Positions 1 through 29,220 of a DNA stretch of 29,220 bases are shown piece after piece; within the stretch, counting starts at the first letter, position 1; each line of letters starts with the position of its first letter. This DNA is from a virus, in the IMG/VR virus record IMGVR_UViG_3300042373_001236, positions 1 to 29,220 of that record. One strand, given 5' to 3'. The notes under the pieces were generated by a model that worked only from the letters and a program-made list of their open reading frames with translations, was not told the DNA's origin and did not search any database. Position numbers and translations under genes: made by a program.

Positions 1-377
1 TGGTCTGTGTTTGCCGCAGCAGTTAGTGGCCAACCGTTCTCAAGGCAGAATGCATAATTTGAGTAATAATCGTTTGGTCCAAAACCGCCCTGTGAGACGC
101 TATGGAAATAGTCTGGAGTGTGGTTTGTCCAATTTTCAAATCTAATTCCGTACTTGTGCGTTGCAGCACATGCACGAACCATTTGATTCACATCGATATT
201 GTGTGGGTCTGTAAAATACTGTCTCCAGTGCTCGGTTGAGCCTTCACCGACACCAATGATTCCGATTTCAGATGAGGATACGACAGTTATTTTATAGGAT
301 GGGAAAAAACCGCGAGCAATTATTGCAGTAACTAAACCAGCGGTTCCAGAGCCAACAATACAAATGTGTTTTTGCAT
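1..377 (-). CDS. Flavin-dependent tryptophan-halogenase-like protein (N-terminal part, cut by window edge)
   Basis: I read 125 codons from the ATG at 377 to the window edge; the C-terminal part is missing. Seen: a Rossmann FAD-binding start, GSGTAG at residues 9-14, then GVGEGS at 42-47, which matches the GVGEAT-type motif of flavin-dependent halogenases, then a THKYGIRFENW stretch at 73-83 in which K75 aligns with the catalytic lysine of PrnA-type enzymes. Known: this family uses FADH2, oxygen and halide to make hypohalous acid, which the lysine directs to an aromatic substrate; viral members exist, for example VirX1 of a cyanophage. The second family motif, WxWxIP, would lie outside the window, so true halogenase activity is unproven; another flavin monooxygenase of the same superfamily is possible. 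The start follows the oxygenase stop after one base, so the two are probably co-translated. Confidence 0.85.
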   Translation of the reverse strand, partial: MQKHICIVGSGTAGLVTAIIARGFFPSYKITVVSSSEIGIIGVGEGSTEHWRQYFTDPHNIDVNQMVRACAATHKYGIRFENWTNHTPDYFHSVSQGGFGPNDYYSNYAFCLENGWPLTAAANTD

Positions 378-378
378 T

Positions 379-984
379 TTACCTAAACCATGAAACAATT
401 GAATATTTTATCTCTTGGCTATTTTCCCCAACTGGATTAGCGTAATGGAAATATGGGAAATTGCTTGGGAAAAACACAACCGAACCAGCCTTCGGTTTTA
501 CTGTTACATCAAGTAATGGAAATGTAAGTTCTCCACCATCTTCAACATCGTTCATAAATCCAACAAGGCTGAATACTCTTCCGTTATCCTTATGGTGGTC
601 AACATGGCCTCTGTACTCTGCGCCAGAACCGTACTTAAGGATTCTGTAACCCTCATTTTCTGTTACATCTATATTAAAAGAGTTTCTGTAGTGCCAGACA
701 GAATTTTCTAGTTGCTCAGATATGCCTTGCACTAATCCAGCAAGAGGTTTTACTCTTTCTACCTGTATATCTTGAACATCTGTAAACAATGGAGATAGTT
801 CACAACCCAAAGAAGAGCGGTAAGAACTAACGGTCGCTGTATTATCATCACCAGTTTGGGACCTAAACCACTGAACATATCCCCATTCTTGCTTGCACTC
901 TTGTTCCAGCAACTCAATGCAGTTTGCTGGTTTGAATGCGTTCTCGTACACATAAATACATGTTGCAAGTTCAATTGGCTTCAT
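379..984 (-). CDS. Prolyl-4-hydroxylase-like Fe(II)/2-oxoglutarate-dependent oxygenase
   Basis: This is a 201-residue double-stranded beta-helix oxygenase. Seen: iron ligands H127-x-D129 in the GHVDHH stretch, distal H180 in FPYFHYANPV, and K193, at the position where prolyl 4-hydroxylases have the lysine that binds the 2-oxoglutarate carboxylate. The GGELTFP stretch (150-156) before the KPKAGSVVFFPS strand (163-174) is also typical of the P4H group. Known: these enzymes hydroxylate protein side chains, often proline, using oxygen and 2-oxoglutarate. Inferred: it modifies a protein made nearby; the gene directly upstream encodes a protein full of X-Pro-Gly, the collagen-type P4H target. An AAAGGG ribosome site lies in the 15-base gap after that gene, and the halogenase-like gene follows after one base. 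The family call is firm; the substrate is a guess. Confidence 0.9.
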   Translation of the reverse strand: MKPIELATCIYVYENAFKPANCIELLEQECKQEWGYVQWFRSQTGDDNTATVSSYRSSLGCELSPLFTDVQDIQVERVKPLAGLVQGISEQLENSVWHYRNSFNIDVTENEGYRILKYGSGAEYRGHVDHHKDNGRVFSLVGFMNDVEDGGELTFPLLDVTVKPKAGSVVFFPSNFPYFHYANPVGENSQEIKYSIVSWFR

Positions 985-999
985 TTTTTACCCTTTTCG

Positions 1000-2388
1000 T
1001 TATGAATCTATATCTTTGATTATAGTCACATTTGAGTTAGCAATGTGGCTAGAAATATTTCTTGTAAATACAACAAGAGTGCCAGGGGCTCCAGGGTTTC
1101 CAGAAGTTCCAGGGTTTCCAGCATTTCCAGGGTTTGCAGTTCCTCCAGCGCCTCCTGGGTAATCTGGGTTATGTCCAGGATTTCCAGGATGTGGGTTTCC
1201 TGGGTGTGGGTTTCCTGGGTGTGGGTTTCCTGGATGTGGGTTTCCAGCGACATGTGTATTCGCGTTGTGATTTCCAGGGGCATGATAATTCGCTACTGGG
1301 GGGTTGCTTTTTGGATGACTATGTCCCTTGTGCGTGTGGTGGCTTGCGTTATGGAATGGGTTTCCTGGCGTGAAGTGTGCAGGGTCGTGTGCCGCTGATA
1401 CCTTTGGCGGAGAATTTCTTGCTGGGCGGTGGTGGGCGGCGACATGTCTACCTGCGTTATGCCCAGGGTTTCCAGGAACGGTATGTGGGTGTTGATGGTT
1501 TGGGTTTGAGAATGTAAAAGTGTTTCCTGGGTGTCCACCTGCTCCAGTATCTGTATGTGGGTTAGCCGTTGCGCCACTACCAGTGTCAGAATGTGGGTTT
1601 ACGCCTGATGGGTTATGACCGCCAGGATTATGCCCACCTGGATTATGCCCACCTGGATTATGAAACGGAGCAGCAGCAATTGTGGTTCCAGCATTTCCAG
1701 CGACCCCAGGGTTGCCAGAGCCTCCAGATGTTCCAGATGTTCCAGATGTTCCTTGGCTTACAAAAGTACCGCTTCCAATAATGTTATTTGCAACAATTAC
1801 TACTGAACCGCCAGACTGACCAAATGTACCAGCAGTTCCCTTTGACCCTTTTGTTCCAGCGGTTCCTGCGTTTCCTGAGCCAGAACCGCCTCCAGAACCA
1901 GCGGAGCCAGGATTTGCCGTACCGTCAGTACCGTCAGTACCGTCAGCACCGTCAGCACCTTTTGAACCAGGGTACCAACGCCTAATCTGAAGTCCAGTTT
2001 GGCGTACTCCATAAATAAGTGAATCAAAGTCATCAATTGAAGCAATAGAGGCAATACTTCCGTCAATGGCATCAGCCGAGTCGTACCCAGCAGTTCCGTC
2101 ATCTCGCGTCATCACGCTTCCAGCAAGAACCGATGTTGTTTGCGAAGTTCCGCTAGGCATTCCTACTGTGCCATTGTTTTCAAGAGTTCCCTTTACAAAT
2201 ATTTTAAAACCATTTGTAAATAAAGTAATTCCATTATTAACAGTTAGGTTGTTGTAATACATATCTCTTGATATTGTCTGATTGGTGGAAATGATGACAT
2301 TTCCGTCAGCGCCGTTGCCAAACATTTTTATTGCCCTATCGTTTTGGGCAGCCTTGTTTGATGGTGTGTTAAATCTAAATTTTGCCAT
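1000..2388 (-). CDS. Pro-Gly and His-rich adhesin/fibre-tip protein
   Basis: The protein has 462 residues. Residues 1-75 resemble the neighbouring 244-residue protein (the ...NLTVNNGITLFTNGFKIFV stretch). From about 140 it is low in complexity: GTDGTDG and GTSGTSG runs, HNPGG repeats (243-262), a His-rich stretch (about 30 His between 243 and 407), NPHPG repeats (383-403), and a Gly/Pro tail; it ends with a short ordinary beta segment (438-462). I count 21 X-Pro-Gly sites. Known: Gly-rich phage adhesins such as S16 gp38 pack polyglycine-II helices. Inferred: this is a host-binding tip of similar style, possibly hydroxylated by the oxygenase encoded next and possibly binding metal through His. 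Its ATG overlaps the previous stop as TAATG. No single known family explains the His-rich part. Confidence 0.75.
   Translation of the reverse strand: MAKFRFNTPSNKAAQNDRAIKMFGNGADGNVIISTNQTISRDMYYNNLTVNNGITLFTNGFKIFVKGTLENNGTVGMPSGTSQTTSVLAGSVMTRDDGTAGYDSADAIDGSIASIASIDDFDSLIYGVRQTGLQIRRWYPGSKGADGADGTDGTDGTANPGSAGSGGGSGSGNAGTAGTKGSKGTAGTFGQSGGSVVIVANNIIGSGTFVSQGTSGTSGTSGGSGNPGVAGNAGTTIAAAPFHNPGGHNPGGHNPGGHNPSGVNPHSDTGSGATANPHTDTGAGGHPGNTFTFSNPNHQHPHTVPGNPGHNAGRHVAAHHRPARNSPPKVSAAHDPAHFTPGNPFHNASHHTHKGHSHPKSNPPVANYHAPGNHNANTHVAGNPHPGNPHPGNPHPGNPHPGNPGHNPDYPGGAGGTANPGNAGNPGTSGNPGAPGTLVVFTRNISSHIANSNVTIIKDIDS
1180..1242 (-). repeat. 15-bp tandem repeat coding for NPHPG units
   Basis: There are four copies of a 15-base unit (plus-strand unit gggtttcctgggtgt, with small changes) coding for NPHPG, at residues about 383-403 of the His/Pro/Gly-rich protein. 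Such perfect units could expand or contract by slippage. Confidence 0.85.
1603..1662 (-). repeat. 15-bp tandem repeat coding for HNPGG units
   Basis: Three HNPGG units and a fourth variant, HNPSG, lie in tandem (residues 243-262) in the His/Pro/Gly-rich protein. The DNA copies are nearly identical, which points to recent duplication. Confidence 0.85.
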
Positions 2389-3122
2389 TATGCGACCTGC
2401 ATGTAGTATACAGTTCCAGAAGCACAGCCAGTGCCTCCACTCACATCCGTGGATACTGAGGCATTAAGACTTGATGCTGAAGAGATGATTAAAATAGCAC
2501 CGCCTCCACCTCCGCCAGCACCCGCTGTTCCAGGGGCAGAAATATATGCAGTTCCAGATGAAACTGTTATATATCTTGCTACAACCATGACTACTCCGCC
2601 GCCGACTCCAACGGTTCCACCAGCACCACCGCGAAGAAATGTTGGTGTTGGACTAGCCGCAGACACAGCCCATCCTCTTACCGCTTGGAGTGGTTGTTGA
2701 TAGTAGAGCGAGCCACCAAGCGCTGCTGATGGGGCGGTGGCAGTATGCGTAGCGCTATTTCCGCCAAGACTGTGAGTTACAGCGGCACTTGTGGCGCCAC
2801 CTTGGCCCAATGTTCCAGCAGTTGAATACCCAGTCGTATAGCCAATTCTGGAACCAGAACCAAGGGTGAGGACATTGCGCACAAAAAGCCTATATCCATT
2901 TGTTGCAAGAGTGACACCGTCATCAATAGTCAAGTTTGTGTAAAACTTATCTTCTGATAATGAGGTGTTGCTAGATATGGTTGCAGTTCCATCTGAGCCA
3001 GAGTTATAAATAGGGTCAGGAACATTTACATAATCAACCACATTTGTCCATGTACTTGAAATTGTAGATGTACTTTCTGCAGTTGATATTGTCGTTCCAT
3101 TTAAGCGAACGAACGATGCCAT
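2388..3122 (-). CDS. Gly/Ser/Thr-rich adhesin-like fibre protein
   Basis: The protein has 244 residues. A short beta-type N-terminal region leads to DGTATISSNTSLSEDKFYTN (from about residue 44) and then the NLTIDDGVTLATNGYRLFVRN stretch, closely matching residues 27-66 of the next protein, so the two are paralogues in that part. The second half has glycine clusters (GGAGGTVGVGGG, then AGAGGGGGGAILII) of the kind seen in the Gly-rich fibre domains elsewhere in the array. Inferred: a virion adhesin or fibre segment. It overlaps both neighbours through TAATG junctions and follows a member of the roughly 115-residue beta family, the third such pair in the window. No catalytic motif is visible. 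Confidence 0.7.
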   Translation of the reverse strand: MASFVRLNGTTISTAESTSTISSTWTNVVDYVNVPDPIYNSGSDGTATISSNTSLSEDKFYTNLTIDDGVTLATNGYRLFVRNVLTLGSGSRIGYTTGYSTAGTLGQGGATSAAVTHSLGGNSATHTATAPSAALGGSLYYQQPLQAVRGWAVSAASPTPTFLRGGAGGTVGVGGGVVMVVARYITVSSGTAYISAPGTAGAGGGGGGAILIISSASSLNASVSTDVSGGTGCASGTVYYMQVA

Positions 3123-3484
3123 TACGACTCCTCGATACCAGTTACAATAATGTTTACTGCTGTGTTTGAACTTGCATAACCAATGATTTGGTCGCTATTT
3201 GTAGCGTTTGCAGTGCTTCCGTTATTGTTCAAAACCAAAGAAGTTGAAATCGTAATGGTTTCGTTTGCCGCCAGTGAAAGTGCACTTGTGAAGTTGTGCG
3301 ATGTTGCCTGAGTAACATTTAATGGCTTTAGGGCAAGAGTTACAGTCACGGCGCTGCCAGTCGTATTGCACAAAATAATCTGCTTTGCAATGGTCGTGGT
3401 GCTAATCGGCGTCGTGTAGAGAACCGTAGATGTTGTTGTGGTCAGTTGGGTTGGGCCAACCAAGCGCTTTTGTGTTAATGCCAT
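3122..3484 (-). CDS. Small beta-rich fibre-region protein (family T, copy 3)
   Basis: The 120-residue protein starts MALTQKRLVGPTQLTTTTSTV. It shares the pattern of a Gln-Leu/Val entry, an IAKQIILCNTTGSAVTVTLAL strand and a later SALSLAANETITI segment with the 112-residue protein at 8982-9320, and more distantly with the 119-residue protein at 12739-13098. All three sit directly in front of a Gly-rich adhesin gene. Inferred: a small all-beta virion protein, perhaps a connector or trimer in the fibre apparatus; the function is not known. A strong GGAGG ribosome site lies inside the last codons of the upstream giant fibre gene, whose stop overlaps this ATG as TAATG. Confidence 0.7.
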   Translation of the reverse strand: MALTQKRLVGPTQLTTTTSTVLYTTPISTTTIAKQIILCNTTGSAVTVTLALKPLNVTQATSHNFTSALSLAANETITISTSLVLNNNGSTANATNSDQIIGYASSNTAVNIIVTGIEES

Positions 3485-5709
3485 TACATAACCTCCATGT
3501 AGAATCTTATCAAATTATCTCGAACCACTGTGCTATCAGCCCAGGCGCTACCATTCCAGGCCAAAACTTCTCCAGTTGTTGGAGATGGAGCAGAAACATC
3601 ACCGACATCGTCTAGTGCGTTGATAGTTGGGATGCTGTCTGCAACCCATGCTGTTCCATTCCACTTAAGGAACTGACCAGATGATGGCGTAGACGCAGAA
3701 ACATCGCCGATGTCATCAAGTGCGTTGATGGTTGGGATTGCAGCAGGAACCCACGCCGTGGAAGCCGAAACATACTTAAGGAATTCACCATCCGAAGGGC
3801 TTGGGGCGTTGACATTTCCAATATCATCAAGGGCATTGATGGTTGGAATCGCTGCTGGCACCCATGCTGTTGACGCAGAGACATACTTCAGGAACTGACC
3901 GTCAGATGGTGACGGAGCAGTAACATTTGATAGATTGTCGAGCGTTGCGTCAAGTGAAACAGTAGCAGTTGAGCCTTCTGATTGCGTATGCGAAACAGTA
4001 AGTCCTGTTCCAGCAGAAACATCAAGCATGTAGTTGCCTGTTGTCTGGGTGCCAAGTGCAACAGTATTGTTTGGAAGTGAAACAGTGCCAGTGAAGGTTG
4101 GGCTATTCAACGGTGCATAGTACGACCCATGCTGCCCATCAAGCAGGTGAGCGTTAAGGTTTGTGACTACCGTGCTAGATGAAACCGTGAGTGGCGCGGT
4201 ACCATTTGCAACAAGACTCTCAAAAAAGTCTGCAACAACAGGTGCTGGTGAATAAGAAGCATCGCTCGTATCAATTGGGTGGACTGGTTCTGGGACATAA
4301 GAGTCAAAGAACTTCCACTTTCCGTCTGTTGCATCCCTGAACACACCAGAGTGGTGATATGTGCCATCGTTGTAGTTTCCAGCGATTCCGAAGTCTGTGT
4401 TCGCAACACTTCCAGAACTTGCCAAATAAATAAATGGGTCGTCAATTACTAAACTTACTTGGTTTTCTGTAACAACAGAACCGCTTACATAGATGTTCTG
4501 GCCAACAATCAAACTGCCAGTAGTCTCTAACTGATGGAATACTACACATGCGCTAGTAGCAACATCTTGCCCAATGGCAACTGTCGGAGTTGATGTTTCT
4601 CCAGTTCCACCAGTAACTGTTACGCCAGTACCAGCAGTAATCGTGCTTACATAGTCTCCAGTCGTATCGGTTCCAAGTTCTACAGAGTTTGGCTGAATCG
4701 TCACTGAGATAGCCGCATCAGATGTACCATCAAATGAAACAGAGCCAGAAACATCACCCGTTAGCGAGATTGTTCGTGCATTATCAAGTGCTGTTGCCGT
4801 GTCTGCATTTCCAGTGACATTTCCAGTCAGCGGAGCATTTACTGCTGCAAAAGTTACAGATGAGGAGGTTGCAACTGCCTGGCCAATTGCAATTGTTGCA
4901 TTAGAGCCTTCGCCAGGTGTGTGAGTAATCGTGACACCAGTGCCTTGAGTAAGGTCTGACATATAATTGCCAGTTGTGTCTGTCCCTAGATTAATTGCAT
5001 CGTTGACCCATGCTGTGCCGTTCCACTTTAGGAAATCACCACTAGATGGAGTTGAGGCACTTACATTTGATATGTCGTCAAGAGTTACCGCACTAAATCG
5101 TCCATCAGTATAACTATTTGCTTGATTGACTGCAGAAATTTCTGCAACAGACGCACTGCCTACTCCATCATAGGAAAGAACAGTAGCGTCGATAGCGCGC
5201 TGCGAAGTGAAGTAAAGATTTCCACTTTCTGCTATATCTGTCGTTGTTAGCAGGTCAATGGTTTCATAGATTGTTTCTACTTCACCAATTAAATCGCTCG
5301 CCACAATGGAGGCAGAACCATATGCATCATATGTATTCGGGGTCACGCCAATTGTTGGGGTTGAACCTTCTCCAGAGTTGTTAACAATCGTTAAACCAGT
5401 GCCCTGGACAAGATGAGAAACATAATCGCCGACAGTGTCTGTGGCGAGGTTTATGGGGTCATTAATCCAAACCGAAGCAGAGCCGTTGTAGCGCAGGAAA
5501 TCGCCGTTGGCTGGAGAGGTGATGGTGACATCATTTAGGTTTGTGAGTTTGGTATCCTCATAGACAAAATAGTCAATACTGTTCCAGTTGCTGCCAGTAC
5601 CGATTTTTAGTTTTTTCGTATCTGTCTCGTACCCGAATTCTCCAGAATAGAGTACAGGGTTAGCATTGTACCAGTTGAGAGCCGTATCGCGCCGTATCTG
5701 AATTCTCAT
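3484..5709 (-). CDS. Giant tail fibre with Mtd-like N-terminal domain (741 aa)
   Basis: Residues 1-47 (IQIRRDTALNWYNANPVLYS, then GEFGYETDTKKLKIGTG) match the N-terminal domain of major tropism determinant-type fibres, which anchors a fibre trimer to the virion. Next come beta repeats of the type LGTDTTGDYV...GTGVTVT...PTVAIGQ...ATS and one ARTISLTGDVSGSVSF unit (312-326). A conserved block at about 421-545 (NYNDGTYHHSGVFRD, then LLDGQHGSYYAP) is a known type of aquatic-phage fibre segment. Four tandem units of about 37 residues close the protein. Most modules are shared with the 1437-residue fibre at 13100-17413. Inferred: receptor-binding fibre. The gene ends in a ...MEVM codon run that holds the ribosome site of the next gene. 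Confidence 0.85.
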   Translation of the reverse strand: MRIQIRRDTALNWYNANPVLYSGEFGYETDTKKLKIGTGSNWNSIDYFVYEDTKLTNLNDVTITSPANGDFLRYNGSASVWINDPINLATDTVGDYVSHLVQGTGLTIVNNSGEGSTPTIGVTPNTYDAYGSASIVASDLIGEVETIYETIDLLTTTDIAESGNLYFTSQRAIDATVLSYDGVGSASVAEISAVNQANSYTDGRFSAVTLDDISNVSASTPSSGDFLKWNGTAWVNDAINLGTDTTGNYMSDLTQGTGVTITHTPGEGSNATIAIGQAVATSSSVTFAAVNAPLTGNVTGNADTATALDNARTISLTGDVSGSVSFDGTSDAAISVTIQPNSVELGTDTTGDYVSTITAGTGVTVTGGTGETSTPTVAIGQDVATSACVVFHQLETTGSLIVGQNIYVSGSVVTENQVSLVIDDPFIYLASSGSVANTDFGIAGNYNDGTYHHSGVFRDATDGKWKFFDSYVPEPVHPIDTSDASYSPAPVVADFFESLVANGTAPLTVSSSTVVTNLNAHLLDGQHGSYYAPLNSPTFTGTVSLPNNTVALGTQTTGNYMLDVSAGTGLTVSHTQSEGSTATVSLDATLDNLSNVTAPSPSDGQFLKYVSASTAWVPAAIPTINALDDIGNVNAPSPSDGEFLKYVSASTAWVPAAIPTINALDDIGDVSASTPSSGQFLKWNGTAWVADSIPTINALDDVGDVSAPSPTTGEVLAWNGSAWADSTVVRDNLIRFYMEVM
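3535..3942 (-). repeat. Four tandem ~37-residue repeats at fibre C-terminus
   Basis: Residues about 590-725 of the 741-residue fibre are four copies of a unit of the form LDDIGxVxAPSPSDGxFLKY...AWVPAAIPTINA. Copies 1 and 2 are almost identical; copies 3 and 4 carry the variant KWNGTAWV. Related single units are found in the 95-residue protein at 5709-5996 and in the 1437-residue fibre. Confidence 0.85.
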
Positions 5710-5996
5710 TATGCTGCTCCTCCGTCAATCGGCTCGTTCTCATAAACCGTAAGGGCGTTCCCGCCATCTAGATAGCCTCCAGACGGCACAGACTCATTAA
5801 CCCATGTACTGCCATTATATGCTAGAACCTCACCACTTATGGGTGAGGATATAGATACATCTGTGAGCGAATTAAGCGTATCTATAGAGGCGGAGGCGGA
5901 AAGAATCAGCCACTTTTCACCATCAAATTTCCACGAACTTGTGTCTACTGTGTAGATATCGTTGGTATCTGGGGAGTCAGGAAAATTAAGTGGCAT
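5709..5996 (-). CDS. Short fibre protein with FPxSP N-terminus (family F, copy 3)
   Basis: I place the start at the ATG at 5996, giving 95 residues from MPLNFPDSPDTNDIYT, because GGAG lies five bases upstream and the N-terminus then matches the two other FPxSP proteins (MSLNFPSSPS at 11432 and [10 protein letters not shown] at 9665). After the FPxSP...YT...W segment comes one unit of the beta repeat used in the giant fibres (LTDVSISSPISGEVLAYNGS) and an acidic end, ENEPIDGGAA. Inferred: a small fibre or an adaptor between the anchor and a long fibre; the giant 741-residue fibre follows with a TAATG overlap. A longer in-frame start at 6032 is possible but has no support. Confidence 0.75.
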   Translation of the reverse strand: MPLNFPDSPDTNDIYTVDTSSWKFDGEKWLILSASASIDTLNSLTDVSISSPISGEVLAYNGSTWVNESVPSGGYLDGGNALTVYENEPIDGGAA

Positions 5997-6159
5997 CAGG
6001 ACTCCATTCTTCGGCGGTGTTACCTTCAGCAACCCATGCTAGGTATTGCTGGTAGTCAGAGTTAGCGGGGTCGGTTGGGATGCACATTACAGACCCATCC
6101 GCTTGCTCAACATTGATAGTCATGATTTCATTGGAGCGTGAACGCATGATTTTGTACAT
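5986..6159 (-). CDS. Small conserved-type phage protein, 57 aa
   Basis: An unlisted short gene reads from the ATG at 6159 to the TAA at 5986-5988. The product contains CIPTDPANSDYQQYLAWVAE and GNTAEEW, a pattern I know from small proteins near fibre genes in many phages (IPxDPxNxDYQxYLxW). Its start overlaps the previous stop (TAATG), and its end overlaps the next gene by 11 bases, as expected for a real member of this packed series. It takes the place before an FPxSP fibre that is held by MAHF-type proteins in the other two cassettes. Function unknown. Confidence 0.8.
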   Translation of the reverse strand: MYKIMRSRSNEIMTINVEQADGSVMCIPTDPANSDYQQYLAWVAEGNTAEEWSPDAT

Positions 6160-7343
6160 TAGAGTTCCGCCGATGCTGTTGCCGTACCTGCGTTAATTGC
6201 CCAAATACTGCTGCTTCCAGCGTAGATGTTGAACATATCTGTTGTGCCGTTTGTTGTCCAAGCATATATTGGGGTGGCGTTGGCGTTTGATGTGTTTCTG
6301 ATTGCGTTAGTTGATGATGGCAGGGTCACGGTCGGTGCGACTCTTTTTGTAACTCTGTAAGAGAGTGGCAGGTAGATGTCTGTTCCAGCAAGTGCAGCCG
6401 CATAGTAGATGCCCCAACTGACAGACTCGTAGTACCGTTGGCATTTGGCGAGTGTTGTCCCGTAGTCTTCAAACTCAAATGGTGTAGCAACAGCACCAGC
6501 CTCTAACTGCACACCAGTTAGGTAAAATGTAGCATTAGCGTTCGTTGCCCATTGAGTTCCAGTAGAGGTTTGCATATGGATAGAACTATATGTTGTCCAA
6601 GCGCTTTTATATGCGTCACCAGTTCTGTTTGCGTTTGCGCCAAGACACCAAGTTATGCCTAAACCAATACCATTGGTTGTACCCCATGTACCAGCCGATG
6701 TTGCCGAAGCCATATCAATAGTAATTGTTTTCTTTTCCCAAGTATTTGCTGCGCTGATTGTGTATTCGGGCTGAAAGGCACGAGTTGTCGTACTGGCATC
6801 CCAGTTGCCATTTTCTAAAAACAAGTTGTATGTTCCAGCAATACTTGAACGAACCCAAAACGATAAAGTCATCGTTTTGGAATAATGCGCACGCATATTG
6901 AAGCCCTCAATAAGGGTTCTGATTCGCATAACACCACCAGAACCAAAAGTTAAACCAGTCGCACCAGTAGCAATTTTGTACGCTGAATTGAAACCAGTTG
7001 GCACTACAGATGTTTCTTGAGAAACTGTGATATTTGAACCAGCAGTCCAGGTGTAGTCAAGAGTGCTGAACCTATCTGCGCCCCACCAAAAACCACCACC
7101 AGCAGAAGGGAATGAAAAACTTGTTCCTCGTTGTGCAACCTGCATATCGCCATTGATAATCACATTACGACCACCAGCAATAGGAGCCAACACAGTCCAC
7201 TGTGAACCATCCCACACCGCTGTCTGGTCAACATCAGTCATATAAATAACCTGACCATCAAACGGTGATGCGGGCTTAGTGGTACTAGTACACACACCAG
7301 GCTTAACAATCGACTGTGCTCCAACAACAGATGACAAAGGCAT
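6159..7343 (-). CDS. Tail fibre/receptor-binding protein, 394 aa
   Basis: The start is set at the ATG at 7343, two bases after the previous stop; the longer frame upstream begins with an implausible aromatic and Cys-rich run. Residues 1-49 are an N-terminal segment (KPGVCTSTTKPASPFDGQVI) shared with the two genes upstream. Residues 60-73 read NVIINGDMQVAQRG, the entry to a beta-sandwich domain common in phage fibres and likely to bind carbohydrate. The domain ends with GVQLEAGAVATPFE (277-290) and a CQRYY motif, both typical of that family. A C-terminal domain of about 85 residues follows. Inferred: a receptor-binding fibre sharing its virion attachment point with its two neighbours. Confidence 0.8.
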   Translation of the reverse strand: MPLSSVVGAQSIVKPGVCTSTTKPASPFDGQVIYMTDVDQTAVWDGSQWTVLAPIAGGRNVIINGDMQVAQRGTSFSFPSAGGGFWWGADRFSTLDYTWTAGSNITVSQETSVVPTGFNSAYKIATGATGLTFGSGGVMRIRTLIEGFNMRAHYSKTMTLSFWVRSSIAGTYNLFLENGNWDASTTTRAFQPEYTISAANTWEKKTITIDMASATSAGTWGTTNGIGLGITWCLGANANRTGDAYKSAWTTYSSIHMQTSTGTQWATNANATFYLTGVQLEAGAVATPFEFEDYGTTLAKCQRYYESVSWGIYYAAALAGTDIYLPLSYRVTKRVAPTVTLPSSTNAIRNTSNANATPIYAWTTNGTTDMFNIYAGSSSIWAINAGTATASAEL

Positions 7344-7345
7344 AA

Positions 7346-7969
7346 TTAACCCGCAATCTCTTGCAATGTAATAGTTGAAGTTCCAAATATTCCAGTAAAA
7401 CCAGCACGGCGGTTTACAGAAACAATACCGCCAGCGGAATGGTGGCACATTTGTATCTTATAAGTAGTTGCACTAGTGGTAGATGGACTATCTAAGAAAG
7501 AGGTACTTATTGTTTTGTAATAGTTACCACCAGTAGTTCCGCCATCATGCAAAACAGAACCAAACCCGCCATATCCAGGATTTTGACTTGCACCAACTTC
7601 TGTTGCTCCTCGCAACATTCTTGCATAGCCAAAGTTACCACTATCAGATGAAGCACATAATGATATGGTAATAAGTACTTTATTTGAGGCACTTGACGGA
7701 GTTATTGAAGCGCTTAAACCAGTTACATCTGTGTAGGTGGTGCCTGTTGTAGCAACCCAATCATCAGTTTTGCGTGTATTGACAACCTGCAAAACAGTAC
7801 CTGATGCGTAATCAGAATACGATAATGTTTTCCACGCTGTACCATTCCAAATACACACAAGGTTTGTATCAGTCTCGTAAATCATCATGCCGTCAAACGG
7901 GTTAGCAGGACGATTAGTTGAAGTACAAACTCCAGGTTTCAAACCTTGTGTAGTAGCAGAAATGGTCAT
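7346..7969 (-). CDS. Tail fibre protein with shared N-terminal anchor, 207 aa
   Basis: Residues 1-47 carry the anchor LKPGVCTSTNRPANPFDGMM followed by IYETDTNLVCIWNGTAW, closely related to the start of the genes on either side. The rest is a beta domain (about 60-205) with ASNKVLITISLCASSDSG, GGTTGGNYYKTISTSFLDSP and a final FGTSTITLQEIAG, like the small jelly-roll tips found at the end of many phage fibres. Its ATG overlaps the previous gene's TGA (ATGA). Inferred: a short, alternative host-binding fibre tip. Confidence 0.75.
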   Translation of the reverse strand: MTISATTQGLKPGVCTSTNRPANPFDGMMIYETDTNLVCIWNGTAWKTLSYSDYASGTVLQVVNTRKTDDWVATTGTTYTDVTGLSASITPSSASNKVLITISLCASSDSGNFGYARMLRGATEVGASQNPGYGGFGSVLHDGGTTGGNYYKTISTSFLDSPSTTSATTYKIQMCHHSAGGIVSVNRRAGFTGIFGTSTITLQEIAG

Positions 7970-8982
7970 GCTATTACCAAACTACCAGAGGCTGTAAATG
8001 TATGGATTGTATATGTGCCCGATGTTGTTTTAGTTCCACCTGTAATCGTGTAACCAGTTGCATCTGTCGTTGTATATCGGCAAATTACAATACCTGAACC
8101 GCCAGCACCACCGTTTCCACCACCAGTTGCACCGCTTCCAATTCCACCTTGACCACCTCCGCCACCACCAGTGTTTGCAGTCCCTGCTGTACCAGCAGCA
8201 CCTTTACCACCTGCTCCACCTCCACCAGTGCCACCTGAGCCAGCAGAACCAGAAGTAGCGTTGTAAAGACCACCGCCTCCACCGCCAGCAAAATATGTTG
8301 CGGTGCCATTTATAGATGTTTGAACGCCAATACCACCGTTCCCAGTTGTATTTCCTGATGCTCCAGCGGCTCCTGCGCCACCTCCACCACCGCCTCGGTA
8401 AATTCCACCACTACTTCCGTATCCTCCTTCAAATCCTTGTCCAGTTGCACCAGAACCTCGATGTGAAGACTGCTCACCGCCACCACCGCCTCCAGAACCA
8501 CCGTTGGTAGGTGGATAGGCTGAGTCATAGTTACCACCACCACCTCCACCCAGTGATGTAATAGTGTGGAAAACTGTATTTGCTCCAGTAGCACCAACCA
8601 TAAATGCACCGTCTGGGTTCCCGCCAGCACCACCAGCACCAATAGTTACGGTATATGTTCCTATTGGCAAACCTAAAACAGATTCAATGGTGCCACCACC
8701 ACCAGTTGATTCGCCAACAACGGACGAGCGGTAACCACCTGCTCCACCAGCACCAGCATATGGTCTTCCACCGCCACCTCCGCCAGCAACAACAACATAT
8801 TCAATAGCAAGAGTGACTGAGTGTTTAAAACCTGCAGACCATGCAGTACCAAGCCACGCACGCACTAATTTTGTGTCAGTTTCAAAGATAGTTTGACCTA
8901 CAAAAGGTGACGCAGGGCGAGAAGTACTAGTGCATACACCTGTTCTAATAGAACCAAGACCGTAGGCAGAACTAAGACCCAT
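7966..8982 (-). CDS. Glycine-rich adhesin with shared N-terminal anchor, 338 aa
   Basis: Residues 1-48 are the third copy of the anchor (RTGVCTSTSRPASPFVGQTI, then FETDTKLVRAWLGTAW). A strand, IEYVVVAGGGGGG (about 59-71), opens a long glycine-rich domain with many GGAGG and GGGGGG runs; it closes with GGAGGSGIVICRYTT and a final YTIHTFTASGSLVIA strand. This is the phage Gly-rich domain also seen at 10012-10860 and 11816-12739. Known: such domains can form packed polyglycine-II helices with exposed loops that bind the host, as in phage S16 gp38. Inferred: a host adhesin. It is the only Gly-rich copy with the anchor, so it joins two of the fibre groups in this window. Confidence 0.8.
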   Translation of the reverse strand: MGLSSAYGLGSIRTGVCTSTSRPASPFVGQTIFETDTKLVRAWLGTAWSAGFKHSVTLAIEYVVVAGGGGGGRPYAGAGGAGGYRSSVVGESTGGGGTIESVLGLPIGTYTVTIGAGGAGGNPDGAFMVGATGANTVFHTITSLGGGGGGNYDSAYPPTNGGSGGGGGGEQSSHRGSGATGQGFEGGYGSSGGIYRGGGGGGAGAAGASGNTTGNGGIGVQTSINGTATYFAGGGGGGLYNATSGSAGSGGTGGGGAGGKGAAGTAGTANTGGGGGGQGGIGSGATGGGNGGAGGSGIVICRYTTTDATGYTITGGTKTTSGTYTIHTFTASGSLVIA

Positions 8983-9320
8983 TAGGCGGTTTGCTTCTCC
9001 CAGCCAACGGCTGTAACTGTTACTTTGGCGGCTGTATCTGACAAACCTTGCAGGGTTTCACCAGCGGCTAATACGATGGCGGTGTCAAACACCATAAGGT
9101 CGTTTGCGCCAATAGGTAGAGCCGACATAATGTGATACGACGGAGAAGCAGCAGAACCAATAGCCAAAGTCACAGTACGGTCAACCGTGTCTGTGTTTGC
9201 TATGATTAACTGCTTAATAATATCGGCATAGCCAGTTGCAGCGGTTACAATCGTGGTCGTAGATGTACCCAATTGGACTGGACCACCAAGCCGCGCTTCG
9301 TTTCTGTCTCCAATTGCCAT
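8982..9320 (-). CDS. Small beta-rich fibre-region protein (family T, copy 2)
   Basis: The protein has 112 residues. It shares with the 120-residue protein at 3122-3484 the GGPVQLGTSTTTIV-like entry, the IIKQLIIANTDTVDRTVTLAI strand pattern, SALPIGANDLMVFDTAIVLA and a C-terminal VTVTAVGWEK. The ATG directly follows the TAA of the short fibre gene, and the last two glycine codons of that gene (GGA GGA) provide the ribosome site. A Gly-rich adhesin follows with a TAATG overlap. Inferred: a structural all-beta virion protein of unknown exact role. Confidence 0.7.
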   Translation of the reverse strand: MAIGDRNEARLGGPVQLGTSTTTIVTAATGYADIIKQLIIANTDTVDRTVTLAIGSAASPSYHIMSALPIGANDLMVFDTAIVLAAGETLQGLSDTAAKVTVTAVGWEKQTA

Positions 9321-9665
9321 TTATCCTCCGATACTCATCGTCATAATTGCTCCCTCTGTAGTCGTTGAAAGACCGCCAGATGCAGGAATTATAGCCCATT
9401 TTACGCCTGAAGTGGTGCTGGAGTCAGCGGTAAGGACATAGGTATTAGACGCTCCAGCCGCTAGTTTCGCTGCAGTAATAGCGTCTGTTGCTATTTTTGC
9501 AGTAGTGACAGCATTTGATGCAAGTTGTGTAGCCGTGATTGATGCATCGGGAATCGATGGGACAATACCTTGAAGGACCCATGCAGTTCCGTTGTACTGC
9601 CAGTTTTTTCCGCCAGCAGAATAAGTTGCTCCGTTAGACGGGGAGTTAGGGAAATCTATAGCCAT
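9321..9665 (-). CDS. Short fibre protein with FPxSP N-terminus (family F, copy 2)
   Basis: The 114-residue protein starts [20 protein letters not shown]. It then has the helical or coiled-coil repeat [20 protein letters not shown]...DAITAAKLA, a known shaft element of phage fibres. The C-terminus ([20 protein letters not shown], then [10 protein letters not shown]) matches the end of the 1437-residue fibre ([20 protein letters not shown]...AMSIVFGG), so this looks like a giant fibre reduced to its two ends. Both proteins come just before a family T gene. Inferred: a short shaft protein. Confidence 0.75.
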
Positions 9666-10012
9666 TATGCTTCAATCTCTTTCCATTCCAAAATATCTTC
9701 ATCCCAATTATAGAACTTATCTCCCTCTGGTTTCGGATAGGGGGCTTGCCAATCATGATTCTCGTCAAGCGACCAACTAGGGTATGGTTGTGGCGAAATA
9801 AAAACATCAGTATCAACATCGTATGCGTACCCGATACCTGCATATTGCTTGCGGATGTTGTGGTTATACGAGGTACGAACACACTTTTGACCCACAAGTT
9901 CACCGTAATAGTTTTCCCAATCCGAAATACCGTCGACTACTTCATCTTCGTTTCGCCCCACAATCACTTGTGTAACAATATTGTTTTCATCTAGAAATGC
10001 GTAGTGCGCCAT
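9665..10012 (-). CDS. MAHF-type small fibre-region protein, 115 aa
   Basis: [61 protein letters not shown] and a final [13 protein letters not shown] are the hallmarks of a family widespread in cyanophages and other aquatic phages near fibre genes. It is a paralogue of the 122-residue protein at 11436-11804, with the same landmarks in the same order. It lacks the FCRNLLGG segment of that copy; VGQKCV takes its place. The function of the family is not established; its position suggests a fibre accessory or tip. Both ends overlap neighbours as TAATG. Confidence 0.8.
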
Positions 10013-10860
10013 TAGAATGTTATCGTTCCTGTTCCAGCCGTAAATGTGTAAACCCTGTAGCCAGCACGGCTTACTGTGCTAACAGAGTATGTAAGTCCTG
10101 CGCCAATTGTTGTTATTGGAAGGTATGAATCAGGATAAGCAACAATTACTACTCCCGAACCACCTGATGCACCGCTACCGCCATAAGTTGTTCCACCACC
10201 TCCACCACCTGTATTTGTTGAACCAGCAGTGGCAGAACCACCGTTTCCTCCACCACCTGAACCACCTGAACCACCGCTAGTAAAGTCGCCACCACCGCCT
10301 CCACCACCGCCACGGGTCACAGCAGTACCAGTAATTGAGTTAGATAGACCAGCACCACCATTACCACCAACAGTTGATGAACCGTTTCCACCGCCACCAC
10401 TTGCTCCACCACCACCACCTGCACCGTATTGTGATGCAGTGAAGTTTGCTCCACCTGATGTTCCTTGGTTTGCAGTTCCTGAACCACCAGATTTAGCGCT
10501 TGATGTACCTCCACAACCACCACCGCCTGAACCACCACTTGCTCCACTACTTCGTTCGTTCCAGTTACCACCACGACCACCACCAACGGAAGTGATAGAA
10601 CCAAGAACTGAATCAGAACCACTAGTTACTGCACCACCACCTCCACCAATAGTAACTGTGTATGCAGTTCCAGCAGTTATTGATAGTTGTGATTCAGAGG
10701 CACTGTTTGCACCTGATGTTCCAGTAGTTGTACGGTATCCGCCAGCACCTCCACCGCCACCACCAGTAAATGTTCCACCTCCACCGCCACCAGCAATAAC
10801 AAGATATTCAACTGTAGGTGTTACAGAGTCATAGGAGTTAGCGATGCCAATGATTTGCAC
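10012..10860 (-). CDS. Glycine-rich adhesin, 282 aa
   Basis: VEYLVIAGGGGGGTFTGGGG opens a glycine-rich domain that runs almost to the end, with blocks such as GGGGCGGTSS and TRGGGGGGGGDFTSGGSGG, then GASGGSGVVIVAYPDSY and the closing AGYRVYTFTAGTGTITF. It is a close relative of the Gly-rich domains at 7966-8982 and 11816-12739 but has only a very short N-terminus. I place the start at the GTG at 10860, two bases after the previous stop, as at other junctions here; a GTG at 10893 would add 11 residues and overlap the upstream gene. Inferred: a host-binding virion adhesin. Confidence 0.75.
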   Translation of the reverse strand: MQIIGIANSYDSVTPTVEYLVIAGGGGGGTFTGGGGGGAGGYRTTTGTSGANSASESQLSITAGTAYTVTIGGGGGAVTSGSDSVLGSITSVGGGRGGNWNERSSGASGGSGGGGCGGTSSAKSGGSGTANQGTSGGANFTASQYGAGGGGGASGGGGNGSSTVGGNGGAGLSNSITGTAVTRGGGGGGGGDFTSGGSGGSGGGGNGGSATAGSTNTGGGGGGTTYGGSGASGGSGVVIVAYPDSYLPITTIGAGLTYSVSTVSRAGYRVYTFTAGTGTITF

Positions 10861-10862
10861 GA

Positions 10863-11432
10863 CTATGCCGCCGTATTGCCGACTAAAACCCACTCATCAG
10901 AGTTAATTTTTATCAAAGTAGCCGCTGAGTATTGTCCGTTGAGTTTCAACTTAGAACCTTGCGAACGAAGCGTCACTCCAGCACCACCAACAGTAACCTG
11001 ACCAGCACCAAGTTGAACTATGTTTACTTGGTCGCCAATATCAAAAGCCACAGAAGCGTTGGTTGGGACAGTAAGAGAAATTGCCGAGGCGTTACTTAAT
11101 GTAACTAAATCGTGTGCATCACTAAGTGCGAGTGTGTATGTAGTTCCAGTTTGTGCATTTATAGTTAAGCCAGTCAATTTTGATGAACCAACAGACCTAT
11201 CAGCCAACTTCGTTTGCGTGACTGCGCTATTAGCAATATCCGCTTCAGCAACTGCTCCAGCAGCAATCTTTGCACTGGTTATAGCACTATCGGCTAATTC
11301 GGTTGTGCCGATAGAACCAACACCAACTGTAGTAGACCTAAGTTCCCAAATAGAGCCAGTCCATGTCCATGTACGAGCACCTACTGTGTAGGTATCATCA
11401 ACGCTTGGAGAGGAAGGAAAATTAAGGGACAT
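10863..11432 (-). CDS. Short fibre protein with FPxSP N-terminus (family F, copy 1)
   Basis: The 189-residue protein starts MSLNFPSSPSVDDTYTVGAR. It has a shaft of repeats, GTTELADSAITSAKIAAGAV then ADIANSAVTQTKLADRSVGS (about 41-85), which probably form a trimeric coiled shaft. The C-terminal domain (about 90-189) has TYTLALSDAHDLVTLSNASA, DQVNIVQLGAGQVTVGGAGV and LIKINSDEWVLVGNTAA, a small beta tip common at the end of phage fibres. It follows a MAHF-type gene (TAG, three bases, ATG) and is followed by a Gly-rich adhesin. Confidence 0.75.
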   Translation of the reverse strand: MSLNFPSSPSVDDTYTVGARTWTWTGSIWELRSTTVGVGSIGTTELADSAITSAKIAAGAVAEADIANSAVTQTKLADRSVGSSKLTGLTINAQTGTTYTLALSDAHDLVTLSNASAISLTVPTNASVAFDIGDQVNIVQLGAGQVTVGGAGVTLRSQGSKLKLNGQYSAATLIKINSDEWVLVGNTAA

Positions 11433-11435
11433 AGA

Positions 11436-11804
11436 CTATTCCGTCGGAATAACGAATTCCACCCACGATTGTCCGTCTTCGTCCCATGTGTACATTCCTT
11501 CTTCTGGGCGAGCGACAGGGGCTTCCCATTCAGTAGTTTCTTCATTGAGAGTCCATGATGGGAAGGGTTTTGGGGCGATGTATGCGTTTAGAGCAGAGTC
11601 ATACTTGTAGCCGATTCCTGCATAACGAGCACGCATGTTGCCGTTATATGAGGTCTGCTTCCATGTTCCGCCCAAAAGATTGCGACAGAATTCAGCGCCT
11701 ACGGCTTCTGATTCGTTGCCCTCTGAGTCTTTACAATCATCATTAGATACTACGATTACTCGCAATACAATGTTGTCTTCGCCAAGTTCTGCAAAATGTG
11801 CCAT
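11436..11804 (-). CDS. MAHF-type small fibre-region protein, 122 aa
   Basis: MAHFAELGEDNIVLRVIVVS, EFCRNLLGGTWKQTSYNGNM, RARYAGIGYKYDSALNAYIA, PKPFPSWTLNEETTEWEAP and MYTWDEDGQSWVE match the full pattern of a family common in cyanophages and other aquatic phages, located beside fibre genes. Its Trp/Tyr-rich second half suggests a ligand-binding or packing surface. A clear AAGGAGA ribosome site precedes the ATG at 11804. It is the fuller of two paralogues in this window. The role is unknown; fibre accessory is an inference from position. Confidence 0.85.
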   Translation of the reverse strand: MAHFAELGEDNIVLRVIVVSNDDCKDSEGNESEAVGAEFCRNLLGGTWKQTSYNGNMRARYAGIGYKYDSALNAYIAPKPFPSWTLNEETTEWEAPVARPEEGMYTWDEDGQSWVEFVIPTE

Positions 11805-11815
11805 GTTTTTTCTCC

Positions 11816-12739
11816 TTAGAAAGTTATACTGCCCGATGCAGTAAAAGTATATATCCGATAACCACCTGTGATTGCTACGGTTGGGGAACCAGTGGTTGCT
11901 GAAGCAATTGAGAATGTGGCGGGGTAGCGAATGACCACAACGCCAGACCCACCAGCACCACCAACTAGACCAGAATTGACACCACCGCCACCTCCACCTC
12001 CACCAGTGTTGGCGGTTCCTGAAGTGGCTGTTGTGGAGTTTGAACCGTTACCGCCACCGCCAGAACCACCCGAACCAGCAGAACCAGCACCCTGTCGTGA
12101 CCCACCACCTCCACCACCACCATATGCAATGGTGCTACCCGTTATTGACGAGTTGGTACCTGCACCACCATTGCCGCCATTTTGCCCTGACGCATTGCTG
12201 CCAGCGGAAGATGTACCACCACCACCACCACCAGGATAGCCAGTTGCAATATTTACGCCACTTCCTCCCCCAAACCCTTGATTTGTTGTCCCAGTTCCAC
12301 CAGCGTTATTGTAGCCACCACCACCTCCACAGCCACCATTTTTTGTATCTCCAGCACCATACTGAGCGCCATGCTCACCTCCTCCTCCACCAATACTTGT
12401 GATGGTTGAGAAAACACTATCTCCACCTTTGTACCCACCAGGTTCGGGCCAGAAACCAGCAGCACCGCCAGCACCTATTGTCACTGTGTATGCAGTGCCT
12501 GTCGTTATTGGAAATGATGCTTCTGCCGCACCACCACCACCAGAGGTTGCGCCAACCATGTTTGTTCGCATACCGCCTGCACCACCTCCAGCAGAGTTTC
12601 CACCCCCACCCGCTCCGACAACCAAATACTCAACTGTTCCCGTGGGACCCGTCAGAACAAGTTGCTGAAGGGTTGTGAAATTTAACATCCCATTCGTACT
12701 AGTTCGCTTCGGTCCAATAGAACCACCTGGTCCAGCCAT
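11816..12739 (-). CDS. Glycine-rich adhesin, 307 aa
   Basis: A short N-terminus (MAGPGGSIGPKRTSTNGMLN) leads to VEYLVVGAGGGGNSAGGGAG, then a glycine-rich domain (for example GGGGGGSRQGAGSAGSGGSG), then GGAGGSGVVVIRYPATF and the closing YRIYTFTASGSITF. This is the same domain plan as in the 338- and 282-residue proteins, with a different N-terminus. It starts with a TAATG overlap after a family T protein. Known: Gly-rich phage domains of this kind act as receptor-binding tips. Inferred: one of several alternative or combined adhesins of this virion. Confidence 0.8.
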   Translation of the reverse strand: MAGPGGSIGPKRTSTNGMLNFTTLQQLVLTGPTGTVEYLVVGAGGGGNSAGGGAGGMRTNMVGATSGGGGAAEASFPITTGTAYTVTIGAGGAAGFWPEPGGYKGGDSVFSTITSIGGGGGEHGAQYGAGDTKNGGCGGGGGYNNAGGTGTTNQGFGGGSGVNIATGYPGGGGGGTSSAGSNASGQNGGNGGAGTNSSITGSTIAYGGGGGGGSRQGAGSAGSGGSGGGGNGSNSTTATSGTANTGGGGGGGGVNSGLVGGAGGSGVVVIRYPATFSIASATTGSPTVAITGGYRIYTFTASGSITF

Positions 12740-13098
12740 TAACTAATCTCCTCATAACTACATACTGCTTCAAGGTCAGAGTTGGCAGATGCGGTAAGGC
12801 GTAATTCGTCGCCTTCTTCTAGATAAATAGATTTACTAATGACATCTAGCGTTGCGTCTGCTGGGACCGAAACAGTGTGGGCAATCTCGTAAGAAACAGA
12901 AGCAGAAGAACGGTACAAACCAACAGAGATGTCTGCGGCGTTCACGCCGTCAACATTTGCAACATATAGAGCATTTACTTTAAACACCTTGTTGCTTGAT
13001 GCGGCGTTTGTCACGATAGCCGTGGCGGCAGTAGTAACTTGCTGCACGGCAGTTTTGCCTGTGATAGTTGTTACATTGACTATATTTGGTGCTGTCAT
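12739..13098 (-). CDS. Small beta-rich fibre-region protein (family T, copy 1)
   Basis: The 119-residue protein starts MTAPNIVNVTTITGKTAVQQ. It has the same plan as the other two family T proteins: Thr/Val-rich start, then KVFKVNALYVANVDGVNAAD, EIAHTVSVPADATLDVISKS, then YLEEGDELRLTASANSDLEA and a short end. Similarity to the other two is in pattern more than in identity. The ribosome site is formed by the last two glycine codons (GGA GGA) of the giant fibre upstream, and a Gly-rich adhesin follows with TAATG. Structural role inferred. Confidence 0.65.
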   Translation of the reverse strand: MTAPNIVNVTTITGKTAVQQVTTAATAIVTNAASSNKVFKVNALYVANVDGVNAADISVGLYRSSASVSYEIAHTVSVPADATLDVISKSIYLEEGDELRLTASANSDLEAVCSYEEIS

Positions 13099-13099
13099 T

Positions 13100-16000
13100 T
13101 CATCCTCCGAAAACTATTGACATTGCGATTGCTTTACCTGTTGAAACTGGGGTAGCCCATTTTAGACCAGTAGCCGTAGAAGAATCAGCCGTTAAAACTG
13201 AACCATCAGAGCCAACAGCCAAATTGTCTAGAGCGTTATTTGCTGTACCCACAATCAAATCACCCTTGGCATCAGCAAGGTTGAATACCGTATTGGCCGC
13301 TACTGCTCCTACTTCAATCCATGTTGTTCCGAAGTAAACATAAGTACCGCCAGTATCAGAATTAAACCAAATCTGACCAGCGATAGGCGAGTTTGGTGAA
13401 GTCGTGGAAACGGTGGCACCCATTGCAGCAGCGCCAATTTCAATCCACGAGGAATCGTAATAAACAAAAGTTTGTGCTGTATCTGACTCAAACCATAAGT
13501 CACCAGCACTTGGTGACGCTGGTGCGGTGTCTGAAACGGTAACACTTGCTCCACCACCTGATGCTGAACCAGAAGTCCACACTGAACCGTTGTAAACAAG
13601 AACATCATTAATTGAGGGTGCTGATGCAGAGACATTTCCTATGTCATCTAGGAAATTAATTGTTGGAACTGCCGCAGGAATCCATGCAGAAGAAGCAGAG
13701 ACATACTTGAGGAAGTGGCCGTCGGTTGGAGCAGAAGCACTGACATCAGCAATGTTGTCAAGGTTAAGGGTTGTTGGTCCCCATGTTCCACCACTACCGC
13801 CACCAGGAGTAAACGCCAAGACTTGACCACTCGTACCCCAATATGGGTCAATCAAGAACGAATCAGAGCCGTTGCTGAATGTCAAGTTGTTAGCGTTTAG
13901 CAAGAAGTATGGACCATTATCTATGTCTGAACCAGAGAATTGGCTTGGCGTTATTTGCACCATGCCTTCTGTCGCTGAAGACATAGCAATATGGCTGTTG
14001 TAAGAAGTTATCGTTACATAATCAGTAGTGCCAGGTGTACCTAGGGTGAGGTCTTGACTATTTGCAATCCATGCAGATGCAGATGAAGACCAAATAAGGG
14101 GACTGTAATCAACGGGCGCAGAGGCGCTGACATTGCTCAAATCATCAAGCGTTGCGTTGAGCGCAACAGATGCAGACGAACCCTCTCCAGGGGTGTGCGT
14201 AATAGTGATTCCTGTTCCAGAAACAACATCAGCGACATAGTTGCCAGTCGTATCGGTTCCAAGGGCAACAGAGTTGGGCTGAATCGTTGCAGAAATATCA
14301 ACATTTGACGAGCCGTTGAATGAAACAGAACCCGATATATCTCCGCTTAGAGAAATAGTGCGTGGTGTTTGAAGTGTAGATGCAGTACTGGCGTTACCAA
14401 CTACTGGTGCCGTTACAGCCGCAAAAGTGACGCTGGCAGATGTAGAAACATCTTGACCTATAGCAACACTTGGCGTTGTTCCTTCACCTGGGGTGTGGGT
14501 AATCGTGACACCAGTGCCGCCACTTATATCTGCTACATAATTTCCTGTCGTCTGCGTACCAAGAGCAACAGTGTTATTTGGAAGACTTACTGTTCCAGTA
14601 AATGTTGGACTATCAATTGGTGCGTAGTATGAGCCGTCTTGCCCATCAAGTTTGTCAGCGTTAAGATTTGCGACAACAGTTGAAGACGAAACAGACATTG
14701 GAGCAGTGCCAGTTGTCTGGGTGAGAATAATGCTCTCCGCCTGGAACCTTGCATCGCTGTATGTTGCATCAGATGTGTTGATTGGCGATACTGGCTCTGG
14801 CTCGTATCCTTCAAAAACCTTAAATACTCCGTCGCTTGAATCTCGGAACAATCCAGCATGGCGGTATGTTCCGTCGTTGTAGTTGAAAGCAACACCCATG
14901 TCTGGGTTAGCACTTGCGCTAGTTGCATTTAGATAAACAAATGCAGACTCAACATCTAGGTTTGTTTCATTGAGGCGGGTGATAGTTCCCTGAACCTCCA
15001 TGTCACCCTGAACGATGAGGTGAGCAAATGTAACCGAAGCGCTAGTTTCCACGCTCTGGCCAATTGCAACCGTAGGGGTCGCTCCTTCACCAGAGTTGTT
15101 ACTGAGTGTTACACCAGTTCCAGCAGTCAGGCTTTGAACATAATCTCCAGCGGTATCAGTCCCAAGGTTGATTGTGTCGTTGACCCATACAGTTGATGCG
15201 CTGTTGTAACGCAAAAACTGTCCATCGGTTGGAGATGTTAAAACAACATCATGCATCCACTCAAGGTGGTTGTTACCAGGAATAATTCTGATTGCAATCT
15301 GACCAGAAGAAGCATGACGAACTGTAATGAATGCAACAGCAAGGTCGTGTTGTGGTCTTACATTTGTGAGTTTCCCATCAACGGTTGGGTGGGCAAAAAG
15401 GATGTCACCAGCAGCCCAAGTCTCGTCACCGACCGCAAGTGCACTGACGGTGCTTCCTCTTGTGTCAAGACCAGTTAGAGTTCCAAAACTCATCACTTCG
15501 CCGTTAACGCCGTTAGATATATTGCTTGTAGCAATGCCCATCGCACGAAGTTCTGAGTTTTCTGTTCCTGTTACTTGAAACGGTGCAACATCTATTCTTC
15601 CGCTAGGCTCTGCGCCAACAGCACCAACCAAGGTTCCTTTGAGTATTGTTGAGCCAGTATCATTCCTGACAAGGTATGTATTTGGGATGTTGCTGTTTAC
15701 CCAGTTGGTTCCGTCATACATCAATCCTTGGAATTGAATTGGAGAAGCAATTACAACATCTGAAATTTCATCAAGGATAACACCAGAGTTAACAACGCTT
15801 GCACTTATGGTTATATCTGAAGTTCCGTTAAAAGAAGCAGAACCGCTTAAGTCTCCACCGAGGGAGATGGTTCGTGCTGTCTCAAGCGCAGTTGCTGTAT
15901 CTGCATTTCCAGTCAAGTCACCAATTACATTTCCAGTTACTGGTGCTGAAACATGACTAAATGTCACAGAAGCGCTAGTGGCTACATCTTGTCCAATTGC

Positions 16001-17413
16001 GATTGTTGGGGTAGCAGTTTCACCGCTATTATTCGTTAGTGCAACACCAGTACCAGCGACAAGTGATGAGACATAGTCTCCAGTTGTGTCTGTTCCTAGC
16101 GCGACCGAATTTGGCTGAATTGTTGCCGAAATACTTACATCAGATGAGCCATTGAAAGAAACAGAGCCACTTACATCTCCGCCCAAAGAGATTGTTCGTG
16201 CATTTTCAAGCGTTGTAGCAGTAGAGGCATTACCGACCAACGGTGCAGTGACCGCTGCGAACTGTACAGAAGATGAAGTTCCAACAGCCTGACCGATAGC
16301 AATTGTCGGTGATGAACCCTCTCCAGGCGTGTGAGTAACGGATACGCCAGTTCCAGCAGTAATGTCGTTGACAAAGTTGCCAGTTGTATCTGTGCCAAGG
16401 GCAACTGAGTTTGGTTGTACGGTTGCCGTAATTGAAATATCAGATGTTCCGTCGAACGATACAGAACCAGAAACATCACCAGTTAGCGAGATATTGCGCG
16501 CGCTCTGTAGAGCAGTTGCCGTCGCAGCGTTACCAGTGGTAGAACCAGAACTACCAGTTATATTTCCAGTGATATTTCCAGTTACATCAGCAGCGACATG
16601 AGCAAAAGTCACTGAAGCACTAGTTGCTACTGACTGACCAATTGCTATGGTTGGGCTTGCGCTTTCTGCAGAACTATTACTAATAGTTACACCAGTGCCA
16701 GCAATAAGGTCTGCTACATACAGCCCAGCAGTATCTGTTCCGAGGTTGATTGCGTCATTTACCCACGCAGTTCCATCCCACTTTAAAAAATCTCCAGTTG
16801 ATGGAGTAGATGCACTTACATCTGACAAGCCATCCAATGGTCCAGTTGAACCAGAAGGACCAGCAGGCCCAGTGGCACCAGTAGGTCCTTGTGGTCCAGT
16901 TGCTCCAGTTGCTCCAGTCGCACCAGTTGGTCCAGTTGGGCCTTGCGCGCCTACGCCACCGCCTACTTCAACCCAGAATGAGTCGTAATAAACAAATGTC
17001 TTTCCAGTGTCGGACTCAAACCAGAGGTCTCCCTCTTCTCCGCCGACTGGCAGAGTGTCCGAAATAGTTAGTGAGGCATTTCCAGTTCCACCACCAGCAG
17101 CGACTGATGCAGAGACAAACTTGGTCCCATTAAATACAAGAGCGTCGCCGAGAGTTGCACCGCTTGGGTCAATCTGTGTTCCAGCAACAAAAAGTCCCTC
17201 TGACTTAAAAGTATCATCAGTCTTGAGGACATTTGCAGTGTCGCGGTATAGGTTTGTATCGCCAGCGCCAGCGCCAGCACCCCATGTAATGCGCCCGCCC
17301 GCTTCTACCTTAAGTCTTGCAAAAGATTCCTGGTCAAGAAATACAGTTATACCATCCGAGCCTGCCGATGACAGATTCTTAATCGTTACTGGTACTGTAA
17401 ATTTTTGAGCCAT
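13100..17413 (-). CDS. Giant tail fibre with collagen-like segment (1437 aa)
   Basis: I start at the ATG at 17413 (MAQKFTVPVTIKNLSS); a TTG four codons upstream is the alternative. Layout: N-terminal head (1-150) ending in a GDLWFESDTGKTFVYYDS unit; 13 Gly-x-y collagen-like triplets (about 154-192); beta repeats of the LGTDTTGNYV...GTGVxxT...PTIAIGQ type with four ISLxGDxSGSxSF units; the NYNDGTYRHAGLFRD to LDGQDGSYYAP block; further repeats; two more GDLWFESDT-like units; and a [14 protein letters not shown]...FGG end. Known: such repeats build long trimeric fibres, and collagen-like parts act as trimer-forming stalks. It shares most modules with the 741-residue fibre. Inferred: main long fibre of the virion. 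Its GGA GGA TGA end holds the ribosome site for the next gene. Confidence 0.85.
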   Translation of the reverse strand: MAQKFTVPVTIKNLSSAGSDGITVFLDQESFARLKVEAGGRITWGAGAGAGDTNLYRDTANVLKTDDTFKSEGLFVAGTQIDPSGATLGDALVFNGTKFVSASVAAGGGTGNASLTISDTLPVGGEEGDLWFESDTGKTFVYYDSFWVEVGGGVGAQGPTGPTGATGATGATGPQGPTGATGPAGPSGSTGPLDGLSDVSASTPSTGDFLKWDGTAWVNDAINLGTDTAGLYVADLIAGTGVTISNSSAESASPTIAIGQSVATSASVTFAHVAADVTGNITGNITGSSGSTTGNAATATALQSARNISLTGDVSGSVSFDGTSDISITATVQPNSVALGTDTTGNFVNDITAGTGVSVTHTPGEGSSPTIAIGQAVGTSSSVQFAAVTAPLVGNASTATTLENARTISLGGDVSGSVSFNGSSDVSISATIQPNSVALGTDTTGDYVSSLVAGTGVALTNNSGETATPTIAIGQDVATSASVTFSHVSAPVTGNVIGDLTGNADTATALETARTISLGGDLSGSASFNGTSDITISASVVNSGVILDEISDVVIASPIQFQGLMYDGTNWVNSNIPNTYLVRNDTGSTILKGTLVGAVGAEPSGRIDVAPFQVTGTENSELRAMGIATSNISNGVNGEVMSFGTLTGLDTRGSTVSALAVGDETWAAGDILFAHPTVDGKLTNVRPQHDLAVAFITVRHASSGQIAIRIIPGNNHLEWMHDVVLTSPTDGQFLRYNSASTVWVNDTINLGTDTAGDYVQSLTAGTGVTLSNNSGEGATPTVAIGQSVETSASVTFAHLIVQGDMEVQGTITRLNETNLDVESAFVYLNATSASANPDMGVAFNYNDGTYRHAGLFRDSSDGVFKVFEGYEPEPVSPINTSDATYSDARFQAESIILTQTTGTAPMSVSSSTVVANLNADKLDGQDGSYYAPIDSPTFTGTVSLPNNTVALGTQTTGNYVADISGGTGVTITHTPGEGTTPSVAIGQDVSTSASVTFAAVTAPVVGNASTASTLQTPRTISLSGDISGSVSFNGSSNVDISATIQPNSVALGTDTTGNYVADVVSGTGITITHTPGEGSSASVALNATLDDLSNVSASAPVDYSPLIWSSSASAWIANSQDLTLGTPGTTDYVTITSYNSHIAMSSATEGMVQITPSQFSGSDIDNGPYFLLNANNLTFSNGSDSFLIDPYWGTSGQVLAFTPGGGSGGTWGPTTLNLDNIADVSASAPTDGHFLKYVSASSAWIPAAVPTINFLDDIGNVSASAPSINDVLVYNGSVWTSGSASGGGASVTVSDTAPASPSAGDLWFESDTAQTFVYYDSSWIEIGAAAMGATVSTTSPNSPIAGQIWFNSDTGGTYVYFGTTWIEVGAVAANTVFNLADAKGDLIVGTANNALDNLAVGSDGSVLTADSSTATGLKWATPVSTGKAIAMSIVFGG
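16835..16954 (-). repeat. Collagen-like Gly-x-y repeat region
   Basis: Thirteen Gly-x-y triplets (GPT, GAT, GPQ, GPA and others) lie in the giant fibre. Prolines here are in the x position (Gly-Pro-y), not the X-Pro-Gly position that collagen prolyl 4-hydroxylase uses. Confidence 0.9.
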
Positions 17414-17436
17414 GACCTCAGTCAATCTCTTGTATG

Positions 17437-17450
17437 AACCCCGCGGGGTT
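17437..17450. other. Perfect 14-bp GC-rich palindrome between fibre genes
   Basis: The palindrome aaccccgcggggtt lies in the 44-base gap between the 567- and 1437-residue fibre genes. It has no U-tract on the minus-strand side, so it is not a convincing terminator. It could be an RNA hairpin, a protein-binding site or a recombination joint. Confidence 0.5.
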
Positions 17451-17457
17451 ATTTATA

Positions 17458-19161
17458 TTAGCCTGTTACAACAATTGTATAATCGTTGCTGTCTACTTGT
17501 CCGTTAATCGTAACAGTTACAGTGTTGCCATTCGGCCTTGTTACATCAGCAATTACCGTCGCATTGTAGTTTGCAACTTCCAGAACCTGAACAATAACAT
17601 TAGTAGTTCCAAAGTTATGGGTTACTGTCGTCGTTGAAACTCCTCCAGAATGTGCCGCGCAACCCTGGCTGGCAATACGGGCAAGAACTGGTGTGGTTGT
17701 TGTTCCAGCCGTGGTTGCTGCAAGATTTGCCCGTGCATCTGATGCAGATGTTGCTGCGGTGCCACCGTTTGCAATGGCGATTGTGCTGCCATTCCATGTA
17801 CCAGTAGTAATTGTTCCCAGCGTTGTGATGCTGTCATCACCAACATAGGTACTTGCCGAAACTGCCGCAAGCGCTGCGCTATAGGCCTGAACATTGGTTC
17901 CAATTGTAAGACCAAGAGTGTCTCGCATTGCCGATGCGTCTGCATCGTCCAAAAGTGCACGCGCTGCTGAGGTGAAGTCTGCAACTGATGCGCTTCCAGA
18001 GCCAGTGAAGTATGGAAGTTTATTAGCAGCAGAGGTTAGACCAGCAAGTGCTGCAAGTTCTGCATCGTAAGCCTGAACATCAACACCGATTTCAAGGTCA
18101 AGAGCGACGCGGGCATCAGCGGCAGTTGTTGAACCAGTACCACCATTTGCAATTGGCAAAGCACCAGTTACGGCATCTGAATCAGCAAGGTCTAGAGCAC
18201 CCCAAGCAGCGGTTCCTGAACCAACTGAGCGAAGAACTTGACCAGCAGTTGCTGAAGACTTAACAGCAAGGTCATCGTTTCCGTCAACATAGATGGTTAC
18301 ATCGTCATCATTGACATTGAGGGTGCTTCCGTCTTTCGACATACCATCGCCAGCAGTGATTTGACCAGTACCAGAGAACTGTGTAAATAGAATTGCAGTT
18401 GAACCAACCGTGATTGAACCATTGGTGGCAACGACATATCCAGAGTCGCCGTTTGCAGTACCTTCTTCAACGAATGTAAACGCGCCTGGTGTTACTTCTG
18501 CATCAGAATCAAAGTCAGTTGCTCGTGTTGGTACTCCAGATGCGTTGACGGTATAAATGCCGTTATCAGCATGGGCAATTCCACCAGCGCCCTGGTCCTT
18601 GATAAGGATTCGGTCACCAGTTGCAAGGGTTACGCCGTCGATAATGCTTCCGTCATCTACATCAGTGGAGAGGTTTACGGTTGCTGTAGTAGCAGCACGA
18701 ACCGACTGCTTAACATCTAAGCCAGAGCGGGCTGAGTCAACATAGCCCTTGGTTGCCACATGAGATGCGTCTGTAGGAGTTCCAAACTTTGCCTGGCTAC
18801 TGGCATCGCGAATAACCAGTTTGCTTGCGGTTGCTTCTGACGCTGCATCTGCCAACTTTGAGAAGTCCGAGGCGGACATCAAACCAGCGCTTGCAGAACT
18901 TGCAAGGTTTGGAGTAATTGAAACTACACCATTTGCCTCATTGATTGTTAGCGCTGAAGACTGGGCGCCAGCAGAAGTTACACCTGTAACCATCTTCCGC
19001 CATGCGGAGGCGGTAATATCGTAAACCTTGACGACACCTTCGGTACTATCAAAAATCAATCGACCGTCAAACAGGTTAGTATTTGGCTCGCTTGCCAATA
19101 CTTCAAAAGTACCCTTAATCAGTTGATTTTGATTAAGGTCTAAGTTTGTTACGAATTTCAT
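17458..19161 (-). CDS. Tail fibre protein, 567 aa
   Basis: An N-terminal head (1-58, [19 protein letters not shown]) is followed by [20 protein letters not shown] (137-156) and [16 protein letters not shown] (175-190), a domain seen in many siphovirus fibres. Two shaft units follow, [20 protein letters not shown] (335-354) and [20 protein letters not shown] (461-480), each with the [12 protein letters not shown] or [12 protein letters not shown] type stretch characteristic of long fibres. The C-terminal beta domain begins VTHNFG (513-518) and resembles the end of the 222-residue protein upstream. A GGAGG ribosome site lies 6 bases before the ATG. Inferred: tail or baseplate fibre. Confidence 0.8.
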
Positions 19162-19178
19162 CTAAAAACCTCCATAGC

Positions 19179-19190
19179 GGGTGCGCACCC
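19179..19190. other. Perfect 12-bp GC-rich palindrome in fibre gene leader
   Basis: The palindrome gggtgcgcaccc sits in the 69-base gap just upstream of the ribosome site of the 567-residue fibre gene. No U-tract follows on the minus strand. Together with the palindrome at 17437-17450 it brackets this fibre gene. Confidence 0.5.
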
Positions 19191-19230
19191 CAAGAATACG
19201 CTTTTTTCTATCAAAAGTGTGCGAAGGTAT

Positions 19231-19899
19231 CTAGGAAAGAAAGGCTTTTCCAGAGAATGCGCTAGTAAATGAGACGGTAAGGCTGTTCTCGTTTATATAA
19301 GTAACTTCGCCCATTACATGAGAAAGTGCCGAGTCGACAATTGACACATTTGGGTAAAATTTGAGATTATGTGTTACCGACCAGGTCGTTGACGGCGCTC
19401 CCTGAGTATGGACATATTTTGATTTTGCCCGTACCTCTTCTATCGCGGCCTGAACCGTAGTCGATGTTATTTCGCTTGTCGGTGTAAAAATGATGTCTGT
19501 TGCCGTAACGCCAATATGGCTATCAACATACTCTTTTGTCGCATAGTTATAGGTAACTATGGGCTCCGTATTTGGGGCTACATCAGCAAGGTCGAATCTG
19601 CCATTTGGGGAATTGCTGTTTAGTGTGAAAAAGTACTTGTTGTATCCAGTCTCATTAAGGCGCTCGTTTACCTCGTATGTAACACCATCTGGAACCGTTG
19701 AATCATCGTCGTTAGCATAAAGATTTATTGATATTGAGCCACTTGCGTTTAGTGCAACAACTTGCTCTTGCGGGGTGATGGTTACATCAGAAGTTGCATC
19801 TCGCATTGGAGCGGTGAGCGTGAATGAGACTGAGCCGCTTGCGGGCGCACCAGTAGGCAGTAGGTAGGTGCCAGTAACTGTTATGAGTGTAAAAGCCAT
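19231..19899 (-). CDS. Fibre-like or minor tail protein, 222 aa
   Basis: Residues 1-100 form an Ig-like or transthyretin-like beta domain (TGTYLLPTGAPASGSVSFTL, then YEVNERLNETGYNKYFFTL). The middle has ATKEYVDSHIG (120-130), the counterpart of [10 protein letters not shown] in the next fibre gene. The C-terminal domain starts WSVTHNLKFYPNVSIVDS (173-190) and ends FTSAFSGKAFLS, a small beta module frequent at the C-terminus of phage fibre and minor tail proteins. It is the first gene of the fibre region, after the tail-terminator-like gene. Inferred: fibre or fibre-base protein. Confidence 0.65.
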   Translation of the reverse strand: MAFTLITVTGTYLLPTGAPASGSVSFTLTAPMRDATSDVTITPQEQVVALNASGSISINLYANDDDSTVPDGVTYEVNERLNETGYNKYFFTLNSNSPNGRFDLADVAPNTEPIVTYNYATKEYVDSHIGVTATDIIFTPTSEITSTTVQAAIEEVRAKSKYVHTQGAPSTTWSVTHNLKFYPNVSIVDSALSHVMGEVTYINENSLTVSFTSAFSGKAFLS

Positions 19900-19901
19900 G
19901 A

Positions 19902-20288
19902 TTACGCCTTCTGAAATACATCAAGCGTTAGGGCATGATGAACGACATTGTCCTCTAATGATACCATGCGCTGTATATCGGATACCCTAAGACGAAATAC
20001 ATATGTTCCATCATCAAATTGGCCAGCACCGTCAAGCGCTGAAACAAGAGAATCTACAAGAGAGGTGTCTTCGTTTTGCCTATTTTGCCATAGGTCAAAC
20101 TGAACCATTCTCCTTCGTGTTTTTACAAATCCATCACCGATAAGTTCTGGAACATTCCGAAGTTCATCGCTATATGTGATGTATGGCTTTTCGGTGCTTG
20201 GGGGTGCAAAGTCACGAAAAATTCCAGTTACTCCAGTTATGCCAGCATTGACAAGAATCGTCCTTATCGAACCGCCTATTGAAGCCAT
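19902..20288 (-). CDS. Tail-terminator-like protein (DUF3168-like), 128 aa
   Basis: The sequence runs from a short helical start (IRTILVNAGI) to YITYSDELRNVPELIGDGFV, RRRMVQFDLWQNRQNED, SLVDSLVSALDGAG and VRVSDIQRMVSLEDN-like and ALTLDVFQKA segments (second R in that run is L-R-V in the read, RLRVSDIQ). This order (YITY, then vQFDlW, then a helix, then closing strands) is that of tail-completion/terminator proteins of siphoviruses, which cap the tail tube and join it to the head. It follows a gp10-like gene with a TAATG overlap, the usual order in HK97-like phages. The major tail protein that usually follows is not present. Confidence 0.65.
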   Translation of the reverse strand: MASIGGSIRTILVNAGITGVTGIFRDFAPPSTEKPYITYSDELRNVPELIGDGFVKTRRRMVQFDLWQNRQNEDTSLVDSLVSALDGAGQFDDGTYVFRLRVSDIQRMVSLEDNVVHHALTLDVFQKA

Positions 20289-20791
20289 TACACATCCAAC
20301 CTTACTTTTAGATGACCCATACTTCTAATTTTTTTGGCCATTCTTGCTGCAAAATTTGAAGTTACAATATCGGCAACTTTTTCTTTTCTAAGTTTTATTG
20401 CTGCTGGCCTAATGAATGGTCGTGGCGACATTCTTTCGGTGCCGTACTCAAGCGCCATTGCATATGGTGAAGTAGACCCAAATTCTGCAACGGCTGGATT
20501 TCCGTTTGCTTTTGAAACTTTTTTTGAGTAAATGCTTTTATCAAGGTCGTTTCCAGGGGCTGACGCTGGAGCCTCTCCAGGGGCGCTAGACATTCTTTGT
20601 TTTCCGCGCTTATCAATGTATGGCTTGTATGTTCCTTCGTGCCTTATTGAATCGCGAACAAGTTCCGCACCAATGTCTGCAAGTTCATTTGCGGATTGAG
20701 TCATTGAAGATACACCAGCCTGAATAATTCGCTGTATGCGAATATCAAGTTGTTTTATTGCCCTATCAAGAGATGCGCTTTCTTTACTCAT
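20288..20791 (-). CDS. HK97 gp10-like head-tail joining protein, 167 aa
   Basis: The N-terminal half is helical (DRAIKQLDIRIQRIIQAGVS, then ANELADIGAELVRDSI). It leads into SAPGEAPASAPGNDLDKSI, VAEFGSTSPYAMALEYGTER and MSPRPFIRPA, the standard signature of the HK97 gp10 family (APGEpP...Y...lEfGT...m.aRPFlrpA). Known: gp10-type proteins act at the head-tail joint or in tail completion. It overlaps the head-closure gene by 8 bases and the terminator-like gene by TAATG. The call is firm at family level. Confidence 0.85.
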   Translation of the reverse strand: MSKESASLDRAIKQLDIRIQRIIQAGVSSMTQSANELADIGAELVRDSIRHEGTYKPYIDKRGKQRMSSAPGEAPASAPGNDLDKSIYSKKVSKANGNPAVAEFGSTSPYAMALEYGTERMSPRPFIRPAAIKLRKEKVADIVTSNFAARMAKKIRSMGHLKVRLDV

Positions 20792-21119
20792 TTAAAAGAG
20801 TCCTTCTCAATTCAAGGCGAAGATGTGTATGAGTAAAAATCAATCCCTCAATGTCGTAAACGCCATCCATGCTGTCGTGGTATCCAGTAACAACTATTTG
20901 GTCGTTGTTAACCACGGAAGCCTGTTTTGGCAAGCGAACAATAAGACCTCTACGCTCGCCATACTTACCCAACTCTTCTGGCTGTCCTTCTTGCGTAAAT
21001 TTTTGATGGATTGAGCCCTTGTATGTAGTATCAGTTACTACTGGTGTCCAAACGCCCTCTGCATCTACAGTCACAGATGATTTGCGCCGAACAGTGATTT
21101 GTTCAAATGCGCCGCGCAT
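20784..21119 (-). CDS. Head-closure/head-tail adaptor-like protein, 111 aa
   Basis: This is a small beta-rich protein: ITVRRKSSVTVDAEGVWTPV, YKGSIHQKFTQEGQPEELGK, IVRLPKQASVVNNDQIVVTG, VYDIEGLIFTHTHLRLELRR. Its size, beta content and position between a connector and a gp10-like gene fit SPP1 gp16/HK97 gp9-type head-closure proteins, with the common v..lrR......D..G....V.......G.i pattern. The family assignment comes from pattern and gene order. Its ATG lies three bases after the previous stop. Confidence 0.6.
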   Translation of the reverse strand: MRGAFEQITVRRKSSVTVDAEGVWTPVVTDTTYKGSIHQKFTQEGQPEELGKYGERRGLIVRLPKQASVVNNDQIVVTGYHDSMDGVYDIEGLIFTHTHLRLELRRTLLNE

Positions 21120-21122
21120 GGT

Positions 21123-21695
21123 CTACCTAATAACCCTGCGCTTGTAGCGAAGAATATTTTTTACTTCTTGGTCGGTGAATCCACCGCCAGGAGTCGGCTC
21201 AAAAAAGTACTCAGTTCCTTCAACCTTAAGACGCTCCATGCCTTGAGCATCAATCAGGACCTTGCTCATTTCTCGTGTTGCAGCAGAAAGAATTACGCGC
21301 TCTAGTGCTGATGCATCAGCATCAAGCATGCCAGCGTTGTAGGTTACGAGTGCCTGATAACCAAGACCAGCAATCAGAACATTATCAATTCCCCAAGGGT
21401 AAACATCAAAGTCGTAGATATTTTGCGCTGTGTAGGTTGCAGAGGCATTATCTATTAACCCAATGCTGAATGAGATAATACTTCGTACTGGGGCTTTGCG
21501 TAAAAACAACTGGCGCTGTCCAGGCTCAAGCATGTGCTTTTCGTCCGTAATGCGAACTGGGTTCAGGGGGCGATTCAGCAAATACGAAATTTCTGATTCG
21601 AGACCAGCAAGAATAGTTGAAGCCGCAGCCTGCTCACCAGCAGTAAAAGTCTTGTTCATTGCACGAGCAAGGTCAGCGTAATTCAAAATTGCCAT
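21123..21695 (-). CDS. Head-tail connector-like protein, 190 aa
   Basis: An N-terminal helical part (LNYADLARAMNKTFTAGEQA, then ILAGLESEISYLLNRPLNP) leads to FLRKAPVRSIISFSIG and VLIAGLGYQALVTYNAGM, then helices with ALERVILSAATREMSKVLID and a C-terminal FEPTPGGGFTDQEVKNILRY. The order of helices, an APVrsI strand, a YnAG turn and late helices is that of HK97 gp6/SPP1 gp15-type connectors, which form a ring below the portal. It opens the neck gene series. The assignment is from pattern and synteny. Confidence 0.75.
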   Translation of the reverse strand: MAILNYADLARAMNKTFTAGEQAAASTILAGLESEISYLLNRPLNPVRITDEKHMLEPGQRQLFLRKAPVRSIISFSIGLIDNASATYTAQNIYDFDVYPWGIDNVLIAGLGYQALVTYNAGMLDADASALERVILSAATREMSKVLIDAQGMERLKVEGTEYFFEPTPGGGFTDQEVKNILRYKRRVIR

Positions 21696-21727
21696 AAAAA
21701 CACATTACACCATTGTTTTTAGAGGGT

Positions 21728-22144
21728 CTATCGGATTGGGGCAACCCAGAAAATCTTGCGGTATTCAAAGAAGCAAATTATTGGCTCCGCATCATCCTCT
21801 TCCATCTCAAGCAAAAAGCCAGCATTGTTGCCTTCAAAATAAATCCTTGGGTGAACCACATAACCCCTACAGGAGTGCATGATTACGCTACTTGAATCCA
21901 GCGGCTCCCATCCATACCTGACCTCGATTAGGGAATCACTTGTATGGGCTTGTTTTATTAAACCACTTGCACATACCTGATTGAAAATTGCATCGTATGG
22001 ATAGTCGTATTGAAAATCTTTATCATCTTGGATTAGTTCATACATTGCGTTTTTTAGGCTAAGAAAAGGTTCGTCCTTCACCCAGTACGCAGCAAAATCT
22101 ATATCGTCGTTCAACCCAAATTTCTTTGGGTCCAGGCTGTCCAC
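21728..22144 (-). CDS. Phage protein of unknown function, 138 aa
   Basis: I do not recognise this protein. It starts with GTG at 22144, three bases after the previous stop, and reads MDSLDPKKFGLNDDIDFAAY; an upstream ribosome site is not obvious. It is acidic, rich in aromatic residues (DFQYDYPYDAIF, EVRYGWEPLDSSSV) and has a short His/Arg/Tyr segment, SCRGYVVHPRIYFEG. It lies between the capsid protein and the connector, where phages often carry a capsid-decoration or neck accessory protein. No transmembrane segment or signal peptide is seen. Confidence 0.65.
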   Translation of the reverse strand: MDSLDPKKFGLNDDIDFAAYWVKDEPFLSLKNAMYELIQDDKDFQYDYPYDAIFNQVCASGLIKQAHTSDSLIEVRYGWEPLDSSSVIMHSCRGYVVHPRIYFEGNNAGFLLEMEEDDAEPIICFFEYRKIFWVAPIR

Positions 22145-22147
22145 GGA

Positions 22148-22312
22148 TTACTTTGTTTCTGTAGCGAATGGGTCATTTACCGAGATAGGCATGACCTTAT
22201 ATCGCATTGCATCTTCGACACTAATGCGCTCGCCCTTACGGACAACCTTCACACTCTTGCCTTCGATGTTCTCGTAAATATCGCGTGGAGCGATTACTAC
22301 AATTTGTGACAT
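22148..22312 (-). CDS. Small phage protein of unknown function, 54 aa
   Basis: This gene is too short to be found easily. It reads from the ATG at 22312 (MSQIVVIAPRDIYENIEGKS) to the TAA at 22148-22150 and ends MPISVNDPFATETK. The product has an even, protein-like composition and fits exactly between the capsid terminator and the next gene. There is no clear ribosome site before it, and a very short ORF (ATG at 22320) overlaps its start in another frame. Possibly a small capsid-associated protein; function unknown. Confidence 0.65.
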   Translation of the reverse strand: MSQIVVIAPRDIYENIEGKSVKVVRKGERISVEDAMRYKVMPISVNDPFATETK

Positions 22313-22333
22313 GCAAACATGTTAGCACAAAGC

Positions 22334-22362
22334 AAAAAGCCTGGGCCGAAGCCCAGGCTTTT
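22334..22362 (-). terminator. Intrinsic terminator after the major capsid gene
   Basis: On the minus strand the RNA forms a perfect 12-bp stem (eight GC-rich pairs, GCCTGGGC/GCCCAGGC, plus four A-U pairs) with a UUCG tetraloop, followed by a U-run. It starts about 20 bases after the capsid stop codon. The stem with A/U flanks could also work in the other direction, but no plus-strand gene needs it. Confidence 0.9.
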
Positions 22363-22382
22363 CACTTTTCTGACTGTAATTA

Positions 22383-23681
22383 TCAGGCAGGTGCGCTGTC
22401 GAGGGTAACTTCGACGAACGACTCTGGACGCTTAACAGCAAGTGCAATACGCTCTTCAGCAAGTACTGCAACTGCGTTGCGAACAAAGAAGTCGCTGTGT
22501 TGCTCGGAAACGCGGATGTTGCCTTCCATACGGTCGTACAGCGTTGCGCCAACACCGAATGAACCAAGGAGAACCTTGCCTTCGGTGATTGCTGGCGTGC
22601 TGACGATTGGCAAACGCCACAAGCGAGCATCTGCACCCATCGATACCGACATAACCATCAAGTAGTTATAGTTTGCATCCTTTGAGAGTTCGATGTCTTC
22701 AAGGTCGTTTGGATGGACAATCATGCCTGTTGGCTCGTAGTAAGCGAGCAACGACTTGGTGATACCACGACGAATTGCATCGAGGCGGGTGTCGTTTGCA
22801 ACACCACTTGACCAATTAGAGGTCTGAATTCCAGAAGTCGAACGGATACCAGTGAGGTTTTGGCCAACACCGTTTCCGTTAAGAATCTGGTCATCTTCTA
22901 CCAAGCGGAGTCCGTACAACAGTTCGTTGTCGATAATTCCACGAAGGGTTGGCTCGTCGTCCAACACATTGCGGTGAGCAACTTCGTAGTGAGCAATCGT
23001 GCGAACTGGAGCCTGAACACCAACGACGGTCATTGACGACTGTGGTTTTACACCAAAGGCGTTGTTTGCGTCGTTGCGCTCTGCAACTGTCGATGCGTTG
23101 TTGGTGAAACCAGAAACACGGAAGTATTCAACCATGTTGCTGTTCGTCTGCTGTACATCGAAGAGTTCGCGTACGCGCATAGTGCGCTTCTGACGCTCGA
23201 TGATGCCTTCACGCTGTGGCGTACCGAAGTCTGTAGGGGTGCCTGATGGCAATCCTGTGTAGACATCTTTGCGACCCCAGTGTGACGAGAACGAACCATT
23301 TACTTGGAATGGTGCGTGCATCGTGTAACCAGACTTACCACCAGCAATTGCCTTGAACTCATCTGATTCAACGAACTGCTCGCCGAGGCTCTTTGAGCCC
23401 TGTGGAACAATCAAACCAGACTTGGTCTGTGCTACTGGTGCGGTCATGCCTTCAGCCCATGAGCGAATTTCGCCCATACCTTCCAAGGCCTCGATTTCAG
23501 CACGGATTTCGCGTGCCTTTGCGAGGTTGCCTCGGAATGCTTCAACATGCTTTGCTTGTACTTGAACTTCAGGTCCGCCTTCTTCGCGGGTAGCGCCTGC
23601 ATGGTCAACGATTGCATCGTTGTCTGCAAGAACTGCACGGAGGGCTGACTTGAGTTCCTTTAAACGGCTATCTGTAGCCAT
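22383..23681 (-). CDS. Major capsid protein, HK97 fold
   Basis: The protein has 432 residues, a normal size for HK97 gp5-type proteins with an internal scaffold. Residues 1-75 are helical and charged (RLKELKSALRAVLADNDAIV, then KHVEAFRGNLAKAREIRAEI), the delta domain expected to be cut off by the prohead protease, followed by a linker. The body has VGVQAPVRTIAHYEVAHRNV, DNELLYGLRLVEDDQILNGN, GMIVHPNDLEDIELSKDANY, GKVLLGSFGVGATLYDRMEG and AVLAEERIALAVKRPESFVE, all classic for this family. A strong AAAAGGAG ribosome site lies 9 bases before the ATG. Residues 138-159 closely match a segment of the prohead protease. Confidence 0.95.
   Translation of the reverse strand: MATDSRLKELKSALRAVLADNDAIVDHAGATREEGGPEVQVQAKHVEAFRGNLAKAREIRAEIEALEGMGEIRSWAEGMTAPVAQTKSGLIVPQGSKSLGEQFVESDEFKAIAGGKSGYTMHAPFQVNGSFSSHWGRKDVYTGLPSGTPTDFGTPQREGIIERQKRTMRVRELFDVQQTNSNMVEYFRVSGFTNNASTVAERNDANNAFGVKPQSSMTVVGVQAPVRTIAHYEVAHRNVLDDEPTLRGIIDNELLYGLRLVEDDQILNGNGVGQNLTGIRSTSGIQTSNWSSGVANDTRLDAIRRGITKSLLAYYEPTGMIVHPNDLEDIELSKDANYNYLMVMSVSMGADARLWRLPIVSTPAITEGKVLLGSFGVGATLYDRMEGNIRVSEQHSDFFVRNAVAVLAEERIALAVKRPESFVEVTLDSAPA
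23205..23270 (-). other. Capsid copy of a segment shared with the prohead protease
   Basis: Residues 138-159 of the capsid protein include YTGLPSGTPTDFGTPQR. The prohead protease has FTDMPSGTPGSFGTPQR at its residues 383-399. Over 22 aligned residues, 15 are identical, and the DNA is also alike. Confidence 0.8.
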
Positions 23682-23690
23682 AGTGATATA

Positions 23691-23698
23691 CTCCTTTT
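23691..23698 (-). promoter_or_regulatory. Strong ribosome site of the capsid gene
   Basis: AAAAGGAG on the minus strand lies 9 bases before the capsid ATG and confirms that start. It is among the best ribosome sites in the window, as expected for the most abundant protein. Confidence 0.85.
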
Positions 23699-23745
23699 GA
23701 GTAATAGTGGAACTTCGGACACAAGGTAAGCACCTCGTATTAAAT

Positions 23746-23774
23746 ATTATGCTTGTTGTTTGCTAGTTTGTCAA
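23746..23774 (-). promoter_or_regulatory. Consensus sigma-70-type promoter for the capsid gene
   Basis: In the only gene-free gap of about 110 bases in the head region, the minus strand reads TTGACA, exactly 17 bases, then CATAAT. The -35 box is perfect and the -10 box has five of six consensus bases. Transcription would begin near 23739, leaving a leader of nearly 60 bases before the capsid ATG. Confidence 0.85.
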
Positions 23775-23792
23775 GCAGGGGTTAGGTTATTT

Positions 23793-24095
23793 TTAATTGT
23801 CTTCGTCTTCTTCGTCTTCGTTTTGACCAAACATGTCCAATAGGTCTTGGAATGTAACATCAGAAGCCATAAAGGGCTTGGCTATTACATCGCCTTTGAA
23901 TGTAATTTTTGGGCCCACTGCAATATTGCTCATCGCATCTAGTATGCGTTCAAATACAGAAACAGCAACAAATGGTGGTATTGAGCCTAAATCAACATGG
24001 ATTGGCTCATCTCGGTCTTCGTAGGATACAGAAATAGTAATCATTGGAAAGCGCAGGTTCATCTGGCTTTCAAGAGGGTCGCGACCCTCTGTCAT
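23793..24095 (-). CDS. Acidic phage protein of unknown function, 100 aa
   Basis: I start at the ATG at 24095, which overlaps the TGA of the phosphoesterase gene (ATGA); a longer frame upstream is only a shadow of that gene. The product starts MTEGRDPLESQMNLRFPMIT, with strands ISVSYEDRDEPIHVDLGSIP and a helix PFVAVSVFERILDAM, then GPKITFKGDVIAKPFMASDV, and ends in a very acidic tail, GQNEDEEDEDN. I do not recognise a family. It lies just before the capsid promoter and could be a small head assembly or regulatory protein; this is only position-based. Confidence 0.7.
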   Translation of the reverse strand: MTEGRDPLESQMNLRFPMITISVSYEDRDEPIHVDLGSIPPFVAVSVFERILDAMSNIAVGPKITFKGDVIAKPFMASDVTFQDLLDMFGQNEDEEDEDN

Positions 24096-25078
24096 TTTTT
24101 CTTGTCTGCCTTGTATGTCTTTCCGCGATAGAACATAGAACCATTGTGAATTGGAACAAGTTCTAGATGGAATGGACCATCTCCAGCAACATAGTGCACA
24201 ACAGCAATTCCTTGCTGCCAATCTTCCGTGCATGGGATTGGGCGTCCGTCGAGGTCTGTCCCGCCTTTTGTGCTTGGCACGACGCCGTCCACGCGAGCAA
24301 GACATCCTGCAGATGCGGCGAGAATAGTTTTATCTTCATCCCAATCTTGGCGGGTTCGCTCTGCCCATTCGCGGCGATGGATATGTCCATAAAGAACTGA
24401 AGTCTTTTCTGTTGCGAGATATTTATGAGCAGTGCTTCCGCCAGATGCGACTTTATGTCCGTGAATAATTCTTAACTTGCGATTAACCCAATATGTTGAC
24501 GCTGGGTATCCTGGCAAATACTTAACACCAAATTCTTCAAATCTGCAAAGATAAGGAAGCGACATAACTGGCCATGAGTCTGGGATATTCCCACGCTTCA
24601 AACCAAAAGCAGCATTTGCATTATCAAGAATATAATTTCCTAATCTTGCTTCGTGATTTCCCTCAAGCCAAACAATTTCAGCGAGTGGAGATGCTGCGCG
24701 AAGGCGCGCCATAAGCGTTGTTAAATAATCAATTGTTTTTTGTGTTGTCAATTGATAAGCAGGAGTTAGTCTGTACTTTCCAAATTCTGCAAAGTCAGCA
24801 TTGTCTCCATTCATTGCAATCACATCTGGCTTTGATTCTTTGATAAATTCAACAGCCAAATTAATTGCAATTTCATCATGGATAGCAACAAAATTGCCGT
24901 TTACATCCCTGAAATAACCACATTGCATATCTGGCAAAACTACGCATGTTTTAAACTGCGACTTTTCTTTTTTAACAGTTGCAACTGTAGGAAGTTTTAT
25001 TGACGGGCCTCTTTTTACTACTGGCCATTCTGGGGAGTTGCGATTCATTGCTGATTTTAAATCTTTTGACAATGACAT
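24092..25078 (-). CDS. Calcineurin-like metallophosphoesterase
   Basis: The protein has 328 residues. Metal-site motifs are all present in order: D50-M-Q52 (in place of the usual DxH), GDNADF with D92, GNHEAR with N141 and H142, H206-G-H208, and GHIHR with H232 and H234. Known: such enzymes hydrolyse phosphomono- or diesters with two metal ions; phage members are often of unknown substrate, and some act on DNA ends or nucleotides. The MSLSKDLKSAM start resembles the actinophage group that pairs with a small HTH gene, which is the case here (TAATG overlap). Its place between protease and capsid genes is unusual. The class is firm, the substrate unknown. Confidence 0.9.
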   Translation of the reverse strand: MSLSKDLKSAMNRNSPEWPVVKRGPSIKLPTVATVKKEKSQFKTCVVLPDMQCGYFRDVNGNFVAIHDEIAINLAVEFIKESKPDVIAMNGDNADFAEFGKYRLTPAYQLTTQKTIDYLTTLMARLRAASPLAEIVWLEGNHEARLGNYILDNANAAFGLKRGNIPDSWPVMSLPYLCRFEEFGVKYLPGYPASTYWVNRKLRIIHGHKVASGGSTAHKYLATEKTSVLYGHIHRREWAERTRQDWDEDKTILAASAGCLARVDGVVPSTKGGTDLDGRPIPCTEDWQQGIAVVHYVAGDGPFHLELVPIHNGSMFYRGKTYKADKKK

Positions 25079-25338
25079 TATTTGCCCCCAATATAATTGT
25101 TGCTTCTAGTTTCAAAATTTTCAACATTAGCATGTCGCCAATTATCTACAGCACTCCTGCCAATTACATAGCCGCGCCCTTTTAAAACTTTTGAAATTGT
25201 GCGACTCGAAACTGATAAGTCTTTCATTGCATCAACGAGCGAAGCAGAATCTTTTGCACTCAAAGATGCCAAAAGTTTATCTACCTTGCCGATTGTCGTG
25301 CTCTTTTGAACTCTGGCTATTTCCTTGCCAATATCCAC
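25078..25338 (-). CDS. Small helix-turn-helix protein, 86 aa
   Basis: It starts with GTG at 25338, close behind a GGAGGGG ribosome site. Residues 40-70 (DAMKDLSVSSRTISKVLKGR, then GYVIGRSAVDNWRHAN) have the pattern of a helix-turn-helix DNA-binding domain of the kind found in terminase small subunits and related actinophage proteins. It is coupled to the phosphoesterase gene by TAATG. It could be a small terminase-like protein or a repressor of this gene pair. Large terminase is not in the window, so the role cannot be fixed. Confidence 0.65.
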   Translation of the reverse strand: MDIGKEIARVQKSTTIGKVDKLLASLSAKDSASLVDAMKDLSVSSRTISKVLKGRGYVIGRSAVDNWRHANVENFETRSNNYIGGK

Positions 25339-25346
25339 AACCCCTC

Positions 25347-25369
25347 CACGGGCGCTACTAACGCCCGTG
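25347..25369 (-). promoter_or_regulatory. GC-rich hairpin touching the HTH gene ribosome site
   Basis: An 8-bp perfect stem (CACGGGCG/CGCCCGTG) with a 7-base loop lies between two genes, and its last base is the first base of the GGAGGGG ribosome site. There is no U-run after it, so translational control or RNA processing is more likely than termination. Confidence 0.55.
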
Positions 25370-25373
25370 AATA

Positions 25374-26279
25374 CTATAGCACTTTCAGGAGGTCGTGGAA
25401 CTCTTTAAGGTCATCGAATGAAAGTTCTGCTGTTTCCATCTGAACCAATTCAGACTTTTCTTCAGCAACAACTTCTTCAGCAACAACTTCTTCAGCGGCG
25501 ACTTCTTCAACTGCTACTTCAACTGCTACTTCTTCTGCTGGTGCATCTGCAGCAACTTCTTCGACAGCAACTTCAGCAACTACTTCTTCAGCAACTGCTT
25601 CGGCGGCTTCATCCGACTTGGTCTCAACAGCAATTTCTTCTGCTTTTACTTCTGCGGTGTTCATTGCAGCAAGAGCCTTAGCAACTTCGCGTGCAACAAT
25701 CTCGGCAATCTGTGCTTCAATGTTCATATCTATGCTCTTTTCGTTATCCTCAACCATTGACATCTCGTCTTCTGGCATATCTTCATCTGCTGGGTCTTCG
25801 TCATCCATCGGCTCTGGAAGTTCTTCAACCATAGTCAATGCATCACCGTATGCTACTACAGTAACATTAGTAGGCATCCATTCGTCTTCATCCCACATCA
25901 TAACCCGTACGACATAGGCTGGGCGTTCGGCGGACCCTTCAATTTCAAGGCCCTGCGGCTCACCGCGAACAGTTCCTTCTGAAGACGAAGACAAGATGTC
26001 TCCATAATATGTGCCGTTTGATGTCTCCCACGAGACAAGCGCGCCTTCGGTCATTCCCTCATCAACTTTTTCCATGACCACAAAAGTGCGAAGTTTTACA
26101 TCTTCAACTGCAATTAAAACAGTTTCGTCTGTCTCTTCAAGTCCTTCCATGTCAAGACATTTCTGCACAAGCGCCTGTCCATCTTCGGAGATTCCAACGA
26201 TGATGCCAATGCTGTCATCGCTCAATAGAGCCTGCTGCCCAACAAAGGACTTATACGACTCAATATCAATCTTGCTCAT
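25374..26279 (-). CDS. Acidic Glu/Ala/Val-rich protein with Tudor/SH3-like domain, possible scaffold
   Basis: I start at the ATG at 26279 (MSKIDIESYKSFVGQQALLS), with GGAG 7 bases upstream and the start inside the last codons of the protease gene; the product has 301 residues. A beta-rich N-terminus (1-75) is followed by a domain (76-154, GALVSWETSNGTYYGDILSS ... PAYVVRVMMWDEDEWMPTNV) resembling the HVA-type Tudor/SH3-like domain that also occurs in the protease. Then come an acidic linker (about 156-180), a helix (AQIAEIVAREVAKALAAM), a long Glu/Ala/Val repeat region (about 205-275) and a conserved-looking end, LSFDDLKEFHDLLKVL. Inferred: an assembly or scaffold factor for the capsid, from position and composition. 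Not proven. Confidence 0.7.
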   Translation of the reverse strand: MSKIDIESYKSFVGQQALLSDDSIGIIVGISEDGQALVQKCLDMEGLEETDETVLIAVEDVKLRTFVVMEKVDEGMTEGALVSWETSNGTYYGDILSSSSEGTVRGEPQGLEIEGSAERPAYVVRVMMWDEDEWMPTNVTVVAYGDALTMVEELPEPMDDEDPADEDMPEDEMSMVEDNEKSIDMNIEAQIAEIVAREVAKALAAMNTAEVKAEEIAVETKSDEAAEAVAEEVVAEVAVEEVAADAPAEEVAVEVAVEEVAAEEVVAEEVVAEEKSELVQMETAELSFDDLKEFHDLLKVL

Positions 26280-28938
26280 CTGTTTTCTCCGTGATAGATA
26301 GTGGCTCACTAATGAGGCCTTTTTGCATCATAACATTATCAATGTACCCATCTGACTTTAGTTCAGGTGGCTTCTTACCGAAGTCACGGTAGTGACGGGC
26401 GAGATGATTGTACACAGCCTTGCGGTCTTCTCCGCGAAGTATCGTTCCACCGCGTCCGCCGTTGAGAATTGCCATCTCCGACTTCAACTCTGAATAAGCG
26501 GCTGCTCCAGGGCGACCATCTTCTGAAACATGGTGATGGATAAATGTGTAGTGGGTCTTACGAGTGCCATCTGTTCCAGGTGTATGGTAGGCAAAAATCT
26601 TTCGATAATAATCTTTGCCTTCTGGTGAACGAGTGTTCAGAATGGCGGAACGGTCGAGTGTTTCATCGTCACGAACTGCCGTTGAATGCGAAGGAATTGG
26701 TCCACCTTCAGCCTTAACCTCAATGCCAGAATCTTCGCTGAGTGGCTTTGTAATAATTCCTTTTTGAATCATAACGAAGTCGACAAACTCGTCTGACTTA
26801 AGTTCTGGTGGCTCTTTTCCAGCATCTCGGTAATGAGCAGCAATGTGGTTGTAAACACCACGGCGTGCTTCGCCACGAAGAATCGTTCCAGAACGACCGC
26901 CGTTCAAAACAGCCATTGAGTTAATCAACGCTGAGTATGAAGCCTCGCCTGGAGTTCCGTCAGCACCAACATAGTGGTGAATATAGTTATAATGGGTCTT
27001 ACGAGTTCCATCTGTATTCGGATTCTGGAATGCAAATATTTTGTTGAAATAAGATGGGGTCCCTGGTGATTTCATGCTTCTGAATGGAGCAGTTTTATCC
27101 CATGCGCGTGATGTATTCACACCTGTTTTGTGCGTTGCAATAACTCGTCCGTTTGGACCCGCATCTTTAACTTCTTCTTGTTCAGCAGATTTTGCTCCAG
27201 CAGATTCTTCACGCATTTTAGGATTTGCTAAAAGTTCTTCGCGGATAATCCATAGTTTGCAAATTGCTTCTGGTTCAATACTTCCAGACACAATTTCGCA
27301 CTTCTTCCCACCCTCAAAGAAGACGCAATTAGAACACTTCATGCCCTCTGAAGCAAATGGATTCTCTTCCATGTAGTGAGCGCCATTAGCGCCACTTCCT
27401 TGGTCCCACATACCGAATTCTTCAGCCATAGTTTCAAACAGGTCATACATTGTGAACTGGCGTGGGTTCAACCCCATCTCTTGCTGTTCGGCAAGACCTT
27501 CAACCATGTCATCTTGGTGCGGTACGACTTCTGGACCCTGCATTTCTTCATGCATGTCCTTTTCTCCCTGCATTGCTGCATTTAAAGCAGCAAGGTGTGC
27601 TTGTGCTTCGGCGAGAGTCAGATGGCATCCACCTGAAACAATTCCTTCTCCAACTTTAACGACTGCATAACCGCTACAACCCTGAACATCTTGCTCAATG
27701 CTGTATGGCTTTTCTTCTGGAGCATTTGGCGTGGTACCAATTCTTTGTGGGGTACCGAAAGAACCTGGTGTTCCTGATGGCATATCAGTGAAGGCGTCCT
27801 TCTTTGAAATATCCATCTTTGTAAGGGTTGAGAACTTATGCCCAACTCGTACTTCTGTGGGTGAATAATCAAGTCCCTCTTTGCGGTAAACACGAATCAG
27901 CGCTGCTGGGTCTTCTGGTGTACCAGTAATAGTGAAACTGCTATTCGGGACATCTATTTCACCGTCGCGCTCAATACGCTCAATTCGTCCGTACGCTCTA
28001 CCGCCAGATGCGCGCCAAGTAACAAAGTCGCTAGTCTTCAGCCCGTTTGGTTCTGCTTTCATTTCATCGCGTGAGTTCATTGCGTCAACAAGTTTTTGAG
28101 CCCAGCGCCATCCAGCATTTCCACCCCACAGTTTCCATGCAATCAGTCCTGCACCTGGATATCCATCTGCGCCTGGTTTGCTATTTGCTGGAGTCTTGAG
28201 GTCTACTGCGTGGCGTGGGAAGTAGCGCGCGATGTGACGAGCCTTTTCAGGGCTAACAGTAGAATTGTTGAGTAGGTAATTAGCCGTAGCCTTACCAACC
28301 TCAGTTCCGCCTCGGTTAAATTCTTTCGACCACCTGAGACCAGTCTCTGCTTGACTTTTAACACCAGAAGGAATGCCGAAATCAATGTCATCGTACTTGC
28401 CAGGAGCCTTTGCTTCAATTTCGACTCCGTCCTCTTTCAGGCTTAATGTACGGGTGCTTGGGGCGGCACCAAAAATTACTGGTGAGTACTCAAATAATTC
28501 CAATTGCTTAATATAACGAATTCCAGTTTTTGAATCAACTTCGTATTTTCCTTCTGGAACCGCATAGCCAATTGACCATTCTTGCTCTGGGCCGAAGAAC
28601 TGGACATCATAAAAAGCATCGCGCCCACGGCTTGTATTTAGGTTGAACTGCATTTTTACAAGCAGAGCACCAGCATTTTGCTGAATAAGGTCATTTGGAA
28701 GGCGTGGGTCATTTGGAAGAAGTTCCTCAACACGGAGAGTCTTACCAACTGGGATATTCGTATCGTGAGACCATACGACTTTAGGATTACGCTTCTTTAG
28801 CGTTAATTTATAAGCGCCTGGCTCAATTACATCGTTTACGGAGTCGACAATATTGGTAACGGAGACAATTGCCTCAACGATTCCATCTACATCATCAATG
28901 CCACGAACTGATGAAACTGATACTTGTTTGTGTTCCAA
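26266..28938 (-). CDS. HK97-type prohead protease with multiple accessory domains, 890 aa
   Basis: I choose the TTG at 28938 (MEHKQVSVSS), with GGAGG five bases upstream. Residues 1-165 are a U35-type prohead protease: DVIEPGAY, catalytic H58 in VVWSHDTNIPVG and S122 in EWSIGYAV. Then: a DFGIPSGV...GLRWSKEFNRGGTEV...AWKLWGGNAGW domain (about 186-292); an HVA/Tudor-like domain (about 303-375); the segment shared with the capsid protein (380-401); a YSIEQDVQGCSGYAVVKVGE...CHLTLAEAQAHLAALNA domain (412-455); a Cys4 segment (C535, C538, C547, C560); and two copies of a YNHxAxHYRDxGKxPPELKS domain. Known: the protease removes the capsid delta domain. Most such proteases are under 300 residues; this one is about four times larger. 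It follows the gpF-like gene, a normal head order. Confidence 0.9.
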   Translation of the reverse strand: MEHKQVSVSSVRGIDDVDGIVEAIVSVTNIVDSVNDVIEPGAYKLTLKKRNPKVVWSHDTNIPVGKTLRVEELLPNDPRLPNDLIQQNAGALLVKMQFNLNTSRGRDAFYDVQFFGPEQEWSIGYAVPEGKYEVDSKTGIRYIKQLELFEYSPVIFGAAPSTRTLSLKEDGVEIEAKAPGKYDDIDFGIPSGVKSQAETGLRWSKEFNRGGTEVGKATANYLLNNSTVSPEKARHIARYFPRHAVDLKTPANSKPGADGYPGAGLIAWKLWGGNAGWRWAQKLVDAMNSRDEMKAEPNGLKTSDFVTWRASGGRAYGRIERIERDGEIDVPNSSFTITGTPEDPAALIRVYRKEGLDYSPTEVRVGHKFSTLTKMDISKKDAFTDMPSGTPGSFGTPQRIGTTPNAPEEKPYSIEQDVQGCSGYAVVKVGEGIVSGGCHLTLAEAQAHLAALNAAMQGEKDMHEEMQGPEVVPHQDDMVEGLAEQQEMGLNPRQFTMYDLFETMAEEFGMWDQGSGANGAHYMEENPFASEGMKCSNCVFFEGGKKCEIVSGSIEPEAICKLWIIREELLANPKMREESAGAKSAEQEEVKDAGPNGRVIATHKTGVNTSRAWDKTAPFRSMKSPGTPSYFNKIFAFQNPNTDGTRKTHYNYIHHYVGADGTPGEASYSALINSMAVLNGGRSGTILRGEARRGVYNHIAAHYRDAGKEPPELKSDEFVDFVMIQKGIITKPLSEDSGIEVKAEGGPIPSHSTAVRDDETLDRSAILNTRSPEGKDYYRKIFAYHTPGTDGTRKTHYTFIHHHVSEDGRPGAAAYSELKSEMAILNGGRGGTILRGEDRKAVYNHLARHYRDFGKKPPELKSDGYIDNVMMQKGLISEPLSITEKTDEQD
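26290..26712 (-). repeat. C-terminal module of the protease, copy 2
   Basis: This is the second copy of a module of about 140 residues: YYRKIFAYHTPGTDGTRKTH, ILNGGRGGTILRGEDRKAVY, NHLARHYRDFGKKPPELKSD, NVMMQKGLISEPLS. It matches copy 1 (26731-27162) along its whole length. Confidence 0.85.
26731..27162 (-). repeat. C-terminal module of the protease, copy 1
   Basis: This is the first copy: YFNKIFAFQNPNTDGTRKTH, VLNGGRSGTILRGEARRGVY, NHIAAHYRDAGKEPPELKSD, FVMIQKGIITKPLS. The same type of domain occurs singly in phage prohead proteases and related head proteins; here it is duplicated in tandem. Confidence 0.85.
27736..27801 (-). other. Protease copy of a segment shared with the major capsid protein
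   Basis: Residues 380-401 of the protease include FTDMPSGTPGSFGTPQR, almost the same as capsid residues 141-157. Identical DNA stretches such as cctgatggca and gtaccgaa support common origin rather than chance. Confidence 0.8.
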
Positions 28939-28943
28939 AACGG

Positions 28944-28948
28944 CCTCC
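28944..28948 (-). promoter_or_regulatory. Ribosome site that fixes the protease start
   Basis: GGAGG on the minus strand lies five bases before the TTG at 28938. It makes that TTG a better start than the in-frame TTG at 28953, and the N-terminus MEHKQVSV then matches the usual start of this protease family. Confidence 0.75.
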
Positions 28949-29018
28949 TGCAAGAAGAGTAGCAGAAAATTGCAGTAAATGTTGTAATGTAGAGACTAAC
29001 TATTTAATTTCGTATAGT

Positions 29019-29220
29019 CTATGAAAACAAAAGTGTGCAACTGCAGTTCATCACAAACTCAGTTGGTGCTTCTGGGTCTCCAGGGTACATTGCGGACTTG
29101 CCATTAATCTCAAACTTCTCGTCGATGCCGACTGTCTGACTGGCAAGTTCAGCGTGCTCATTGCGTGCTGAGTCTTGACTTGGGCGGTGAACCCATGTCT
29201 TTTTTGTATATCCAAGTTCT
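29019..29220 (-). CDS. Mu gpF-like minor head protein, C-terminal part (cut by window edge)
   Basis: The last 66 residues are visible, ending at the TAG at 29019-29021. The segments KKTWVHRPSQDSARNEHAEL, ASQTVGIDEKFEINGKSAMY and PGDPEAPTEFVMNCSCTLLF are the conserved C-terminus of phage head morphogenesis proteins of the Mu gpF/SPP1 gp7 type (W...D.R..H..l.Gq.v..d..F...G....yPGDP.ap....nCrC). Known: these proteins sit inside the head near the portal and help in assembly or DNA release. It could also be the end of a portal-gpF fusion; the N-terminal part is outside the window. Confidence 0.85.
   Translation of the reverse strand, partial: ELGYTKKTWVHRPSQDSARNEHAELASQTVGIDEKFEINGKSAMYPGDPEAPTEFVMNCSCTLLFS

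Follow-up and report, generated by a model that had tools for sequence, protein, structure and literature searches.

To our knowledge, few cleavage sites of maturation proteases are known for HK97-type phages. In HK97 itself, the coat protein is cut at K103/S104, at a place in the shell that is unstructured (PMC10275583). Self-cleavage of a head protease has been described in phage SPN3US, where autocleavage of gp245 removes a C-terminal propeptide of 64 residues (PMC10052503), and removal of a terminal segment from an internal head protein is known from DarA of phage P1, from which the prohead protease takes off the N-terminus at a site close to that of the coat (PMC12810830).

Here we describe a phage locus with an oversized prohead protease, in which a long copy of the predicted coat cleavage junction lies between the additional modules of the protein. 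The window is the whole 29,220-nucleotide stretch of DNA that was analysed, taken from the IMG/VR virus record IMGVR_UViG_3300042373_001236. Our main reading, to which we give a probability of about 0.6 on the sequences compared, is that the protease would cut itself at the copied junction when the prohead matures, as it cuts the coat protein.

An uninterrupted gene for an oversized protease

The protease gene occupies positions 26266-28938 of the window and encodes 890 aa from a TTG start. Its coding strand, which the initial annotation had not given, is the minus strand, as for every other feature located below. The reading frame is open without a break over 26266-28953, and the best start is the TTG at 28938, where an AGGAGG Shine-Dalgarno sequence stands at a spacing of 5 nt; no other in-frame start of this ORF has one. 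An internal start or a frameshift had been named earlier as a sign of two distinct genes, and neither was found; in particular, a search inside the gene for a start with a Shine-Dalgarno sequence yielded none. Read-through, a frameshift or two genes were rejected on this ground and because the ORFs are collinear across many contigs. More than 20 related phage contigs have the oversized gene intact, and since collinear full-length ORFs, 42-100% identical, are found in viral contigs of independent origin, the great length of the protease is no assembly error.

The S78 protease domain is encoded at 28444-28881 (residues 20-165, with H58 and S122) and matches PF04586 (E=1e-11; 45.7 bits, cut-off 21) and phrog_80 (E=6.5e-29), while the TIGR01543 match of 45.2 bits falls under the equivalog cut-off of 59. 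H58 aligns with H65 of HK97 gp4, and S122, in the sequence WSIGY, aligns with the Ser of MSVGF in gp4; both residues are invariant across 26 homologues. By profile and active site, the catalytic part is an S78/HK97-type prohead protease. The initial annotation had assigned about 165 of the 890 residues to the protease domain, and the protein is about five times as long as its own catalytic domain. The gene belongs to a head operon: an HK97-fold coat gene lies downstream of it and a weak Mu-F-like C-terminus upstream.

The coat protein and its predicted junction

The major capsid protein (22386-23681; 432 aa; PF05065, 3e-41) has an N-terminal scaffold-like segment, assigned by position relative to HK97, that covers residues 1-138 (23268-23681). 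The junction between this segment and the mature part is predicted at K138-G159 (KDVYTGLPSGTPTDFGTPQREG; 23205-23270). A conserved GII lies 21 residues after K138 in the window protein and 20 residues after K103 in HK97, and six residues of the junction region (G136, K138, D139, F152, G153 and Q156) are invariant in nine aligned coat proteins with identities down to 46%. From the alignment with HK97 we infer that the window coat protein is cut at the K138 junction. Phage D3 was considered as a second cleavage-site reference and dropped, its protease being annotated as ClpP-like.

A string of modules behind the protease domain

Beyond the catalytic domain, the single 890-codon gene encodes a string of modules, which bears out the earlier description of an oversized mosaic with a duplicated end module: the five kinds found are the phrog_2859, Tudor-like, GYAVVK, Cys4 and end modules, the last in two copies. 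Most of these additions occur elsewhere as phage modules. An AlphaFold2 model of the whole protease (mean pLDDT 66) has folded modules separated by low-confidence linkers, and a fold search with this low-confidence model of the entire protein returned no significant match.

The module next to the protease domain is a helical one (28066-28395; residues ~182-291), which matches phrog_2859 (E=2.6e-14) and is modelled as helices. It is followed by a Tudor/SH3-like module (27829-28041; residues ~300-370), all-beta in the model with pLDDT 80-90; its match to Hva1_TUDOR (PF11160, E=0.001) reaches 19.6 bits and is under the cut-off of 24.1, which the corresponding match of the relative L048 passes with 25.9 bits. 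The GYAVVK module (27544-27705; residues ~412-465), recognised by sequence, has 2 Cys and a beta-alpha model with pLDDT ~85.

The Cys4 module (27244-27465; residues ~492-565) contains C535, C538, C547 and C560 and lies in a region of low confidence in the AlphaFold2 model. When the segment is compared in isolation, PF01355 gives 16.0 bits (E=0.015), short of the cut-off of 22, and all four cysteines align in the HiPIP register (C-x2-C...C...C) with 3h31 in a weak match (E=0.43). The initial annotation had proposed zinc or an Fe-S cluster as the ligand; the module resembles HiPIP (Fe-S) proteins more than zinc proteins, at a level below threshold. L010 and L048 have another Cys-rich module (C-x2-C...GYC..FKC..RTCDAW) in place of Cys4; this second type also occurs in the protease of L025 and in a gene of phage DSL-LC01 annotated as a high potential iron-sulfur protein.

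The end module is present as copy 1 (26737-27150; 138 aa) and copy 2 (26296-26703; 136 aa; model pLDDT 96), which are 57% identical. It belongs to no Pfam family and has only weak PHROG matches; its fold has no match in the PDB (best E=2.6), and a fold search gave two confident matches to viral models of unnamed proteins. In the tree, copy 2 of the window groups with the single protease end modules of other relatives (support 98/97), so it is the orthologue of that single copy and the pair is no fresh duplication. Recent tandem duplication was thus rejected as the cause of the length, further copies being found in the next gene of relatives.

That next gene (25374-26279) has its ATG in a 14-nt overlap with the protease stop and encodes in the window a Tudor-like module and an acidic tail. 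In most oversized relatives it has an end module at its start and an acidic tail at its end, whereas in the clade of the window both end-module copies are within the protease and the next gene opens with the Tudor-like region. Marine relatives with proteases of ~515 aa, such as L092 and L104, have the protease, one end module and an acidic tail directly joined in one gene, and this tail resembles that of the next gene of the window.

These arrangements bear on the proposal that the extra modules form an internal scaffold or determine head size as a single uncut protein. Several folded modules in a protein that is expected in the procapsid would suit such a role, as would the acidic tail on the next gene. 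However, a scaffold function, as put forward in the initial annotation, finds no support, as the coat protein already carries its own HK97-like N-terminal scaffold-like segment of ~138 residues, and the marine relatives, with similar coat proteins, manage without the middle modules. We regard this explanation as very improbable.

A copy of the coat junction in the protease linker

When the window was searched against itself, protease residues 378-403 (383-408 counted from an upstream TTG) matched the coat protein of the same phage. The core of the match, and the sole strong one between the two proteins, pairs K380-G401 of the protease (KDAFTDMPSGTPGSFGTPQRIG) with K138-G159 of the coat protein. 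Over 20 residues without gaps the best score is 81; shuffled protease tails (n=300) score 31 +/- 3.6, with a maximum of 43. The motif is encoded at 27736-27801 (residues 380-401), and K380/D381 is the predicted self-cleavage site. Among 54 non-redundant protease/coat pairs, the motif is the best 20-residue match in those that carry it, with scores of 56-91 and the next match at ~30. Strong matches of a motif HMM run over 3389 ORFs from all loci were confined to coat proteins and proteases, all other ORFs having E>1. The coat-junction copy at residues 380-401 does not figure in the initial annotation.

The two versions of the motif were compared in 21 distinct pairs, whose loci are related, so that motif and pair counts are of non-independent events. 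Coat and protease copies all have the Lys, and D comes next in 20 of the 21; in L075 the Asp is missing from both partners (KAVYT in the coat protein, KSVYT in the protease). Six further residues are invariant in coat and protease copies alike, namely T at +4, P at +7, G at +9, P at +11, F at +14 and P at +17. Upstream of the Lys, at positions -20 to -1, identity falls to a background of 0-19%. As the similarity begins at the Lys that aligns to within one residue with HK97 K103, the likely P1 residue is where the copied unit starts.

The linker that holds the motif, residues 378-409, is predicted to be disordered in the AlphaFold2 model. Its pairwise identity among proteases is 75%, against 15-19% for flanks of similar length. 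In the window, 15 of 22 residues are common to the protease and coat copies, and the same codon is used at 5 of those 15. Conservation of the protein combined with divergence at synonymous codons indicates that the motif is an old, selected copy.

Is the copied junction cut?

The initial annotation had supposed that the protein may be cut into pieces after assembly. The motif in the linker now lends that supposition specific support from the sequence, and the cut itself is predicted. The position of the motif in a disordered linker, like that of the HK97 site in an unstructured region, was counted in favour of self-cleavage, together with the abrupt start of the similarity at the Lys, the conservation and constant placement of the motif, the loss of the Asp from both partners in L075 and the precedent of SPN3US gp245. 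Counted against it was the length of the similarity after the presumed cut, which is unusually long for protease recognition.

Nearly all of the similarity consists of the Lys and ~21 residues of the mature N-arm, with nothing upstream, and this would be expected if the motif were a mimic of the mature coat N-arm through which the protease, or its cargo, docks on the shell, with cutting secondary or absent. We consider such docking unlikely, since the first residue of the copy is precisely the presumed P1 residue and since a folded domain lies on either side of the copy, so that a free N-arm end would need a cut.

Another set of observations concerns the residues at which the two versions differ. 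The protease copies have D at +5, M at +6 and S at +13 as fixed differences from the coat copies, so their cleavage may differ or may not take place. Invariant differences of this kind are expected of a tuned, poorer substrate, and the motif might accordingly be a pseudo-substrate that holds the active site in cis, uncut, until the coat lattice displaces it. But the short relatives are without the motif, so self-inhibition is no general need, and the location of the motif tracks the boundary of the cargo instead. This, too, we think has little chance of being correct.

The distribution of the motif was examined across the relatives. Of 20 oversized representatives, 17 carry it, with Streptomyces phage Gilgamesh (which has an unrelated tail) omitted from the count, and no short relative does; a search of the Gordonia, Brevibacterium and Streptomyces-prophage proteases found it absent. 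The three oversized relatives that lack it (L061, L070 and L073) indicate that it is not essential everywhere. The modules around it occur in several orders: protease-phrog2859-Tudor-motif, protease-Tudor-phrog2859-motif, protease-phrog2859-motif and protease-DUF5824-like-motif-phrog2859. The motif itself is constant in position, downstream of the protease and, wherever these are recognised, ahead of the Cys and end modules.

Such free shuffling, in which modules also cross the border from the protease to its neighbouring gene or back, and the three oversized relatives without the motif might be taken as signs of neutral mosaic growth, in which recombination with head genes brought in modules and motif that serve no special function. 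Yet the motif is strongly and selectively conserved against unconserved flanks and its placement does not change, and we hold neutral growth to be improbable.

Proposed mechanism and its significance

If the copied junction is cut, an HK97-type maturation protease would enter the procapsid carrying cargo modules on its C-terminus. It would recognise its own motif as it does that of the coat protein, relying on the Lys and the residues that follow, and cut itself at K380/D381 or at most one residue away. The predicted products are a 42.1 kDa piece with the protease, phrog_2859 and Tudor modules and a 55.9 kDa piece with the GYAVVK module, Cys4 and the two end modules. With less assurance, we suggest that the freed C-terminal piece, which would begin with a coat-like N-arm, is retained inside the head as one of its internal proteins, and that the protease piece may be lost, as in HK97. 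More tentatively still, and with odds well short of even, the system as a whole may serve for head import: cargo would be brought in by fusion to the protease and released at the coat-junction copy, the freed cargo may be held on the inner side of the shell by its coat-like N-arm, and the cargo would include a Cys cassette of either of the two types.

Among the open-licence papers that our searches covered, we found no report of a maturation protease with a long copy of the coat cleavage junction before cargo modules, and none of Cys cassettes in head proteases. Should the cut occur as predicted, the head protease would double as a vehicle that carries cargo modules into the capsid and then releases them, and these modules would be swapped as cassettes between phages. 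The 21 distinct pairs of coat and protease substrate sequences also pinpoint likely recognition residues, which can be tested with two expressed genes.

Comparison with known systems

A relative of the end module is carried by QNO11481.1 of Methanocaldococcus fervens tailed virus 1, encoded two genes upstream of a likely coat gene; unlike the window, it belongs to an archaeal virus, is 28-29% identical and is present as a single copy. The phrog_2859 module is also found in head proteins, annotated as major capsid proteins, of Roseobacter phage CRP-811 and cyanophages S-CBS1/3, with a Tudor module too in CRP-811. There, the modules are N-terminal to an apparent fusion of protease and coat protein, in which no match to the coat-junction motif was detected. 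An origin of the window protein from a protease-coat fusion, considered for a CRP-811 match over residues 192-415, was rejected as the CRP-811 modules precede the protease; the window has no fusion of the CRP/S-CBS type, its protease and coat protein being separate genes ~2.6 kb apart.

The closest annotated protease domains (50-56% identity) are those of the Gordonia and Brevibacterium phages GMA6, Cantare, DalanDe and Chidiebere, whose coat proteins are ~49% identical and share the KD[IV][YF] junction with the window. Their proteases have different acidic tails, and no Tudor, Cys4, end module or coat-junction copy was detected in them. With these Gordonia and Brevibacterium phages as the nearest annotated ones, and related protease domains in Streptomyces and Kitasatospora genomes, the sequences suggest an actinobacterial host. 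The marine relatives described above (L092, L104) have the protease and coat type of the window, but are without its middle modules and motif and have almost no Cys (0-2 in their proteases).

With respect to the proposed mechanism, SPN3US gp245, a T4/phiKZ-like protease, is similar in that it autocleaves near its C-terminus at the head-protein consensus (PMC10052503); it differs from the window in protease type, in a short consensus that ends in Glu and in a propeptide of only 64 residues. The HK97 gp4/S78 proteases share with the window a catalytic domain with His and Ser, a gene located after the portal/Mu-F-like region and before the coat gene, and a coat N-terminal segment that is expected to be removed, as predicted here. 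In contrast to HK97, the coat gene of the window is several genes downstream of the protease, and the protease has 890 aa against 225 in gp4, with five kinds of added module and a copy of the coat junction in its tail.

Exchange and distribution of protease modules

In two relative loci, the prohead protease carries a different Cys-rich cassette in place of the Cys4 module, the four-cysteine segment of the window protease (L010, 3764-6508; L048, 6001-8835). Because the remainder of both proteins is similar despite this replacement, the swap suggests that the Cys4 module and the alternative cassette are interchangeable. The end module, a unit of about 137 residues present twice in the window protease, has a relative in a head-region protein of Methanocaldococcus fervens tailed virus 1 (L037, 3638-4744) and therefore occurs in viruses of both bacteria and archaea. 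PATE01000044.1, a 13,006-base contig of a Gemmatimonadetes MAG, carries the protease and coat genes in their marine form; since IMG/VR also includes a contig of exactly this size, the locus is probably a viral contig misplaced in a bacterial bin.

Accessory genes and comparison with known phages

At the window edge, a tryptophan-halogenase-like gene (3-984, minus strand; E=9e-21), incomplete at the contig end, adjoins a 2OG-Fe(II) oxygenase gene (E=2e-13), and the two may serve virion-protein modification. The tail-region proteins beside this pair are glycine-rich, collagen-like and HNPGG-repeat proteins.

Between its protease and coat genes the window carries a metallophosphoesterase gene (24092-25078, minus strand); such a gene is also present in Streptomyces phage Gilgamesh, immediately after the coat gene of that phage. 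The annotated capsid maturation protease of Gordonia phage DalanDe (L046, 25-4926; 1633 aa), in which about 1100 residues precede the protease domain, is oversized like the window protease but differs in make-up.
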